64,000 nt of DNA from Pseudomonas coleopterorum (GTDB taxonomy: Bacteria > Pseudomonadota > Gammaproteobacteria > Pseudomonadales > Pseudomonadaceae), in the NCBI RefSeq assembly GCF_900105555.1, contig NZ_FNTZ01000001.1, forward strand, positions 3,475,501-3,539,500, written 5' to 3'. Numbering within the stretch: position 1 is the stretch's first letter; each line of letters starts with the position of its first letter. A model generated the notes under the pieces. The model saw only the letters and a program-made list of their open reading frames with translations, did no database searches and was not told the origin of the DNA. The position numbers were made by a program, and so were the translations under genes. This document shows positions 1-64,000 of this stretch, in pieces.

Positions 1-951
1 TTCGTAGTTCTCGGTGGTGTCCTTGGGCAGCAGCACAGCCAGGCGCTCTTCCAGGCCGTCGAACGAGACCTTGCGGAAATATTCATCGATGGTCATGCCA
101 TCGGGAATCGGGTAATCGGGCAGGAAGTGCTTGCCCAGCTTGACGTCGATGTTGCACCGCTTGGCGATCTCGACGGTGTTTTCCAGCGCCTCGGGCAGGT
201 CGCTGAACAGCTCGGCCATCTCCTCGGCGCTTTTGAGGTACTGCTGGTCGCTGTAGTTCTTGTTGCGGCGCGGGTCATCCAGCGCCCGGCCTTCACCAAT
301 GCACACGCGCGTCTCGTGGGCCTCGAAGTCTTCCTGCTTGATGAAGCGCACATCGTTAGTGGCGACCAGGGGCGCGCCCAGGCGGTCGGCCAGAGCGACG
401 GCGGCGTGCAGGTACTCTTCGTCGTTGGTGCGGTTGGTCCGCTGCACCTCGACATAGAAGCGCTCGGGGAACACCGCCATCCACTCGCGCAGCAGGTTGT
501 CGGCATCGCCCGGGTAGCCGCCCAACAGGGCCATGCCGATCTCGCCCTCCTTGGCCGCCGACAGGCAGATCACGCCTTCGCTGGCTTCGGCCACCCATTG
601 CCGCTCGACGATCACCTGGCCATTGCGCTGGCCGTCGATGAAGCCGCGGGAAATCAGCTCGGTGATGTTGCGATAGCCGACCGCGTTCATCGCCAGCAGG
701 CTGATGCGGCTCAGGGGCCCGTCGGGGTCGCGATTGGCCAGCCACAGGTCGGCGCCGCAGATCGGCTTGATGCCGGCGCCCATGGCCGCCTTGTAGAACT
801 TCACCAGCGAACACATGTTGTTCTGGTCGGTCACCGCCACCGCAGGCATGTTCATGCCGGCCAGCGCCTTGACCAGCGGCTTGATCCGCACCAGGCCGTC
901 GACCAGCGAGTATTCGGTGTGCAGGCGAAGATGAACGAAGGAAACCGACAT
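1..951 (-). CDS. dnaE: DNA polymerase III alpha subunit, N-terminal part (partial)
   Basis: Catalytic subunit of the replicative DNA polymerase. Only the first 317 codons are present; the rest lies beyond the left edge. The protein begins MSVSFVHLRLHTEYSLVDG, the start of the PHP domain that opens bacterial DnaE proteins, and the PHP domain fills the visible part. The ATG at 951 is the natural start because it leads straight into the conserved HLRLHTEYS segment. It is the last gene in the window of the lpx/rnhB run. About 70 nt containing a GC-rich hairpin separate it from rnhB. The family assignment is certain; the polymerase domain itself cannot be checked here. Confidence 0.97.
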   Translation of the reverse strand, partial: MSVSFVHLRLHTEYSLVDGLVRIKPLVKALAGMNMPAVAVTDQNNMCSLVKFYKAAMGAGIKPICGADLWLANRDPDGPLSRISLLAMNAVGYRNITELISRGFIDGQRNGQVIVERQWVAEASEGVICLSAAKEGEIGMALLGGYPGDADNLLREWMAVFPERFYVEVQRTNRTNDEEYLHAAVALADRLGAPLVATNDVRFIKQEDFEAHETRVCIGEGRALDDPRRNKNYSDQQYLKSAEEMAELFSDLPEALENTVEIAKRCNIDVKLGKHFLPDYPIPDGMTIDEYFRKVSFDGLEERLAVLLPKDTTENYE

Positions 952-982
952 GTTGATCCTATGGTGACGGGTAGAACGACAA

Positions 983-1002
983 GGCCCGGATTGTACCGGG
1001 CC
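983..1002 (-). terminator. Hairpin between rnhB and dnaE, possible weak terminator or attenuator
   Basis: Perfect 7-bp stem (GGCCCGG/CCGGGCC) with a 6-nt loop. On the minus strand it is followed by TTGT only, so read-through into dnaE is likely. This is the only structured element in the rnhB-dnaE gap. Confidence 0.35.
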
Positions 1003-1022
1003 CTGATCAAAACATCAGCCTG

Positions 1023-1682
1023 CTAGACCCAGGCGGGGGTTTGATCGATGCTTTCGCGAGCCTGCCACGCCGCGCGGACCGGTGCGAACGATCGCCGATG
1101 AATGGGCGTCGGCCCCAGCCGCGCCAAGGCTTCCAGATGCACCGGCGTGGGGTAGCCCTTGTGACCACCCATGCCGTAACCCGGGTAGATCAATTCGAAA
1201 GCGGACATTTCCCGGTCGCGACTGACCTTGGCCAGGATCGAAGCAGCGGCGATGGCGGGGACCTTCGCGTCGCCCTGGATCACCGGGGCGCTTGGTACAT
1301 CCAGCTGCGGGCAGCGATTGCCATCGATCAGCGCCAGTCTTGGCGTGATGCTCAGGCCTTGGACCGCCCGCTGCATGGCGAGCATGGTCGCGTGCAGAAT
1401 GTTCAGGCGGTCGATCTCTTCGACCTCGGCACGGGCGATACACCAGGCCAGCGCTTTCTCGCAGATTTCGTCGTAGAGCAATTCGCGACGTGCTTCGGTG
1501 AGTTTCTTCGAATCGTTGAGGCCCAAGATTGGCCGACGCGGATCGAGGATCACCGCCGCCGTCACCACCGCGCCACACAACGGGCCACGGCCGACTTCGT
1601 CGACGCCGGCGACCAGCTCTTCGACCAGATCGAAATCCAGGCCCATTTGCAGTTGCCTGCTTGTCTGTAGGGGCTTAGCCAT
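1023..1682 (-). CDS. rnhB: Ribonuclease HII
   Basis: Cytoplasmic endonuclease that cuts the RNA strand of RNA/DNA hybrids and removes misincorporated ribonucleotides. The 219-residue product has the type 2 RNase H signature GVDEVGRGP near residue 26, with the catalytic Asp-Glu pair, and the later ALIDGN segment that supplies another metal-binding Asp. Length is normal for the family. The ATG overlaps the lpxB stop by 8 nt (ATGGCTAA), a sign of translational coupling. An in-frame ATG 12 codons later (MGLDFD) is a possible alternative start. lpxB-rnhB-dnaE order is the usual one in gammaproteobacteria. Confidence 0.96.
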
Positions 1683-2820
1683 CGTTCCTGCCTATCAGTT
1701 GCAGCACGGCGTCGGCCGCCTGGTTGGACGCGTCGCGGCGCAGCGTGCGGTGAATCGCGTCGAAACCGCTGGTCTGCTCCTCGCCACCGGCCAGCAGCGG
1801 CAGCAAGCGCTCGACCAGCGCTTGGGGCGTAGCGTCATCCTGCAGCAGCTCGGGCACCAGCATGCGCTGGGCCAGGAGGTTGGGCAACGACACGTAGGGG
1901 CTCTTGACCATGCGTTTAAGAATCCAGTACGTCAGGGGCGCCAGTCGATACGCAACCACCATCGGGCGCTTGTACAGCAGGGCTTCCAAAGTGGCCGTAC
2001 CGGAAGCGATCAACACCGCGTCACAGGCAGCCAGCGCCGTGTGCGAGTCGCCGTCGAGCAAGGTCACCGGCAGCGTGCGCCCCGCAAGCATCTGCTCCAG
2101 TTGCGCCCGCCGCTGGGGGTTGGCACAGGGAATCACGAAGCGTGCATCCGGTTTCGACTGCAGCAGTAACTGGGCACTGTCGAGGAACAGCTCGCCCAGA
2201 CGGCCGACCTCCCCACCGCGACTGCCGGGCATCAAGGCCACCAGCGGGAACTCGCCGACCAGGCCCAGCTGGGTGCGGGCCTCACTGCGGTCCGCCTGCA
2301 GCGCAATGGTATCGGCCAACGGGTGCCCGACGAAACGCACCGGCACGCCCTGCTCCTCGTAGAAGCGAGCCTCGAAGGGCAGCAACGTGAGCATCAGGTC
2401 GCAGCCCTGGCGAATCTTCAATACGCGCTTCTGCCGCCAGGCCCAGACCGAGGGGCTCACGTAATGCACGGTCTTGATCCCGGCCTGGCGCAGCTTGAGT
2501 TCGATGTTCAGGGTGAAGTCGGGTGCGTCGATGCCGATGAACACGTCCGGCTTGCAGGCAATCAGCTCGGCAATCAGCTGCTTGCGCCGTGCCAGCAGTT
2601 CGCGCAGACGACCCAGCACTTCGACCAGGCCCATCACTGCCAGGCGCTCCATGGGGAAGCGACTGACCAGCCCTTCGGCTTCCATCAGCGGGCCGCCGAC
2701 GCCGATGAACTGGACATGCGGATGGCGCGCCTTGAGCGCACGCATCAGCCCGGAACCCAGGATATCGCCACTGGCTTCGCCTGCCACCAGTGCCACGGTC
2801 AGCGGTGCGGGGTGAGACAT
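1675..2820 (-). CDS. lpxB: Lipid-A-disaccharide synthase
   Basis: Condenses UDP-2,3-diacylglucosamine with 2,3-diacylglucosamine-1-phosphate (lipid X) to form the beta-1,6 lipid A disaccharide at the inner membrane. The 381-residue protein has the LpxB N-terminus [11 protein letters not shown] and the GT19 core with FIGIDAPDF and VSPSVWAWR motifs. Length fits the family. Its start overlaps the lpxA stop by one base (TGATG), and its end overlaps rnhB, so it sits inside a tightly coupled lpxD-fabZ-lpxA-lpxB run. Confidence 0.97.
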
Positions 2821-3596
2821 CAGCGGGTGATGCCGCGAGTCGAGGACTGGATCGACTTGAGGAACACGTCGACTTCAGGGTGCAGCCGCGCAGGTTCTTC
2901 CAGATCGAGTAAGGCCTGCTCGACGGTCAGACCACGGCGGTAGACCGTCTTGTAGGCTCGGCGCAGCGCGTGGATCGCTTCGTCGCTGAAACCGCGGCGG
3001 CGCATGCCTTCGAAATTCATGCTGCGGGCTTCGGCCGGGTTGCCAAACACCGTGACATAGGCCGGCACATCCTTGCCGATGGCGGTACCCATGCCCGAAA
3101 AGCTGTGGGCGCCAATGTGGCAGTACTGGTGAACCAAGGTGAAGCCGGAGAGGATCGCCCAGTCGTGAACATGCACATGGCCGGCCAAAGCGGTGTTGTT
3201 GACCAGAATGCAGTGGTTGCCGATCACGCTGTCGTGCCCGATATGGGCGTAGGCCATGATCAGGTTATGGTCGCCCAAGGTGGTTTCGGCGCGGTCCTGC
3301 ACGGTGCCACGGTGGATGGTCACACCTTCGCGGATCACGTTGTGGTCACCGATGACCAGGCGGGTTTCCTCGCCTTTGTACTTGAGGTCCGGCGTGTCTT
3401 CCCCGATCGAGGAAAACTGGTAGATGCGATTGTGCCTGCCGATGCGGGTCGGCCCCTTGAGAATGACGTGAGGACCGATCACGGTACCTTCACCAATTTC
3501 CACGCCCGCACCAACGATCGACCAAGGGCCGACTTCGACACCATCTGCCAATATGGCGGACGGATCGATGATGGCGCGAGGGTCAATCAAACTCAT
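2820..3596 (-). CDS. lpxA: UDP-N-acetylglucosamine O-acyltransferase
   Basis: First step of lipid A synthesis: moves a 3-hydroxyacyl chain from acyl carrier protein to the 3-OH of UDP-GlcNAc. The 258 residues show repeating hexapeptides of a left-handed beta-helix through the first two thirds, and the segment [13 protein letters not shown] carries the catalytic His. A helical C-terminal domain ([17 protein letters not shown]) follows, as in all LpxA. The ATG overlaps the fabZ stop in an ATGA junction. No anomalies are seen. Confidence 0.98.
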
Positions 3597-4033
3597 AGCT
3601 TGCGTTCCGCACAGATGATCTCGGCCGAGCAGACCGGCTTGCCATCGACCGAAGCCTTGCAGTCGAACTTCCAGATCTGGCGCTTGCAGCTGATGAACTT
3701 GGCTTCCAGGATCAGCTGATCACCCGGCAGCACCGGCTGGCGGAAACGCAGCTTGTCCGAACCCACGAAGTAGTAGAGCGTACCGTCGGCCGGTTTCACG
3801 TCGAGCATCTTGAAACCAAGGATGCCGGCAGCCTGGGCCATGGCCTCGATGATCAGCACGCCCGGCATGATCGGGTGCGCGGGAAAGTGACCATTGAAGA
3901 ACGGCTCGTTGATGCTGACATTCTTGTAGGCGCGAATGCTCTGGCTTTCGACGTCCAGCTCCACGACCCGATCCACCAACAGGAAGGGATAGCGGTGCGG
4001 CAGGTATTCGCGAATCTCGTTGATGTCCATCAT
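3593..4033 (-). CDS. fabZ: 3-hydroxyacyl-[acyl-carrier-protein] dehydratase FabZ
   Basis: Dehydrates 3-hydroxyacyl-ACP in fatty acid elongation, and so competes with LpxA for the same substrate pool. The hot-dog fold protein is 146 residues when started at the ATG at 4033 ([19 protein letters not shown]). An upstream in-frame extension of 23 codons lacks conservation, so I rejected it. The catalytic His lies in [13 protein letters not shown] and the catalytic Glu in IIEAMAQ. The C-terminus couples by ATGA overlap to lpxA. Confidence 0.97.
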
Positions 4034-4144
4034 TTCGGGGGGAAGCCTGTAGTAAAGATAGGGAGCGCGCGGCTGACGCGCGACACTCCTATTGCAAATC
4101 AAGGGGCAGTCTAGCGGCTGGGCACACTTGATATGGAAAAGGTA

Positions 4145-5200
4145 TCAGCCATCAGATGACGCTTTACCGCCTTGGGTCACTGCCTCGACATGCTTTTCCA
4201 CCTGCTTGAGGCGCCGAGCCATGTCATCCAGATGCCGCAATCGCGCAGCGCTCTTGCGCCACTCGGCTGCCGGCTGCATCGCCGTACCCGAGGAATAGGC
4301 ACCCGGCTCGGTGATCGAATGGGTCACCATGGTCATGCCAGTGATGAACACGCCATCGCAGATCTCGATGTGCCCGACCAGGCCTACACCGCCTGCGAGC
4401 ATGCAATTCTTGCCGATCTTGCTGCTTCCCGAAATGCCGACGCAGGCCGCCATGGCGGTGTTGTCGCCAATCTGCACGTTGTGGGCAATCTGGATCTGGT
4501 TATCGAGCTTCACGCCATTGCCGATCACGGTATCGGCCAGTGCACCACGGTCGATGGCGGTGTTTACACCGATCTCGCAGTCGTCGCCGATGCTGACGCC
4601 GCCGATCTGGGCGATCTTCTGCCAGACGCCTTTCTCGTTGGCAAAGCCGAAGCCCTCGCCACCCAGCACGGCACCGGATTGGATGACTACTCGCTTACCG
4701 ATGCGCACGTCGTGATAGAGCGTGACCCGGGGCGCCAACCAGCCGCCCTCGCCGATCTCGCAGCGTGCACCGATGAAACAATGCGCACCGATGGTGACAC
4801 CGGCTGCGATCCGAGCGCCGCTTTCGACCACGGCAAAGGCTCCGACACTGGCGGCCGCATCGACCTGGGCATCGGGAGCGATGACCGCAGTAGGATGCAC
4901 ACCAGTGCTGGCGCGGGGCTTGGGATCGAACAGGTGGGAGATGCGCGCATAGGCCAGATATGGGTCGGGAACGATCAGCGCGTCGCCCTTGAACCCTTCT
5001 GCATCAGCGGCCTTGAGCAGTACGGCCCCGGCATGGCTGTCGGGCAGAAACTTGCGGTACTGCGGATTGGCCAGAAAGCTCAGCTGAGCTGGGCCGGCCT
5101 CCTGCAAGGTGGCCAGCCCAGTGATGATCTTCTCCGGGTCGCCACTGACCGTGGCGCCCAGGAACTCGGCCAGCTGACCGAGCTTCATGGTCGCTGTCAT
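4145..5200 (-). CDS. lpxD: UDP-3-O-(3-hydroxyacyl)glucosamine N-acyltransferase
   Basis: Third step of lipid A synthesis, adding the N-linked 3-hydroxyacyl chain. The 351-residue protein has the LpxD N-terminal uridine-binding domain ([15 protein letters not shown]), a long hexapeptide-repeat beta-helix, the catalytic His in [12 protein letters not shown] near residue 240, and a C-terminal helix that binds acyl carrier protein. The ATG comes one base after the skp stop (TGATATG). A second in-frame ATG four codons later is also possible. A gap of 111 nt without an obvious gene separates it from fabZ. Confidence 0.97.
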
Positions 5201-5201
5201 A

Positions 5202-5717
5202 TCAGCGCGACTGATTCATGCGCTCGATGACCTGGCGAGTGATGTCGAACTGAGGTTTGACATCAATCACCGCACCGCGCTCCAGCACCAGGTCGAAGGC
5301 ACCTTTCTTGATGACTTCTTCGACGGCGCCGTCAAGCTTGGGCTTGAGCTGCTTGAGCATTTCGCGGTCGGCAACGGCCTTGGCTTCGTTCAGTTCCTTG
5401 GACTGGAACTGGAAGTCGCGGGCCTTCTGCTTGAATTCGAGTTCCAGGCGTTCACGCTCGGGCTGAGCCATCTTGTCGCCACCGGCGACCAGTCGGTCCT
5501 GAATGCTCTTGGCGCTGCTTTCCAGAGTCTTGAGCTTGCTCAACTGCGGACCGAATTTCTTCTCGGCATCGACGGCATACTTCTTGGCCGCGTCAGACTC
5601 GAGCAGTGCCATCTGATAGTTCAGAACGGCAATTTTCATGTCGGCGAAAGCCGGAGTAGCACCCAGCGAGGCGGCGAGGGTCGCGGCCAGAACAACCATT
5701 TGAGTCAACTTGCGCAC
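5202..5717 (-). CDS. skp: Periplasmic chaperone Skp/OmpH
   Basis: Holdase that keeps unfolded outer-membrane proteins soluble on the way to the BAM complex. The 171 residues begin with a Sec signal peptide (hydrophobic [13 protein letters not shown], cut after AFA), followed by a small core and two long charged helices rich in Lys, Glu and Gln typical of the Skp tentacles. The chosen start is a GTG at 5717 with a good GGAG site six bases upstream; an ATG six codons later would still leave a signal peptide. It lies between bamA and lpxD, its usual place. Confidence 0.94.
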
Positions 5718-5761
5718 AATAAACTCCTACAAAATCCGTTGTTGTTGCCAAGGAGCAGACC

Positions 5762-8131
5762 TTAGAAGGTCTGACCCAGAGAGAATTGGAAGACTTGGGT
5801 TTCGGCGTTGTCAGGTTTCTTGACCGGCATTGCCAGGCTGAAGCTCAACGGTCCCAGGGCGGTGATCCAGGTCACACCCAGACCGGCGGAGACGGCCATG
5901 TTGGCGATGTCGATGTCGTTGCAGCGGACTTTTTCACCGGCTTCCGTCGTTGTGTCAGTGCAATTGGTATCGAACACGTTACCCACGTCAACGAATAGAG
6001 AGGTGCGCAACGAACGTTGATCTTTGACGAATGGCAGTGGGAACAGGACCTCCGCACCGCCTGTAATCTGTACGTTACCACCGAACGCCAGCGGATCCTG
6101 ATCTGGATCCCTCAAGGTGCCATTACGAATTCCTTTGCTTGGCGTACTGCGCGGGCCAAGCGTACTGTCCTTGAAGCCACGTACCGAGTTGAAACCACCT
6201 GCGTAGTAGTTCTCGTAGAACGGCAGACCGTCGGTGGAACCGTAACCATCGCCATAGCCCAGCTCGGTGTGGAAGCGCATGGTGTAGTTTTCGGTGACCG
6301 GCACGAACGCCTGGTTGCGATAGTCGATCTTGAAGAACGACAGGTCGCTACCCGGAATGGTGATTTCACCAGTCAGGCTTTGCGAAGCACCGCGGGTCGG
6401 CAGTACACCCTTGTTCAGCGTTGACGAAGACCAGCCGGCCGAAGCCTTGAAGTTGGTGAAGTTCTCACCTTCCTTCTCGATGAAGTCGAAAATCTCTTCA
6501 ACGGTGTATTTACCGGTCTTGATCTTGTCGTTCTGCACGCTCAGGCCGAAGGTCAGGCGCGAGGTTTCACTGATCGGGTAGCCGAAGTTCATGCCGGCGC
6601 CCAGGCTGTCCACCGCGTAGCTGGCTACGTCGACGTCGAGGTCATCGTAGTCGGTTGAGCGATAGAAGGCGTTGTAGCCCAGACTGACGCCGTCCGGCGT
6701 GTAGTAGGGGTCAGTGTAGCTGAAGTTGTAGCGGCTCTGGTACTCGCTGCGGGTCAAGCCGATCGACACGCGATTACCCGTACCCAGGAAGTTGTTCTGG
6801 CTGATCGAACCACCCAGGATCAGACCGGCGCTCTGGGCGAAACCGACGCTGGCGGTGATGGAACCCGAGGCCTGCTCTTCCACGGCATAGTTGACGTCGA
6901 CCTGGTCATCGGTACCCGGCACGGCCGGGGTCTCGACGTTCACTTCCTTGAAGAAGCCAAGGCGCTCGAGGCGGGTCTTGGATTGGTCGATCAGGTAGGT
7001 TGACGCCCAGCCGCCTTCCATCTGGCGCATTTCACGGCGCAGCACTTCGTCTTCCGACTTGGTGTTGCCACGGAAGTTGATGCGGTTGACGTAGGCACGC
7101 TTGCCCGGATCGACCACGAAAGTGATGTCCACGGTGTGGTCTTCGTCGTGCGGCTGAGGCACGCCGTTGACGTTGGCGAAGGTGTAGCCGTCGTTACCCA
7201 GGCGGCGGGTGATCAACTCGGAAGTCGAGGTCATGACCTTGCGCGAGAACACCTGGCCCTTCTTCACCAGCATCAGTTGCTGGACCTGATCTTCAGGCAC
7301 TTTCAGGTCACCGCTGAGCTTGACGTCGCGAACGGTGTACTTTTCACCTTCGTTGACGTTGACGGTGATGTAGACGTGCTTCTTGTCCGGGGTGATCGAC
7401 ACCTGGGTAGAGGCGATGTCCATGTTGATGTAGCCGCGGTCCAGGTAGTAGGAGCGCAGACGCTCCAGGTCACCGGACAGCTTTTCGCGTGCGTACTTGT
7501 CGTCGTTGCGGAAGAACGACAGCCAGTTGGACGTCTTGAGTTCGAACAGGTCGGTCAGGTCTTCCTCGGGGAACACCGAGTTGCCCACCACGTTGATGTG
7601 CTGGATGGCCGCGACCGTGCCTTCGTTGATGTTGATCTTCAGGGCCACGCGGTTGCGCGGCTGGGTGATCACTTCGGTGTCGACCGACGCCGAGTAGCGA
7701 CCCTGGGCGACGTACTGGCGCTGCAACTCGTTACGCACGCCTTCGAGGGTCGCACGCTGGAAGATCTCGCCTTCGGCCAGGCCGGACTGCTTGAGGCCCT
7801 TCATCAGGTCTTCGGTGGAGATGGCCTTGTTGCCTTCGATGTCGATACTGGCCACCGAAGGTCGTTCGACCACGGTGATCACCAGGACATTACCGTCCCG
7901 GCCCAGTTGGATATCCTGGAAGAACCCGGTTTTAAAGAGTGCACGGGTCGATTCCACCAGGCGACCGTCGTCGGCCTGGTCACCTACGTTCAACGGCAAC
8001 GCGCCAAACACGCTGCCGGCGGAAACCCGCTGCAGACCGTTGACACGAATATCGGAGATGGTGAAGGACGCGGCGTGAACTTCAGCGATCATCAGTACGG
8101 CAAGAACCGCAGTTAGCAGCAGACGTTTCAT
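5762..8131 (-). CDS. bamA: Outer membrane protein assembly factor BamA
   Basis: Central pore of the BAM complex that inserts beta-barrel proteins into the outer membrane. The product is 789 residues from the ATG at 8131, which has an AAAGGA site; a start nine codons upstream is less likely because it precedes the signal peptide MKRLLLTAVLAVLMIAEVHA. Five POTRA repeats occupy roughly residues 22-420 (for example FTISDIRVNGLQRVSAG), followed by a C-terminal 16-stranded Omp85 barrel ending in FQFSLGQTF with the terminal Phe expected of barrel proteins. The VRGF motif of Omp85 proteins occurs late in the barrel. Confidence 0.98.
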   Translation of the reverse strand: MKRLLLTAVLAVLMIAEVHAASFTISDIRVNGLQRVSAGSVFGALPLNVGDQADDGRLVESTRALFKTGFFQDIQLGRDGNVLVITVVERPSVASIDIEGNKAISTEDLMKGLKQSGLAEGEIFQRATLEGVRNELQRQYVAQGRYSASVDTEVITQPRNRVALKININEGTVAAIQHINVVGNSVFPEEDLTDLFELKTSNWLSFFRNDDKYAREKLSGDLERLRSYYLDRGYINMDIASTQVSITPDKKHVYITVNVNEGEKYTVRDVKLSGDLKVPEDQVQQLMLVKKGQVFSRKVMTSTSELITRRLGNDGYTFANVNGVPQPHDEDHTVDITFVVDPGKRAYVNRINFRGNTKSEDEVLRREMRQMEGGWASTYLIDQSKTRLERLGFFKEVNVETPAVPGTDDQVDVNYAVEEQASGSITASVGFAQSAGLILGGSISQNNFLGTGNRVSIGLTRSEYQSRYNFSYTDPYYTPDGVSLGYNAFYRSTDYDDLDVDVASYAVDSLGAGMNFGYPISETSRLTFGLSVQNDKIKTGKYTVEEIFDFIEKEGENFTNFKASAGWSSSTLNKGVLPTRGASQSLTGEITIPGSDLSFFKIDYRNQAFVPVTENYTMRFHTELGYGDGYGSTDGLPFYENYYAGGFNSVRGFKDSTLGPRSTPSKGIRNGTLRDPDQDPLAFGGNVQITGGAEVLFPLPFVKDQRSLRTSLFVDVGNVFDTNCTDTTTEAGEKVRCNDIDIANMAVSAGLGVTWITALGPLSFSLAMPVKKPDNAETQVFQFSLGQTF

Positions 8132-8166
8132 GAAGTCCTTTCTTATTCCAACTGGCAATAAACAAA

Positions 8167-8184
8167 CTGCCGCAAAAGCGGCAG
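8167..8184 (-). terminator. Hairpin between rseP and bamA
   Basis: A perfect 7-bp stem CTGCCGC/GCGGCAG around an AAAA loop (TTTT on the transcript strand), followed on the minus strand by TTTGTTTA. It lies in the 73-nt gap after rseP and before bamA. It could partly terminate upstream transcription or stabilise the bamA message; the U-run is interrupted, so strong termination is not expected. Confidence 0.4.
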
Positions 8185-8204
8185 GTTCGCGAACGAGCGA
8201 AGCG

Positions 8205-9554
8205 TTACAGTCGACCCAGATCGTTTATCAGGGCAAGCAGCATGACCCCGACCACCAGACTGATGCCGATCTGGATTCCCCAACCCTGTACCCGATCGGA
8301 CACTGGGCGACCACGCACCCATTCGATCAGGTAGAACAGCAGATGCCCCCCATCCAGTACTGGAATAGGCAGCAAATTGAGAACTCCGAGGCTTATGCTC
8401 AGGTAGGCGAGGAAATTCAGGAAATCCCCAAAACCCGACTGGGCCGAAGCGCCCGCCACTTTAGCAATGGTTATCGGTCCACTCAAGTTTTTTACCGACA
8501 GCTCGCCGAACAGCATTTTCTTCAGCGAATCAAGGGTAAGCACGCTCATGGTCCAGGTACGCCTGGCGCCTTCGACCACGGCATCGAGCGGCCCGTAGCT
8601 GACTTCGCGCAGCATCTGTGGTGGCCATTCGACCGGTTTCACCCCGGCGCCCAGGTACCCCGCCGCTTTGCCCTCGCCCTTGGAAACCAGATTGACCGGC
8701 ACGTCGAGCTGGGCATTGTCACGCTCCACACGCAGTACGATTCGACTGTCCGGGCGCTGGCGCACCAGATCCACGACCTGCTGCCAATCGCCCAGCGGCT
8801 GCCCGTCCAGTGCCAACAGACGGTCCCCGGTGCGCAGCCCGGCGGACTGGGCCGGACCGTTCGGATCGAGTTCGGCCAGGATCGGTTCCAGCGCTGGGCG
8901 CCACGGACGAATGCCCAGCGAGCGAATCGGATCAGGCTCTTCGGAACCCTGCAGCCACTGGCTCAGGGCCAGCGAACGGGTGGTTTCGGCATCGGAACCC
9001 GGCTCGCGCACGGTCAGTTGCAAGGATCCGGTTTCACCCAGTCGACGGACCATCTGCAGGTTCACCGCTGCCCAACCTGCAGTGCTCTCGCCATCTACCG
9101 CAACAATTTCTTCGCCCGCCATCAGACCGGCGGTTGCTGCAATGCTGCCCGGCTCCACTGATCCGACCACCGGCTTGAGTTGCTGGGTACCCAGCATCGC
9201 CAGCAGCCAGAAGAACACCAGAGCCAGAAGAAAGTTGGCCACCGGTCCCGCAGCGACGATGGCGATGCGCTGACGCACGCTCTTGCGGTTGAAGGACTGG
9301 TCCGCCTGATCGACCGGCACCTCGCCCTCACGCTCGTCGAGCATCTTGACGTAGCCGCCCAAGGGAATGGCCGCAACGACGAACTCGGTGCCTTGACGGT
9401 CGTGCCAGCGCAGCAGCGGCGTGCCGAAGCCTACCGAAAAACGCAGCACCTTGACGCCGCAGCGCCGTGCGACCCAGAAGTGGCCGAACTCGTGAAAGGT
9501 AACCAGCACCCCCAAGGCCACCAGGGTGCCGATAATCATGTAGAGCGCACTCAT
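8205..9554 (-). CDS. rseP: Site-2 RIP metalloprotease RseP
   Basis: Inner-membrane zinc protease that cuts anti-sigma factors such as MucA/RseA within the membrane and so releases AlgU/RpoE. The 449 residues show the active-site HEFGH at residues 21-25 in the first transmembrane helix, the GGYVKMLDE segment, two tandem PDZ domains (about residues 120-300), and the second metal motif NLLPIPVLDGGH near the C-terminus. It sits between dxr and bamA as in other gammaproteobacteria, which fits its role in envelope stress control. Confidence 0.97.
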   Translation of the reverse strand: MSALYMIIGTLVALGVLVTFHEFGHFWVARRCGVKVLRFSVGFGTPLLRWHDRQGTEFVVAAIPLGGYVKMLDEREGEVPVDQADQSFNRKSVRQRIAIVAAGPVANFLLALVFFWLLAMLGTQQLKPVVGSVEPGSIAATAGLMAGEEIVAVDGESTAGWAAVNLQMVRRLGETGSLQLTVREPGSDAETTRSLALSQWLQGSEEPDPIRSLGIRPWRPALEPILAELDPNGPAQSAGLRTGDRLLALDGQPLGDWQQVVDLVRQRPDSRIVLRVERDNAQLDVPVNLVSKGEGKAAGYLGAGVKPVEWPPQMLREVSYGPLDAVVEGARRTWTMSVLTLDSLKKMLFGELSVKNLSGPITIAKVAGASAQSGFGDFLNFLAYLSISLGVLNLLPIPVLDGGHLLFYLIEWVRGRPVSDRVQGWGIQIGISLVVGVMLLALINDLGRL

Positions 9555-9584
9555 AACTCTCTCCGAACGACGGCCATACGGGTG

Positions 9585-10775
9585 TCAGTTCCCGTGCTGG
9601 TTCAACCATTGTTGGGCCAGATCTCGCGCGCGGGCGTCCGCGGCGAAGACCGTGTCGAGCGTATCCAGCGCAACGACCGGCTCCTGGTTCAAGACGTCTT
9701 CGATCATACGCGGGATCTGCGGGTAGCGTATGCGACGCTCGAGGAACGCCGCCACTGCAATTTCGTTCGCCGCGTTGAGCATCGCAGGGGCGCTGTCGCC
9801 CGCCTCGGCCGCCTGCCGCGCAAGACGCAGGCAGGGAAACCGCTGCTCGTCCGGCGCCTCGAAATCCAGCCGGGCGATGGCGAACAGATCCAGAGGTGCC
9901 ACGCCGGAGTCCACACGTTGAGGCCAGGCCATGGCATGGGCGATTGGCGTGCGCATGTCGGGGTTGCCCAACTGCGCCAGCACCGAGCCGTCGACATAAT
10001 CGACCAGGGAGTGGATCACGCTCTGCGGATGGACCACGACCTCGATCTCGGCCGGACGCGCATCGAACAGCCAGCAGGCCTCGATCAGCTCCAGCCCCTT
10101 GTTCATCATGCTCGCCGAATCGACGGAGATCTTGCGCCCCATCGACCAGTTCGGATGGGCGCAGGCCTGCTCTGGGGTGACCTGTTCCAACTGCTCAAGG
10201 GGGGTCCGCCGAAACGGACCACCCGATGCGGTCAGCAGAATCCGGCGCACGCCGACTTTGCTCAGGCCGCGCTCGAAGTCACCGGGCATGCACTGGAAAA
10301 TCGCGTTGTGTTCACTGTCGATCGGCAGCACGACAGCGCCACTGTCGCGTACGGCCTGCATGAACAAGGCGCCTGACATGACCAGCGCTTCCTTGTTGGC
10401 CAGCAGCACTTTCTTGCCCGCACGGACGGCGGCCAGCGTGGGGCGCAGGCCAGCGGCTCCGACGATGGCAGCCATGACCGCGTCCACTTCCGGCGCCGCC
10501 GCCACCTGGCACAAGCCCTCCTCGCCCACTAGCACTTCAGTGCGAGACCCGGCCTGGAGGAGCGCCTGCTGCAAGTCGCTGGCACGCGCCGCAGTAGGCA
10601 CCACGGCGAACACCGGACGGTGCGCCAGGCACAACGCCAACAGTTCGTCCATGCGCGAGAAGCCGGTCAGGGCGAAGGCTGCATAGCGGTCCGGATGCCG
10701 GGCGATGACGTCGAGCGTACTCAGACCAATGGAGCCGGTCGCGCCCAGTACGGTAATACGCTGCACGCCGCTCAC
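9585..10775 (-). CDS. dxr: 1-deoxy-D-xylulose 5-phosphate reductoisomerase
   Basis: Second enzyme of the MEP isoprenoid pathway, converting DXP to 2-C-methyl-D-erythritol 4-phosphate with NADPH. The nucleotide-binding motif [16 protein letters not shown] opens the protein, and the metal and substrate motifs ([41 protein letters not shown]) follow in order. I chose the GTG at 10775, which overlaps the cdsA stop as GTGA and gives 396 residues; a further upstream ATG at 10799 adds eight residues not typical of the family and would overlap cdsA by 28 nt. Confidence 0.96.
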
Positions 10776-11587
10776 ATCACGCCCCAGCCAGCGGCCCACA
10801 GCAGTACGGCGAACACCGGTACCGCTGCGGTCAAGCTGTCGATGCGATCGAGCACGCCGCCATGGCCGGGCAGCAGGTTGCTGCTGTCCTTGATGCCGGA
10901 ACGACGCTTGAACATGCTTTCGGTGAGGTCACCCACGACCGAAATGGCCACCACGATCGCGGCACCGAGCAGGCCCGCGAGCATCTGGCCCACGCCCCAG
11001 TCACGCACCAGGCCAATGGCCAAGGTGATCAACAGGCTGGTCACCAGGCCACCGTAGAAACCTTCCCAGCTTTTGCCAGGACTGACCTGAGGTGCCAGCT
11101 TGCGCTTGCCCAGAGCCTTGCCGGTGAAGTAGGCGCCGATGTCGGCACCCCAGACCAGCACCATGACAGTCATGATCAGCCAGTTGCCCAGTGGCCAACC
11201 CTTGAGCAATACCAGGCCTTGCCAGGCAGGCAGCAGAATCAGCAGACCGATGAGCAGTTTGCAGGCAAGGCTGGCCCAATGCTCGCTGGTGCGCGGATAC
11301 GTCAGCACCAGAAAAGTGGCCAGACACCACCACAGCAACGCAGCGCCGAGCACGAACGGCGCCAGACCGGGCGTCAGGTAAAGGAAGAACAACAGGCCGG
11401 CGACCACCGCCGCGAAGGCGATGCGCGCGGACTGCTTTTCGAAGCCGGCCAGGCGCGCCCACTCCCAGGCACCCAGGGTAACCACTACGCCGATGAACAG
11501 GGCGAAGCCTGCTCCTTCGAGCAGGAAAAAACCGCACAGGGCAATCGGCAGCAGGATCAGCGCAGTGATGATGCGTTGTTTAAGCAT
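10772..11587 (-). CDS. cdsA: Phosphatidate cytidylyltransferase (CDP-diglyceride synthase)
   Basis: Inner-membrane enzyme making CDP-diacylglycerol, the precursor of all phospholipids. The 271-residue protein has many hydrophobic helices and the CDS signature near the C-terminus, including the segment [20 protein letters not shown] and the following [11 protein letters not shown]. It overlaps the uppS stop by one base (TAATG) and the dxr GTG start by four bases, so the three genes are probably translated in a coupled way. Confidence 0.96.
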
Positions 11588-12342
11588 TAAGCACGGGCTC
11601 CGGCTTCGACCTGCTCGCTCGTTTTACCGAACCGGCGCTGGCGCGAAGCGAAATCGGCCAGCGCCGTGCGCATGGCTTCGTGTTTGAAATCCGGCCAGAA
11701 CAGGTCGGAAAAATACAGCTCGGCATACGCCAGCTGCCATAGCAGGAAGTTGCTGATGCGATGCTCGCCGCCGGTGCGGATGCACAGGTCCGGCAAAGGC
11801 AGGTCGCCTGTGGCCAGGCAGGTCTGCAGCAGATCGGGGGTGATGTCTTCCGGTTTCAGGTGACCGGCCTGGACTTCCCGCGCGAGACGCTGGGCCGCCT
11901 GAGCGATGTCCCACTGACCGCCGTAGTTGGCGGCGATCTGCAGGACAAAGCGGTCGTTGCCGGCAGTGGCCGCTTCGGCTTCACGCATGGCCGCCTGCAG
12001 TTCGGGGTGGAACCGCGAGCGGTCACCGATGATCCGCAGGCTGATGCGGTTGTCGTTCAGCCGACGCGCTTCGCGACGCAACGCGCTGAAGAACAACTCC
12101 ATCAACGCCCCGACCTCGTCGGCCGGGCGCTGCCAGTTCTCGCTGGAAAAGGCGAACAAGGTCAGTACCTCGACCTTGGCCTCGGCACACACCTCGATGA
12201 CCGCGCGCACGGCATCCACACCGGCCTTGTGCCCAGCGACACCGGGCAACAAACGTTTCTTGGCCCAGCGATTGTTGCCATCCATGATGATCGCAACATG
12301 CCGCGGTACCGTGGAAGGTACAGCCAACTTGGTCTTTTCCAT
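11587..12342 (-). CDS. uppS: Undecaprenyl diphosphate synthase (di-trans,poly-cis)
   Basis: Cis-prenyltransferase that makes the C55 lipid carrier for peptidoglycan and O-antigen. The 251-residue protein has the signature HVAIIMDGNNRWAKKR with the catalytic Asp at residue 21, the SSENWQRP segment, and the C-terminal RTGGEHRISNFLLWQLAYAEL motif with the conserved Arg residues and the region that precedes FxDxLWP (here FSDLFWPDF). It lies between frr and cdsA, its normal place. Confidence 0.97.
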   Translation of the reverse strand: MEKTKLAVPSTVPRHVAIIMDGNNRWAKKRLLPGVAGHKAGVDAVRAVIEVCAEAKVEVLTLFAFSSENWQRPADEVGALMELFFSALRREARRLNDNRISLRIIGDRSRFHPELQAAMREAEAATAGNDRFVLQIAANYGGQWDIAQAAQRLAREVQAGHLKPEDITPDLLQTCLATGDLPLPDLCIRTGGEHRISNFLLWQLAYAELYFSDLFWPDFKHEAMRTALADFASRQRRFGKTSEQVEAGARA

Positions 12343-12358
12343 GAGACGGACTAATTCC

Positions 12359-12916
12359 TTAAACGGCCATCAGGTCCGCTTCTTTCTGCTTCACGGCCGT
12401 TTCGATGTCCGCGACGAACTTGTCGGTCAGCTTCTGGATATCATCGGCGGCACGACGTTCTTCGTCTTCGCTGATTTCCTTTTCCTTGACCAGATCCTTG
12501 TACTGGCTCAAGGCATCACGACGGATGTTGCGCACGGCCACACGGGCGTCTTCGGCAGCGTCGCGGGCCTGCTTGGTGAAGCCCTTGCGGGTCTCTTCGG
12601 TCAGCGCCGGCATCGAGATCAGCAGCAGCTCGCCCAGGTTGGTCGGGTTGAGGTTGAGGCCGGCAGCACCGATGGCCTTGTCGACCGCAGCGAGCATGTT
12701 GCGCTCGAACGCGACGACCTGCAGGGTGCGCGAGTCCTTCACGGTGATGCTGGCGACCTGGTTGATCGGGGTATCGGCACCGTAGTAGGGAACCTGGACG
12801 CCTTCCAGGATGCTTGGGTGCGCTTTACCGGTACGGATACGACCGAACGCGTGCTGCAGCGACTCCAGGGATTTCTGCATGCGCGCCTGCGCATCCTTCT
12901 TGATTTCGTTGATCAT
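12359..12916 (-). CDS. frr: Ribosome recycling factor
   Basis: Works with EF-G to split the post-termination ribosome. The 185-residue protein matches the family length exactly, beginning [20 protein letters not shown] and containing the [13 protein letters not shown] segment and the long three-helix bundle. The ATG overlaps the pyrH stop as ATGA. Nothing unusual. Confidence 0.98.
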
Positions 12917-13656
12917 ACTTCGCCTTCCTCGATCAGAGTTCCTTCGGCGCCGCCCACTACGATGTTCAGCAGAGCGCCAGGCTTGTTCATGTTGAATACC
13001 CGCAACGGCATCTTGTGGTCACGGCACAGGCAGATGGCGGTCAGGTCCATCACACCCAGTTTGCGATCCAGTACTTCATCGTACGTCAGGCGGTCGAATT
13101 TCTCAGCATGCGGATCCTTGAACGGATCGGCCGTGTAGACACCGTCCACCTTGGTCGCCTTGAGGACCACGTCGGCATCGATCTCGATGGCGCGCAGGCA
13201 CGCTGCGGAGTCGGTGGTGAAGAACGGGTTGCCGGTACCGGCGGCGAAAATTACCACATCGCCGGAATTGAGGTGACGAATACCCTTGCGACGATCGTAA
13301 TGGTCGGTCACGCCGACCATCGAGATGGCCGACATGACGATGGCGGCAATGTTGGAGCGCTCCAGCGCGTCGCGCATCGCCAGGGCGTTCATGACCGTGG
13401 CCAGCATGCCCATGTGGTCGCCGGTGACACGGTCCATGCCGGCCGCGCTGAGGGCGGCACCGCGGAACAGGTTACCGCCGCCGATGACCAGACCTACCTG
13501 CACGCCGATGCCAACCAGCTGCCCCACTTCGAGGGCCATGCGGTCCAGCACTTTCGGGTCGATCCCGAAGTCTTCGGAGCCCATCAGGGCCTCGCCGCTA
13601 AGTTTGAGCAAAATGCGTTTATAGCGAGGTTGACGACCACTCACCTGCTGAGCCAT
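12913..13656 (-). CDS. pyrH: UMP kinase
   Basis: Phosphorylates UMP to UDP at the start of pyrimidine nucleotide and UDP-sugar supply. The 247 residues have the amino-acid-kinase fold: [15 protein letters not shown] at the N-terminus, the GGGNLFRG loop, [13 protein letters not shown], and [18 protein letters not shown] clear GGAGAG ribosome site lies upstream. About 190 nt, including the tsf terminator, separate it from tsf, so a separate promoter for the pyrH-frr-uppS-cdsA run probably lies there; I could not identify its hexamers with confidence. Confidence 0.97.
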
Positions 13657-13792
13657 TGCGTGTCTCTCCTGCGGCGTTTAATAAATTCTGGACGGGCCGG
13701 TTTACGGCGCGCCTAACTCTAGCTTGCGGCACTGCGACAGTACCACCGGACCTGCGCCTTGTAAGCGGGTAAATCCGGGTACCAACTTTGAA

Positions 13793-13826
13793 AAAGAGGC
13801 TGCGCGCGTGAGCGGGCAGCCTCTTT
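13793..13826 (-). terminator. Rho-independent terminator after tsf
   Basis: An 11-bp perfect stem (AAAGAGGCTGC / GCAGCCTCTTT) with a 12-nt loop. Read on the minus strand it ends in a run of five T, a classical intrinsic terminator 22 nt after the tsf stop. Confidence 0.85.
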
Positions 13827-13848
13827 GGGGCAACAGGACGAATCCGTC

Positions 13849-14721
13849 TTATTGCTTGCTGGCAGCGGCCACTTGTGCGGCAACTTCGTCAGCGAAGTTG
13901 TCGACAGGCTTCTCGATGCCTTCGCCTACCTTGAAGTAGGTGAAAGAAACGATTTCAGCACCGGCTTTCTTGGCCAGGTCGCCGACCTTGACTTCAGGGT
14001 TCTTGACGAACGCCTGCTCGACCAGGCTGGCTTCGGCGAGGAACTTGCTGATACGACCAGCAACCATCTTCTCGACGATTTCAGCTGGCTTGCCCTTGAT
14101 CTTGTCTTCGTTCAGGCTCATGAAGACGCCCTTCTCACGCTCGATCGCTTCGGCCGAAACCTGCGATGGCAGCAGGAATTCCGGGTTGCTGGCAGCCACG
14201 TGCATGGCGATGTCGCGAGCCAGTTCGGCGTTGCCGCCGTTCAGGGCGACGATGACGCCGATCTTGTTGCCGTGCAGGTAGGCATCGACCACGTCGTCTT
14301 CCACACGCACCAGGCGGCGGATGTTGACGTTTTCGCCAACCTTGGCAACCAGGGCTTCACGAGCCGGCTCTTGAGCGGCGATCAGTGGAGCGGCGTCGGT
14401 CAGCTTGTCGGCGAAAGCCTTTTCAACGCTGGCGGCGACGAAGTTCTTGAAGTCGTCCTGCAGAGCCAGGAAGTCGGTCTGCGAGTTGACTTCCAGGATG
14501 ACTGCGGACTTGTTGTCGGCAGCAACCTTGACGGCGATGGCGCCTTCGGCAGCAATGTTGCCGGCTTTCTTGGCGGCCTTGATGGCACCGGAAGCACGCA
14601 TGTCGTCGATGGCTTTTTCGATGTCGCCGCCGGCCTTGGTCAAGGCCTTTTTGCAATCCATCATGCCTTCGCCGGTACGCTCGCGCAGTTCTTTGACCAA
14701 CGCTGCAGTAATCTCTGCCAT
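13849..14721 (-). CDS. tsf: Translation elongation factor Ts
   Basis: Guanine-nucleotide exchange factor for EF-Tu. The 290-residue protein opens with MAEITAALVKELRERTGEGMMDCKKAL, the UBA-like N-terminal domain with the EF-Ts signature, followed by the core with the TDF-containing motif (NSQTDFLA) that contacts EF-Tu. It follows rpsB with a strong hairpin between them, and a terminator follows it. Confidence 0.98.
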   Translation of the reverse strand: MAEITAALVKELRERTGEGMMDCKKALTKAGGDIEKAIDDMRASGAIKAAKKAGNIAAEGAIAVKVAADNKSAVILEVNSQTDFLALQDDFKNFVAASVEKAFADKLTDAAPLIAAQEPAREALVAKVGENVNIRRLVRVEDDVVDAYLHGNKIGVIVALNGGNAELARDIAMHVAASNPEFLLPSQVSAEAIEREKGVFMSLNEDKIKGKPAEIVEKMVAGRISKFLAEASLVEQAFVKNPEVKVGDLAKKAGAEIVSFTYFKVGEGIEKPVDNFADEVAAQVAAASKQ

Positions 14722-14845
14722 TTCAAATTCCTCTTGGATAGGTGTCTAACCATTCCACCCGTTAACGGGCGCTCAATTCTTGACCTTGCCAGCGGCTCTT
14801 TACAGTTCGAGCGATGACGATGCCGGCAATGGTTCTCGAGGTGGC

Positions 14846-14870
14846 AAAAAGGGGGCCTAGCCCCCTTTTT
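14846..14870 (-). terminator. Strong symmetric hairpin between rpsB and tsf
   Basis: AAAAAGGGGGC / GCCCCCTTTTT with a 3-nt loop: 11 paired bases, ending in T5 on either strand. It should act as an intrinsic terminator or attenuator that lowers tsf relative to rpsB, in line with the partial termination known in rpsB-tsf operons. Confidence 0.85.
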
Positions 14871-14900
14871 GCGTACCGAGTAAACGCTGGGCGTCTAGAC

Positions 14901-15641
14901 TCAGCCTTCTACCGCTGCGGCAGGTGCGTCCTGAACGTATTCTTCAGTACCGCCAGCCACATGGTTGCGACCACGGATGACCGCGTCGGCCATCGAACCC
15001 ATGTACAGCTGGATGGCGCGGATGGCGTCATCGTTGCCTGGGATGATGTAGTCAACGCCTTCAGGGCTGCTGTTGGTGTCGACGACGCCGATGACCGGGA
15101 TACCCAGCTTGTTAGCTTCGGTGATCGCGATGCGCTCGTGGTCGACGTCGATGACGAACAGTGCGTCAGGCAGGCCGCCCATATCCTTGATACCACCCAG
15201 GCTGCGATCCAGTTTTTCCAGATCACGGGTACGCATCAAAGCTTCTTTCTTGGTCAGCTTGGTGAAGGTGCCATCTTCGGCCTGGGTTTCCAGGTCGCGC
15301 AGACGCTTGATCGAAGCACGGATGGTCTTGAAGTTGGTCAGCATGCCGCCCAACCAGCGATGGTCGACGTACGGCGAGCCGCAACGTGCTGCTTCCTCGG
15401 CCACGATCTTGCCGGCGGAACGCTTGGTACCGACGAACAGGATCTTGTTCTTGCCCTGGGCCAGGCGCTCTACGAAGGTCAGCGCTTCGTTGAACATCGG
15501 CAGGGTTTTTTCGAGGTTGATGATGTGGATCTTGTTACGCGCGCCGAAAATGTACTTACCCATTTTCGGATTCCAGTAACGGGTTTGGTGACCGAAGTGC
15601 ACACCGGCCTTCAGCATATCGCGCATGTTGACTTGGGACAT
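14901..15641 (-). CDS. rpsB: 30S ribosomal protein S2
   Basis: Small-subunit protein added late in 30S assembly; it also anchors S1. The product is 246 residues from the ATG at 15641 ([19 protein letters not shown]), the standard Pseudomonas length; in-frame sequence further upstream belongs to the untranslated leader. Motifs such as [20 protein letters not shown] and [21 protein letters not shown] are all present. It is first in the rpsB-tsf pair and divergent from map. Confidence 0.98.
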
Positions 15642-15780
15642 GATAGTTCCTTGATAAGTCGGGTTAAGCCTCCACGTATCCCAATGACCAACCCGTGGCA
15701 GAACCACCGGCACCCAGGTCATCGTGTCGACACGTGTGTGGGTTTGGTTGCTCCCGGGGCATCCCCGGAAAGCGGCGCAT
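15642..15780 (-). promoter_or_regulatory. rpsB leader region (candidate S2 autoregulatory 5' UTR)
   Basis: About 135 nt of transcribed but untranslated leader are predicted between the promoter and the rpsB ATG. Near its 5' end is a stable hairpin with CCGGGG and CCCCGG arms around ATG. Ribosomal protein S2 is known to repress its own operon through the rpsB leader in gammaproteobacteria. Assigning that role here is inference from position and structure. Confidence 0.5.
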
Positions 15781-15809
15781 TTTATACCATAGCCGCCTCG
15801 ATATAGAAA
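15781..15809 (-). promoter_or_regulatory. rpsB promoter, extended -10
   Basis: On the minus strand TATAAA (15786-15781) is preceded by TGG, giving an extended -10 (TGnTATAAA), with a weak -35 TTTCTA 17 bp upstream. The hexamers fit a sigma-70 promoter for a highly expressed ribosomal gene. Confidence 0.6.
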
Positions 15810-15928
15810 CCTGAAATAGCGTCGATGCACAACGGCTTTTGCGCCGCTGCCGGATTCGCGCGACAATGGCGCCCATCACCTCTTATATAGAGGCGTCGTC
15901 AGCGCCGCGCGGCAGTCCGCGGTGGCTC

Positions 15929-15937
15929 TGGTAGAAT
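15929..15937 (+). promoter_or_regulatory. map promoter, extended -10
   Basis: TGGTAGAAT forms an extended -10 about 50 nt before the map ATG. No convincing -35 is seen, as is usual with extended -10 promoters. The rest of the 346-nt rpsB-map gap holds the rpsB leader and promoter and no gene. Confidence 0.5.
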
Positions 15938-15987
15938 CGCCTCGATTTCCAGCCTGCGAATGCGCACAAGCGCTCAGAGAGCCCCGA

Positions 15988-16770
15988 ATGACCGTGACCA
16001 TCAAGACCCCCGAAGACATCGAGAAGATGCGAATTGCCGGCCGCCTGGCGGCCGAGGTGCTGGAGATGATCGCGCCTCACGTCAAGCCCGGTGTCACCAC
16101 CGAAGAGCTCGACCGCCTGTGCCACGACTACATAGTCAACGAGCAGCAGGCCATCCCTGCCCCGCTCAACTATAAAGGCTACCCCAAGTCGATCTGCACC
16201 TCGATCAACCATGTGGTCTGCCACGGCATCCCCAACGACAAGCCGCTCAAGAACGGCGACGTCCTGAACATCGATGTCACCGTGATCAAGGACGGCTACC
16301 ACGGCGACACCAGCCGCATGTTCCACGTTGGCACCGTGCCGGTGTGGGCCGAGCGTCTGTCGCAAGTGACCCAGGAATGCCTGTACAAGGCCATCGAACT
16401 GGTCAAGCCAGGTTGCCGCCTGGGCGACATTGGTGAAGTCATCCAGAAGCACGCCGAGAAGAACGGTTTTTCCGTGGTCCGCGAATTCTGCGGCCACGGC
16501 ATCGGCAAGGTGTTCCACGAAGAACCCCAGGTGCTGCACTACGGGCGTGCCGGGACCGGCATGGAGCTCAAAGAAGGCATGACTTTCACCATCGAGCCGA
16601 TGATCAACCAGGGCAAGGCCGACACCAAGGTGCTGGGCGATGGCTGGACGGCGATCACCAAGGACCGCAAGCTGTCGGCACAGTGGGAGCACACCCTGGT
16701 GGTGACGGCTACCGGCTACGAGATCTTCACCTTGCGCAGTGACGACACCATCGCCCGCGTTTCGGCGTGA
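15988..16770 (+). CDS. map: Methionine aminopeptidase, type I
   Basis: Removes the N-terminal Met from nascent proteins. The product is 260 residues from the ATG at 15988 (MTVTIKTPEDIEKMRIAGRLAAEV); the in-frame sequence further upstream includes the promoter and was rejected. The dinuclear metal ligands are visible in NIDVTVIKDGYHGDTSRM, CGHGIGKVFHEEP, FTIEPMI and the final WEHTLVVT. Located divergent from rpsB and just before glnD, as in other pseudomonads. Confidence 0.97.
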   Translation: MTVTIKTPEDIEKMRIAGRLAAEVLEMIAPHVKPGVTTEELDRLCHDYIVNEQQAIPAPLNYKGYPKSICTSINHVVCHGIPNDKPLKNGDVLNIDVTVIKDGYHGDTSRMFHVGTVPVWAERLSQVTQECLYKAIELVKPGCRLGDIGEVIQKHAEKNGFSVVREFCGHGIGKVFHEEPQVLHYGRAGTGMELKEGMTFTIEPMINQGKADTKVLGDGWTAITKDRKLSAQWEHTLVVTATGYEIFTLRSDDTIARVSA

Positions 16771-16823
16771 TGCCGCGCAGGCGGGCGAACCGTTCAGGCC
16801 ACTAATCTCTTCAGGAATACGAC

Positions 16824-19526
16824 ATGCCGCAGGTGGATCCGGAGTTGTTCGATCGCGGCCAGTTCCAGGCCGAACTGGCATTGAAGGCAAGCCCCATCGC
16901 GGCTTTCAAGAAGGCGATTCGCCAGGCTCACGACGTGCTCGACGAGCGCTTTCGCAACGGCCGCGACATTCGTCGGCTGATCGAAGACCGTGCCTGGTTC
17001 GTCGACAACATCCTGGAACGGGCGTGGAACCAGTTCGACTGGAGCGAGGATGCCGACATCGCCCTGGTCGCCGTGGGCGGCTACGGTCGCGGCGAACTGC
17101 ACCCCTACTCCGACATCGACCTGATGATCCTGCTCGAAAGCCCCGACTACGAGGTTTTTCGCGATTCGATCGAGCGTTTTCTCACCCTGCTGTGGGACAT
17201 TGGCCTGGAAGTGGGCCAGAGCGTGCGCTCCATCGATGAGTGCGCCGAGCAGGCGCGTGCCGACATCACGGTCATCACCAACCTGATGGAAAGCCGCACC
17301 ATCGCCGGGCCCGAGCGGCTGCGCAAGCGCATGCTCGAGGTCACCAGCACCGAGCGCATGTGGCCCAGCCGCGAGTTCTTCCTGGCCAAGCGCGCCGAAC
17401 AGTCCGCCCGTCATCACAAGTACAACGACACCGAGTACAACCTGGAGCCCAACGTCAAGGGCTCCCCCGGCGGCCTGCGCGATATCCAGACCCTGCTGTG
17501 GGTGGCGCGCCGCCAGTTCGGCACGCTGAACCTGCATGCGCTGGCCGGTGAAGGCTTCCTGGTGGAAAGCGAAAACAACCTGCTGGCCTCTTCCCAGGAG
17601 TTCCTGTGGAAGGTGCGCTATGCCCTGCACATGCTCGCCGGGCGTGCCGAAGACCGCCTGCTGTTCGATCACCAGCGTTCCATCGCCGGCCTCCTGGGTT
17701 ACAAGGACAGCGACGCGAAGCTGGCGATCGAGCGGTTCATGCAGAAGTACTACCGCGTGGTGATGAGCATCGCCGAGCTCAGCGACCTGATCATCCAGCA
17801 TTTCGAGGAAGTGATTCTCGGCGACCCCGATGCCGGTTCCACGGTACCGATCAACTCGCGCTTCCAGCTGCATGATGGCTATATCGAGGCGACTCACACC
17901 CAGGTGTTCAAGCGCACTCCGTTCGCGATGCTGGAAATCTTCGTGCTGATGGCGCAGAACCCGGAGATCAAGGGCGTACGCGCGGACACCATCCGCCTGC
18001 TGCGTGAGCACCGCCACCTGATCGACGATACGTTCCGCAACGATATCCGCAACACCAGCCTGTTCATCGAGCTGTTCAAGTGCGAAGTGGGCATTCACCG
18101 CAATCTGCGTCGCATGAACCGCTACGGCATCCTCGGCCGCTACCTGCCCGAGTTCGGCCATATCGTCGGGCAGATGCAACACGACCTGTTCCACATCTAT
18201 ACGGTGGATGCGCACACGCTCAACCTGATCAAGCACCTGCGCAAGCTGCAGTACACCCAGGTCTCGGAGAAGTTTCCATTGGCCAGCAAGGTCATGGGCC
18301 GCCTGCCCAAGCCAGAGCTGATCTACCTGGCCGGGCTGTACCACGACATCGGCAAGGGGCGTAACGGCGACCACTCCGAGCTGGGTGCGGTGGATGCCGA
18401 GCACTTCTGCCAGCGTCACCAGTTGCCGGCCTGGGACAGTCGCCTCATCGTCTGGCTGGTGCAGAACCACCTGGTGATGTCGACCACCGCGCAGCGCAAG
18501 GACCTCTCCGACCCGCAGGTCATCCACGATTTCGCCCAGCAGGTCGGTGACGAAGTGCACCTGGATTACCTCTACGTGCTGACGGTGGCCGACATCAACG
18601 CGACCAACCCCAGCCTGTGGAATTCCTGGCGGGCCAGCCTGTTGCGCCAGCTTTATACCGAGACCAAGCGCGCGCTGCGTCGGGGTCTGGAAAACCCGCT
18701 GGACCGGGAGGAGCAGATTCGTCGCACGCAGAGCGCCGCCCTGGAGATACTGGTACGCGGCGGCACCGATCAGGACGACATCGAGCAGCTCTGGTCGCAG
18801 TTGGGCGACGACTATTTCCTGCGCCATAACGCCGGCGACGTGGCTTGGCATACGGACGCCATCCTCCAGCAGCCTGCCAATGGCGACCCGTTGGTGCTGA
18901 TCAAGGAAACCACCCAGCGCGAATTCGAGGGCGGCACGCAGATCTTCATCTATGCGCCCGACCAGCACGACTTCTTCGCGGTGACGGTCGCGGCCATGGA
19001 CCAGCTCAACCTGAACATCCACGACGCACGCATCATCACTTCCAGCAGCCAGTTCACCCTCGACACCTACATCGTGCTGGACAACGACGGCGGCTCGATC
19101 GGCAACGACCCGCGCCGCGTCGCGCAGATTCGCCAGGGCCTGAGCGATGCACTGCGCAATCCCGATGACTACCCCAACATCATCCATCGCCGCGTGCCGC
19201 GCCAGCTAAAGCATTTCGCCTTCCCGCCGCAGGTGACCATCCAGAACGATGCCCAGCGCCCGGTCACCATCCTGGAGTTGAGCGCGCCTGACAGGCCTGG
19301 CCTGCTGGCCCGCATCGGCAAGATCTTCCTTGAGTTCGATTTGTCGTTGCAGAACGCCAAGGTGTCCACACTGGGCGAACGCGTAGAGGACGTGTTCTTC
19401 ATCACCGATGCGCACAATCTGCCCCTGTCCGACCCGCAGCTGTGCAGTCGGTTGCAGGCCACCATCGTCGACCAACTCAGTGTCAGCCAGGCGCCCGGCG
19501 TCGAGCTGTCCCGTTTGAGCATTTGA
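16824..19526 (+). CDS. glnD: Bifunctional uridylyltransferase/uridylyl-removing enzyme GlnD
   Basis: Nitrogen sensor that uridylylates PII (GlnB/GlnK) when glutamine is low and removes UMP when it is high. The 900 residues contain the nucleotidyltransferase domain with [16 protein letters not shown] (about residues 85-100), a GlnD-specific middle domain, the HD phosphohydrolase domain with [13 protein letters not shown] (HD at residue 507), and two C-terminal ACT domains that bind glutamine. AGGA precedes the ATG. It ends one base before the dapC start, so the two may be cotranscribed. Confidence 0.97.
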
Positions 19527-19527
19527 T

Positions 19528-20724
19528 ATGAACCATGCGTTGAACCAGCTGCAGCCCTACCCTTTCGAGAAGTTGCGTGCCTTGCTCAGTGGCGTCACCG
19601 CCGCTGCGGATAAGCGTGCGATCGCCCTGTCCATCGGCGAACCCAAGCACAGCTCGCCGGCCTTCGTGAAGCAGGCACTGGCCGACAATCTCGACCAGAT
19701 GGCCGTGTACCCGACGACTCAGGGCATCCCGGCCCTGCGCGAAGCCATCGCGCAGTGGTGCGAGCGACGCTTCCAGGTCCCGGCGGGTTGGCTCGATCCG
19801 GCGCGCCACGTACTGCCGGTCAATGGCACCCGTGAGGCGCTGTTCGCCTTCACCCAGACCGTTGCCCAGCGCGACGTCGACGGGCTGGTGGTCAGCCCCA
19901 ATCCGTTCTATCAGATCTACGAGGGCGCAGCCCTGCTGGCGGGCACCAAGCCGCACTACCTGCCCTGCCTGGACCAGAACGGCTTCAACCCGGATTTCGA
20001 CGCGGTCCCGGCCGATGTCTGGCAGCGCTGCCAGATCCTGTTCCTGTGCTCGCCCGGCAACCCGACCGGCGCCCTGGTGCCGATGCCGACCTTGAAAAAA
20101 CTCATCGCCCTGGCCGACGAATACGACTTCGTGATCGCTGCCGACGAGTGCTACAGCGAGCTGTACTTCGACGAAGACGCACCGCCGCCTGGTCTGCTGA
20201 CGGCCTGTGCCGAGCTGGGTCGCAGCGATTTCAAGCGGTGCGTGGTGTTCCACAGCCTGTCCAAGCGCTCCAACCTGCCAGGCCTGCGTTCCGGATTCGT
20301 GGCGGGCGACGCGCAGATCCTCAAGGCGTTCCTGCTGTACCGCACCTACCATGGCTGCGCCATGCCCGTGCAAACCCAGTTGGCCAGCATTGCCGCCTGG
20401 CAGGACGAAGCCCACGTACTGGCCAACCGCGATCTGTACCGGGAAAAATTCGATGCCGTGCTGGACATCCTGACGCCGGTACTGGACGTCAAGCGCCCCG
20501 ATGGCAGCTTCTACCTGTGGGCCAAGGTACCGATGGACGATGCCAAATTCTGCCGCGAGCTGTTCGAGCAGGAGCATGTCACGGTGGTGCCCGGATCCTA
20601 CCTGTCCCGCGAAGTCGACGGGCTCAACCCGGGTGCCGGACGCGTACGCATGGCGCTGGTCGCACCGTTGAGCGAGTGTGTCGAAGCCGCCCAGCGCATT
20701 CGCCACTTTCTCGAGCGCCGATAA
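19528..20724 (+). CDS. dapC: Succinyldiaminopimelate transaminase
   Basis: PLP-dependent class I/II aminotransferase of the succinylase branch of lysine and diaminopimelate synthesis, using glutamate as amino donor. The 398-residue protein has the Schiff-base Lys at residue 246 in HSLSKRSNLPGLR and the SPGNPTGA motif. The neighbourhood supports the DapC call over a generic aminotransferase: glnD is upstream, and dapD, which makes the substrate's precursor, lies on the same strand downstream, separated by the accessory block. Confidence 0.93.
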   Translation: MNHALNQLQPYPFEKLRALLSGVTAAADKRAIALSIGEPKHSSPAFVKQALADNLDQMAVYPTTQGIPALREAIAQWCERRFQVPAGWLDPARHVLPVNGTREALFAFTQTVAQRDVDGLVVSPNPFYQIYEGAALLAGTKPHYLPCLDQNGFNPDFDAVPADVWQRCQILFLCSPGNPTGALVPMPTLKKLIALADEYDFVIAADECYSELYFDEDAPPPGLLTACAELGRSDFKRCVVFHSLSKRSNLPGLRSGFVAGDAQILKAFLLYRTYHGCAMPVQTQLASIAAWQDEAHVLANRDLYREKFDAVLDILTPVLDVKRPDGSFYLWAKVPMDDAKFCRELFEQEHVTVVPGSYLSREVDGLNPGAGRVRMALVAPLSECVEAAQRIRHFLERR

Positions 20725-20790
20725 CACATAGCTACGCTTTTGCCGGGCGTTTGATCGCCATCATCGGTGGCCCTTTTTCAGGAGCCATTG

Positions 20791-21525
20791 ATGATGTGCG
20801 ATCTACTGTTCTGCAAACCCCTTCCTGCCTTGGACGTCGCGGCTTCACGCCGCGTGGCCCTGGCCGAGCGCCCGACCAATGCGTTGAGCGCCTCTTCCTC
20901 CGGACGTTCAAAACGCGCTCTGGGCCAGTTCTCAAAATTCTGGGCACCTGGCCGCACGCTGACCGTCGGTTTTTTCAATGAAACCCCAGTCGAGCACCAG
21001 GCAGCCATCGAGAAGGTGGCGCGGCAATGGCTATGCTGCGCCAACCTGAAGTTCGATTTCGTCGACAGCCTGTTCGCCGATATCCGCATTTATACCGGTG
21101 GTGAAGACAACTACAGTCAAGTTGGCACCGATGCGCTGCTGGCCAGCCCGATGGATGCAACCATGGCCTTGGGCATCAAGCCGGATGATCCGCTGTTCGG
21201 GCGGACCGTGCTGCACGAGTTCGGCCACGTATTGGGACTGCTGCACGAGCATCAACACCCCAACGCGGATATTCCGTGGGACGTCCCCAAGCTGTATGCG
21301 TACTTCGCGGCCAAGGGCATCGACCAGCAGACCGTCGACATCAACCTGTTGGACAAGATCGACAAGGCGCTGGCCAAGGGCACGGCGTATGACCGCACTT
21401 CGATCATGCATTACTCGGTGCTGCAGGAGCAGACCGTGGGAGACTGGGAAGTGGGCATCAATCACACCTTGAGCCGCCGCGACCGCAAGTTCGTGCGGCG
21501 CATATACCCTGAGGTGGTCGCCTAG
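20791..21525 (+). CDS. Putative metzincin (M12-like) zinc metalloprotease
   Basis: A 244-residue protein with a complete metzincin zinc site: HEFGHVLGLLHEH, with His142, Glu143, His146 and His152, and a Met-turn SIMHYS with Met206 and Tyr208, resembling astacin-type enzymes. An LSRRDRKFVRRIYP tail matches the end of such catalytic domains. The N-terminus (MMCDLLFCKPL) is not a classical signal peptide, and no RTX repeats or transmembrane helices are seen, so where it acts is unknown. An AGGAG site lies six bases before the ATG. It stands alone after dapC and is convergent with the SOS-box gene. Substrate unknown. Confidence 0.85.
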   Translation: MMCDLLFCKPLPALDVAASRRVALAERPTNALSASSSGRSKRALGQFSKFWAPGRTLTVGFFNETPVEHQAAIEKVARQWLCCANLKFDFVDSLFADIRIYTGGEDNYSQVGTDALLASPMDATMALGIKPDDPLFGRTVLHEFGHVLGLLHEHQHPNADIPWDVPKLYAYFAAKGIDQQTVDINLLDKIDKALAKGTAYDRTSIMHYSVLQEQTVGDWEVGINHTLSRRDRKFVRRIYPEVVA

Positions 21526-21851
21526 CGGGCGGGGCCGAGGTGGGCGTCGCTCATCTCGAAGCCGGCCAGTGTCTCATTCATCGCTCGGCCACTCATGAGA
21601 CGCTGGCGAACCACCACAGGACGTACCACGTAACGCGGCAGGCACTCGAATTCGTGTTCTTCCCACGCCGGCTCGTGCGTGGTTCGCTGGAAATCGGGCC
21701 ACTGCCCGATGGCCAGGAAAACCAACTGCGGTATGAGCGAAATCGCCAGCAAAGTGTTGAAGTCAACCAATCCCAGGCCACCGAGAGCCGAACCGATGAT
21801 GACGGGTACCGCGCTACCGACGGCAGTCCACAGTTTGGATAATCTGCGCAT
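21522..21851 (-). CDS. Small membrane protein of unknown function behind a LexA box
   Basis: A protein of about 109 residues that I do not recognise. It has a basic N-terminus (MRRLSKLW), two adjoining hydrophobic stretches (about residues 8-25 and 27-46) that could form a membrane hairpin, and a polar cytoplasmic-looking tail. The final 16 residues (ETLAGFEMSDAHLGPAR-like) resemble the last residues of the adjacent Na+/H+ antiporter. The ATG at 21851 has a GAGG site; a GTG at 21866 is an alternative. A consensus LexA box lies just upstream, so DNA-damage induction is likely. Its 3' end overlaps the end of the metalloprotease gene by 4 nt on the other strand. Confidence 0.6.
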   Translation of the reverse strand: MRRLSKLWTAVGSAVPVIIGSALGGLGLVDFNTLLAISLIPQLVFLAIGQWPDFQRTTHEPAWEEHEFECLPRYVVRPVVVRQRLMSGRAMNETLAGFEMSDAHLGPAR

Positions 21852-21873
21852 GGGATAGAACCTCACGTAGTTA

Positions 21874-21889
21874 CTGTATGCATATACAG
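21874..21889 (-). promoter_or_regulatory. LexA (SOS) box
   Basis: CTGTATGCATATACAG matches the gammaproteobacterial LexA consensus CTGTATATATATACAG at 14 of 16 positions, including both CTGT and ACAG half-sites, and is embedded in a longer inverted repeat with GTTACTGTAT / ATACAGTAAC arms. It lies 22 nt upstream of the small membrane-protein ATG, where a repressor would cover the likely -10 region. Confidence 0.75.
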
Positions 21890-21980
21890 TAACCCATGCT
21901 CAGCCGTATGAGCAATCCTTGATATTCGAACGGGAACACCAGTGATTCAACTCAGTGGACCCAGGTGCCATGCCACGGGC

Positions 21981-23627
21981 TCAGCGCCCGTGGCCGAGGT
22001 TGGCTTCGCTCATGTCCAGCTCGGCCAGCACCTCGCGCACGGCATCGTCGCCGATCCGCCGTTCACGGCGCATTTCATAGAGTGCCAGGCGCTGCGCGCG
22101 CAGTGCCTTGATCCGCAGGTGGCGTTCGAGTTGATCCATTTGCCGGGCCAGCGCCTGGGCCTCCGCGGAATCCTCGAACGCGTCCAGCTGCTGGCGGTAC
22201 TCGGACATGATCCGCGCCCTGAGCTCGGTCGCCAAGGCCGCCTGACTGGCGTCCTGCTCGGTGGCTTTCTGCGTCGGATCTTCCTCTTCGAGCGAGCGAA
22301 TGGCCGACTCGGCGGTGTGGCGCCAGGCATCCCGTATTTCCTGGCGAGCGCCCTGATCATCGCTGGTGGCCACGCCGCGCAGCAACAGCGGCAAGGCGAT
22401 GCAGGCCACGACCAGCGACAGGAGGATGACACCGGCGGCGATGAAGATGAGCAGGTCTCGCTGAGGGAAGTCCTGACCGGGTGCCATCAACAGCGGCACC
22501 GACATGACGCCGGCCAGGGTTACCGCGCCGCGCACACCGCCCAGGGTCAGCAGCGCGCAGGAGCGGGCGTCTGGCAGCCGGGTGATAGTGGCCTTGCCGC
22601 GCAGGCGGCGTATCCACGTCATCGCGCGCCAAGTGCTCTGGACCCAGACGAAGCGCAGCGTAAGCAAGACGCCGAAGATCGCCAGCACCTCCAGACAGCG
22701 CCACGACAACGCAGGCCACAACGTCGGCTCGTGGCTCAGTACTGCCTTGACGATGTCCGGCAACTGCAAGCCGAGCAGGAGGAAGATCAAACCGTTGAAG
22801 GCAAACTCCAGCAGCGCCCACACGCTGCGGTTGAGGATGCGCGTGCGGGTCTGCCGGGGCAGCAGGTCCAGCCAGCTCTGCATCATGCCGGCAGCCACCG
22901 CGCTGAGGATGCCTGAAGCGCCCAGGCGTTCGGCCAGCACATACGCGGCGAAGGGCAACAGCAGCATGAACACCACATGGGTGGCCGGATCATCCCAGCC
23001 CCGCGCAATCATCCAGACACGCAGACGCCCCACCACCCAGCTCAGCAGCACGCCCAAAGCCAGGCCGCCGACCGCCACCAGGACGAACGTGACACTGGCG
23101 TCGGCCAGGGAGAACACGCCGGTGATCGCTGCCGCGAGGGCGAACTTGAAGGTCACCAGGCCCGAGGCATCGTTCATCAGCGCTTCGCCCTGAAGGATGC
23201 GCATCAGCGGGGTCGGCAAGCGGTCCTGGGCAATCGCCGACACCGCCACGGCGTCGGTCGGCGACAGTACCGCCGCCAGGGCGAAGGCCACCGGCAGCGG
23301 AATGTCGGGCAGCAGCCAGTGAATGAAGTACCCCGCCCCCAGTACCGTGAACAGCACCAGGCCCACCGCCAGCATCAGCACGGGGCCGCGGTAATGCCAG
23401 AGATCGCGCTTGGGAATGCGCCAACCATCGGAAAACAGCAGCGGCGGCAGAAACAGAAACAGGAACAGCTCAGGCTCCAGCGCAACGTGCAGGCCCAGGG
23501 TGGGCCAGGCGAGGATGGCCCCGGCGGCGATTTGCAGCAGTGGCAATGGCAAGGGAATGACGCGGGCGACCAACCGCGAAACGCCGACCAGCATCAACAG
23601 GATCAGCACGGTGTAGGCGGTTTGCAT
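21981..23627 (-). CDS. Na+/H+ antiporter, CPA1 family (YjcE/NhaP-like)
   Basis: Inner-membrane cation/proton exchanger. The product is 548 residues from the ATG at 23627 (MQTAYTVLILLMLVGVSR). It has about 12 hydrophobic helices, the CPA1 ion-binding motif SPTDAVAV near residue 125, and a cytoplasmic tail of about 130 residues that is Glu/Arg rich and predicted helical, as in E. coli YjcE. The in-frame sequence upstream lacks hydrophobic character and was dropped. Similar antiporters follow dapC in other pseudomonads. The last 17 codons resemble the end of the next gene. Confidence 0.9.
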   Translation of the reverse strand: MQTAYTVLILLMLVGVSRLVARVIPLPLPLLQIAAGAILAWPTLGLHVALEPELFLFLFLPPLLFSDGWRIPKRDLWHYRGPVLMLAVGLVLFTVLGAGYFIHWLLPDIPLPVAFALAAVLSPTDAVAVSAIAQDRLPTPLMRILQGEALMNDASGLVTFKFALAAAITGVFSLADASVTFVLVAVGGLALGVLLSWVVGRLRVWMIARGWDDPATHVVFMLLLPFAAYVLAERLGASGILSAVAAGMMQSWLDLLPRQTRTRILNRSVWALLEFAFNGLIFLLLGLQLPDIVKAVLSHEPTLWPALSWRCLEVLAIFGVLLTLRFVWVQSTWRAMTWIRRLRGKATITRLPDARSCALLTLGGVRGAVTLAGVMSVPLLMAPGQDFPQRDLLIFIAAGVILLSLVVACIALPLLLRGVATSDDQGARQEIRDAWRHTAESAIRSLEEEDPTQKATEQDASQAALATELRARIMSEYRQQLDAFEDSAEAQALARQMDQLERHLRIKALRAQRLALYEMRRERRIGDDAVREVLAELDMSEANLGHGR

Positions 23628-23717
23628 GGGGCAGGATTTCCTTTGAATCGACAGACAGTGGCCATGGTAACGGTTCACAGGCTGTCGGCGCATGCCCACG
23701 GAGCTGTCTGCCTTGCC

Positions 23718-26700
23718 TCAAGGGCGTGAACGATCTTTCATGCGTTCCACCACGCCCATCACCAGCACGAAGAACACCGGCACGAAGATGATTGCCAAGG
23801 TGGCGGTGAGCATGCCGCCTATCACCCCTGTACCGATTGCCTGCTGGCTGGCAGAGCTTGCTCCCGTCGCGAATACCAGCGGTACGACACCCAGGATGAA
23901 CGCCAAAGAGGTCATGATGATCGGCCGCAGACGCAGACGCGCGGCATGGATGGCCGCCTCGACCCTGCCCATGCCTTGCTCATGCAGGCTCTTGGCAAAT
24001 TCGATGATCAGAATTGCATTCTTGGCCGAGAGGCCAATGATAGTGATGAGCCCGACCTTGAAGAACACATCGTTCGGCATCCCACGCAAAGTTACGGCCA
24101 GCACGGCCCCGATGATGCCCAGCGGGACTACCAGCAATACAGCAGTGGGGATTGCCCAGCTTTCGTACAGCGCCGCCAGACAAAGAAAAACGACGATCAT
24201 CGACAAGCCCAGCAACAGCGGCACCTGTCCGCCCGAGATTCGCTCTTGCAGCGATAGGCCGGTCCACTCCAGCGCGAATCCCTTTGGCAGACTCGAAGCC
24301 AGTCGCTCCATTTCTTCCATTGCCTGGCCGGTGCTATGGCCCGCCGAAGGCTCGCCGGACAGACTCACCGAAGGATAACCGTTGTACCGATTGAGCTGCG
24401 CCGGCCCCCTGGTCCAGTTCGCCTGGGCAAATGCCGATACGGGCACCATGCGACCTTGGTTGTTTTTGACTTCAAGACGCATCACGTCATCAATCTGCTG
24501 ACGACGATCGCCCTCGCTTTGCACGATGACCTGTTGCATGCGCCCCAGGTTGGGAAAGTCGTTGACGTAGGCCGAACCGAGCGATGTGGACAACACGCTG
24601 GCAATGTCGGCGAAGGAGACGCCCATTGCGTTGGCTTGTTGGCGATCGATCTCGATGTCGATCTGCGGCGTTTCCGCCAATGACGCCTCGCGCACGCTTT
24701 GCAGCAATGGGCTGGACGAGGCCTTGCCCAAAAGCTCATCGCGCGCCTGTTGAAGAGCGGCATAGCCTTGCCCGCCCCGGTCTTGCAAACGCACCTCGAA
24801 ACCGCCGGAAGTTCCCAACCCCTCTACCGGAGGCGGTAGCAGACTGAATGCAATGGCATCCTTGAGCCCGGAAAATACCGCACTGGCGCGATCGGCGATC
24901 GCTTGTGCCGAATCCTCTGCGGAGCGCTGCGACCAGTCCTTCAAGGTAGTGAACGCCAGGGCCGCATTCTGCCCGCTGCCGGAAAAACTGAAACCCAAGA
25001 TCATTACCGTATTGGCAACACCCGATTCCTGGGCGTTGTGCGCCTCGACCTGTTTGGCTACGGCAATGGTCCGATTCTGGCTGGCGCCTGGCGGCAGCTG
25101 TATGTCGGTGATGGTGTACCCCTGATCCTCCATGGGCAAAAAGGATGAAGGCAAGCGACTGAACAACACGCCCAGAATCACGACCAACATCACGAACACC
25201 AGCATGTATCGCCCCACTCTACGTACTGCGCCGCGCACCCAGCCTTCATAGCGCTCGCTGGCGCGATCAAACTTGCGATTGAACCAGCCGAAGAACCCTT
25301 TCTTTTCATGGTGGTTTCCATCGGCAATGGGCTTGAGCAGCGTGGCGCACAGGGCGGGCGTGAGGCTCAGGGCCAGAAACGCCGAGAAGACGATGGCTAC
25401 TGCCATGGAAATCGAGAACTGCTGGTAGATCACTCCAACCGACCCTGGCATGAAGGCCATCGGAATGAACACGGCGGTCAGCACCAGCGTGATACCAATG
25501 ATTGCGCTGCTGATCTCGGTCATGGCCTTGCGGGTGGCGTCCTTGGGCGACAGCCCTTCCTGCGCCATGAGGCGTTCGACGTTTTCAACGACAACGATGG
25601 CATCGTCCACCAGAATGCCGATTGCCAGCACCATGCCGAATAAGGTCAGCACGTTGATGGAGAAGCCGAGCAGGAACATCACAGCAAAGGTGCCCATCAG
25701 TGCTACGGGTACGACCAGTGCAGGGATCAAGGTGTAACGAATGTTCTGCAAAAACACGAACATCACGATGAAGACCAGCGCCATCGCTTCGAGCAGGGTA
25801 TGGATGACCTTGGTAATCGATATTTTCACGAACGGCGAGGTGTCGTAGGGTATGTCGTATTTGACGCCTGCCGGGAAAAACCGCGACAGCTCGTCGAGCT
25901 TGGCCCGCACCTGCGTGGCTGTATTCAAGGCGTTGCCGGCGGGCGCCAGCTGCACACCCACGGCCACGGATGCATTGCCATCCAGGCGCGTTCCGAAGTT
26001 GTAGCTCTGACTTCCGACTTCTACCCTGGCGACATCGCCCACGGTCACGTTGGAGCCGTTCGGGTTCGCCTTGAGCACGACGGCGGCGAATTCCTCCGGG
26101 GTGCCGAGCTGCCCTTTCACCATGACCGTCGCGGTCATCTCCTGGTCGGTCGAACTGGGCAGGTCACCAATGCTACCTGCCGACACCTGTACGTTCTGGT
26201 CGGCAATGGCCTGGCTGACTTCGCCGGGTGTCAGCTGAAACGCCACCAGTTTCTGCGGGTCCACCCAGACCCGCATGGCACGCTCGGAGCCAAACAGCTG
26301 AGCCTTGCCGACGCCATCCAGGCGTTTGATCTCGTTGATCACGTTGCGTGCCAGATAGTCGCTCAAGGCGATCTCGTCCAGGCGCCCGTCGATCGAGCTC
26401 AGTGTTGCGATCATCAGAAAGCCGGCGGACGTCTCTTCAATCTGCAGGCCCTGCTGAGTCACGGCCCGGGGTAGGCGCGGCTCAACGACTTTCAGCCGGT
26501 TTTGAACATCGACCTTGGCCAACTCCGGATCGGTGCCTGGCTGGAACGTGATGGTCAGGGTTGCCGTGCCCTGGCTGCTGCTGGAGCTGAAATACAGAAG
26601 ATGATTGACCCCGTTGAGCTCTTGCTCGATCAGGCTTACCACGGTCTCGTCAATGGTTTGGGCGGACGCTCCCGGGTAGGTCGCAGTGAGCTCGATCTGC

Positions 26701-26822
26701 GGCGGGGCCACGCTCGGGTATTGCGCCACGGGCAGATTGGGGATGGCAATCAGTCCGGCCAGCACGATGAACAACGCGATGACCCAGGCGAACACCGGCC
26801 GGCCGATAAAAAACTGTGCCAT
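23718..26822 (-). CDS. RND efflux transporter inner-membrane pump (HAE-1 family)
   Basis: Proton-driven drug exporter like AcrB/MexB. The 1034 residues show the RND layout: MAQFFIGRPVFAWVIALFIVLAG, a large periplasmic domain, the proton-relay helix GILVDDAIVVVENVER with the Asp pair, a second periplasmic domain, and the relay Lys in GLSAKNAILIIEFAK. Length is normal. The ATG overlaps the adaptor stop by one base (TGATG), so the two are one operon. No outer-membrane channel gene follows; the pump probably borrows one. Which MexB-like subtype it is, and its substrates, cannot be told by eye. Confidence 0.95.
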   Translation of the reverse strand: MAQFFIGRPVFAWVIALFIVLAGLIAIPNLPVAQYPSVAPPQIELTATYPGASAQTIDETVVSLIEQELNGVNHLLYFSSSSSQGTATLTITFQPGTDPELAKVDVQNRLKVVEPRLPRAVTQQGLQIEETSAGFLMIATLSSIDGRLDEIALSDYLARNVINEIKRLDGVGKAQLFGSERAMRVWVDPQKLVAFQLTPGEVSQAIADQNVQVSAGSIGDLPSSTDQEMTATVMVKGQLGTPEEFAAVVLKANPNGSNVTVGDVARVEVGSQSYNFGTRLDGNASVAVGVQLAPAGNALNTATQVRAKLDELSRFFPAGVKYDIPYDTSPFVKISITKVIHTLLEAMALVFIVMFVFLQNIRYTLIPALVVPVALMGTFAVMFLLGFSINVLTLFGMVLAIGILVDDAIVVVENVERLMAQEGLSPKDATRKAMTEISSAIIGITLVLTAVFIPMAFMPGSVGVIYQQFSISMAVAIVFSAFLALSLTPALCATLLKPIADGNHHEKKGFFGWFNRKFDRASERYEGWVRGAVRRVGRYMLVFVMLVVILGVLFSRLPSSFLPMEDQGYTITDIQLPPGASQNRTIAVAKQVEAHNAQESGVANTVMILGFSFSGSGQNAALAFTTLKDWSQRSAEDSAQAIADRASAVFSGLKDAIAFSLLPPPVEGLGTSGGFEVRLQDRGGQGYAALQQARDELLGKASSSPLLQSVREASLAETPQIDIEIDRQQANAMGVSFADIASVLSTSLGSAYVNDFPNLGRMQQVIVQSEGDRRQQIDDVMRLEVKNNQGRMVPVSAFAQANWTRGPAQLNRYNGYPSVSLSGEPSAGHSTGQAMEEMERLASSLPKGFALEWTGLSLQERISGGQVPLLLGLSMIVVFLCLAALYESWAIPTAVLLVVPLGIIGAVLAVTLRGMPNDVFFKVGLITIIGLSAKNAILIIEFAKSLHEQGMGRVEAAIHAARLRLRPIIMTSLAFILGVVPLVFATGASSASQQAIGTGVIGGMLTATLAIIFVPVFFVLVMGVVERMKDRSRP

Positions 26823-27985
26823 CAGCGGTTTGCTCCAGAATCCGCAACATTGCCAGGCTCCTGGGCGGTCACAGCCATGCCAGGTTGAACATGTTGCAAG
26901 CCTTCGATAATCACTCGCTCGCCAGCGCTCAATCCGCGCTGCACGATCCAGCGATTGCCTCTGACGCCGTCGACCTCGACTTGACGCTCCTCGACCTGGC
27001 CTTGAGCATCGACGAGCAACACGATGGCCTTGCCTGCCGCATCACGCTGCACAGCTCGCTGCGGCACCGTGATGCCGTTCGCATCGTGGGCCTGATCCAG
27101 TTGCACGCGAATGAAGCTGCCGGGCAACAGCAGCTTTTGCGGATTGGGAAACTCGCTGCGCAAGGTGATCTGCCCCGTGCTTTGATCAACCGCCAGATCC
27201 GTGAACAGCAGGACGCCCTTGAGCGGGTAGGCGGTGCCATCCTCCTGAATGAGGGTGGCGCTTATCTGCGTCTTGGAAAGAGCTTGCAGCCGGCCGGTCT
27301 GTAGCGATTTTCGCAGCTGACTGATCTGCCGCGTGGACTGGTTGACGTCGGCGTAGATCGGTTCGAGTTGCTGAATCATGGCCAGCGCGGTGGTATCGCC
27401 CTGGCCCACCAAGGCGCCTTCGGTGACCAGAGCCTTGCCGATACGCCCGGAGATGGGTGCGGTGACTGTGGCGTAGCCCAGATCAAGGCGAGCCTTTTTC
27501 AAGGTCGCCCGCGCGGAGGCGACGTCGGCTTGAGACTGCAGAAAACCAGCCTTGGCGTTCTCGGCCTCCTGGCGGCTCACCGCGTCGATCTTGACCAGTT
27601 CTTCGTATCGCTCGGCTTGCAGGCGGGTCTGGTAAAGGTTCGCCTCGGCTTTCTTGACACCGGCTTGGGCGCTCTCGACTTCGGCTTGCAGCGGCGCCGG
27701 GTCGATAAGGAACAACACGTCGCCCTGCTTCACGTCACTGCCCTCGCGATAAACGCGCTTGAGGACGATGCCTGCAACCCTGGCACGAACTTCGGCCGTA
27801 CGAGGAGAAACCAGACGCCCGTTCAGTTCGGTAGTGACCGTCAACGCTTGCGGCTTTACCAATTCCACGGTCACTTGAGGTGGCGATGCCTGTTCAGGCG
27901 CTGCTGGCTTGCCACAAGCTGCCAACAGCAGAAGGACCAAGCATGGAAGCAGTCGATGGAATCGAAGTTGACGTAGCAAAGACAT
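26822..27985 (-). CDS. RND efflux periplasmic adaptor (membrane fusion lipoprotein)
   Basis: Links the RND pump to an outer-membrane channel. The product is 387 residues from the ATG at 27985. An N-terminal signal with lipobox LLLLAAC (Cys about 24) points to lipidation at the inner membrane. Then come the MFP domains: barrel-sandwich hybrid (VRARVAGIVLKRVYREGSDVKQGD), alpha hairpin, beta-barrel, and membrane-proximal domain (VPQRAVQRD). First gene of the pump operon, divergent from the two-component regulator with 151 nt between them. Confidence 0.94.
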   Translation of the reverse strand: MSLLRQLRFHRLLPCLVLLLLAACGKPAAPEQASPPQVTVELVKPQALTVTTELNGRLVSPRTAEVRARVAGIVLKRVYREGSDVKQGDVLFLIDPAPLQAEVESAQAGVKKAEANLYQTRLQAERYEELVKIDAVSRQEAENAKAGFLQSQADVASARATLKKARLDLGYATVTAPISGRIGKALVTEGALVGQGDTTALAMIQQLEPIYADVNQSTRQISQLRKSLQTGRLQALSKTQISATLIQEDGTAYPLKGVLLFTDLAVDQSTGQITLRSEFPNPQKLLLPGSFIRVQLDQAHDANGITVPQRAVQRDAAGKAIVLLVDAQGQVEERQVEVDGVRGNRWIVQRGLSAGERVIIEGLQHVQPGMAVTAQEPGNVADSGANR

Positions 27986-28037
27986 GATGGCGTTCCCGGA
28001 AAGATCCGCCCATGCTAGCGACACTTGGCTGCGCAAC

Positions 28038-28071
28038 TTGTAAAGAAGTGTTGGAAGTTGTTAAGGAGTGT
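28038..28071. promoter_or_regulatory. Tandem repeat, candidate response-regulator operator
   Basis: TTGTAAAGAAGTGT (28038-28051) and TTGTTAAGGAGTGT (28058-28071) agree at 12 of 14 positions and are phased 20 bp apart, about two helical turns, in the shared promoter region of the pump operon and the response regulator. OmpR-family regulators typically bind such direct repeats. A -10-like TATGCT lies at 28104-28109 for the regulator gene with a poor -35, as expected for an activated promoter. Confidence 0.55.
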
Positions 28072-28136
28072 CAAGAGAACGGACTGCTGCCGGTTTCGTT
28101 GGTTATGCTAGCGCTTTCAAACCAGGCTGAAACGAA

Positions 28137-28838
28137 ATGACTGGAATCCTGCTCGTGGAGGACGACGAAGCGCTGGCCGAGCTGATCGCAAGCTATCTGC
28201 AACGGTTCGGCTATGACGTCAGCGTCGTTCATCGTGGCGATCAGGCCTTGGATGCCCTGCACAGGCACCGGCCTGATCTGGTCGTGCTGGACCTGATGAT
28301 TCCGGGTCTGGATGGACTGCAAGTCTGCCGCCTGATCCGGCAGCACGATGCCGAACTGCCCATTATCATGCTGACCGCTCGACATGACAGCGACGACCAG
28401 ATTCTGGGCTTGGAAACGGGTGCGGACGACTACGTGGCCAAACCCTGCGAGCCCCGTGTGCTGTTGGCGCGCATCCGCACCTTGTTGCGGCGCAGCGCCC
28501 ATGGCGAACAGCCCAGTGAAGCCAAGCGAATCGTTCTGGGTCAACTGACCCTGGACCTGGCAGAGCGTCAGGTGCAATGGCGGTCACAACGGGTCGACCT
28601 GTCTTCCGGGGAATACAACCTGCTGGTGATCCTGGCTCGACACACGGGTGACGTCTTGAGCCGAGACCAATTGATTCACGAGCTCAGGGGCATCGAGTTC
28701 AATGGTATCGATCGATCGGTCGATGTAGCGATCTCGAAATTGCGCCGCAAGTTCGAAGAGAATCCAAGCGATCCCCAACGAATCAAGACCGTATGGGGAA
28801 AGGGCTACATGCTGAGTCGACGCGAGTGGGACGACTAA
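28137..28838 (+). CDS. OmpR/RstA-family response regulator
   Basis: Two-component DNA-binding regulator of 233 residues. The receiver domain (residues 1-115) has the acidic pair at Asp9-Asp10, the phosphorylated Asp52 in VVLDLMIPG, Thr in MLTARH and Lys in DDYVAKPC. A winged-helix C-terminal domain follows (LDLSSGEYNLLVILARH ... VAISKLRRKFEENP ... TVWGKGYML). It is divergent from the RND operon and directly followed by its sensor, so it most likely controls the pump and possibly itself through the tandem repeat. RstA-like by sequence feel; exact orthology unproven. Confidence 0.93.
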   Translation: MTGILLVEDDEALAELIASYLQRFGYDVSVVHRGDQALDALHRHRPDLVVLDLMIPGLDGLQVCRLIRQHDAELPIIMLTARHDSDDQILGLETGADDYVAKPCEPRVLLARIRTLLRRSAHGEQPSEAKRIVLGQLTLDLAERQVQWRSQRVDLSSGEYNLLVILARHTGDVLSRDQLIHELRGIEFNGIDRSVDVAISKLRRKFEENPSDPQRIKTVWGKGYMLSRREWDD

Positions 28839-28882
28839 CCCTGTGTCCATTGCGTTTCTCCGCCACTCGAGCACCATCGACC

Positions 28883-30223
28883 ATGTTCAAGATGCTGACC
28901 CGGCTTTACCTGATCTTGCTTGTAACTTATGGGCTTGCGCTCTATGTCGTGCCCGAAGCGGTACTCAAGCTGTTCGACGAACGCAACTTCATCTACAACA
29001 TGGAAGAAGCCCGAGGGCCACTGAAGCTTATCCAGCAACGCTTCCAGGCTGTTCCCGAAGCGACTTGGGGTGAAGTCGAACGGGCACTTCAACAGGATTT
29101 TGCGCCGTTGCAACTGCGCCTGATTGGCATCGATGATGTTCACCTGAGTGCCAAGGAGGTACAGGATCTGACCCAGGGGCGAAACGCGGTGCGGATGGGT
29201 TTCTACGGCGAACTGGGTATCGCATTGACGCCACTCTCCAAGCGCGTGGCGGTTGAGGTGGTCTGGCCGGACCCGCCCGTGGACATCAATGCGATGTATT
29301 GGCTGATGAACATTCTTATCGGTGCGGCACTGCTGGGTTGTCTGCTGATATGGGTGCGCCCGCACTGGCGAGATCTGCAGCGCTTCAAGCTCACCGCGAT
29401 TCGACTGGGCCGCGGCGAGTTGGGCGCAAGAACGCAGATATCGCAGCGCTCCAACATCGGGGAACTGGCCCAGGTATTCGACAGAATGGCCGAGGACATA
29501 GAAGCGCTTCTGACTCAGCGGCAAGACCTGCTCAACGCGGTCTCCCATGAACTGCGCACCCCGCTGTCCAGGCTCGAGTTCGGCATGGCACTGATCCGCT
29601 CGGACGAACTGGCTCCCTCCACGCGCATCAGGCTGGATCAAATGATCGGTCATGTGCGAGAGCTCGACTCGCTGGTTGGCGAACTGTTGTCCTATACCCG
29701 ACTGCAATCGCCTTACGAACGTGCCCATCTGGAGCCGGTGCATACCGCAGCGTTTCTGGACAGCGTGTTGATCGGTTTCATCGAAGAGCAGGAACGACGC
29801 GGCATTGATCTGCTCGTTGACACCACGCTGGCTCCGGACCTGTTCGGGTTCGATCCCAAGCTGACGGCTCGTGCCCTGCAGAACCTCGCCGGCAATGCCT
29901 TGCGGTACTGTCAGCATCAGGTTCGAGTATCGGCAATCACTACGCATGAACGCGGCTTGGTGATCCGCATCGAAGACGATGGCATCGGTATCCCGGCCGG
30001 TGAGCGCGTGCGAATCTTCGAACCTTTCTACCGGATGGATCGCAGCCGCGACCGCGCCACCGGTGGCTTTGGACTCGGGCTGGCCATCAGTCGGCGCGCC
30101 ATTCAATGCCAGGGCGGCGACGTCACCGTCGATGCATCGCCACTGGGTGGCAGCCGCTTCGACATTCACCTGCCCCCTACCCCGCCACGCAAGCATGGCG
30201 CTGTCACAGTCGATGCCGCATAA
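28883..30223 (+). CDS. Sensor histidine kinase (RstB-like)
   Basis: Inner-membrane sensor partner of the preceding regulator. Started at the ATG at 28883 it has 446 residues: first transmembrane helix (MLTRLYLILLVTYGLALYVV), a periplasmic sensor of about 110 residues, second helix (MYWLMNILIGAALLGCLLIW), HAMP, the H-box VSHELRTPLSRLEF with His222, and a GHKL ATPase domain with NLAGNALRYC, EDDGIGIP and GGFGLGLAIS boxes. Its start lies 44 nt after the regulator stop; a longer in-frame start inside the regulator gene adds 30 polar residues and is less likely. All kinase motifs are intact. Confidence 0.93.
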   Translation: MFKMLTRLYLILLVTYGLALYVVPEAVLKLFDERNFIYNMEEARGPLKLIQQRFQAVPEATWGEVERALQQDFAPLQLRLIGIDDVHLSAKEVQDLTQGRNAVRMGFYGELGIALTPLSKRVAVEVVWPDPPVDINAMYWLMNILIGAALLGCLLIWVRPHWRDLQRFKLTAIRLGRGELGARTQISQRSNIGELAQVFDRMAEDIEALLTQRQDLLNAVSHELRTPLSRLEFGMALIRSDELAPSTRIRLDQMIGHVRELDSLVGELLSYTRLQSPYERAHLEPVHTAAFLDSVLIGFIEEQERRGIDLLVDTTLAPDLFGFDPKLTARALQNLAGNALRYCQHQVRVSAITTHERGLVIRIEDDGIGIPAGERVRIFEPFYRMDRSRDRATGGFGLGLAISRRAIQCQGGDVTVDASPLGGSRFDIHLPPTPPRKHGAVTVDAA

Positions 30224-30279
30224 TTCCCCGATTCGTTTTCGGGAGGCAGTGGGGCGCATTCGTAGCCCCTCCTAGATCA

Positions 30280-30627
30280 ATGACGCATATTCTCTACGGC
30301 ATCAAAGCCTGCGACACGATGAAGAAGGCCCGCACCTGGCTCGACGAGCACCAGATCGAATACGCCTTCCATGACTACAAGACCGCTGGCATCGACCGCG
30401 AGCACCTGGCCCGCTGGTGCGACGAACACGGCTGGCAGGTGGTGCTGAACAAGGCCGGTACCACCTTCCGCAAGCTTGCCGACGAACAGAAGGCCGACAT
30501 CGACCAGGCCCGGGCCATCGAGCTGATGCTCGCCCAGCCGTCGATGATCAAGCGCCCGGTGTTGCAGCTTGGCGACAAGACCGTGATCGGCTTCAAGCCC
30601 GACATCTACGCAGCGGCCCTTGCCTGA
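30280..30627 (+). CDS. ArsC/Spx-family reductase-like protein (YffB type)
   Basis: A 115-residue thioredoxin-fold protein of the ArsC family. The single active-site-like Cys is at residue 11 (YGIKACDTMKKARTWL), and the family GFKPDIYAAAL ending is present. It lacks the extra residues of true arsenate reductases and matches YffB-type proteins that usually precede dapD or dapE, so arsenate resistance is not implied. The start is the ATG at 30280; upstream in-frame sequence lies within the kinase gene. About 35 nt separate it from dapD. Confidence 0.87.
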   Translation: MTHILYGIKACDTMKKARTWLDEHQIEYAFHDYKTAGIDREHLARWCDEHGWQVVLNKAGTTFRKLADEQKADIDQARAIELMLAQPSMIKRPVLQLGDKTVIGFKPDIYAAALA

Positions 30628-30662
30628 CACGGGCCCGCACTCATTCTGCACGAGGTAATTCC

Positions 30663-31697
30663 ATGTCCAATTCTCTGTTCAGCCTGGCCTTCGGCGTCGG
30701 CACGCAAAACCGTCAAGGCACCTGGCTGGAAGTGTTCTACGCCCAGCCCCTGACCAACCCATCCGCCGCGCTGGTCGATGCCATTGCACCCGTGTTGAAC
30801 TACACCGGCGGCAACCAGGCCATCACCTTCAGTAACACCCAGGCTTCGCAACTGGCCGAGGCGCTCAAGCACGTCGACCCGGCCCAGGCTGCCCTGCTCA
30901 CTCGCCTGGCCGAGAGCCACAAGCCGCTGGTCGCGACCCTGCTGGCCGAAGACGCCGCGCTGACCTCCACGCCCGAGGCGTACCTGAAGCTGCACCTGCT
31001 GTCGCACCGTCTGGCCCAGCCACACGGTCTGAACCTGGCCGGCATCTTCCCATTGCTGCCCAATGTCGCCTGGACCAGCCAGGGCGCGGTCGATCTGGCC
31101 GAACTGGGTGAGCGTCAGCTGGAAGCACGCCTGAAGGGCGAGTTGCTGGAAGTGTTCTCGGTGGACAAATTCCCGAAGATGACCGACTACGTCGTGCCGG
31201 CCGGTGTGCGCATCGCCGACAGCGCCCGTGTACGACTGGGCGCCTACATCGGCGAAGGCACCACCGTCATGCACGAGGGCTTCGTCAACTTCAACGCCGG
31301 CACCCAGGGCCCGGGCATGATCGAAGGCCGTGTTTCGGCCGGTGTGTTCGTCGGCAAGGGCTCGGACCTGGGCGGCGGCTGCTCGACCATGGGCACCCTG
31401 TCCGGTGGTGGCAACATCTTGATCAAGGTCGGTGAAGGCTGCCTGATCGGCGCCAATGCCGGTATCGGCATCCCGTTGGGCGACCGCAACACCGTCGAAG
31501 CCGGCCTGTACATCACGGCGGGCACCAAGGTGGCCCTGCTCGACGAGCAGAACCAACTGGTCAAGACCTTGAAAGCGCGCGACCTGGCGGGCCAGCCCGA
31601 CCTGCTGTTCCGTCGCAATTCGGTCACCGGCGCCGTGGAGTGCAAGAGCCACAAGTCGGCCATCGAACTCAACGAAGCGCTGCACGCTCACAACTAA
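30663..31697 (+). CDS. dapD: 2,3,4,5-tetrahydropyridine-2,6-dicarboxylate N-succinyltransferase
   Basis: Succinylates tetrahydrodipicolinate in lysine and diaminopimelate synthesis, the step just before DapC. The 344-residue protein is the long proteobacterial DapD: an alpha/beta N-terminal domain, hexapeptide-repeat beta-helix with RLGAYIGEGTTVMHEGFVNFNAGT, and a C-terminal domain ending in SAIELNEALHAHN. An AGGTAA-like site precedes the ATG. A GC-rich hairpin follows the stop. Confidence 0.96.
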   Translation: MSNSLFSLAFGVGTQNRQGTWLEVFYAQPLTNPSAALVDAIAPVLNYTGGNQAITFSNTQASQLAEALKHVDPAQAALLTRLAESHKPLVATLLAEDAALTSTPEAYLKLHLLSHRLAQPHGLNLAGIFPLLPNVAWTSQGAVDLAELGERQLEARLKGELLEVFSVDKFPKMTDYVVPAGVRIADSARVRLGAYIGEGTTVMHEGFVNFNAGTQGPGMIEGRVSAGVFVGKGSDLGGGCSTMGTLSGGGNILIKVGEGCLIGANAGIGIPLGDRNTVEAGLYITAGTKVALLDEQNQLVKTLKARDLAGQPDLLFRRNSVTGAVECKSHKSAIELNEALHAHN

Positions 31698-31709
31698 GTG
31701 GCGATATCG

Positions 31710-31731
31710 GGCCCGGCATCTCGGCCGGGCC
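31710..31731 (+). terminator. Hairpin after dapD
   Basis: Perfect 8-bp stem GGCCCGGC / GCCGGGCC with 6-nt loop, followed by TCTTG. It lies 13 nt after the dapD stop and 22 nt before csdA. It is a plausible terminator although the T-tail is short. Confidence 0.5.
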
Positions 31732-31752
31732 TCTTGCCCGGGGTCTTCGACC

Positions 31753-32958
31753 ATGTTCCACGCCTCCCCCTGGCGCTCTGACTTCCCAGCCATCGCCGCC
31801 TTGCAACACCAGCAGCAGACCTACCTGGACAGCGCTGCCACCACGCAGAAACCACACGCCCTGATCGACGCCATCGGCCAGTACTACGCCCAGGGTGCGG
31901 CCAACGTGCATCGCGCGCAGCACCTGCCTGGCTCCATGGCCACGCGTGCGTTCGAAGCCAGCCGTGAGAAGGTCGCGCAGTGGCTCAATGCAAGCAGTGC
32001 GGAGCAGATCGTTTTCACTCACGGCGCGACCAGTGCCCTGAACCTGCTGGCGTATGGCCTGGCCGAGCAGTTTCAGCCAGGCGATGAACTGGTGATAAGC
32101 GCCGCCGAGCACCACGCCAACCTGCTGCCCTGGCAGCAACTGGCCAAGCGTCGTGGCCTGTCGTTGCGGGTTCTGCCACTGCAAGCCAGCGGCGTGGTTG
32201 ATCTGCAAGCGGCCGCACAGATCATCGGCCCACGTACTCGGGTATTGGCAGTGAGTCAGTTGTCCAATGTGTTCGGTGCGTGGCAACCGCTACCGGAGCT
32301 GCTGACGCTGGCTCGGGCCCAAGGCGCAATCACGGTGGTGGATGGCGCCCAGGGCGTGGTGCACGGACGCCATGATGTTGAACGCCTGCAGTGCGACTTC
32401 TATGTGTTTTCCAGCCACAAGCTGTACGGCCCGGACGGCGTCGGCGTGTTGTATGGGCGCCGCGAGGCGTTGCAGAAGCTCGCGCACTGGCAGTTCGGCG
32501 GCGAGATGGTGCACCAGGCCGACTACCAGAGCGCCAGCTTCCATCCCGCGCCCCTGGGCCATGAGGCAGGCACCCCGCCCATCGCCAGCGTCATCGGCCT
32601 GGGCGCGACTCTGGATTACCTGAGCGGCCTGGACGCGCAGGCGGTCGCCGAACACGAGGCAGCCCTGCATGCACAACTGCTGGCAGGGTTGCGCGCGCGC
32701 AGTGGCGTTCAACTGCTCGGCGCACCGCAGGTCGCGCTGGCCAGCTTTGTCGTTGAGGGCGTGCACAACGCCGACCTGGCGCACCTGCTGACCGATCAGG
32801 GCGTCGCCGTGCGGGCCGGACATCACTGCGCCATGCCGCTGATGAAGCACCTGGGTTTGTCGGGCGCCATTCGTGTGTCCCTTGGCCTGTACAACGACTC
32901 AGGGGATTTGCAGCGGTTTTTCGACGCGTTGGACAAGTCGCTGGAGATACTCGTATGA
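31753..32958 (+). CDS. csdA: Cysteine desulfurase CsdA
   Basis: PLP enzyme that takes sulfur from cysteine as a persulfide. The 401-residue class V aminotransferase-fold protein has THGATSALNLLA, ISAAEHHANLLPWQ, the PLP Lys223 in FSSHKLYGPDGVGVLYG, and the catalytic Cys359 in RAGHHCAMP. It belongs to the SufS/CsdA group. Overlapped by csdE in an ATGA-like junction; the nearby tcdA completes the CSD sulfur-transfer set. Confidence 0.94.
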   Translation: MFHASPWRSDFPAIAALQHQQQTYLDSAATTQKPHALIDAIGQYYAQGAANVHRAQHLPGSMATRAFEASREKVAQWLNASSAEQIVFTHGATSALNLLAYGLAEQFQPGDELVISAAEHHANLLPWQQLAKRRGLSLRVLPLQASGVVDLQAAAQIIGPRTRVLAVSQLSNVFGAWQPLPELLTLARAQGAITVVDGAQGVVHGRHDVERLQCDFYVFSSHKLYGPDGVGVLYGRREALQKLAHWQFGGEMVHQADYQSASFHPAPLGHEAGTPPIASVIGLGATLDYLSGLDAQAVAEHEAALHAQLLAGLRARSGVQLLGAPQVALASFVVEGVHNADLAHLLTDQGVAVRAGHHCAMPLMKHLGLSGAIRVSLGLYNDSGDLQRFFDALDKSLEILV

Positions 32959-33356
32959 CGATGAGTTCACAGGCGCAAGAAGCACTGAAGGTGTTCACCC
33001 AGGCCAACGGGTGGGAGCAACGCGCGCGGTTGCTGATGCAGTGGGGCGAACGCCTGGAACCGCTGAGCGACGAGCAGAAAGTGGAGGCCAATCGCGTGCA
33101 CGGCTGTGAGAGCGTGGTGTGGCTGGTGGCCGAGCGGCAGGGCGAGCACTGGCACTTCAAGGCGGCCAGCGATGCCCGAATGATCCGCGGCTTGCTGGCG
33201 CTGCTGCTGGTGCGGGTTCAGGGGCTCGATTCCCAAGCGTTGCGTGAGTTGAATCTTAACGCCTGGTTCGAGCAACTGGGCCTGGGCCGCCAGCTGTCAC
33301 CTTCGCGCAGCAATGGGCTGAATGCGGTGTTGAAGCGGATGAGCGAACTGGCGTGA
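32955..33356 (+). CDS. csdE: Sulfur acceptor protein CsdE (SufE family)
   Basis: Receives sulfur from CsdA. The 133-residue protein has the SufE-family active Cys51 in VHGCESVVWL and the conserved SNGLNAVLKRM ending. It overlaps csdA by 4 nt, and the CSD-type partner TcdA is encoded convergently about 140 nt away. CsdA-CsdE-TcdA is a known sulfur relay partner set. Confidence 0.93.
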   Translation: MTMSSQAQEALKVFTQANGWEQRARLLMQWGERLEPLSDEQKVEANRVHGCESVVWLVAERQGEHWHFKAASDARMIRGLLALLLVRVQGLDSQALRELNLNAWFEQLGLGRQLSPSRSNGLNAVLKRMSELA

Positions 33357-33378
33357 ACCTGTGCGTTGGGTGGGCACT

Positions 33379-33467
33379 CTTCGCGGGCAGAGGGCTCGCC
33401 GCCCGCCCCGCTCCCACAAAAGGCGCATGCCATGCTTGCCCTGTGGGAGCGGGCTCTGCCCGCGAAG
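33379..33467. repeat. REP doublet between csdE and tcdA
   Basis: Two REP-type units in inverted orientation: a left unit starting CTTCGCGGGCAGAGG and ending CCGCTCCCACA, and a right unit TGTGGGAGCGGGCTCTGCCCGCGAAG. They can fold into one long cruciform. The position between two convergent genes is typical of Pseudomonas REPs. The left unit is nearly identical to the inverted unit at 57327-57367. Confidence 0.85.
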
Positions 33468-33499
33468 AAGCCGCCGCGACGTTGCAGCTGCCCCTGCCC

Positions 33500-34312
33500 T
33501 CAGACTCCCGCCTTGACCCGATCCGCCGGCCGCCGCACTCCGGCGACGATCTTGTCGACCGCCTTGGTCGCCGCCACCATGCCGAAAGTCGCCGTCACCA
33601 TCATCACTGCGCCAAAGCCCCCCGCGCAGTCCAGTTTCACCCCGTCACCGACGAAACTCTTCTGCAGACAAATGCTGCCATCGGGCTTGGGATAGCGCAG
33701 CTGCTCGGTGGAGAACACGCAGGGCACGCTGTAGTGACGGGTGACCGTGCGCGAAAAGCCATAGTCGCGACGCAGAGTCGAGCGCACCTTGGACGCCAGC
33801 GGATCGTTGAACGTCCGGTTCAGGTCGCACACTTGAATCAGGGTCGGATCGATCTGCCCGCCGGCGCCGCCGGTGGTGATGATCTGGATCTTGCGCCGCT
33901 TGCACCAGGCGATCAGCGCGGCCTTGGCATTCACGCTGTCGATGCAGTCGATCACGCAATCGATGTTCGGCGTGATGTATTCAGCCATGGTGTCGCGGGT
34001 GACGAAATCAGCCACCGCGTGCACGGTACAACCGGGGTTGATGCCACGCAGCCGCTCGGCCATCACCTCGACCTTGGGCTTGCCCACGGTGCTGTCGAGC
34101 GCATGCAACTGACGGTTGGCGTTGCTGACGCAGACATCGTCCAAATCGAACAGCGAGATTTCGCCCACCCCGGTGCGGGCAATCGCTTCCGCCGCCCAGG
34201 AGCCGACGCCGCCCACACCCACGATGGCCACGTGCGCATCACGCAGGCGCTGCATGCCCGCCAGGCCATACAGGCGGGTAATACCGGCGAAACGGGGATC
34301 TTCTGTACTCAT
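33500..34312 (-). CDS. tcdA: tRNA threonylcarbamoyladenosine dehydratase
   Basis: ATP-dependent enzyme that cyclises t6A37 to ct6A37 in ANN-reading tRNAs, using the CSD sulfur system. The 270-residue E1-like protein (from the ATG at 34312, MSTEDPRFAGITRLYG) has the nucleotide-binding motif AIVGVGGVGSWAAEAIARTGVG, the metal- and ATP-site residues in LFDLDDVCVSNANRQ, and the TTGGAGGQIDPT segment of TcdA/CsdL. It is convergent with csdA-csdE. Confidence 0.94.
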   Translation of the reverse strand: MSTEDPRFAGITRLYGLAGMQRLRDAHVAIVGVGGVGSWAAEAIARTGVGEISLFDLDDVCVSNANRQLHALDSTVGKPKVEVMAERLRGINPGCTVHAVADFVTRDTMAEYITPNIDCVIDCIDSVNAKAALIAWCKRRKIQIITTGGAGGQIDPTLIQVCDLNRTFNDPLASKVRSTLRRDYGFSRTVTRHYSVPCVFSTEQLRYPKPDGSICLQKSFVGDGVKLDCAGGFGAVMMVTATFGMVAATKAVDKIVAGVRRPADRVKAGV

Positions 34313-34360
34313 GGGGCGGCACCTCAAAAAACCGGCGCGCAGTATACATCACAGCCTGAT

Positions 34361-34414
34361 GCAGGAGCGGTCATGGGATGCGCCGCCCTTTTCGCGGACA
34401 AGGACCGCTCCTAC
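34361..34414. repeat. REP-like inverted repeat
   Basis: GCAGGAGCGGTC on the left and GGACCGCTCCTAC on the right of a segment containing TTTTCGCGGA. This is a variant of the REP family seen elsewhere in the window. It lies between the divergent tcdA and HNH genes. Confidence 0.6.
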
Positions 34415-34469
34415 GGACGAGGGAAACCGTTAATATAGCGCCTGACCGTCATTATCCGAGGTGAACCCC

Positions 34470-34835
34470 ATGAGTTCGTCCACACCCCACACCGCCAAGC
34501 TCGATCGCATTCTGGCCGATGCCCAGCGCGAGCGCGAAAGCGGCTACCGCGACAAGGCCCTGCGCATGTACCCCCATGTGTGCGGCCGTTGCGCCCGCGA
34601 GTTCGCCGGCAAGCGCCTGAGCGAGCTGACCGTGCACCACCGCGACCACAACCACGACAACAACCCCCAGGACGGCTCCAACTGGGAATTGCTGTGCCTG
34701 TACTGCCACGACAACGAGCACTCGCGCTACACCGATCAGCAGTACTACGCCGAAGGCTCGACCAGCAGCCCGACCATCGCCAAGGCGACCCACAACCCCT
34801 TCGCGGCTCTGGCCGGATTGATGAAAAAAGACTGA
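34470..34835 (+). CDS. YajD-like HNH nuclease
   Basis: A small protein of 121 residues with an HNH endonuclease fold: zinc Cys pairs in HVCGRCAREF and LCLYCHDNEH, and the core LTVHHRDHNHDNNPQDGSNWE. This is the conserved YajD family found in many proteobacterial cores, with no known physiological role. The ATG at 34470 is preceded by GAGGTG. It ends just before the SpoU methyltransferase start, so they may be cotranscribed. Confidence 0.88.
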   Translation: MSSSTPHTAKLDRILADAQRERESGYRDKALRMYPHVCGRCAREFAGKRLSELTVHHRDHNHDNNPQDGSNWELLCLYCHDNEHSRYTDQQYYAEGSTSSPTIAKATHNPFAALAGLMKKD

Positions 34836-34843
34836 GCGAGCAC

Positions 34844-35314
34844 GTGGCCAACAAACGGTACAGCTGCATCGGGTTGTTCAACCCCAAATCCCCGGAAAAC
34901 GTCGGCTCGGTGATGCGCGCCGCCGGTTGCTACGGGGTCAATTCGGTGTTCTACACCGGCAAGCGCTACGAGCGTGCGCGGGATTTCGTCACCGACACCA
35001 AGCGGGTTCACTACGACATCCCGCTCATCGGCATCGACGACCTGCAGAAGATCATCCCCCTGGGCTGCACGCCCGTGGCCGTGGAACTGGTCGACGGCGC
35101 ACGCCCGCTGCCCGAGTACACCCATCCGGACCGTGCCATCTACATTTTCGGCCCCGAAGACGGCAGCCTCGACCAGAGCGTGCGCGACTGGTGCGAAGAC
35201 ACCATCTACATCCCCACCACCGGCTGCATGAACCTGGCGGCTACGGTCAACGTCGTGCTTTACGATCGACTGGCCAAGGGCAACAACACGCGCTCCGGGC
35301 CCAAATTCAAATAA
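34844..35314 (+). CDS. TrmH/SpoU-family RNA 2'-O-methyltransferase
   Basis: A SPOUT-fold methyltransferase of 156 residues starting at GTG 34844 (VANKRYSCIGLFNPKSPENVGSVMRAAG). The SpoU motifs are present in order: NPKSPENVGSVMRAA, IYIFGPEDGSL and the knot motif IPTTGCMNLAATVNVVLYDR. It lies 8 nt after the HNH gene. The exact nucleotide target is not deducible; it is a short version without an extra RNA-binding domain. Confidence 0.9.
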   Translation: MANKRYSCIGLFNPKSPENVGSVMRAAGCYGVNSVFYTGKRYERARDFVTDTKRVHYDIPLIGIDDLQKIIPLGCTPVAVELVDGARPLPEYTHPDRAIYIFGPEDGSLDQSVRDWCEDTIYIPTTGCMNLAATVNVVLYDRLAKGNNTRSGPKFK

Positions 35315-35379
35315 GCCGATGGAACAGCGTGACGATTTGGCAGTCAGCTTGTTATCACTGCCCTATCAGGAGATTCACC

Positions 35380-35745
35380 ATGAGCGACAGCAAAACCGTG
35401 GACGTCATCAAATCCGTTACTCAGCCCGACTACCATAACGTCAAGGGTTGGGAACGCGCCGGCTCGCTGCTGGTGGGCGTCGTCACGATCGGCAAGGGTC
35501 TGCGCCGCGGCGGGATCTTCGGCCTGATCCAGGTGGCCATCGGCGGCGCTGCCCTGGCACGCGGTTGGAGCGGTCACTGCGCGGCCAAGTCGCTGGCCGA
35601 AAAAGGTCGCAGCGATCTGGAAGAGATTCGCAGCAAGATCGAGCGCGCTGGCGAAGACCTGCTGAATCTGAAGAAGAATGCCGATTCGGCCACCGACACG
35701 GCGACCGTGACCGGTGAAGACCCTGCCGTGACCCCCAAGGTCTAA
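35380..35745 (+). CDS. DUF2892-type inner membrane protein
   Basis: A 121-residue protein with a hydrophobic core (GSLLVGVVTIGKGL and GIFGLIQVAIGGAALARG) and the RGWSGHC motif of DUF2892 proteins, followed by a charged coiled-coil-like tail (SDLEEIRSKIERAGEDLLNLKK). The ATG at 35380 has an AGGAG site. Function unknown; single gene ending in a strong hairpin shared with the convergent YcgN-like gene. Confidence 0.8.
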   Translation: MSDSKTVDVIKSVTQPDYHNVKGWERAGSLLVGVVTIGKGLRRGGIFGLIQVAIGGAALARGWSGHCAAKSLAEKGRSDLEEIRSKIERAGEDLLNLKKNADSATDTATVTGEDPAVTPKV

Positions 35746-35759
35746 GCGTTCGGCATCAG

Positions 35760-35788
35760 GCGCATCCCTGCACGCTGCGGGGATGCGC
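35760..35788. terminator. Strong hairpin between convergent genes
   Basis: A 13-bp stem (GCGCATCCCTGCA / TGCGGGGATGCGC, one G-T pair) with a CGC loop, between the ends of the DUF2892 and YcgN-like genes. No T-run follows, so it is a structural terminator candidate for both strands. Confidence 0.5.
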
Positions 35789-35833
35789 TCCACACGTGTA
35801 GATCGACCCTCGCCAAACGAGCTTCGTGCTCGA

Positions 35834-36283
35834 TCAGCCCGCCCGAAAGATCAGATAGTCTTCCCAGTCGTCTTCATCGACATCCTTCTCGCTGACCATC
35901 TTTCCAGACTGCGAAATACGCTGTTTGTGCACCTGTTCGCGATCACCGCAGACCAGATGATGCCACAGCGGCAAATCCTGCCCCTGGCTGACCAGGCGGT
36001 AGCCGCAGGTGGGCGGAAGCCACTTGAACTGGTCGGCCTGGCCCGGCGTCAGCTGGATGCAGTCAGGCACTTCGAGCTTGCGCCGTGGGTAATCGCTGCA
36101 CTGGCAGGTCTTGAGGTCCAGCATCTTGCACGCCACGCGTGTGTAGTAGACGCTCTCGTCATCTTCGTCCTCAAGCTTCTGCAGACAGCACAGGCCGCAC
36201 CCGTCGCACAGCGACTCCCACTCGACCGGATCGAGTTGGTCGAGCGTCTTGCGCTTCCAGAAGGGTTCGACGATGGCGGCCAT
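35834..36283 (-). CDS. YcgN-family cysteine cluster protein
   Basis: UPF0260/YkgJ-type protein of 149 residues from the ATG at 36283 ([17 protein letters not shown]). The cysteine cluster [10 protein letters not shown] with later [15 protein letters not shown] and CGYR is typical; it may bind zinc or an Fe-S cluster. No function is established for the family. It is convergent with the DUF2892 gene and divergent from the nitroreductase. Confidence 0.9.
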
Positions 36284-36471
36284 GTTACCGAGTGTCCTGT
36301 ACGAAATTGACGGTTCAGGCATAGGCGGTACCCGAAAGGGCCGCCAGTCTAGTGCGCTGCGGCGCGCGGGCCAAGCCTTGGCGACTGCCGGTCAAGCTTC
36401 ACTTGTCAGGCGCGATCGATTCGCAGTAGGTTTTGCCCCTGTCATCCATCACTCTCTCATTCAGGAATGCC

Positions 36472-37065
36472 ATGAGCGCCAATCCCCGCATCGCCGACTA
36501 CGCCATCCACGAGCAATTCATCAATCGCTGGTCGCCCCGTGCGTTCGAGCCGGTCGAGATCGAACAGGACACCCTGCTCAGCTTCTTCGAAGCCGCTCGC
36601 TGGGCCGCTTCGGCCTACAACTCGCAACCTTGGCGCTTTCTCTACGCACGCCGTGGCACGCCGAACTGGGAGCGTTACCTGGGCCTGCTCAATGAATTCA
36701 ACCGCTCCTGGGCACAGCATTCGTCGGCGATCGTGATCATCGCCTCGAAGACCACCTTCACCGCACCCGGCGCGACCGAAGAATCGCCTGCGCTGTGGCA
36801 CACCTTCGACACCGGTTCGGCCTGGGCTCACCTGGCGCTGCAAGCCAGCATCAGCGGCTGGCACACCCACGGCATGGCCGGCTTCGACCAGGACAAGACC
36901 CGTGAAGAGCTGAAAGTCCCCGCCGAATACGCGCTGCACGCCGCCGTGGCCATCGGCAAGCTGGGCGACAAGGCCACCCTGGCCGAATACCTGCAAGGCC
37001 GCGAGCTGCCGAGCCCGCGTCTGCCTCTGAGCCAACTGGTGGCTGAAGGCGACTTCACGCTATGA
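36472..37065 (+). CDS. Nitroreductase family protein
   Basis: FMN-dependent oxidoreductase of 197 residues from the ATG at 36472 (AGGA site upstream). FMN-binding features: the INRWSPRAF start, ARWAASAYNSQPWRFLYA, and the HAAVAIGKLGDK segment. Substrate unknown; members reduce nitro groups, quinones or other electrophiles with NAD(P)H. It stands alone, with a convergent terminator shared with the GhrA-like gene. Confidence 0.9.
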   Translation: MSANPRIADYAIHEQFINRWSPRAFEPVEIEQDTLLSFFEAARWAASAYNSQPWRFLYARRGTPNWERYLGLLNEFNRSWAQHSSAIVIIASKTTFTAPGATEESPALWHTFDTGSAWAHLALQASISGWHTHGMAGFDQDKTREELKVPAEYALHAAVAIGKLGDKATLAEYLQGRELPSPRLPLSQLVAEGDFTL

Positions 37066-37070
37066 TCCGA

Positions 37071-37100
37071 AGGGTCGGCGCGCCATCCGCCGCCGACCCT
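37071..37100. terminator. Bidirectional hairpin terminator
   Basis: Perfect 10-bp stem AGGGTCGGCG / CGCCGACCCT with a 10-nt loop, 6 nt after the nitroreductase stop and 22 nt from the convergent dehydrogenase end. T-runs are short (GCTTCC; TTCGG). Confidence 0.6.
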
Positions 37101-37121
37101 GCTTCCCTCCATCCCCGCAAC

Positions 37122-38057
37122 TCAATAGCCGCGAGCGAAATCCACTTCGCCGCGCAGCGGCTTGCCGTCCTGCCACGCCTGCAGGTTCTCGACGAACAGC
37201 TCGACCATGGCCGCCGGCGAGGTCGGCGCTGCGCTGTGGCCGGTGAGCAGCAAGCCCCACGCGGTCCAGAAGGGATGCTTGACCGGCAACGGCTCCTGCC
37301 GACAGACGTCGATGACCGCACCGGCCAGGTGCCCTTCCTTGAGTGCTTCCACCAGATCCGCGTCCACCACCGCCACGCCGCGTCCGGCGTTGATGAACAG
37401 CGCTTCGGGCTTGAAACGCTTGAACATCGCCGCATCGAACAGATCGTGGGTCTGCGGGGTGTCGGGCAGCAGGTTGATGACATAGTCGGCCTGCTCTACC
37501 AGGCGACCAAGCTCAGCGAGCGGTGCCACTTCAGTGAAAGGCGCCAGCACTCTGGCACTGCTCGCCACCCCATTCAGTGCGACACCGAAGGGTTGCAGGA
37601 ACTTCGCCACCGCCTGGCCAATCTCGCCCACGCCGACAATCAACACGCTACGCCCAGCCAGGCTGCTGCCAGGACGCGGATCCCACTTGCGCTCGACCTG
37701 ACTCACCAGCCGTGCCAGCACTTCGCGCTCGTGGCCCAGCATGTAGGTCAGCATGTACTCGGCCATGACCTGACCGAAAATGCCCACGGCCCGAGTGAGG
37801 CGATAGCTTTGAGGCAAACTGTCATTTAGCAGCGGTTTTATGCCCGCCCAGGTCGACTGCGCCCATTGCGGCGTCGCGCCGGTGCGCAATAGGTTGACGA
37901 ACAGGTCCGGCTGGCCGAGCCACACCGGGCAATCTGCCACCAACCGCGCCAGCTCGGCCGGATCGCCGCTGGTCTGTACATTCAAATGAGGAGCAGCTGC
38001 GCCGAGCAACCTGGCGTATACGGCGTAATCGTGTTCGGCGATCAGAACGCGGGTCAT
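37122..38057 (-). CDS. D-2-hydroxyacid dehydrogenase, GhrA-like
   Basis: NAD(P)H-dependent reductase of glyoxylate, hydroxypyruvate or related 2-ketoacids. The 311 residues show the Rossmann motif VLIVGVGEIGQAVAKFL, the LPDTPQTHDLFD and FINAGRGVAVVDADLV motifs with catalytic Arg, and the catalytic His in LTGHSAAPTSP. The family more often has THSAA there, but the His is in place. Similar to E. coli GhrA in length and layout; the true substrate is not known. Confidence 0.88.
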   Translation of the reverse strand: MTRVLIAEHDYAVYARLLGAAAPHLNVQTSGDPAELARLVADCPVWLGQPDLFVNLLRTGATPQWAQSTWAGIKPLLNDSLPQSYRLTRAVGIFGQVMAEYMLTYMLGHEREVLARLVSQVERKWDPRPGSSLAGRSVLIVGVGEIGQAVAKFLQPFGVALNGVASSARVLAPFTEVAPLAELGRLVEQADYVINLLPDTPQTHDLFDAAMFKRFKPEALFINAGRGVAVVDADLVEALKEGHLAGAVIDVCRQEPLPVKHPFWTAWGLLLTGHSAAPTSPAAMVELFVENLQAWQDGKPLRGEVDFARGY

Positions 38058-38122
38058 TGCGGAACCTTGGTCAAGACAGCTGGCCGACCCTGTTTCAGCA
38101 GGGCGGCAGCAGATTGGGATGA

Positions 38123-38416
38123 TCAGATGGGGTCGTTGCGGCGCAGCAGCTCTTCGGGAAGATGCTCGATGTACTCGTCTTCGGCGGGCGGCATCTGCAG
38201 GTGGTAACCCTGGGTATCCAGGTGTTCCAGCACCAGATTGATGTCTTCACGCGCCAGGGCGCGCTCGGGGCTCAATACCAGGTCGAAGGCGTGCACCGGC
38301 TTGCCGAATACCCCCAGCAGGCCTTCGGGCACGCGCTCCAGCGCGTCGCTCTTGAGCACATAGAGGTACATTTCGTTCTTGCGCGGGCTGCGATAGATCG
38401 AGCAGATGCGTTTCAT
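38123..38416 (-). CDS. YcgL domain protein
   Basis: Conserved gammaproteobacterial protein of 97 residues ([20 protein letters not shown]). Family of unknown role; the fold is a small alpha/beta domain. The ATG at 38416 overlaps the rnd stop as ATGA, so it is cotranslated with RNase D, a conserved pairing. Confidence 0.92.
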
Positions 38417-39546
38417 GACGGTTCTCCAGCGTTGGCCAGGCTGTCGAGCAGGGCCTGCCCCATGCGCTCGCGTCGCCATCCACGCAGCGAATCGGGCAAT
38501 TGATAAGGGCCATCGGGGTAGCCGGTCTTGAGCAGGGCCTCAAGGGTTTTCTTGCGCAGCATCAGCTCGGGTGCCATGTTCAGGCGCTCTGCTTCGCGTT
38601 GGCCGATGGCGCGCAACTGCTTGAGCACGGCCGAGCTTTCGATGGGCAAAGGCTCGGGCAGCGCCGCCGGCCAGTGCTCGGGCGGAACGCTGGCACCGGT
38701 CTTGATCAACTCCAGAATCTGCTCGCCATCCTGGCGGACGGTACGCGGATGCATGTCTTCGATCTTGGCCAGGGTCTGCAGGTTGTCCGGTTGCAGTTTG
38801 GCCAGGGGCCACAGCGACTGCTCACGCACGATGCGGTTGCGTGGCAGGTTGCGCGCACGGGCCTCGCGCTCGCGCCAGGCGCATAACTCGCGCAGCACCG
38901 CCAACTGTGCCCGCGACAACTTCCACGCCAGCTTGGCGTCACGGTACAGCTCGTCGGGGTTCACTTCGCGGCGCAGCTGGGCAACCAGTTCGGCGCCGTC
39001 TTCAAGGACCCAGGCGTACTTGTCCTCGGACAACTGCGGACGCAGCTTCTCGAACACTTCGGCCAGGTGCACGGCATCTTCGGCGGCATAGCTGACCTGG
39101 GTATCGGACAACGGCCGCTGCAGCCAATCCGAACGGGTTTCGCCCTTGGGCAGCTCGATGCCCAACACTTCCTGAACCAGGCGCGAGTAACCCATGGAGA
39201 AACCAAGGTTGAGGTAGGCCGCCGCCAATTGGGTGTCGAACAGCGGAGCTGGCAGGCTGCCGGTCAGGCGCAACAAAACTTCCAGGTCTTCGCTGCAGGC
39301 GTGCAGCACCTTGATCACCGCAGGGTTTTCCAGCAGTTGAGTCAGCGGTTGCCATTGCGTGATCGACAAGGGGTCGATCAGAAAAGCGCTGGCGCCGTCG
39401 CCGATCTGCAGCAGTCCGGCGATCGGGTAGAAGGTGTCGACCCGCATGAATTCGGTGTCGAGGGCGACGTACGGCAGGCGCTGCCAGTGGGCGCAATGCT
39501 CAGCCAGGCTGGCATCGTCGCGAATCCAGTGAATATCGATGGCCAC
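38413..39546 (-). CDS. rnd: Ribonuclease D
   Basis: 3'-5' exoribonuclease that trims tRNA precursors. The 377-residue protein starts at GTG 39546 with GGAG six bases upstream; a start 21 codons earlier gives a non-conserved extension. The DEDD catalytic residues are visible in [26 protein letters not shown], and [17 protein letters not shown]; two HRDC domains follow. The GTG start may limit translation. Overlaps ycgL by 4 nt. Confidence 0.95.
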
Positions 39547-39751
39547 AAGCCTCTCCCACGAATAATGGCGCGCAGTATATATCGGCCCTGCTTCCACGGG
39601 GACATCCATCCGTGCCTGCGGTCGCCAATCCTGAGAGTACCCGTTGCGGGCACATGCATTGAACGATCCGCCCCTCGTTGTGGGTCGAACCTAGGCATGG
39701 GGTCGTTTTCGATGGCCCGCCATTCTGTCCACACTGACCAGAGGTGTCGAG

Positions 39752-39976
39752 ATGCCGGTAAAACACAACTTGTTCGCTGACCTGAAACTGAGCAAGGAAG
39801 AGGTCGAAAGCCGCGCCAAGAGCGATGATCGACTCAGCCAGCTACTCACCGAATACCACGTCAGCGACGCCGACGTGGTCAAGGCCGAAGACCGCGCCGC
39901 GCCGGACGACGAGGTCAAGAAGCTCAAGGAAAAACGCCTGCTGATCAAGGACAAGATCGTCCAGCAGTTGGGCTAG
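39752..39976 (+). CDS. DUF465 (YdcH-family) small protein
   Basis: A 74-residue, highly charged, helical protein (MPVKHNLFADLKLSKEEVESRAK ... KLKEKRLLIKDKIVQQL) matching the YdcH/DUF465 pattern of short coiled-coil proteins that end in a KxxRLxxKD(K/E)I motif. Function unknown. No predicted neighbour partner; a GC-rich hairpin follows. Confidence 0.85.
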   Translation: MPVKHNLFADLKLSKEEVESRAKSDDRLSQLLTEYHVSDADVVKAEDRAAPDDEVKKLKEKRLLIKDKIVQQLG

Positions 39977-39983
39977 TGCGAGC

Positions 39984-40014
39984 GTGGGAGGCGGCGCAGG
40001 TGCGCCGCTTCCAC
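39984..40014. repeat. GC-rich palindrome between convergent genes
   Basis: GTGGGAGGCGGCGCA / TGCGCCGCTTCCAC-type imperfect inverted repeat just after the DUF465 stop and 6 nt before the PAP2-like stop. It resembles a degenerate REP unit (GTGGGAG...) and may end transcription from both sides. Confidence 0.5.
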
Positions 40015-40019
40015 AGTCC

Positions 40020-40628
40020 TCACAGTGCCGAGGATTCGCGCTTCAGGTCCGCATGGCGAAACGGCTTGGTCGCCCCGGACAAGGATGTGGCCACCTGATC
40101 GAGCCAATGCTCGGCGGTAAATTTTGGCGCACCGGCCGCAAGTACGATCAGCATCAACCCAGGCACCAGCGCAGCCGGCCCGAGACGCCGCAGGTTCCAA
40201 CGTTCCAACACCAGAAGAAACGCGAACGCGGCACTCCCGCCGATCACCGCACCCATGATGGCCTCCGCCATCGGGTGGATCACATTGCCCACCAGCGTTG
40301 CCGCGAACCAGACTCCAAAGCCAAGACCCGCCAGCGCCGCCGGCCATCGCAGACGCGGATGGATCTGCCGCGCCAGCATGTTCGCCAGCACCGGCATCAT
40401 CAAACAGGCATTCATCGCATGGCCACTGAACACGGCAATGTTCAACGACGGCAGGCCGATGCCCCAGCCTTTGAACAGAATCTTGCTGGCGCCGACCAGG
40501 GCGTAGGCGCACAACACCGTCAGCAACCACACGGCACATGCGGCGCGGGCGCCGCTGAACCACAACCAGCCGGCAATCACCAGCGCAATGGGGAACATCA
40601 CGGTGATAGCACCGTACTCCAACAACAT
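40020..40628 (-). CDS. PAP2-superfamily membrane protein with altered motifs
   Basis: A 202-residue protein with five or six hydrophobic helices and the PAP2 middle motif FSGHAMNA. The third motif, normally SRxxxxxHxxxD, reads TLVGNVIHPMAE: His and an acidic residue are kept but the Arg is replaced. The first motif is also degenerate (KILFKGWGIGLP). Phosphatase activity on lipid phosphates is possible but doubtful given the missing Arg. Isolated gene, convergent with the DUF465 gene. Confidence 0.75.
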   Translation of the reverse strand: MLLEYGAITVMFPIALVIAGWLWFSGARAACAVWLLTVLCAYALVGASKILFKGWGIGLPSLNIAVFSGHAMNACLMMPVLANMLARQIHPRLRWPAALAGLGFGVWFAATLVGNVIHPMAEAIMGAVIGGSAAFAFLLVLERWNLRRLGPAALVPGLMLIVLAAGAPKFTAEHWLDQVATSLSGATKPFRHADLKRESSAL

Positions 40629-40684
40629 GCATCACTCCTTCACAATCGAACCAACTGCGCCGGTCGTGTAGATCCGGCGCGACA

Positions 40685-41503
40685 TCAAGGCGTCTTGTTG
40701 AGCGTTATACGCGAGATATCGTGGACCGCGATGTACTTCTTGGCATTCTTCGACACACGCACGCATCCAAACACCAGTACGTAGGCACCGGCCAGGTCCT
40801 CAAGCTCATGTATCGGAAAGCGCTGGGTGAAATCATCGGCCAGCGAACTGTCGACCACCACGCTCAAGTCCTGCCGCCCGCCGGTGTTGAGCCACAGGCT
40901 CGGCGGCTGATCGCCCGACTGCGCCGCATCGGAGATCAAGCCCCAATAACCGCGCATGCGCTCCAGCTCATCACACTCGGCATGGGCGAACGGCACGAAG
41001 AAATCGCGGACCTTGAACAGCCCGCTTTCCACCGAGATCAACTGCTCCGAACGACGAAAGTCCTCGCTCAGGATCAGGTTCTTCAGCAACGTGCTCAAGC
41101 GCCGATGACGGGTCTGGGTTCTTTGTGCGGCATGCCCGCCACCCTGCCGGCCTGCGCCATAGGTGGCCTCTGCGCCCTCCTCCACGGCGTGATGATGCAA
41201 CGGTGCGCCAAAGGCAAAGTCCACCTCGATGCGTTCGCCCCGGTTGACCACATCGTCCTGCTCCAGCGTGTCACCGCGGTACGACGCACTCTGCGGCCCG
41301 CCCATGTCGCAGAACTCGGCGTGGGGCCGGGCACCGAAGCAGGAGGCCTGACCACTGCGCGCCGCCTTGCGATAAAACCCAGGGCCCATGCAACGCGGAC
41401 ACAACAGATTGCGCCGCATGACACCAATGCACTTGGGGCTCAGCGCCTCGAATCCGGCGATGTCGTAAACGGTATTGTTGATGGTGCACAAGGCGACGTC
41501 CAT
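40685..41503 (-). CDS. Cysteine-rich protein of unknown function
   Basis: I do not recognise this 272-residue protein. The first 70 residues are a zinc-ribbon-like segment with Cys6, Cys25, CPRC (about 35-38), Cys53 and Cys65 and several His, including LLCPRCMGPGFYRKA and FGARPHAEFC; it recalls the N-terminal domain of CoiA-like proteins, but weakly. A His- and Gly-rich linker follows (about 100-130), then a C-terminal domain ending in a possible OB-fold-like stretch (AYVLVFGCVRVSKNAKKYIAV). No signal peptide or membrane helix. It stands alone between the PAP2-like gene and the catabolic cluster. A nucleic-acid role is a guess. Confidence 0.7.
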   Translation of the reverse strand: MDVALCTINNTVYDIAGFEALSPKCIGVMRRNLLCPRCMGPGFYRKAARSGQASCFGARPHAEFCDMGGPQSASYRGDTLEQDDVVNRGERIEVDFAFGAPLHHHAVEEGAEATYGAGRQGGGHAAQRTQTRHRRLSTLLKNLILSEDFRRSEQLISVESGLFKVRDFFVPFAHAECDELERMRGYWGLISDAAQSGDQPPSLWLNTGGRQDLSVVVDSSLADDFTQRFPIHELEDLAGAYVLVFGCVRVSKNAKKYIAVHDISRITLNKTP

Positions 41504-41722
41504 GCAGCTCTCCGGCTCGGGTCTCAGGTAGGGATGCGGGAGGTTGGCAGTGGACGGAGTGGGATGATAGGCGAAGGGGGGATTTTCAGATTTTTCTTAC
41601 AGGGTTTCTGCTGCGCAGCTTTTTTGGCGAAAGCACGGGTTAGCGAGCCGGAACGCAACGGCTCACTTTGCACAGAGGTACGGGTGGCTGAAACACGGGT
41701 CGGAAGTTTGCCGGGTCGTTTT
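41504..41722. other. Intergenic region with hairpin (41645-41664)
   Basis: 219 nt without a gene. It contains GAGCCG / CGGCTC with an 8-nt loop, a possible terminator region for the NTF2-like gene, and T/A-rich runs near 41580-41630 with TATCAT that may belong to the promoter of the cysteine-rich gene. Nothing else is recognisable. Confidence 0.35.
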
Positions 41723-42127
41723 TCAGGCCTTGGCAATCTCTGGCGTCAGCAGCCATTCGGCACTGTCATTCCAGACGTCCATGCGGACTATCTTGCCATC
41801 CCGCACCTCGAATCGATCCAGGTAACGGTTGCCCGAGAAACTGCGGCCATCAGCCCATTCACCATAAAGCGTTCCGTTTGAATACACCACGGTGTGATCA
41901 CCACGGTCCATCCAGTCGAAATTACCCAGGGCTTTCTTGACCCACGCGTAGCGTGAACCGTTGAACGCAGTGATTGCCTGGGGATCGGGCATCACCCGTC
42001 CGCCGGTGAAGGTGATCTGCACATCCTCACTCATGAACGTCGCGGCGCGGACCGGATCCGGAGCCATCGAGGCCTCGAGGAAACTGCTAACAATCTGTAC
42101 GTCTTTGTTTATATCGATCATCGTCAT
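41723..42127 (-). CDS. NTF2-like (SnoaL-type) protein
   Basis: A 134-residue single-domain protein (or 132 from the ATG at 42121, which is better spaced from its AGGAG site). It has the NTF2-like pattern: an N-terminal helix pair (VSSFLEASMAPDPVRAATFMSEDVQITF), and a curved beta-sheet with YLDRFEVRDGKIVRMDVWNDSAEW. Such proteins act as small-molecule isomerases, dehydratases or binding proteins. It is divergent from the ABC importer operon with 179 nt between, so it may act on the same compound. Specific reaction unknown. Confidence 0.8.
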   Translation of the reverse strand: MTMIDINKDVQIVSSFLEASMAPDPVRAATFMSEDVQITFTGGRVMPDPQAITAFNGSRYAWVKKALGNFDWMDRGDHTVVYSNGTLYGEWADGRSFSGNRYLDRFEVRDGKIVRMDVWNDSAEWLLTPEIAKA

Positions 42128-42157
42128 AACTCCTGAATCAAGGTAAGTCCGCTGATG

Positions 42158-42171
42158 GCGGATGCATCCGC
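42158..42171. promoter_or_regulatory. 14-bp perfect palindrome, candidate operator
   Basis: GCGGATGCATCCGC is a perfect dyad located 31 bp before the NTF2-like ATG, inside the divergent region shared with the ABC operon. Its sequence differs from the TGCTAGCA motif nearby, so it may bind a second regulator. Confidence 0.4.
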
Positions 42172-42260
42172 TTGGTGCAAAACGCTTTATTTTGGCGCGC
42201 AGACTGCGGTATTCACGGACATATCGGCCATTTTTGTGGATCCAGCGACTGGCATCCTAC

Positions 42261-42291
42261 TTGCTAGCAATAAATATGCAAATGCTAGCAA
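42261..42291 (+). promoter_or_regulatory. Paired TGCTAGCA palindromes (candidate GntR-family operator)
   Basis: TTGCTAGCAA (42261-42270), a perfect 10-bp palindrome, and a second TGCTAGCA (42283-42290), 21 bp apart centre to centre, just before the AGGAG site of the ABC substrate-binding gene. A related pair sits in front of the gamma-glutamyltransferase-like gene at 50461-50491. The GntR-family gene between them is the natural candidate to bind both. Confidence 0.65.
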
Positions 42292-42306
42292 TCAGGAGAG
42301 TAAACC

Positions 42307-43500
42307 ATGGCCACCTGGCTTCCAAACCTGCAACGTCTGCTGTTCCCCGTGGCTGCGGCAGCCACGCTAAACCTGGCGATGATCCAAGGCGCGCAAGCGG
42401 CCGAACCGCCGATCAAAGTCGGTTTGTTAGCCGCCCTTTCGGGCCAATCGGCCAAGTCCGGGGAAGCCCTGACCCGCGGCCTGACCATGGCCATCAATGA
42501 GGTCAATGCCAGCGGCGGCGTGCTTGGCCGTCAGTTGGAGCTGGTGCGTCGAGATGATGAAAGCAACCCGTCCAAGGGGATGCTCGCCGCGCGCGAGCTG
42601 GTCCAGCGCGAGAAGGTCACCGTGCTGTTCGGCGGACTGGACACGCCAGTTTCCCTGGCTATCGTGCCGCTGGCCAATCAACTCAAAGTACCGTTCATGG
42701 GCATCTGGGCCGCGGGTACGAAAATCACCGAGAACGGTGCGGCAGAAAACTACGTGTTCCGGGTCTCTGCCGTCGATGAGCTGGTGGACGAGGCCCTGGT
42801 GCAATACGGGGTCGACAACGGCATGAAAAAGCCGGGCATGATCCTCATCAATAATCCCTGGGGCGAATCCAACGAGGCAGGTTTCAAACGCGCCCTGGAA
42901 AAACGCAGCCTGGCCAATGCCGGTGTCGAGCGCATTCAGGACAGCGATTTGGACGTGGTTCCGCAATTGACTCGCCTGAAAAACGCCGGTGCGGACACTC
43001 TGCTGATGGTGGGCAATGTGGGTCCTTCGGCACAGGTGGTCAAATCCCTGGACCGCATGGGCTGGGACGTGCCTGTGGTTTCTCACTGGGGGCCGGCGGG
43101 TGGTCGTTTCGGCGAACTGGCGGGGCCGAACGCGTCCAAGGTCCATTTCATTCAGACCTACGTGTTCACGGAACACAACGGCGCCAAGGGCGATGCACTG
43201 CTGGCCGCATTGAAGACGGCCTACCCGCAGATCAAGACCGTGGCCGACGTCACCCCGGCAGTCGGCATCGCCAATGCGTACGACGCGCTGCATCTCGCCG
43301 CTCAAGCCATCGAAAAGGCCGGCACCACGCAGGGCCCTGCCGTGCGCGACGGTTTCTACGCAGTCACGGACTATGACGGCTTGATCAAGCACTACAAGCA
43401 GCCGTTCAGCCCATCCAAGCATGATGCCCTGGGCCCTGACGACTATATCTTCACCCACTTCGTCAACGACCAGATCGTACCGCTCAAGCCTCAGGAGTAA
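42307..43500 (+). CDS. ABC transporter substrate-binding protein (branched-chain/amide type)
   Basis: Periplasmic binding protein of 397 residues that delivers substrate to the importer encoded next. A Sec signal peptide ends near AQAAEPP (about residue 35). The mature part starts IKVGLLAALSGQSAKSGEALTRGL, the Leu/Ile/Val-binding-protein family pattern, and later NPWGESNEAGFKR and VGNVGPSAQVVKSLDRMGW. AGGAG lies six bases before the ATG. Ligand is not predictable; such proteins bind amino acids, amides, urea or aromatic acids. The downstream hydrolases suggest an amide or amide-like ligand. Confidence 0.92.
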   Translation: MATWLPNLQRLLFPVAAAATLNLAMIQGAQAAEPPIKVGLLAALSGQSAKSGEALTRGLTMAINEVNASGGVLGRQLELVRRDDESNPSKGMLAARELVQREKVTVLFGGLDTPVSLAIVPLANQLKVPFMGIWAAGTKITENGAAENYVFRVSAVDELVDEALVQYGVDNGMKKPGMILINNPWGESNEAGFKRALEKRSLANAGVERIQDSDLDVVPQLTRLKNAGADTLLMVGNVGPSAQVVKSLDRMGWDVPVVSHWGPAGGRFGELAGPNASKVHFIQTYVFTEHNGAKGDALLAALKTAYPQIKTVADVTPAVGIANAYDALHLAAQAIEKAGTTQGPAVRDGFYAVTDYDGLIKHYKQPFSPSKHDALGPDDYIFTHFVNDQIVPLKPQE

Positions 43501-43503
43501 GCG

Positions 43504-44373
43504 ATGTTCACCGCCGCCGTTATCACCGGGCTCGGCCTGGGCAGCATGTACGCTTTGTTGGCATTGGGTTTTCACCTCACCTACGTCGTATCGCGCACCG
43601 TCAACTTTGCCCAGGGCAGCGCCATGATGGTCGGTGCGGTGCTCGGCTACCTGTTTTGCATCAACTGGGGCTGGCCATTGTGGCTGGGCGTGCCACTGAC
43701 ACTGATCCTCTGTGCGTTGTATGGCTTGGTGATCGAGCGCTACCTGGTACGGCCCTTCCACAGCCGTGGTTCGCAGGCCTGGCTGATGGCAACGGTGGCG
43801 GGCGGAATTCTGGTGGACAACCTTGCGCTGTTTACCTTCGGCAAGGAACCTCGGCAGTTCGAGAGCCGCTTGGTGAACCTGAATGTCGAGCTGTTCGGCA
43901 GCCACATCAGTGCACTGCAGCTGCTGATTCCACTGGCAGGCGCGGCCGTCGCCCTGGCGCTGTACCTGGTACGGCGTTACACCCGACTGGGCAAGGTACT
44001 GGAAGCCTGCGTGCAAAATCCGCGCGCCGCGATGCTGATGGGCATCAACGTCAATCGTGTGGTCGCCATCGCCTTTGCGCTGTCGACCGTCTTCGCGGCG
44101 GTGGCGGGCCTGTTGATTGCGCCACTGTTCAGCGTCAACGCGGAAATGGGCCTGTTGTTCGGCCTGAAAGCCTTTGCGGTGGCGATTCTCGGTGGCATCG
44201 GCAGCGCGGGCGGTGTGTTCGCCGCCGGATTGCTGTTCGGCCTGGCCGAGGCGTTGATCACCCTGTACTTCGGCTCGGCATTCACCCAGATATTCACGTT
44301 TGCGCTGGTCATTCTGGCGCTGGCGATTCGGCCTAACGGCCTGTTCGGCAGCCGGGTATTGGTGAAAGTATGA
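43504..44373 (+). CDS. ABC transporter permease, LivH type
   Basis: First permease of the importer: 289 residues, about eight hydrophobic helices, and the LivH motifs LGLGSMYALLALGFHLTYVVSRTVNFAQGS at the N-terminus and ILGGIGSAGGVFAAGLLFGL near the C-terminus. It starts 3 nt after the binding-protein stop and overlaps the next gene in an ATGA junction, so translation is coupled. The partner permease is the N-terminal domain of the fused protein. Confidence 0.94.
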   Translation: MFTAAVITGLGLGSMYALLALGFHLTYVVSRTVNFAQGSAMMVGAVLGYLFCINWGWPLWLGVPLTLILCALYGLVIERYLVRPFHSRGSQAWLMATVAGGILVDNLALFTFGKEPRQFESRLVNLNVELFGSHISALQLLIPLAGAAVALALYLVRRYTRLGKVLEACVQNPRAAMLMGINVNRVVAIAFALSTVFAAVAGLLIAPLFSVNAEMGLLFGLKAFAVAILGGIGSAGGVFAAGLLFGLAEALITLYFGSAFTQIFTFALVILALAIRPNGLFGSRVLVKV

Positions 44374-46862
44374 ACAACCCCAAAACCCTGGTCGCTCCAG
44401 CGTTCATCGCCTTGCTCGCTGTGGTCTGCGGCGTCATGGCGTTCACGCTCGACAGCTACTCGTTACTGGTTTTTACCCTCTGCGCCCTGGCGGCGGTGGT
44501 CGGCGTCGGCCTCAATATCCTGATTGGCCTGAGCGGACAGATTTCATTCGGGCATATCGCGTTCTATGCGATAGGCGCCTATGTATCGGCACTCCTGAGC
44601 ATGGCCGGATGGACGCTGTGGCTGGCCCTGCCAATGGCCGGTGCGGTAGCGGGTCTGATTGGCGCGCTGCTGGCGATCCCCGCGCTACGGGTCAGCGGCC
44701 CTTACCTGGCGATGATCACCATCGCCTTTGCGTTCGTGGTGCATCACGGCTTGATCGAATGGCGGGACGTGACCGGTGGCTCCAACGGCTTGATGGGTAT
44801 CCCGCTACCGGAATTCGCCGGCCTGGATCCGGCGATCCTGCTCGCCCTGCTGGCCGCCGCGCTGATGATCGGCGCGCTGCTGTTCTATCGACGCCTGAGC
44901 CAGAGCGGCTGGGGCAAGGCCATGCGTGCGGTGAAAACCTCGGAAATCGCGGCACGCTCGCTGGGCTTCAATCCGGTGATCAGCAAGACCCTGGCGTTCG
45001 CATTGTCCGCCGCCCTGACCGGGCTGGCAGGCGGTTTGCTCGCGCCACTACTGATGTTCATCAACCCGGAATCCTTTCCCTTCTCCCAATCCATCCTGTT
45101 CGTTCTGGCCGTGATCGTGGGCGGCAGTGGCATGCTGTTCGGGCCGCTGATCGGCGCAGTGTTGATCGTGCTGGTCCCGGAACTGCTCTCGGATTTTGCC
45201 GAATACCGGCTGCTGATCTTCTCCCTGCTCCTGCTCATCGTATTGTGGATCGCGCCCAACGGACTGCTGGGTGCCCTTGCCCGACGCCTGATCAAACCGG
45301 TGCGCTTGCTGCCGCCGACGTCCATCGATCAAGCACGCATGGCCGCGCATCTACGCAGCCGTGGCCCGTCCTCAGGGTTGCGGGTTTCCGATATCGGCAT
45401 TCGCTTCGGTGGTGTACAGGCCGCGCAACACGTCAGCCTGCAGGCACCCGCTGGCAGTATCACCAGCATCATCGGGCCCAACGGTGCGGGCAAAACCACC
45501 GTTCTGAATATGATCAGTGGATTTTACGCACCGGACAGCGGCCAGATCGAGTTGCAGCAACCGCTGGCCGGCCTACCCGCCTGGAAAACCGCCAGGGCCG
45601 GCATCGCCCGTACTTACCAGACCACCTTGCTGTTCGGCGAAATGTCCGTACTCGACAATCTGTTGGTGGCGATGCAGAAGGGACGCCTGGGTCTGCCATT
45701 CAGCCGCGCCCTGGACACACAACGCAGCCTGGCGCTGGATCTGCTGGCATTGGTGGGCTACCGCGGCGAGGTGAATATTCCCGCCGAAGATTTGCCTCAC
45801 GTAGACCGTCGCCTGGTGGAAATAGCCCGGGCGCTGGCGACCGCACCGGCCGTATTGCTGCTGGATGAACCTGCGGCGGGCCTCAGTCGTCGCGACACCG
45901 ACGACTTGGCGACACTGCTGCGCAAGCTGGCGGACTTCGGCCTCACGGTCATTCTGGTCGAGCACGACATGACGCTGGTCATGTCGGTGTCCGAGCATTT
46001 ACTGGTGCTTGATGCTGGCAAGCCGATCGCCTCGGGGCCGCCGTCTGAAATCCGCCAGAATCCGCAAGTGATCGCGGCCTATCTGGGCGGCACCGACTAT
46101 CAGGCCACCGCGCGTGCCCAACCCTGGGCCGGTAGCCGCGACACGCGTCTGTACGTCAAGGATCTGGTCATTGACTACGGCGCGTCCGCCGTGGTCAACA
46201 AAGTCAATCTGCTGGTCAATCCTGGCGAGCTGGTGGCCATTCTCGGCGCGAACGGCGCTGGCAAATCGAGCATTCTGCAATGCCTGGCCGGCCTGCATCG
46301 CGCCAGCAGCGGCAGCATCCTGCTCGACAACGAAAATATCGAACAGACCAGCGCCAGCCTGATTGCTGCGCAGGGCCTGGCACTGGTGCCCGAAGGCCGT
46401 CAGGTCTTCCCTTACCTGAGCGTGCGCGACAATTTGCTACTGGGCGGTTACTCACGCCGCGAAGCCTTCGATGCCGACGCTGAAATCGAGGCCATCCTCA
46501 AGCGCTTCCCTCGCCTGCGCGATCGCATCGACAACCCGGCCGGCCTGCTGTCCGGTGGTGAACAGCAAATGGTTGCCGTGGGTCGCGGTCTGATGGCGAA
46601 GCCGAAAATCCTGTTGCTCGACGAACCCTCCCTGGGCCTGTCGCCCGCCATGATCGGCGAGCTTTACGACGCGCTGGCTGCCCTGCGTGACGAGGGCGTG
46701 ACCATTCTGCTGGTGGACCAGATGGCCAACCTGGCGCTGCAAGTGGCAGATCGTGCGTATGTGCTGGAAATCGGAACCATCGTGAAAACCGGCAGCGCCG
46801 CTCAATTGCGTGAAGACAAAGACCTGGCTGCGGCCTACCTGGGCGAAGGTGTCAGTGCATGA
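44370..46862 (+). CDS. Fused ABC importer: LivM permease + LivG ATPase + LivF ATPase
   Basis: A single 830-residue protein combining what are usually three genes. Residues 1-310: LivM-type permease (NILIGLSGQISFGHIAFYAIGAY; about nine helices). Residues 330-580: first ATPase with Walker A GPNGAGKTT (369-377) and Walker B VLLLDEPAAG, but the signature motif reads LPHVD (475-479) in place of an LSGGQ-like sequence, with Val where the Gly should be. Residues 595-830: second ATPase with Walker A GANGAGKSS (626-634), a normal LSGGEQ signature and LLLDEPSLG. Overlaps livH-like and the amidohydrolase by 4 nt at each end. Confidence 0.95.
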   Translation: MNNPKTLVAPAFIALLAVVCGVMAFTLDSYSLLVFTLCALAAVVGVGLNILIGLSGQISFGHIAFYAIGAYVSALLSMAGWTLWLALPMAGAVAGLIGALLAIPALRVSGPYLAMITIAFAFVVHHGLIEWRDVTGGSNGLMGIPLPEFAGLDPAILLALLAAALMIGALLFYRRLSQSGWGKAMRAVKTSEIAARSLGFNPVISKTLAFALSAALTGLAGGLLAPLLMFINPESFPFSQSILFVLAVIVGGSGMLFGPLIGAVLIVLVPELLSDFAEYRLLIFSLLLLIVLWIAPNGLLGALARRLIKPVRLLPPTSIDQARMAAHLRSRGPSSGLRVSDIGIRFGGVQAAQHVSLQAPAGSITSIIGPNGAGKTTVLNMISGFYAPDSGQIELQQPLAGLPAWKTARAGIARTYQTTLLFGEMSVLDNLLVAMQKGRLGLPFSRALDTQRSLALDLLALVGYRGEVNIPAEDLPHVDRRLVEIARALATAPAVLLLDEPAAGLSRRDTDDLATLLRKLADFGLTVILVEHDMTLVMSVSEHLLVLDAGKPIASGPPSEIRQNPQVIAAYLGGTDYQATARAQPWAGSRDTRLYVKDLVIDYGASAVVNKVNLLVNPGELVAILGANGAGKSSILQCLAGLHRASSGSILLDNENIEQTSASLIAAQGLALVPEGRQVFPYLSVRDNLLLGGYSRREAFDADAEIEAILKRFPRLRDRIDNPAGLLSGGEQQMVAVGRGLMAKPKILLLDEPSLGLSPAMIGELYDALAALRDEGVTILLVDQMANLALQVADRAYVLEIGTIVKTGSAAQLREDKDLAAAYLGEGVSA

Positions 46863-48082
46863 AGGCGATGAAGATCATCAATGTGCGGCTTGGCGCCGAT
46901 AACCACTTGAGCGAGCTACAGGTGGAGAACGGCTATTTCGTCGAAGCCTTGAGCGCCGACGCAGGCCCATGGGAAACCCTCGATCTGCGTGGGCAGCTCG
47001 TCATGCCCGGCCTGATCGAAACCCACATTCACCTGGACAAAGCCTGCATCATGCAGCGATGCCATCTTCAGGAAGGCACGTTGGCGGAAGCGGTGGCCCA
47101 AACCCGAGCGGCCAAAGCCGGGTTTACCGAAGACGATGTGTATCGGCGCGGTGCGCAGGTGCTGGACAAGGCCATCGTGCAAGGCACCACGCACATGCGC
47201 ACTCATGTGGAGCTGGATCCACAGATCGGCTTGATCGGTTTCCATGCCATTCGCCGTTTGCAGGCCGACTATGCATGGGCGATCACCCTGGAACTGTGTG
47301 TGTTTCCGCAGGAAGGAATGCTCAACAACCCAGGGACCGAGGCACTGTTGTGCCAGGCGCTGGAAAGCGGTGCAACGGTCCTGGGTGGGTGCCCGTATAT
47401 GGACAGCGACCCGCTGGGGCAGATCCAGCGGCTATTCGAACTGGCCACACGCTACGACTGCGACCTGGACCTGCATCTGGATTTCGATTTGAACCCCGAA
47501 GGCCTGACCGTCATGGAAGTCGCGCGCTGCACTCGGCTGCATGGGTGGGGCGGACGTGTGACCATCGGCCACGTGACCAAGCTGTCCGCCTTGCCCCAGG
47601 AATCACTGACGGTGCTCGCACTGGAGCTGGCCGAAGCGGGCGTTCAGGTGACCTGCCTGCCCAGCACCGACCTGTTCCTGATGGGTCGCGACGTGTTCCA
47701 CAACAAACCTCGGGGGCTGGCACCGCTGGCGCATCTACACGCCTGCGGCGTGACGTGTTCGGTGTCCACCAACAATGTCGGCAACCCCTTTACGCCCTAT
47801 GGCGATGCTTCGCTGGTGCGTCAGGCCAACCTCTTCGCCAACGTCAGCCAGATGGGCACAGTGCCGCAGTTGCTGCAGTGCCTGGCCTGGGTATCCAGCG
47901 AATCGGCACGCCTGCTCAGGCTGAAGGATTACGGCCTGCTACCGGGCTGCCGCGCCGACTTCATCGTCTTCGACGCGCCTTCGCCAGCAGCGGTGATCGC
48001 CGAGATAAGCGCTCCGGTAATGGGCTTCAAGGGTGGCAGGCAAACATTCAGTCGACCGGTCGGGACGTTGCTGAGGCCATGA
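46859..48082 (+). CDS. Amidohydrolase, cytosine-deaminase (CodA) fold, with changed active site
   Basis: A 407-residue TIM-barrel metal hydrolase that aligns with CodA along its length: METAL motif ETHIHLDK, VFPQEG (CodA Gln156 region), LDLHLDFD and VTIGHVTK with conserved His. Two positions differ: the CodA HCDE Glu (general acid, 217) is Phe here (HLDF), and the CodA metal/catalytic Asp313 (GHDD) is Asn (STNN). It is probably not a cytosine deaminase; a related hydrolysis of an amide, cyclic amide or N-substituted amine is likely. Last gene of the importer operon, ATG overlapping the previous stop. Confidence 0.88.
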   Translation: MKAMKIINVRLGADNHLSELQVENGYFVEALSADAGPWETLDLRGQLVMPGLIETHIHLDKACIMQRCHLQEGTLAEAVAQTRAAKAGFTEDDVYRRGAQVLDKAIVQGTTHMRTHVELDPQIGLIGFHAIRRLQADYAWAITLELCVFPQEGMLNNPGTEALLCQALESGATVLGGCPYMDSDPLGQIQRLFELATRYDCDLDLHLDFDLNPEGLTVMEVARCTRLHGWGGRVTIGHVTKLSALPQESLTVLALELAEAGVQVTCLPSTDLFLMGRDVFHNKPRGLAPLAHLHACGVTCSVSTNNVGNPFTPYGDASLVRQANLFANVSQMGTVPQLLQCLAWVSSESARLLRLKDYGLLPGCRADFIVFDAPSPAAVIAEISAPVMGFKGGRQTFSRPVGTLLRP

Positions 48083-48103
48083 TTGAACGGGCAGGCCTGC
48101 TCG

Positions 48104-48796
48104 TCAGCCACTCAGCGCCTGCTTGAGGTTGAACTCCTCCAAGGCGCGCTCTTCCAGCGCCAACTGCCCTTCCAGTTCGTCCAGGTGCTCCAGCATGACC
48201 CGTACGGCCCCCGCGTTATCGCCCTGTTCCAGCGCGGTGATGATCTGCTGATGTTCGTCCGGCGCGCATGACGGCACATCGTTGCGCTGGTACAGCGCCA
48301 CGATCAATGAGCTGCGCACCATCAGATTGCCAAGGATATCGCTGAGCACGACGTTTCCACTGATCTCGCCGAGCATGAGGTGAAATTCACTCAGCTCGCG
48401 AACGATGGCGCGTCGATCGGTATCGCTGGTGGCTTTGCGCTCGTTGTTCATATGGCTGGCAATGCGCTGGCGGTGCTTGCGCATCACGGCCGGGGTAATG
48501 GCCTCGACGATCGCCCGTTCGATGGCGCGACGGGCGCTGAAGATATCCCGCGCCTCCTTGGCTGTGGGCTGGGCCACCATGGCGCCCCGATTGGCTTCGA
48601 TGGTCACTACTTTCTGCATCGCCAGCCGCTGCAGGGCGACCTGCACGTGATTGCGGTTGGCCTGCAGGGTTTCGACGATGTGGGCTTCGACCAACCGAGT
48701 GCCGGGCGGCAGGCGATGGTGGGCAATAGCCTTGAACAGCGCATCGACGATACGCTGCACCTCAAGCTGTTTGGCAGTGACGGTACTCAACCCCAT
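48104..48796 (-). CDS. GntR-family transcriptional regulator with FCD domain
   Basis: A 230-residue regulator: winged helix-turn-helix (residues 10-80; LPPGTRLVEAHIVETLQANRNHVQVALQRLAMQKVV) and an all-helical FCD ligand domain (95-220). It sits between the importer operon and the gamma-glutamyltransferase-like gene, both of which have TGCTAGCA-type palindromes upstream; weaker versions (TGTCTAGA, 48809-48816; TGGCTAGT, 48840-48847) occur before its own start, which suggests autoregulation. The effector is probably the imported compound or a product. Confidence 0.92.
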   Translation of the reverse strand: MGLSTVTAKQLEVQRIVDALFKAIAHHRLPPGTRLVEAHIVETLQANRNHVQVALQRLAMQKVVTIEANRGAMVAQPTAKEARDIFSARRAIERAIVEAITPAVMRKHRQRIASHMNNERKATSDTDRRAIVRELSEFHLMLGEISGNVVLSDILGNLMVRSSLIVALYQRNDVPSCAPDEHQQIITALEQGDNAGAVRVMLEHLDELEGQLALEERALEEFNLKQALSG

Positions 48797-48871
48797 CGTT
48801 TCCTCTGTTGTCTAGAAAGCCTCATGCCTATACACGAGATGGCTAGTATCCGGCAAATACCCGTTCAACCT

Positions 48872-50443
48872 TCAGTCTGCCTGACCAAGTGCGGTACCCT
48901 CGCCTCGCGGATCATGCATGGCACTGCGCCGCCCGTGGGCATCGATGGCGATGATACCGGCATGGCCCGTCATCGGGCTCTGCGCCGGTATGATTTCCAC
49001 CCCATGACCCAGCGCCGCCAGGCCTTCGATGCTCGCGGCGCTCATGTCGCCTTCGAGTTTGAGGTTGTCGGTGCTGTCGAAAAAACTGCGGCCCAGCAAA
49101 AAGCGGGGGAAGCCCAAGGCCTGATCGATAGGCTGCTGATAGTCGATGAGCTGCGTCGCCAGGACCATCTGCGTCTGCGGTTGACCATCGCCTCCCTGAG
49201 TGCCGAAGAACCAGCGGCGACCATCGTCGGCCAGGTAACAGGATGGGTTGAGCGTATGGGCGGGACGCTTGCCGGGGGCCCAGCCGTTAACGTGTTCGGG
49301 ATTGGCGTTGAAACCCGCAGCACGGTTCTGCCACAGCACTCCGGTGTCGCCCAGAATACAGCCCGAGCCGAAGTCGTGAAACAGGCTCTGGATGAGGCAG
49401 GCCGTCCGGCCCTGGGCATCGGTCGCAGCCATCCAGACCGTATCGGCCGGGCGTCCCGGCTCGTTCCACGGCGCTGCACGCTGATCGTCGATGGCATCGG
49501 CATACCTCTGAACGTGACGCTCATCGAGACTGGCGGCGAAATCCCAAGCGGTGCTCAGCGGATCGCACAACTGCGCGTTGCGGCGCAGCAGACCTTGCTT
49601 GATGGCTTCGACCAGGTAGTGGTAGTAAAGCGCGCTGCCATTGCCGACCTGCGCGAGTGGCTTATGCTGCAGCGCGGCCATGGCCTGCAAGGTATAAAGA
49701 CCCTGGCACGGCGGTGCGACGTTATAGAGTCGGCCCTGCCGGTAAGGGACCGAAACTGGGTCCATCAGCGGTGCGCGCGTGGCCGCCAGGTCGGCCTGGG
49801 TCAGGCCACAACCGAGCCGATCGAACGCCGCCCCGAACGCGTGAGCCAACTCGCCCTGATAGAAGTCCTCGACCCCGTACCTGGCCAGATGCCGCAGCGT
49901 GTTGGCAAGCGCCGGCTGACGCAGCGTATCGCCTGCGCGCAACCAGCGCCCATCGGTCTTGCAGACACCGTGCAAATCCGGCAACTGCTCGATGAGTGGC
50001 TGCCGCAATGTCTGCCAAAACAGCTGGGACTGTGAAACAGGCGTGCCCGCCTCTGCCACGCTTGCGGCGTCCTGCAACAGGTCGGCCCAACCAAAATGCG
50101 AGCCCCACTCCTGCCGGCTGATAGTCGCCGCCGTCTGCCAACTCGCCAGCGCACCCGCCGTGGTGGCGACGGACGATGGACCTCTCAAACCGATGACTCC
50201 GCCGTCGGGCAACCGCTGCCCGGCCTGCCCGATCCCCACGATGGTGCGGACCTGGGTGTCGTGGATCATCCAGAGGGCATCCCCACCCAGGCCGGTCATG
50301 TGCGGGAACACCACGGCCAGCATGGCACTGGCTGCCAGCATGGCATCAATGGCCGTGCCACCCGCATCGAGGATCTGCATCCCTGCGGCACTGGCTTGGG
50401 CGTGAGGCGTGCAGATCACAGCATGAGAAGAGGTAGCGATCAT
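48872..50443 (-). CDS. Gamma-glutamyltransferase-family protein, cytoplasmic
   Basis: An Ntn-hydrolase of 523 residues that self-cleaves into two subunits. N-terminal motif ASAAGMQILDAGGTAIDAMLAA and GLGGDALWMIHD are typical. The new N-terminal Thr of the small subunit should be the Thr in DTVWMAATDAQG (about residue 338). The substrate-region motif RPAHTLNPSCYLADDGRRWFFGTQGGDGQPQTQ is of the YwrD/oxamate-hydrolase-like subgroup rather than classical GGT with PLSSMSPT. No signal peptide, so it acts in the cytoplasm. No strong ribosome site precedes the ATG. A TGCTAGCT/TGTTAGCA pair lies just upstream. Confidence 0.88.
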   Translation of the reverse strand: MIATSSHAVICTPHAQASAAGMQILDAGGTAIDAMLAASAMLAVVFPHMTGLGGDALWMIHDTQVRTIVGIGQAGQRLPDGGVIGLRGPSSVATTAGALASWQTAATISRQEWGSHFGWADLLQDAASVAEAGTPVSQSQLFWQTLRQPLIEQLPDLHGVCKTDGRWLRAGDTLRQPALANTLRHLARYGVEDFYQGELAHAFGAAFDRLGCGLTQADLAATRAPLMDPVSVPYRQGRLYNVAPPCQGLYTLQAMAALQHKPLAQVGNGSALYYHYLVEAIKQGLLRRNAQLCDPLSTAWDFAASLDERHVQRYADAIDDQRAAPWNEPGRPADTVWMAATDAQGRTACLIQSLFHDFGSGCILGDTGVLWQNRAAGFNANPEHVNGWAPGKRPAHTLNPSCYLADDGRRWFFGTQGGDGQPQTQMVLATQLIDYQQPIDQALGFPRFLLGRSFFDSTDNLKLEGDMSAASIEGLAALGHGVEIIPAQSPMTGHAGIIAIDAHGRRSAMHDPRGEGTALGQAD

Positions 50444-50460
50444 GATTCGAGGCCCTGACT

Positions 50461-50491
50461 TTGCTAGCTATCTATGAATTTATTGTTAGCA
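50461..50491 (-). promoter_or_regulatory. Second paired TGCTAGC-type operator
   Basis: TGCTAGCT (50462-50469) and TGTTAGCA (50484-50491), 22 bp apart centre to centre, 19 nt upstream of the gamma-glutamyltransferase-like ATG. The half-sites match the perfect palindromes before the ABC operon with one or two changes. Same arrangement: two sites about two helical turns apart. Confidence 0.6.
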
Positions 50492-50612
50492 GAGCAATAA
50501 GTGTGCCGCGCTTTTTCCTAGTGGCCGGTGAGGCTCGGGTTGGGCAAACGGCAGTGGGCTGAATCAATGGCGGCGAAGAGGATCTTCAGGCTTTCAGACA
50601 GTGTTTCCTATC

Positions 50613-50640
50613 AGCAGGGGCACGATCTGCGCCCCCGCTA
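50613..50640 (-). terminator. Hairpin after the MRJP-like gene
   Basis: On the minus strand AGCGGGGGC and GCCCCTGCT pair (one G-T) around a 10-nt loop, 4 nt after the stop. There is no U-run, so this is a weak candidate terminator. Confidence 0.3.
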
Positions 50641-50643
50641 CGG

Positions 50644-51810
50644 TCATTGCGCGGCGTTGAACTGCGGGGTGGCCTCGATAGGCGCCTTGACCAACAGATA
50701 CGGCGGCTGCCGGGTGTCGAACCCCTTGCCCATACGGCTCCACTGCCCCAACGTCACGTACACCGAATCGGCGGTCACGAATACGCCGTCCGGCCACACC
50801 AGCCGCGGGTCGCGCACGACCACGTCGAGGCGGCCATCCGGCCAGCGACGCAGCACTTGGTGATGCTCTGCATCGGTCATGTACAGACGGCCCTGAGCGT
50901 CCATGTCCATCCCGTCGACCATCACCTTCTCCCCTTCATCCTTGATCTGGGCAGCCAGTTGTCGATCATCGAGGCCGAAGTCGGAAAGTGCTGCGGTCGG
51001 CAGACTCCACAGGTGTCGACTGGTGAGCGGCGAATAGAACAGACGCGAACTATCGGGCGTCAGCGCCAGACCATCGACGCCACCGTGAGGGAATGCGGTG
51101 TTCTTGCCGTCGTAGCGCATGGGCACACCGTCGAGCTGGGTGACGAAATCCTTCTGCGCCACGATGGAAGGATGACCGGCAAGCACACGACGCTGCTTCC
51201 CCGTGGCCAGATCCACCACCACCAAAGCCGGGTCGTCGCCGAAAGATGAGTCGGCGACATAAGCGGTGCCTTGACTGCCGTGGGTCAGATCGATGCGCAG
51301 GTCATTCATGTGGCTGTCCTGACGCAGGGCATCCTTGAGCTCGATGGACGTCACGATGCTGTTGCTGCTCAAGTCGATACCCACCACCTTCGCCGCCCCC
51401 GCCGGAATGCCCTGCTTGCCGGCACGCTTGCCATCGTCGATCAACCAGAGGCGCCCACGCCTGTCCAAGGTCATGCCATGCAGGGAAACGAGACGCTTGG
51501 CGTCGGACAGCCCAGACGGCAGGCTCACATCGGCGGAGGGATAGGGAACCAGCTTGCCGTCGACCAACTCGCCCAGCGTCATGCCAGCGTGATCATCGGC
51601 ATGACGCGGAAAACCGACAAAAGTGCGCCCTTCCGGAGTAACCACGATGCCTGACGGCCCTGGGCCGCTGAACGCCGCCACCTCCTGGATCGAACCAATG
51701 GGAACCAGGCTGCGATCAATGGTTTCGGCCTGGGCTGCAGTCGCTGTCAAAGCCAACATCGCGGCCGCCAGGGCGGTGATCGAGGCTCGCTTCAATGGGT
51801 TTTTGGTCAT
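50644..51810 (-). CDS. Periplasmic MRJP/yellow-type beta-propeller (SMP-30-like)
   Basis: A 388-residue protein from the ATG at 51810 with a Sec signal peptide (ITALAAAMLALTATAAQA). The mature part is a six-bladed propeller of the major royal jelly/yellow family, also annotated as L-dopachrome tautomerase-related: PSGIVVTPEGRTFVGFPRH, LHGMTLDRRGRLWLIDDGK, MNDLRIDLTHGSQGTAYVADSSFG, FPHGGVDGLALTPDSSRLFYSPL. Relatives hydrolyse lactones, but the reaction here is not shown. A PtxS-type operator lies 47 nt upstream, which points to sugar-acid metabolism. Located between the transferase gene and tRNA-Ser. Confidence 0.85.
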   Translation of the reverse strand: MTKNPLKRASITALAAAMLALTATAAQAETIDRSLVPIGSIQEVAAFSGPGPSGIVVTPEGRTFVGFPRHADDHAGMTLGELVDGKLVPYPSADVSLPSGLSDAKRLVSLHGMTLDRRGRLWLIDDGKRAGKQGIPAGAAKVVGIDLSSNSIVTSIELKDALRQDSHMNDLRIDLTHGSQGTAYVADSSFGDDPALVVVDLATGKQRRVLAGHPSIVAQKDFVTQLDGVPMRYDGKNTAFPHGGVDGLALTPDSSRLFYSPLTSRHLWSLPTAALSDFGLDDRQLAAQIKDEGEKVMVDGMDMDAQGRLYMTDAEHHQVLRRWPDGRLDVVVRDPRLVWPDGVFVTADSVYVTLGQWSRMGKGFDTRQPPYLLVKAPIEATPQFNAAQ

Positions 51811-52127
51811 CCTTTCCGGGCTCCTGCGGGATGAGGTGGGCTGGTCTGCACTAGGCTCTGAAACCGGTTTCAGAAACGTGCGAAAAAAAACCTGTACGGG
51901 CGTCGAAGGGAACATACGGCGCGACAGGTTCATGGGTATTGAAGGGAGTTGGGTAGGGAAGTTCCACTGGATGAAGGGTGACGTGTGGCTGGGAATGGAC
52001 TGAACGATGGTTGACGGCCGGTGCGTCACGATCGAAGTCGGGGAGTCAGAGACGATCAAATCGACGCAGCCGCCAAACCGAGGCTTGATGGTTAATTCCA
52101 CCGCGTGAAATGGCGTCCAAAACAAAA
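51811..52127. other. Gene-poor region upstream of the MRJP-like gene
   Basis: About 317 nt without a supportable gene. The right end carries the tRNA-Ser terminator. The left end holds the 5' region of the MRJP-like gene with the PtxS-type palindrome and an A8 run (51883-51890). The remaining 200 nt show no clear hairpin, promoter or ORF with coding character. Confidence 0.5.
51858..51873 (-). promoter_or_regulatory. PtxS-type operator palindrome
   Basis: CTGAAACCGGTTTCAG, a perfect 16-bp palindrome that contains the 14-bp operator TGAAACCGGTTTCA recognised by the LacI-family repressor PtxS of Pseudomonas, which responds to 2-ketogluconate. Located 47 nt before the MRJP-like ATG, suitable for repressing its promoter. 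Confidence 0.7.
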
Positions 52128-52160
52128 AGCCCCCGAGAACGTCAACGTTTCCGGGGGCTT
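52128..52160 (-). terminator. Intrinsic terminator after tRNA-Ser
   Basis: AAGCCCCCG / CGGGGGCTT stem on the minus strand followed by TTTTTGTTTT, 15 nt after the tRNA 3' end. A classic Rho-independent terminator. Confidence 0.88.
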
Positions 52161-52175
52161 AGCGTGTAGCAATAA

Positions 52176-52265
52176 TGGCGGAGAGATAGGGATTCGAACC
52201 CTAGGTACCGGTGAAGGTACAACGGATTTCGAATCCGTCCCATTCGGCCACTCTGGCATCTCTCC
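52176..52265 (-). tRNA. tRNA-Ser(CGA)
   Basis: Read on the minus strand it is a 90-nt type II tRNA: acceptor stem GGAGAGA/TCTCTCC, discriminator G, genomically encoded CCA, anticodon arm ACGGA-TTCGAAA-TCCGT with anticodon CGA (reads UCG), a long variable arm, and the T loop GTTCGAATC. An extended -10 promoter precedes it and an intrinsic terminator follows. Confidence 0.97.
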
Positions 52266-52275
52266 AACGGCGCGA

Positions 52276-52305
52276 ATCATACCAGCGTCTGCGCCAAACG
52301 CGAAA
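52276..52305 (-). promoter_or_regulatory. tRNA-Ser promoter
   Basis: Minus-strand TATGAT (52281-52276) preceded by TGG gives an extended -10, with TTTCGC 18 bp upstream as a weak -35. The tRNA 5' end lies 10 nt beyond the -10. Confidence 0.55.
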
Positions 52306-52358
52306 CCCCTGATGCAAAATAATTTGCGAATTCAGGCGCTTGCGCGTCTACAGTGGTG

Positions 52359-53072
52359 TTACAGCGGCACGCCCAGGCGGTTGGCCACTTCTTCGTAGGC
52401 TTCGATGACGTCGCCCAGACCCTGGCGGAAGCGGTCCTTGTCCATTTTCTTGCGGGTGTCCTTGTCCCACAGGCGGCAGCCGTCGGGGCTGAATTCGTCG
52501 CCCAGGACGATGGAGCCGTCGCTGAACACGCCGAATTCGAGCTTGAAGTCGACCAGCAGCAGGCCGGCGTCGTCGAAGAGCTTGGTCAGCACGTCGTTGA
52601 CCTTGAGCGACAGCTCTTTCATCTTCGCCAGTTGCTCGGCGGTGCCCCAGCCGAAGGCCACGACGTGGGATTCGTTGATGAACGGGTCACCCTTGGCGTC
52701 GTCCTTGAGGAACAGCTCGAAGGTGTACGGGTTGAGCTTCATGCCCTCTTCGACGCCCAGGCGCTTGACCAGGCTGCCGGCGGCGTAGTTGCGCACCACG
52801 CATTCGACCGGAATCATGTCGAGCTTCTTGACCAGCACTTCGTTGTCGGCCAGCAGCTTGTCGAATTGGGTCGGGATGCCCGCCGCTTCCAGCTTCTGCA
52901 TGATGAAGGCGTTGAACTTGTTGTTCACCATGCCCTTGCGGTCGAGCTGTTCGATGCGCTTGCCGTCGAACGCCGAGGTGTCGTTGCGAAACAGCAGGAT
53001 CAAGCGGTCGGCGTCGTCGGTCTTGTACACCGACTTGGCTTTGCCGCGGTAGAGTTCTTCACGTTTTTCCAT
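52359..53072 (-). CDS. purC: Phosphoribosylaminoimidazole-succinocarboxamide synthase
   Basis: SAICAR synthetase of purine synthesis. The 237-residue protein starts [20 protein letters not shown] and has the ATP-grasp-like motifs [30 protein letters not shown] and [16 protein letters not shown]. Length is standard. It ends the dapA-bamC-MBL-purC run on the minus strand, an order conserved in Pseudomonas. Confidence 0.97.
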
Positions 53073-53120
53073 GATGGGCTCCGCTTGCTAAAAGTATGGG
53101 CTAGGCGCCCCTTTGGGACG

Positions 53121-53879
53121 CTAGGCGATGTGGCGCCAATCGAGCCCTGAATCTTGATCGGCCACTTGCAGCCAGTCCGCGTCGCACCCCAGGGTGTCGA
53201 CGAAGCATTGCCGAGCCAGCTGCGGCAGATTGTTCTTGCTGCTCAGGTGGGCCAGTACTAGGTGTTGCAGATTCTTCCAGCCCAACTGTTCCACCAGGCC
53301 GGCAGCCTGGTGATTGTTCAGATGGCCCCAGTCACCGCCGACGCGCTGCTTGAGGAAATAGGGGTAGTGCCCACGGGCGAGCATGTCGCGGCAATGGTTG
53401 CTTTCGATCATCAAGGCGTCCAGGCCCTGATAGTGGTCGCGAACCCTTGCGCAATGGGAGCCCAGGTCGGTCAGCAGACCGAAGCGGCGCTTGCCGTCGG
53501 TGAATACGTACTGGGTAGGTTCCAGAGCGTCGTGGGCCACGGAGACCACTTCGATGCGCAACGCCCCGACGTCCAGGACGTCGCCACAGCGCACATGGCT
53601 GCGCACCGGCACCGGCTTGCGCAGACCGCGCTCGGTGCCCTGGCTCATGTAGACGGGCACGCCATGACGCCGCGCCAGCAGCTCCACGCCATGCACGTGG
53701 TCGGCATGTTCGTGGGTCACCAGCACGGCGCTCAATTGCGCGGCGCTCAGGCCCAGACGGGCCAGCCGACGTTCGGTTTCCCGCAGGGAGAAACCGCAGT
53801 CGACCAGCACGTGCGTGTCTTCGCTGCTGACCAGTGTGCCATTCCCTTGGCTACCGCTTCCGAGAACGGCAAAACGCAT
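53121..53879 (-). CDS. MBL-fold metallohydrolase (YycJ-like)
   Basis: A 252-residue metallo-beta-lactamase-fold protein with the zinc motif THEHADHVHG, the N-terminal FAVLGSGSQGNGTLV, SNHCRDML and a C-terminal LAHLSSKNN. It resembles the YycJ/WalJ group of putative nucleases or phosphodiesterases; the substrate is unknown. It starts 3 nt after bamC and is followed by purC, a conserved position between them in this genus. Confidence 0.9.
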   Translation of the reverse strand: MRFAVLGSGSQGNGTLVSSEDTHVLVDCGFSLRETERRLARLGLSAAQLSAVLVTHEHADHVHGVELLARRHGVPVYMSQGTERGLRKPVPVRSHVRCGDVLDVGALRIEVVSVAHDALEPTQYVFTDGKRRFGLLTDLGSHCARVRDHYQGLDALMIESNHCRDMLARGHYPYFLKQRVGGDWGHLNNHQAAGLVEQLGWKNLQHLVLAHLSSKNNLPQLARQCFVDTLGCDADWLQVADQDSGLDWRHIA

Positions 53880-53882
53880 CGC

Positions 53883-55001
53883 TTAGCCCAGGTTGTCTTG
53901 AATCACACCCAACACGCGGCGGGCAACGTCTGCCGGGGCCACGGTGTTGATGTTCTTCTCTACAGTGACCTGAACGGTGTCGCCCACCTTGCTCAGGCGC
54001 ACCTGGTAACGCTCGGCGCGGGCTTCGATTTCTTCCTTGCTCGGCGCATTGCCGAACACGCGGCTGAAGAAGCCGGGCTTGTCGTCGGCGCGTTGGGCGG
54101 ACTCGGCGAGGTTGATGTAGTACAGGCCCAGGCTGCGGTTGATGTCTTCGATGCGCCACTGGCCCTGTTCAAGGGCACGGCCCACGCTGGACCAGGCACG
54201 GTCCAGGTCGGCGCCGACGTTGAGCACCGGGTTGCCGCTGCCGTCTTCGCTCATGGCTACACGGCTGGGCGCGTCGAAATCACGCGCGGCAACCAGAGAC
54301 ACCGAGCCGCCGCGTTCCGAGTCGCGGGTCATGCTGGCGAGCATCTGGTCGACCAGAATCGAATCCAGGCCAGTGTTCACCGAACGTGCGGGGAAATCGG
54401 GCTCGCTGGTGCTGCCACCCGGACGCTCGACGCTGACCACGTAGATTTCGCTGCTGTTGCGTTGCACGCCTGGCTCGATGCGCACGCGCACGCGGGTTTC
54501 GCTTTCACCGGAGGTGGTCGCGCCGCTCAGGCGCTGCGCCATGGAGGCGGAGAGCTCGTCGAAGCGCTGCCAGGTGGTGGTAAATTCGCCGGTCTGCGGG
54601 CGGTCTTCGGCGATGCGGAAACCGTTGTCCTCGAAGAACTGGTGCGCGATCGGCCAGACTTCGGCAGGCGCGCGCTGGGCCAGGATCCAGCGGTTTTCAC
54701 CGCTGCGCTGCAGCGAGAAGTCGCTGGCCTGGGCCGCCACCTGCAAAGGCAGTGGACGCGGCACTTCGAATTCGGATGCCTTGGCGTTGTCGTCGGCGAC
54801 GTTGCGCGGGATCGGCAGCAGCGGATCCAGACGCTTGTCGGTTTGCACGCCGGGCGGCAGTTGCATCGGGGCGGTTTGGGTCGCCTCGAGGTAATCATTG
54901 CCACGATCGCGGAAATAACCGTTTTCGCCCCAGAGCCACCCGCAACCGCTGGTGCTCGAAATGACCAAGGCAAGGGCAGAAAGGCCAGCCAATCGCTTCA
55001 T
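53883..55001 (-). CDS. bamC: Outer membrane assembly lipoprotein BamC
   Basis: Lipoprotein of the BAM complex. The 372 residues start [20 protein letters not shown], a lipoprotein signal with Cys20 as lipidation site, followed by an unstructured N-terminal segment (the part that contacts BamD) and two helix-grip domains. Located after dapA, the usual partner (dapA-nlpB order). Confidence 0.94.
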
Positions 55002-55018
55002 GCGTCTTACTTCCTCAA

Positions 55019-55897
55019 TTAAACCAGGACGCCGGACTGGCGCAGGGCCTGCCGCAGCGGTTCATGACAGGTGGCGCTCAACCAGGTGAGCGGCAGGCGA
55101 ATGCCTTCGGGCATCAAGCCCATTTCGTGCAACGCCCATTTGACCGGAATCGGGTTGGCTTCCAGGAACAGGTTCTTGTGCAGCGGCATCAGCTTGTCGT
55201 TGATGGCGCGGGCCAGTTCCGCCTCGCCGTTCAACGCCGCGTTGCACAGGTCGGCCATGGCGCGCGGGGCGACGTTGGCAGTGACCGAAATATTGCCCTT
55301 GCCGCCCAGCAGGATCAGCTCGACGGCCGTGGGATCGTCACCGGACAGCACGAGGAAATCGCTGTCGACACGACTGATGATGTCCTTGGCGCGCTCGAGG
55401 TTGCCGGTGGCTTCCTTGATGCCGATGATGTTCGGCACCTTGGACAGCCGCACGACGGTGTCGGCCAGCATGTCGCAGGCGGTGCGGCCGGGAACGTTGT
55501 AGAGGATCTGCGGGATGTCGACGGTTTCGGCGACGTGCTTGAAGTGCTGGTACAAGCCTTCCTGGGTCGGCTTGTTGTAGTACGGGGTCACCAGCAGGCA
55601 GGCGTCGGCGCCGGCGCCCTTGGCATTGCGGGTCAGCTCGACGGCCTCGCGGGTGGAATTGGCACCGGTGCCGGCGATGACCGGGATACGCCCGTTCACC
55701 TGCTTGACCACGTGCTCGATGACCTTGATGTGCTCTTCGTAATCAAGGGTCGCCGACTCGCCGGTGGTGCCGACGGCGACGATGGCATGGGTGCCCTCCT
55801 GCAGATGGAAGTCCACCAGCTTGCTCAGGCTGTCCCAGTCCAGACGCCCTTGGGCGTCCATGGGTGTGACCAGTGCCACCATACTGCCCGCAATCAT
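55019..55897 (-). CDS. dapA: 4-hydroxy-tetrahydrodipicolinate synthase
   Basis: First committed step of lysine and diaminopimelate synthesis. The 292-residue TIM-barrel protein starts at ATG 55897 ([14 protein letters not shown]); longer in-frame starts upstream were rejected because they precede the conserved start. Motifs: [21 protein letters not shown] with catalytic Tyr, and [12 protein letters not shown] with the Schiff-base Lys. With dapC and dapD, three lysine-pathway genes lie in this window. Confidence 0.97.
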
Positions 55898-56228
55898 GCA
55901 ACCGCTCCTGCCGGAAAAAGAGAGCGGTAATGGTACTGGCGCCAACCACCTTGCACAAGCGAAGTACCACGCCGCGAGCATTCCCCTTCGCGCCGCTTTT
56001 CTATACCCTTTCAGACTTTGATCGGCAGGGGTTGCCTTTCTTGCCTGGTCATCGCCTGCCGTAACGGCGCTTCGAACCCCGTCCCTGAGCCTTGTCACCT
56101 GGTGTCACCCCGTATCTGCGGGCGTTGCCGGGCAGTCAGTGCAGGTTCGCACGAGGTACGGCGCAGGCCTTGAACCAGTCATCCGGCCCCTTCAAGCTGC
56201 CGACCGCTCATCGCTTTAGGAATGCTGC
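55898..56228. promoter_or_regulatory. Divergent dapA/gcvR-like intergenic region
   Basis: 331 nt without a supportable gene. On the minus strand TATAGA (56005-56000) is a possible -10 for dapA, about 100 nt before its ATG, with no good -35. No clear riboswitch fold or terminator is seen; no lysine riboswitch could be recognised by eye. Confidence 0.3.
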
Positions 56229-56789
56229 ATGTCCACCCCCACAGTTCGCGAACAATTCCTCGTCATCAGCGCCCTGGGCCGCAACCCCATGGAACTGACC
56301 AATGTACTGTGCCGCGCGGCCCACGACGCCCGCTGCTCGGTGTCCACCTCGCGCCTGACCCGCCATGGCGAATACAGCGCCCTGGTTCTGCAGGTATCGG
56401 GCAACTGGGATGCCCTGGCGCGCCTGGAAACCGGCCTGAGCTCGCTGGCCAAGAAGCACGACTTCACTGTCAGCCTGGTGCGCAGCGCCACTCTGGACAG
56501 CCGCCCGCAGGCGCTGCCTTACGTGGCCTATGTCAGTTCGGCGTATCGTTCCGACATCATCAACGAGCTGTGCCAGTTCTTCATCGACCACAACGTCGAG
56601 CTCGAGAACCTGACCTGCGACACCTACCAGGCGCCGCAGACCGGTGGCACCATGCTCAATGCCACGTTCACCGTGACGCTGCCTGCCGGTGTGCAGATCA
56701 GCTGGTTGCGCGACCAGTTCCTGGACTTCGCCGATGCGCTGAACCTGGATGCGCTGATCGAACCCTGGCGTCCACAGAACCCCATGTAA
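56229..56789 (+). CDS. Glycine cleavage system regulator-like ACT protein (GcvR family)
   Basis: A 186-residue protein made of two ACT domains (about residues 8-85 and 93-175), the GcvR layout: FLVISALGRNPMELTNVLCRAAHDARCSVSTSRL and later PYVAYVSSAYRSDIINELCQFF. In E. coli GcvR holds back the activator GcvA when glycine is low. The family assignment is firm; role in glycine control here is inferred. It starts the gcvR-bcp pair, with bcp 10 nt downstream. Confidence 0.9.
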   Translation: MSTPTVREQFLVISALGRNPMELTNVLCRAAHDARCSVSTSRLTRHGEYSALVLQVSGNWDALARLETGLSSLAKKHDFTVSLVRSATLDSRPQALPYVAYVSSAYRSDIINELCQFFIDHNVELENLTCDTYQAPQTGGTMLNATFTVTLPAGVQISWLRDQFLDFADALNLDALIEPWRPQNPM

Positions 56790-56799
56790 GGATTGACCG

Positions 56800-57273
56800 A
56801 TGGCTGTCGCTCTCAATGAACCTGTTGCCGATTTCCAAGCCCAGGCCACCGGCGGCCAGACCGTCAGCCTGAGCGAGCTCAAGGGCCGCCAGGTGGTGGT
56901 CTATTTCTACCCCAAGGACAGCACGCCGGGCTGCACCACTCAGGGCCAGGACTTCCGCGACCTGCTCGAGCAGTTCAAGGCCGCCGACACCGAGGTGTTC
57001 GGTGTGTCGCGCGACGGGCTCAAGTCCCACGAGAACTTCAAGGCCAAGCAGGGCTTCACCTTCGAGCTGATCAGCGACAAGGACGAGGCGCTGTGCCAGC
57101 TGTTCGATGTGATCAAGCTGAAGAAGCTGTATGGCAAGGAGTACCTGGGCGTGGACCGCAGCACCTTCCTGATCGATCGGGACGGTGTGCTGCGCCAGGA
57201 ATGGCGTGGGGTGAAGGTGCCGGGGCATGTGCAGAGTGTGCTGGAAGCGGCCCAGGCGTTGAGCCAGGGTTGA
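56800..57273 (+). CDS. bcp: Thiol peroxidase Bcp (peroxiredoxin)
   Basis: Reduces organic and hydrogen peroxides with thioredoxin. The 157-residue AhpC/TSA-fold protein has the peroxidatic Cys45 in YPKDSTPGCTTQGQDF. The common resolving Cys five residues later is missing (Gln/Asp there); a second Cys occurs in ALCQLFDV, so it may use a 1-Cys or a different 2-Cys mechanism. Cotranscribed with the gcvR-like gene. Confidence 0.93.
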   Translation: MAVALNEPVADFQAQATGGQTVSLSELKGRQVVVYFYPKDSTPGCTTQGQDFRDLLEQFKAADTEVFGVSRDGLKSHENFKAKQGFTFELISDKDEALCQLFDVIKLKKLYGKEYLGVDRSTFLIDRDGVLRQEWRGVKVPGHVQSVLEAAQALSQG

Positions 57274-57287
57274 TATCGGCGGTGGCC

Positions 57288-57367
57288 CCTTCGCGGCCGC
57301 TGACCGCTCCTACAGACAGGATCACCTGTGGGAGCGGGGCGGGCGGCCGAGCCCTCTGCCCGCGAAG
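57288..57367. repeat. REP doublet after bcp
   Basis: Left arm CTTCGCGG...CCGCTCCTACAG and right arm TGTGGGAGCGG...CCCGCGAAG in inverted orientation. The right unit (57327-57367) matches the reverse complement of 33379-33419 with only a single inserted base and one further difference, a dispersed repeat. Confidence 0.85.
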
Positions 57368-57381
57368 CCCGCACCGCGGTC

Positions 57382-58452
57382 TCAGAGCATCGGCGCGACG
57401 GTAGGCTCCTGCCTTGGCCAGGCATCCAGCACGGCCTTGAACAGGGTCGCCAGGGGAATGGCGAAGAAGATGCCCCAGAACCCCCACAACCCGCCGAACA
57501 ACAGCACCGCACAGATGATCGCCACTGGGTGCAGGTTCACCGCCTCGGAGAACAGCAACGGCACCAGCACGTTGCCATCCAGGGTCTGGATGATGCCGTA
57601 CACCACCATCAGGTAGATGAACTGGTCACCCCAGCCCCACTGGAACAGCGCGATCAGCGTGACCGGGACCGTCACCACCACCGCCCCCACGTAGGGCACC
57701 ACCACCGACAACCCCACCAGCAGTGCCAGCAGAGCGGCGTAGTTCAGCCCCAGTGCGACGAAGGCGATGTAGGTCACCACGCCGCAGATGAAGATCTCGA
57801 TGACCTTGCCGCGGATGTAGTTGGCGATCTGCCGGTTCATTTCCTGCGCCACCCGAGTCAGCAGCGTACGCTCGCGCGGCAGGTAACCGCTGACCCAGCG
57901 GCCGATCATGACCCGGTCCTTGAGGAAGAAGAACACCAGGATAGGCACCAGTACGAAATAGATCATGACGTTGACCAGCAGAGGCAGGCTGGACAGAGAA
58001 AAGGTCAGTGCCCACTGGCCGAATTTGCCGATCTCGCCGCGGGCCGCTTCGATGGCCTGCAATACCTGCTCGTCGCTGACCAGGTGCGGATAGCGCTCGG
58101 GCAGCAGCAACAGCAGCGACTGCCATTTGCCGAGCATGCCGGGCAGCTCGTTGAACAGGGTGATCACTTGGTGCCAGAGCAGCGGCACAAGCACCAGCAT
58201 GAACAGCGCCAGCGCGCCCATGAACAACGCGAACACCGCTCCGACGGCCACGCCGGAAGGCACCCGCAAGCGCTCCAGAATGTTGACCAGGCCTTGCATG
58301 AGGAACGCCAGCACCATCCCCGCCAGCACGGGTGCCAGCATCCCGCCCAAGGTCAGAACGGCGGTGAACGCCAGCACCAGCAGCACCGCCAGAATGACGG
58401 CCTCCTCATCGGAAAAGTAACGCTGGATCCAGTCGCGTAGCACTTTGAACAT
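57382..58452 (-). CDS. AI-2E transporter / PerM family membrane protein
   Basis: A 356-residue inner-membrane protein with eight or so hydrophobic helices and the family motifs VPYVGAVVVTVPVTLIALFQWG and the NVLVPLLFSEAVNLHPVAII segment near the C-terminus. The family includes putative autoinducer-2 exporters and Na+/H+ antiporters; substrate cannot be told from sequence. Conserved next to tusA and bepA in pseudomonads. Confidence 0.9.
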   Translation of the reverse strand: MFKVLRDWIQRYFSDEEAVILAVLLVLAFTAVLTLGGMLAPVLAGMVLAFLMQGLVNILERLRVPSGVAVGAVFALFMGALALFMLVLVPLLWHQVITLFNELPGMLGKWQSLLLLLPERYPHLVSDEQVLQAIEAARGEIGKFGQWALTFSLSSLPLLVNVMIYFVLVPILVFFFLKDRVMIGRWVSGYLPRERTLLTRVAQEMNRQIANYIRGKVIEIFICGVVTYIAFVALGLNYAALLALLVGLSVVVPYVGAVVVTVPVTLIALFQWGWGDQFIYLMVVYGIIQTLDGNVLVPLLFSEAVNLHPVAIICAVLLFGGLWGFWGIFFAIPLATLFKAVLDAWPRQEPTVAPML

Positions 58453-58491
58453 TGAAATTCCCTTGAATGACCCAGCTACCAGGGTGGTGGC

Positions 58492-58731
58492 TCAGGCCTT
58501 GCGCAACCAATACGAGTAGACCCCGTCCAGCGCCTTTTCGTGTAACAGCGCATGACCTGCCAAGGTGGCAAACGAACGGAAGTCGCGCTGCGAGCCGGCG
58601 TCGGTGGCGATCACCTTCAGTACCGTACCACTGGCCATGCGGTTGAGTTCCAGCTTGGCCTTGAGCAATGGCAACGGGCAATTAAGACCGCTGGTGTCCA
58701 GCTCGACGTCACATTCGGGCACATCGTTCAT
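58492..58731 (-). CDS. TusA-family sulfurtransferase
   Basis: A 79-residue SirA/TusA-like protein: the active Cys18 lies in the GLNCPLPLLKAK motif. Members pass sulfur to tRNA thiolation and molybdenum cofactor pathways. In P. aeruginosa the orthologous gene beside bepA is involved in molybdenum homeostasis; that role is inferred here from position. It is divergent from bepA with 146 nt between them. Confidence 0.92.
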   Translation of the reverse strand: MNDVPECDVELDTSGLNCPLPLLKAKLELNRMASGTVLKVIATDAGSQRDFRSFATLAGHALLHEKALDGVYSYWLRKA

Positions 58732-58877
58732 CGATATCTTCTCCAGCCAAAGGATGCCGTGGCGCTGCGGTGAATCCCGGCAGACTGCGGCGCGACAGAA
58801 TAACCCAAGGTTGCCGCCTCTGGTGGTCGCCGAATGGGGCGGCTACAGTAGGGCCTTTCATCTGCCGAGCTCAGTGC

Positions 58878-60311
58878 ATGCCCTTTCTGCGCCCTACCCT
58901 GCTGACCCTCGCCTGCCTGCTGGCGCTACCCGGCCACGCCAGCGACCTGCCCTCGCTTGGCGACGCCAGCTCGGCGATCGTCTCGCCCCAGCAGGAGCAT
59001 CAATTGGGTCGTGCCTGGCTGAGCCTGTTGCGTGGCCAGGTCAAGCAGCTCAATGACCCGTTGCTCAAGGACTTCGTCGAGACCAGCGTGTATCGCCTCT
59101 CCGAGACCAGCCAACTGAACGATCGGCGCCTGGAATTCATCCTGATCGACAGCAAGGAGCTCAACGCCTTTGCAGCGCCGGGGGGCATCGTCGGGGTCAA
59201 CGGCGGGTTGTTCTTCAATGCCGAAACCGAGGGCGAGTACATCGGCGTGCTGGCCCACGAACTGGCGCACTTGTCGCAACGCCACTTCGCCCGAGGCGTC
59301 GAGGCTCAGCAACGCATGCAATTGCCGATGATGGCGGCGTTGCTGGCCGGTATCGTGATTGCCGCCTCAGGTGCCGGTGACGCCGGCATCGCGGCGATCG
59401 CCGGCAGCCAGGCGGCAGCCATTCAGGAGCAACGGCGCTTCTCTCGGCAGAACGAGCAGGAAGCCGACCGCATCGGCATCATCAACATGGAAAAGGCCGG
59501 GTACGACCCGCGCAACATGCCGACAATGTTTGAACGGCTGATGCGCCAGTACCGTTTCGATGCCCGGCCGCCGGAATTCCTCCTGACCCACCCGGTCAGC
59601 GAATCGCGTATCGCCGACACCCGCAACCGCGCCGAGCAGGCCGCCCCAGGGGGCAAGGAAGACAGCCTGTGGTACCAGCTGATGCGCGCCCGGGTGCAAC
59701 TGTACTACGAAGAAACGCCGGGGCTGGCGGCCAAGCGTTTTCGCGCGCAACTGGATGACAACCCCAACGCACTGCCTGCGAACTATGGTCTGGCATTGGC
59801 CCAGATCAAGGCCGGGCAACTGAACGAGGCGCGTGAAAATCTCAAGCTGCTGTTGGCCAAGCAGCCGGACGACATCACCGTCAATCTGGCGCAGGTCGAC
59901 CTGGACATCACCAACAACCGCATTCCCGACGCCCAACAGCGCATCGATCGGCTGCTGACGCAGTACCCGGGCAACTATCCGATCAACCAGAAGCGGGTCG
60001 ATGTGCTGCTCAAGCAGAACCGCATGGCCGATGCGGAGAAAGCGCTGGAAAACCTCCTCAAGACCCGTTCGGACGACCCGGACGTGTGGTACCTGGTAGC
60101 CGAAACCCGCGGGCAGAATGGAAATATCATCGGCCTGCATCAGGCGCGTGCCGAGTTTTTCGCACTGGTCGGCGAGTTCGACCAGGCCATCCAGCAATTG
60201 GACCTGGCCAAGCGCCGTGCTGCAGACAACTTCCAGCTCGCTTCACGCATCGACGCACGGCAGCGGGAGCTGATGGAGCAGGACCGGCTGGTCAAGGACA
60301 TGCTGCGCTGA
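58878..60311 (+). CDS. bepA: Beta-barrel assembly-enhancing protease BepA (M48)
   Basis: Periplasmic zinc protease that degrades misassembled outer-membrane proteins and helps LptD maturation. The product is 477 residues from the ATG at 58878, which starts a signal peptide (MPFLRPTLLTLACLLALPGHA). The M48 site HELAH is at residues 127-131, with EQEADRIGI later as third ligand region, and TPR repeats fill the C-terminal half. In-frame upstream sequence was rejected because it precedes the signal peptide. Followed by a terminator hairpin. Confidence 0.94.
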   Translation: MPFLRPTLLTLACLLALPGHASDLPSLGDASSAIVSPQQEHQLGRAWLSLLRGQVKQLNDPLLKDFVETSVYRLSETSQLNDRRLEFILIDSKELNAFAAPGGIVGVNGGLFFNAETEGEYIGVLAHELAHLSQRHFARGVEAQQRMQLPMMAALLAGIVIAASGAGDAGIAAIAGSQAAAIQEQRRFSRQNEQEADRIGIINMEKAGYDPRNMPTMFERLMRQYRFDARPPEFLLTHPVSESRIADTRNRAEQAAPGGKEDSLWYQLMRARVQLYYEETPGLAAKRFRAQLDDNPNALPANYGLALAQIKAGQLNEARENLKLLLAKQPDDITVNLAQVDLDITNNRIPDAQQRIDRLLTQYPGNYPINQKRVDVLLKQNRMADAEKALENLLKTRSDDPDVWYLVAETRGQNGNIIGLHQARAEFFALVGEFDQAIQQLDLAKRRAADNFQLASRIDARQRELMEQDRLVKDMLR

Positions 60312-60319
60312 ATACCCCT

Positions 60320-60339
60320 GCGGGCCTGCCTCGGCCCGC
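60320..60339 (+). terminator. Hairpin terminator after bepA
   Basis: Perfect 7-bp stem GCGGGCC / GGCCCGC with 6-nt loop, followed by TTGTT, 8 nt after the bepA stop. Confidence 0.6.
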
Positions 60340-60463
60340 TTGTTCACGCAAAACCTTCTCACACGCTTCGACATATCGGTTTTCACATTTTTTTCACGCG
60401 ACCGCTCTAGCGTCTAGACTTGCTCCAGGTGCGATGAATTTTCCGTGACCGGTGTGAATATCT

Positions 60464-63400
60464 ATGGGCGTCCTGTGGCAAACCGAACCTGACAAGACTG
60501 CAGCCAAAACTGCCAGTCCTGATCCGTCGCCATTGCCAGATAGCCCACGTCAACGTCACTTGTGGCGGCGTCTGTTCTGGTTGTTGGTCGTGATCACGAT
60601 CGCCGCGCTGGCGTACGCGATGTATGCCGAGGTGCGCACCTCGCGGCTGCAGGCGCGCGAGTTCAGTCGCTGGGCGAACTCGCTGACCTATGAGGTGCGG
60701 CCGGGACCGAGCCAGGCCATCGTCTACCCAGGCGCCGGCCCGTTCGACAAGCGCCTGGGCTACAGCGCACTGGGTGACTTCCTGCCGCGCCTGCTCAAGC
60801 GCAACTACGTGATCGAACGGCAGACCCAGTTCTCGCCGGCCTTGATGAGCTATGCCGGGCATGACCTGTTCGTGCCCTACCAGGAAAAATCCCAGGCTGG
60901 GCTGGTGATCACCGATTGCCGGGGCGATCCGTTGTACCTGTATCGCTACCCGCAGCAGCTCTACACCGAATTCGCTCAGATACCACCGGTGATGGTCGAC
61001 AGCCTGCTGTTCGTCGAAAACCGCGGCCTGCTCGACAGCCCCGAACCGCTGCTCAACCCGGCTGTGGATTGGCCGCGCTTCGCCAAGGCGGCCTGGTCGC
61101 AAGTGGCGCGGATGTTCGCGCTGCCTGGGCAGTCGGCCGGTGGCAGTACCCTGGCCACGCAGTTGGAAAAGTACCGCCACTCGCCCGACGGCCTGACCGG
61201 CTCGGGGCCGGAGAAGATCCGTCAGATGATTTCGGCCAGTGTGAGGGCCTATCAAGGCGGTCCGCAGACGCTGGAAGCGCGTCAACGCATCGTGCGCGAC
61301 TACCTCAACAGCGTGCCGCTGTCGGCGGTGCCCGGCCACGGTGAGGTACATGGCATGGCCGAAGGCCTACGCGTCTGGTACGGCGCCGATTTCGAGCAGG
61401 TCAACCGCGCGCTTGCCAGCACCACCACCGACCCTGCCAGCGAGGCCGCGCGCGGCCTGGCCCTGCGTCAGGTGCTGTCGCTGATGATCGCCCAGCGTCG
61501 GCCGTCGTACTTTCTCAACAAGGGCCATGACGACCTCGCCGAGCTGACCGACAGTCACATTCGCCTGCTTGCCGCCAACGGCATCGTCGATCCGACGCTG
61601 GCAGCCGCCGCGCTGGCCAGTCAGGTCATCTACCGCGACTGGGTGCAGGAGCCGACTTGGCAACCCAACGAGTCGAACAAGGGCATCAGCGTGGTGCGCA
61701 ATCGCCTGTCGTCCATGCTCGACCGGCCGCTGTACGACCTCGACCGCCTGGATCTTTCAGCCACCACGACCCTCAATGCCGACCTGCAGAAACAGGCCAG
61801 CGACTACCTGCGCCAACTCGCCGACCCGGCCTTCGCCCAACAGATCGGCCTGATCGGCGAGCGCCTGCTGACCCCGGCGAGCACCCGTGAAGTGAGCTAC
61901 AGCTTCACCCTCTTCGAGCGCACGGCTGACGGCTCGCGCGTACGGGTGCAGACCGACAACACCGACCAGCCATTCGACATCAACGAAGGCAGCAAGCTGG
62001 AGCTGGGCTCGACCGCCAAAATGCGTGTGCTGACCACTTACCTGGAAATCATCCACGAACTGCATGAACGCTATGCCGGGCAGACGCCCGCGCAACTGCG
62101 CCAGGTGAAGATCGAGGACGCCGATCGGCTGTCGCGCTGGGTGCTCGATACCCTGATCCAGAACCCGGGCATGGACGCACGGACGCTGCTCGCCGCGGCC
62201 CTGGAGCGCAAGTATTCGGCAAGCCCCGCCGAAAGCTTCTTCACCGGCGGCGGGATTCATACTTTCGGCAACTTCCGCCGCGAGGACAACGGCCGCATTC
62301 CCACGCTCAAGGAAGCGCTGCAGGAGTCCATCAACCTGCCCTTCATTCGCCTGATGCGCGACCTGGTGCGCTATAGCACCTACTCGGCGCCGGGCAATAG
62401 CGGCCAGTTGCTCAAGGACGATGACGATCCGCGTCGGCAGGAATACCTGGCACGCTTCGCCGACCGCGAAGGCACCGAATTCCTCAAGCGGTTCTGGAAG
62501 AAGTACCAGCGCAAGACCACCGAGCAACGCCTGGAAACTTTTCTCGACGGCATGCGCCCGACCCCGCAGCGCCTGGCCGCCGTGCACCGCTACCTCTACC
62601 CCAACGCGACGCAGGCACCCTTCGATCGCTTTGTGCGTGAGCACAGCAAGAGCGAAAGCGTCACCGACAAGCGCCTGAACGAGATGTACGTCAGTTATGG
62701 CCCTGGCCGCTACAACCTGCCGGACCAAGGCTATATCGCCAAAGTCCATCCACTGGACCTGTGGCTGTTGGGCTACCTGCTCAATCACCCGGAGGCGACT
62801 TTCGGCGAAGCGAGTGCGGCCAGCCGGTTCGAGCGTCAGGAAGTCTACGGCTGGCTGTTCAACAGCCGCCACAAGCGCGCCCGCGATAACCGCATCCGCA
62901 CCATGCTGGAGATCGAAGCCTTTACCGATATTCACCAGCGCTGGCAGCGCGTGGGCTATCCGTTCGATCATCTGGTGCCCTCGCTGGCAACCGCCATCGG
63001 CAGTTCGGGTGACCGTCCTGCAGCGTTGGCCGAGCTGATCGGCATCATTCAGAACGACGGCATCAAGTTGCCCACCGTGCGCATCGACACCCTGCATTTC
63101 GCCGCCGACACCCCCTATGACACACGGGTGATCAGTGACCCGGACCGGGGCAAGCGGGTCCTGCCTGCCGAGGTCGCGGCGGCCATGCGCGAAGCCCTGT
63201 CGCAGGTGGTGGACGCTGGCACTGCGCGGCGCGTATCCGGCAGTTTCAAGACCGATGACGGCACTGCGCTGGTGATGGGTGGCAAGACCGGCACCGGTGA
63301 CAACCGCATCGCAAGCTTCGGCGCCGGAGGCCGGGTGATCAGCTCCAAGGCGATCAACCGTACCGCGACCTTCGTGTTCTTCATCGGCGAAAACCATTTC

Positions 63401-63562
63401 GGCACCCTGACCGCCTTCGTACCGGGCAAGGCCGCCGAGGGCTTTCGCTTCACCTCGGCGCTGCCGGTGCAGGTGCTCAAGGGCATGGCGCCGATCCTGA
63501 CGCCCTACCTGCAGCCGGGGGCTCATACACAGTGCCATGCGCCCTTGCAGGCGGCGCGTTGA
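60464..63562 (+). CDS. Large atypical class A penicillin-binding protein (GT51 + transpeptidase)
   Basis: A 1032-residue inner-membrane peptidoglycan synthase-like protein. One transmembrane helix (residues 33-52) is followed by a GT51 domain with the catalytic Glu185 in FVENRGL and SAGGSTLATQLEKY, and a transpeptidase domain with all three motifs: STAK (Ser516), SIN (622-624) and KTG (941-943). Size is larger than PBP1a/1b, and the segments between motifs are long. It stands alone, starting 152 nt after bepA. Active residues are intact, so it probably works as a bifunctional synthase, but its substrate or setting is unknown. Confidence 0.85.
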   Translation: MGVLWQTEPDKTAAKTASPDPSPLPDSPRQRHLWRRLFWLLVVITIAALAYAMYAEVRTSRLQAREFSRWANSLTYEVRPGPSQAIVYPGAGPFDKRLGYSALGDFLPRLLKRNYVIERQTQFSPALMSYAGHDLFVPYQEKSQAGLVITDCRGDPLYLYRYPQQLYTEFAQIPPVMVDSLLFVENRGLLDSPEPLLNPAVDWPRFAKAAWSQVARMFALPGQSAGGSTLATQLEKYRHSPDGLTGSGPEKIRQMISASVRAYQGGPQTLEARQRIVRDYLNSVPLSAVPGHGEVHGMAEGLRVWYGADFEQVNRALASTTTDPASEAARGLALRQVLSLMIAQRRPSYFLNKGHDDLAELTDSHIRLLAANGIVDPTLAAAALASQVIYRDWVQEPTWQPNESNKGISVVRNRLSSMLDRPLYDLDRLDLSATTTLNADLQKQASDYLRQLADPAFAQQIGLIGERLLTPASTREVSYSFTLFERTADGSRVRVQTDNTDQPFDINEGSKLELGSTAKMRVLTTYLEIIHELHERYAGQTPAQLRQVKIEDADRLSRWVLDTLIQNPGMDARTLLAAALERKYSASPAESFFTGGGIHTFGNFRREDNGRIPTLKEALQESINLPFIRLMRDLVRYSTYSAPGNSGQLLKDDDDPRRQEYLARFADREGTEFLKRFWKKYQRKTTEQRLETFLDGMRPTPQRLAAVHRYLYPNATQAPFDRFVREHSKSESVTDKRLNEMYVSYGPGRYNLPDQGYIAKVHPLDLWLLGYLLNHPEATFGEASAASRFERQEVYGWLFNSRHKRARDNRIRTMLEIEAFTDIHQRWQRVGYPFDHLVPSLATAIGSSGDRPAALAELIGIIQNDGIKLPTVRIDTLHFAADTPYDTRVISDPDRGKRVLPAEVAAAMREALSQVVDAGTARRVSGSFKTDDGTALVMGGKTGTGDNRIASFGAGGRVISSKAINRTATFVFFIGENHFGTLTAFVPGKAAEGFRFTSALPVQVLKGMAPILTPYLQPGAHTQCHAPLQAAR

Positions 63563-63612
63563 ACGGAACCGCGAATTCATCGACTCGCGTGTGGCCGCGT
63601 AATAAGCTATAT

Positions 63613-63628
63613 CGATAGCCCCCTATCG
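63613..63628. promoter_or_regulatory. Inverted repeat before the siderophore-interacting protein gene
   Basis: CGATAG-CCCC-CTATCG, a perfect dyad just before the AGGAG site of the next gene. It could bind a regulator or fold in the mRNA. It does not match a Fur box. Confidence 0.4.
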
Positions 63629-63646
63629 GCCCAGGAGCCCCTCGCA

Positions 63647-64000
63647 ATGAAGGCAGAAAATCCGTTCGGTATTCAGCGCGTCATGCACGAGATCAAACGT
63701 CGCCGCCTGCAGGTGCTGCGCGTTGCGCAACTGACCCCGCGCATGCGGCGCATCACCCTCGGCGGTCCGGAGCTGGCCGGTTTCGTCAGCGAAGGCTGCG
63801 ATGACCACATCAAGCTGATGTTCGCCACCACCCCGGAGCAGCAGGCGGCGCTCGACACCATGGTGCTCGGTGCGCCCACGCCCGAAGGCGCCAAGCCCGA
63901 GATGCGCGACTACACCCCGCGGCGCATCGACCTTGCGGCTGGCGAGCTGGACATCGACTTCGTCCTGCATGGCGACGGCCCCGCGGCCACCTGGGCGGCC
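63647..64000 (+). CDS. Siderophore-interacting protein (partial)
   Basis: First 118 codons of a flavin-dependent ferric-siderophore reductase of the ViuB/SIP family. Visible: QVLRVAQLTPRMRRITLGGPELAGF and the FAD-binding RDYTPRR motif, followed by the start of the second beta-strand region (IDFVLHGDGPAATWA). An AGGAG site lies upstream of the ATG. The gene runs off the right edge. It releases iron from imported siderophores in the cytoplasm. Confidence 0.9.
   Translation, partial: MKAENPFGIQRVMHEIKRRRLQVLRVAQLTPRMRRITLGGPELAGFVSEGCDDHIKLMFATTPEQQAALDTMVLGAPTPEGAKPEMRDYTPRRIDLAAGELDIDFVLHGDGPAATWAA

Follow-up and report, generated by a model that had tools for sequence, protein, structure and literature searches.

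Paired dyads on two predicted sigma-54 promoters mark a candidate GntR/FCD regulon of an importer, an amidohydrolase and a GGT-like hydrolase in Pseudomonas

This locus raises the question of whether an ABC import operon, an amidohydrolase gene and a gamma-glutamyltransferase (GGT)-like gene, with a GntR-type regulator gene between them, form one regulon, and how it might be controlled. The locus lies in a 64-kb stretch of Pseudomonas coleopterorum DNA (64,000 nucleotides; the window, Table 1). Domain searches bore out the gene identities of the first-pass annotation, which was made from the sequence alone: SnoaL-like, Peripla_BP_6, permeases, two ABC ATPase domains, amidohydrolase, GntR plus FCD, and G_glu_transpept. 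The fused permease-ATPase gene shares a 4-bp overlap with the gene on each side. The annotation had also described paired dyads before the ABC operon and the GGT-like gene, and both pairs were found where it placed them: O1 and O2 are 21 bp apart, start to start, with no mismatches, while O4 (TGCTAGCT) and O3 (TGTTAGCA) are 22 bp apart, each with one mismatch to TGCTAGCA. The best explanation, to which we give a probability of roughly 0.77, is a small and seemingly complete regulon for scavenging a nitrogen-containing compound, with two sigma-54 promoters, NtrC-like activation at the ABC operon and GntR repression through the dyad pairs.

Table 1. Genes and predicted control elements of the locus (window coordinates).
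Feature	Position	Strand	Details
SnoaL-like (NTF2-fold) small protein	41723..42127	-	PF12680, 28.1 bits (cut-off 27); divergent from the ABC operon
Candidate NtrC-like enhancer site 1	42164..42178	+	GCATCCGCTTGGTGC
Candidate NtrC-like enhancer site 2	42184..42198	+	GCTTTATTTTGGCGC; 20 bp on from site 1; conserved block
Predicted sigma-54 -24/-12 element, ABC operon	42250..42264	+	TGGCATCCTACTTGC
Putative operator dyad O1	42262..42269	+	exact TGCTAGCA; TGC shared with the -12 element
Putative operator dyad O2	42283..42290	+	exact TGCTAGCA; directly 5' of the ribosome-binding site
ABC substrate-binding protein, Liv/urea/amide type	42307..43500	+	Peripla_BP_6, PF13458, 1.4e-55
ABC permease 1	43504..44373	+	PF02653
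Fused permease and two ATPase domains	44370..46862	+	PF02653 and 2 x PF00005
CodA/AtzC-related amidohydrolase	46859..48082	+	catalytic Glu and Asp-Asp of CodA replaced by Phe and Asn-Asn
GntR/FCD regulator	48104..48796	-	PF00392, PF07729; proposed ligand of O1-O4
GGT-fold Ntn hydrolase	48872..50443	-	PF01019; resembles PDB 5hft
Putative operator dyad O4, GGT-like gene	50462..50469	-	AGCTAGCA on the - strand
Putative operator dyad O3, GGT-like gene	50484..50491	-	TGCTAACA on the - strand; begins 2 bp past the -12 GC
Predicted sigma-54 -24/-12 element, GGT-like gene	50494..50508	-	CGGCACACTTATTGC

Octamers with at most one mismatch to TGCTAGCA occurred 23 times in the window vs. 22.2 expected; being at chance frequency, the single octamer is meaningless by itself. 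The pairs are another matter. In the whole 4.92-Mb genome, the ABC pair (no mismatches) was the only 21-bp pair and the GGT pair (two mismatches) the only 22-bp pair with fewer than three mismatches, and this uniqueness ruled out chance pairing. All remaining matches at the two spacings had three mismatches, and no further regulon member with fewer was found at 21 or 22 bp in this genome. Plus-strand pair totals in the genome scan fell short of the reversed-pattern control, at 20 vs. 32 and 12 vs. 20. All three spacings in the arrangement (11, 21 and 22 bp) nearly equal integral numbers of helical turns.

Conservation was analysed in 40 ABC and 38 GGT upstream regions (loci L002-L030, L091-L109 and the window, with the gene start inside the stretch). 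The exact 21-bp pair preceded the ABC operon in 38 of 40 orthologous loci, a count that takes in L095, whose called start falls within the pair. A pair with at most two mismatches at 21-22 bp preceded the GGT-like gene in 37 of 38. In L101 the second dyad has been lost. In the GGT upstream profiles (37 sequences, L010 being too short), conservation fell to about zero 5' of the sigma-54 element; beyond -24 almost no sequence similarity is left, yet the element and both dyads were kept. This footprint already contradicts the idea that the paired octamers are chance or a functionless legacy of shared promoter ancestry. The chance frequency of single octamers would suit that idea, but the uniqueness of the two pairs tells against it too, and we regard it as highly improbable. 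Orthologous clusters without the motif had been named beforehand as the result that would refute the proposed link; when this comparison was run, the pair was kept at both promoters across Pseudomonas.

Among 398 Pseudomonas genomes, the exact pair was present in 28, an amidohydrolase orthologue in 29 and a GntR at least 63% identical in 35. Both genes were carried by 27 of the 28 exact-pair genomes (pair vs. amidohydrolase, Fisher p = 2e-38, relatedness ignored), and the one exception compares with approximately 0.8 exact pairs expected by chance in the DNA of all 398. In that genome (G379) the spacing is 24 bp, the pair is on two contigs and the one stretch that was examined contained no cluster genes; it was set aside as unrelated. 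In G115 the ABC-amidohydrolase operon and the GntR and GGT genes are on separate contigs, and both keep their pairs. The first-pass proposal that importer, amidohydrolase and GGT-like gene belong to one candidate regulon is thus supported by conservation, co-occurrence, G115 and the distant clusters described below, and a single regulon of these genes under GntR is, as far as sequence comparison can tell, well supported.

The regulator scored 35.6 bits for the GntR winged helix-turn-helix (Pfam cut-off 27) and 72.7 bits for FCD (cut-off 24.3), which places it in the FCD subfamily. Its recognition-helix residues N47-Q52 were invariant in 48/48 orthologues at least 60% identical. Distant clusters (L138-L151) were picked for holding the amidohydrolase; L146 and L150 end early at contig ends. 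L142, which comes from a different family of the class, matches the gene order seen here and carries a GntR 54% identical with an identical recognition helix (ANRNHVQ). Sites were found at three of its promoters, five with at most one mismatch to TTGCTAGCAA in 19.9 kb and none within matched genes. A sigma-54 element was present at its ABC operon and a site at its GntR start; no clear sigma-54 element was found before its GGT gene. Six distant clusters, whose GntRs are 31-33% identical with another helix, had no pair. L143 had two ATTGCATRCAAT sites vs. 0.009 expected, the motif having been noticed before it was tested.

The dyads could instead belong to another regulator encoded elsewhere, the local GntR being a bystander. 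The first-pass annotation had reported weaker matches at the regulator's own start, and this did not hold: the window had no TGCTAGCA match with at most one mismatch near 48796, and such a match was present in the last 100 bp before GntR in 0/59 upstream rows, many of them second copies of the same loci. A conserved site there was ruled out for the window's clade, although L142 has one. This absence fits a bystander, as do six genomes (G023, G051, G086, G287, G336 and G387) with a GntR 63-79% identical, the same recognition helix, no amidohydrolase orthologue and no exact pair. On the other side stand the co-occurrence in 27/28 genomes and the matched change of regulator and site, the sites being kept with the 54% GntR of identical helix and absent with the 31-33% GntRs. 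A short palindrome also suits an FCD-type dimer, as with ATTGTCAGACAAT of AlkR (PMC12042122). We consider a bystander role quite unlikely, and GntR is the probable ligand of the dyads.

The sigma-54 consensus is TGGCAC-N5-TTGC, with GG and GC 12 bp apart, and elements with this consensus and spacing were found in the sequence of both promoters. Before the ABC operon, a GG-N10-GC element with at least 9/11 consensus matches was present in 40/40 loci (1.8% in the Markov-shuffle control). Before the GGT-like gene, an element with at least 8/11 matches was present in 38/38 (control 6.2%), and with at least 9/11 in 24/38 (control 1.1%). The ABC promoter of the window has a second, equal-scoring sigma-54-like element; the conserved one is that at 42250-42264. 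At the ABC operon the -12 element and the first dyad overlap, and at the GGT-like gene the first dyad begins 2 bp after the -12 GC; dyads on or adjoining sigma-54 elements look like two-layer control.

The activator of the ABC promoter would be NtrC. Candidate enhancer site 1 is centred approximately 93 bp 5' of the -12 GC, a distance fixed across ABC loci, and had at most 4/12 consensus mismatches in 38/40 loci (control 2.7%) and at most 3/12 in 22/40, the right half being kept and the left half weak. TGGTGC was present there in 35/40 loci, and TGG[CAT]GC at the place of site 2, 20 bp on, in 24/40. The right half agrees with the Pseudomonas NtrC consensus GCACCA-N3-TGGTGC (PMC12977541), and a sigma-54 promoter requires some enhancer-binding protein. 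However, the left half-site fits this consensus poorly, and the block, at 37-71 bp from the start of the divergent SnoaL gene, could belong to that gene instead. That the block is a SnoaL promoter or a site of another enhancer-binding protein is a real possibility, although we think it the less probable reading. Before the GGT-like gene, NtrC-like sites were found in 0/37 at a fixed place and in 5/37 anywhere with at most three mismatches, which is about chance and reveals no conserved enhancer. The scan of the glnK upstream region of the same genome gave no clean positive control. The absent GGT enhancer and the poor left half-site weigh against the best explanation.

In the proposed mechanism, importer, amidohydrolase and GGT-like Ntn hydrolase would be transcribed from the two sigma-54 promoters, and the ABC promoter would be turned on from the tandem NtrC-like upstream sites, i.e. 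under nitrogen limitation. The GntR/FCD regulator would occupy two TGCTAGCA dyads per promoter as paired dimers on one DNA face. As the first dyad is on or near -12 and the second just beyond the expected transcription start, GntR bound there would stand in the way of sigma-54 RNA polymerase, and a metabolite of the pathway would lift the block. Repression would be favoured over activation on site position alone. Some FCD regulators act otherwise than as repressors and paired sites may organise promoter DNA, both of which would suit an activator or dual regulator; that role is unlikely, given dyads where binding should block polymerase.

The closest known architecture is HutC on the sigma-54 hut promoter. 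At the Pseudomonas hutU promoter, the site of HutC (GntR family) overlaps the sigma-54 promoter, with NtrC/CbrB (PMC12977541, PMC8871633). The two systems have in common a local GntR-type repressor (here proposed), a site overlapping the sigma-54 promoter, upstream NtrC sites (here candidate NtrC-like sites) and genes for nutrient import and breakdown. This layout was found in the sequence at the ABC operon; the upstream sites are missing from the GGT promoter. By contrast, the regulator here is FCD-type and outside the HutC subfamily, the operator is a paired TTGCTAGCAA vs. TGTA-N2-TACA for HutC, and neither the genes nor the substrate are the same. Regulators of the GntR/FCD-VanR type such as AlkR share the FCD family and a short palindromic operator near the promoter; the AlkR operator is a single 13-bp palindrome covering -10 regions (PMC12042122), whereas here paired 8-10-bp dyads are on sigma-54 promoters.

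The first-pass annotation had further assigned the hydrolysis to a CodA-fold amidohydrolase and a GGT-like enzyme, an assignment that proved too specific. The best PDB relatives of the amidohydrolase were CodA cytosine deaminase and AtzC. CodA uses a catalytic Glu (HCDE) and a metal Asp (HDD). In the alignment, all 41 close orthologues had HLDF, with Phe at the catalytic Glu position, and Asn-Asn for Asp-Asp (STNN 39, SSNN 2); 14 distant relatives had Asn-Asn in 14/14, with Phe in 13 and Leu in 1. Histidines H56, H58, H206 and H238 were invariant in 26 aligned relatives. Because the catalytic acids of CodA are replaced, a cytosine deaminase function was not accepted. In a sequence search over at most 8000 candidates, the best 120 relatives were all at least 76% identical and yielded names only. 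Some sources name relatives cytosine deaminase, although they lack residues of that enzyme.

The best PDB matches to the GGT-like protein were two 5hft chains (E 5e-51 and 1.5e-50), which we take to be the HpxW-type oxamate amidohydrolase from Klebsiella. At the autoprocessing nucleophile the GGT-like protein shares TVWM with 5hft, while true GGTs have TTH there. The score for gamma-glutamyltransferase proper (TIGR00066) was 267 bits, below the curated cut-off of 357.85. Nothing signal-peptide-like was seen at the N-terminus, judged by eye. Unlike the HpxW system, nothing resembling HpxX or HpxY was present among the eight domain-typed genes.

The SnoaL-like neighbour was present in 8/14 distant loci (53-62% identical) and is likely a pathway partner. 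Open-literature searches, with subscription papers outside their scope, found nothing joining these genes and no work combining an FCD regulator, RpoN and operator in Pseudomonas, and the matches listed for the dyad motif string included no work on such a regulator. We suggest tentatively, at slightly under even odds, that the amidohydrolase, the SnoaL-like and GGT-like proteins and the dedicated importer form an undescribed breakdown pathway for a nitrogen compound across Pseudomonadota. The amidohydrolase would represent an Asn-Asn metal-site subfamily, presumably with altered chemistry, and the regulon would persist through joint changes of regulator and operator, one GntR going with TTGCTAGCAA and a different one, in L143, with ATTGCATRCAAT.

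The proposed regulon is bounded, with two promoters and one regulator, and the pathway substrate may be approachable directly, by looking for what makes GntR let go of TTGCTAGCAA. The regulon would extend to the FCD type the arrangement known from HutC, in which a local repressor acts on top of sigma-54 promoters, and it points to an amidohydrolase subfamily that lacks residues of the enzyme whose name it is sometimes given.

All four octamers lie where the first-pass annotation had placed them, as a sequence check of the window bore out. The cluster encodes a SnoaL-like protein, a Liv/amide-type ABC importer, an amidohydrolase, a GntR/FCD regulator and a GGT-fold protein. The genes for permease 1, the permease-ATPase fusion and the amidohydrolase very likely form one operon, because successive genes overlap by 4 bp each in window coordinates. 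Single octamers occur in the window at chance frequency (23 found vs. 22.2 expected); the pairs are unique genome-wide, and nothing else with fewer than 3 mismatches at 21-bp or 22-bp spacing was present in the 4.92 Mb scanned. A gene for a major-royal-jelly-type (MRJP) protein lies upstream of the GGT-like gene, and adjoins it only in L002 and L003 among the fetched loci.

Coordinates of the candidate operators and accompanying features
Feature	Position (strand)	Remark
ABC dyad 1	42262	exact TGCTAGCA
ABC dyad 2	42283	exact TGCTAGCA
GGT dyad	50462	TGCTAGCT, one mismatch
GGT dyad	50484	TGTTAGCA, one mismatch
MRJP gene	50644-52125 (-)	
L143 ATTGCATRCAAT palindromes	L143:15235 and L143:16661	before ABC operon and GGT
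Amidohydrolase relative and neighbours	L138:20589-26918	Rhizobium plasmid

The pairs had been taken to mark one candidate regulon under the local GntR, and the proposed search upstream of orthologues in related genomes was carried out. The first comparison set comprised 29 named Pseudomonas loci (GntR 87-96% identical). The ABC start could be seen in 26 of them, and every one carried the exact 21-bp ABC pair (27/27 with the P. coleopterorum genome itself). Once more distant loci were included, the count was 38/40; the exceptions are L102, with 2 mismatches in its pair, and L101, where one dyad is lost. Upstream of GGT, a pair with at most 2 mismatches at 21-22 bp was found in 37 of 38 cases (3 mismatches in L005). 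Conservation of the GGT promoter is approximately zero from -170 to -25 and rises sharply over the -24 element and both dyads, which thereby stand out as a clean footprint.

Sigma-54 elements (-24/-12), overlooked in the first-pass annotation, lie inside TGGCATCCTACTTGCTAGCA and CGGCACACTTATTGCTCTGCTAACA. GG and GC were 12 bp apart in 40/40 ABC and 38/38 GGT upstreams; shuffled controls reached the ABC threshold (at least 9 of 11) in 1.8% and the GGT threshold (at least 8) in 6.2%. In the ABC promoter, TGC is common to the first dyad and the -12 element, and in the GGT promoter the first dyad starts 2 bp after the -12 element. Sigma-54 promoters start transcription approximately 12 bp past the -12 GC; with such a start, the second dyad would lie between about +8 and +21. 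Two NtrC-like sites are present in the ABC promoter as well, their centres approximately 93 and 73 bp upstream of the -12 element. In 38/40 ABC loci the more distant of them departs from the consensus at no more than 4 of 12 positions (2.7% in controls), and in 35/40 it contains TGGTGC. NtrC-like sites were not found in the GGT upstreams. The GntR gene upstream is sigma-70-like (TTGCCG-17-GATAAT in many orthologues, by eye), with no operator within the last 100 bp.

Among 398 Pseudomonas genomes, the exact pair was present in 28 (approximately 0.8 pairs expected by chance in the DNA of all 398), the amidohydrolase orthologue in 29, GntR (at least 63% identical) in 35 and the GGT orthologue (at least 67% identical) in 25. 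Amidohydrolase and GntR were both held by 27 of the 28 exact-pair genomes, and all 29 amidohydrolase-bearing genomes had GntR; two of these (G074 and G376) have degenerate sites instead of the exact pair. The sole exact-pair genome without the amidohydrolase orthologue was G379, whose pair is spaced 24 bp. This TGCTAGCA pair occurs there in two copies (L110 on contig 31, and contig 17), and its spacer is partly palindromic. In G115, the ABC-amidohydrolase operon (347 kb into a 561-kb contig) and GntR plus GGT are on separate contigs, and the pairs are kept at both. Counting against the association, six genomes harbour a GntR of 63-79% identity whose recognition helix is unchanged, and have neither amidohydrolase orthologue nor exact pair. 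Such copies (L100, whose stretch ends at the contig end, and L103-L107) stand without the cluster or nearby site pairs.

A phylum-wide sample of 249 genomes contained the amidohydrolase in 11, including P. coleopterorum; the other 10 and four plasmid loci gave 14 distant loci. L142, which comes from a different family within the same class, carries the complete cluster in identical gene order, and its GntR is 54% identical with an identical ANRNHVQ helix. Upstream of its ABC operon, TGCTAGCA-type sites with one mismatch lie at 21-bp spacing on a sigma-54 element, its GntR gene is preceded by a TGCTAGCA-type site, and its GGT upstream has two exact sites 11 bp apart, where no clear sigma-54 element was found. 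No pair was found in six loci whose GntR shares 31-33% identity and has a different helix (L139, L143, L145, L147, L148 and L149). In L143 the place of TGCTAGCA is taken by ATTGCATGCAAT upstream of the ABC operon and by ATTGCATACAAT upstream of GGT (two copies of the motif vs. 0.009 expected, the motif having been spotted before being tested), which suggests that regulator and operator may have been swapped together. This motif type was not found in the other five.

Outside Pseudomonas the genes recur together, the SnoaL-like gene in 8/14 and the GGT-like gene in 7/14 distant loci; in L138 the latter is 14 kb distant. The L138 amidohydrolase relative adjoins genes annotated as 8-oxoguanine deaminase, a second amidohydrolase, a questin oxidase family protein and an FAD oxidoreductase. 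G147, G164, G358 and G394 lack the GGT orthologue and have a different ABC importer between the GntR and amidohydrolase genes; in L091, the only locus in which its proteins were typed, it has an NMT1-like (NMT1/THI5-type) binding protein. The GGT-less arrangement with the other importer was noted in L091-L094 (four Pseudomonas genomes; approximately 7.8-10.6 kb), and in L093 a pair resembling the GGT-promoter sites persists upstream of GntR.

The closest PDB match of the GGT-like protein is 5hft, which we take to be Klebsiella HpxW; both have TVWM at the processing site. PMC5270733 describes HpxW as converting oxamate to oxalate and ammonium. The amidohydrolase aligns with CodA, but the catalytic Glu is replaced by Phe and Asp-Asp by Asn-Asn in 41/41 close orthologues. 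Asn-Asn was kept in 14/14 distant relatives, and Phe in 13/14 (Leu in L141). These enzyme relationships and the recurring gene partners suggest that the substrate is a small amide or an N-heterocycle.

In the literature searched, we found no publication on the paired-site regulon and no description of its operator or of the amidohydrolase signature. The control architecture itself belongs to a known type. We infer GntR binding, repression, a role for NtrC and an inducer; in the most likely mechanism, nitrogen limitation would switch on the importer operon from its sigma-54 promoter, and the local GntR protein would block both the ABC and GGT promoters until released by a pathway metabolite.
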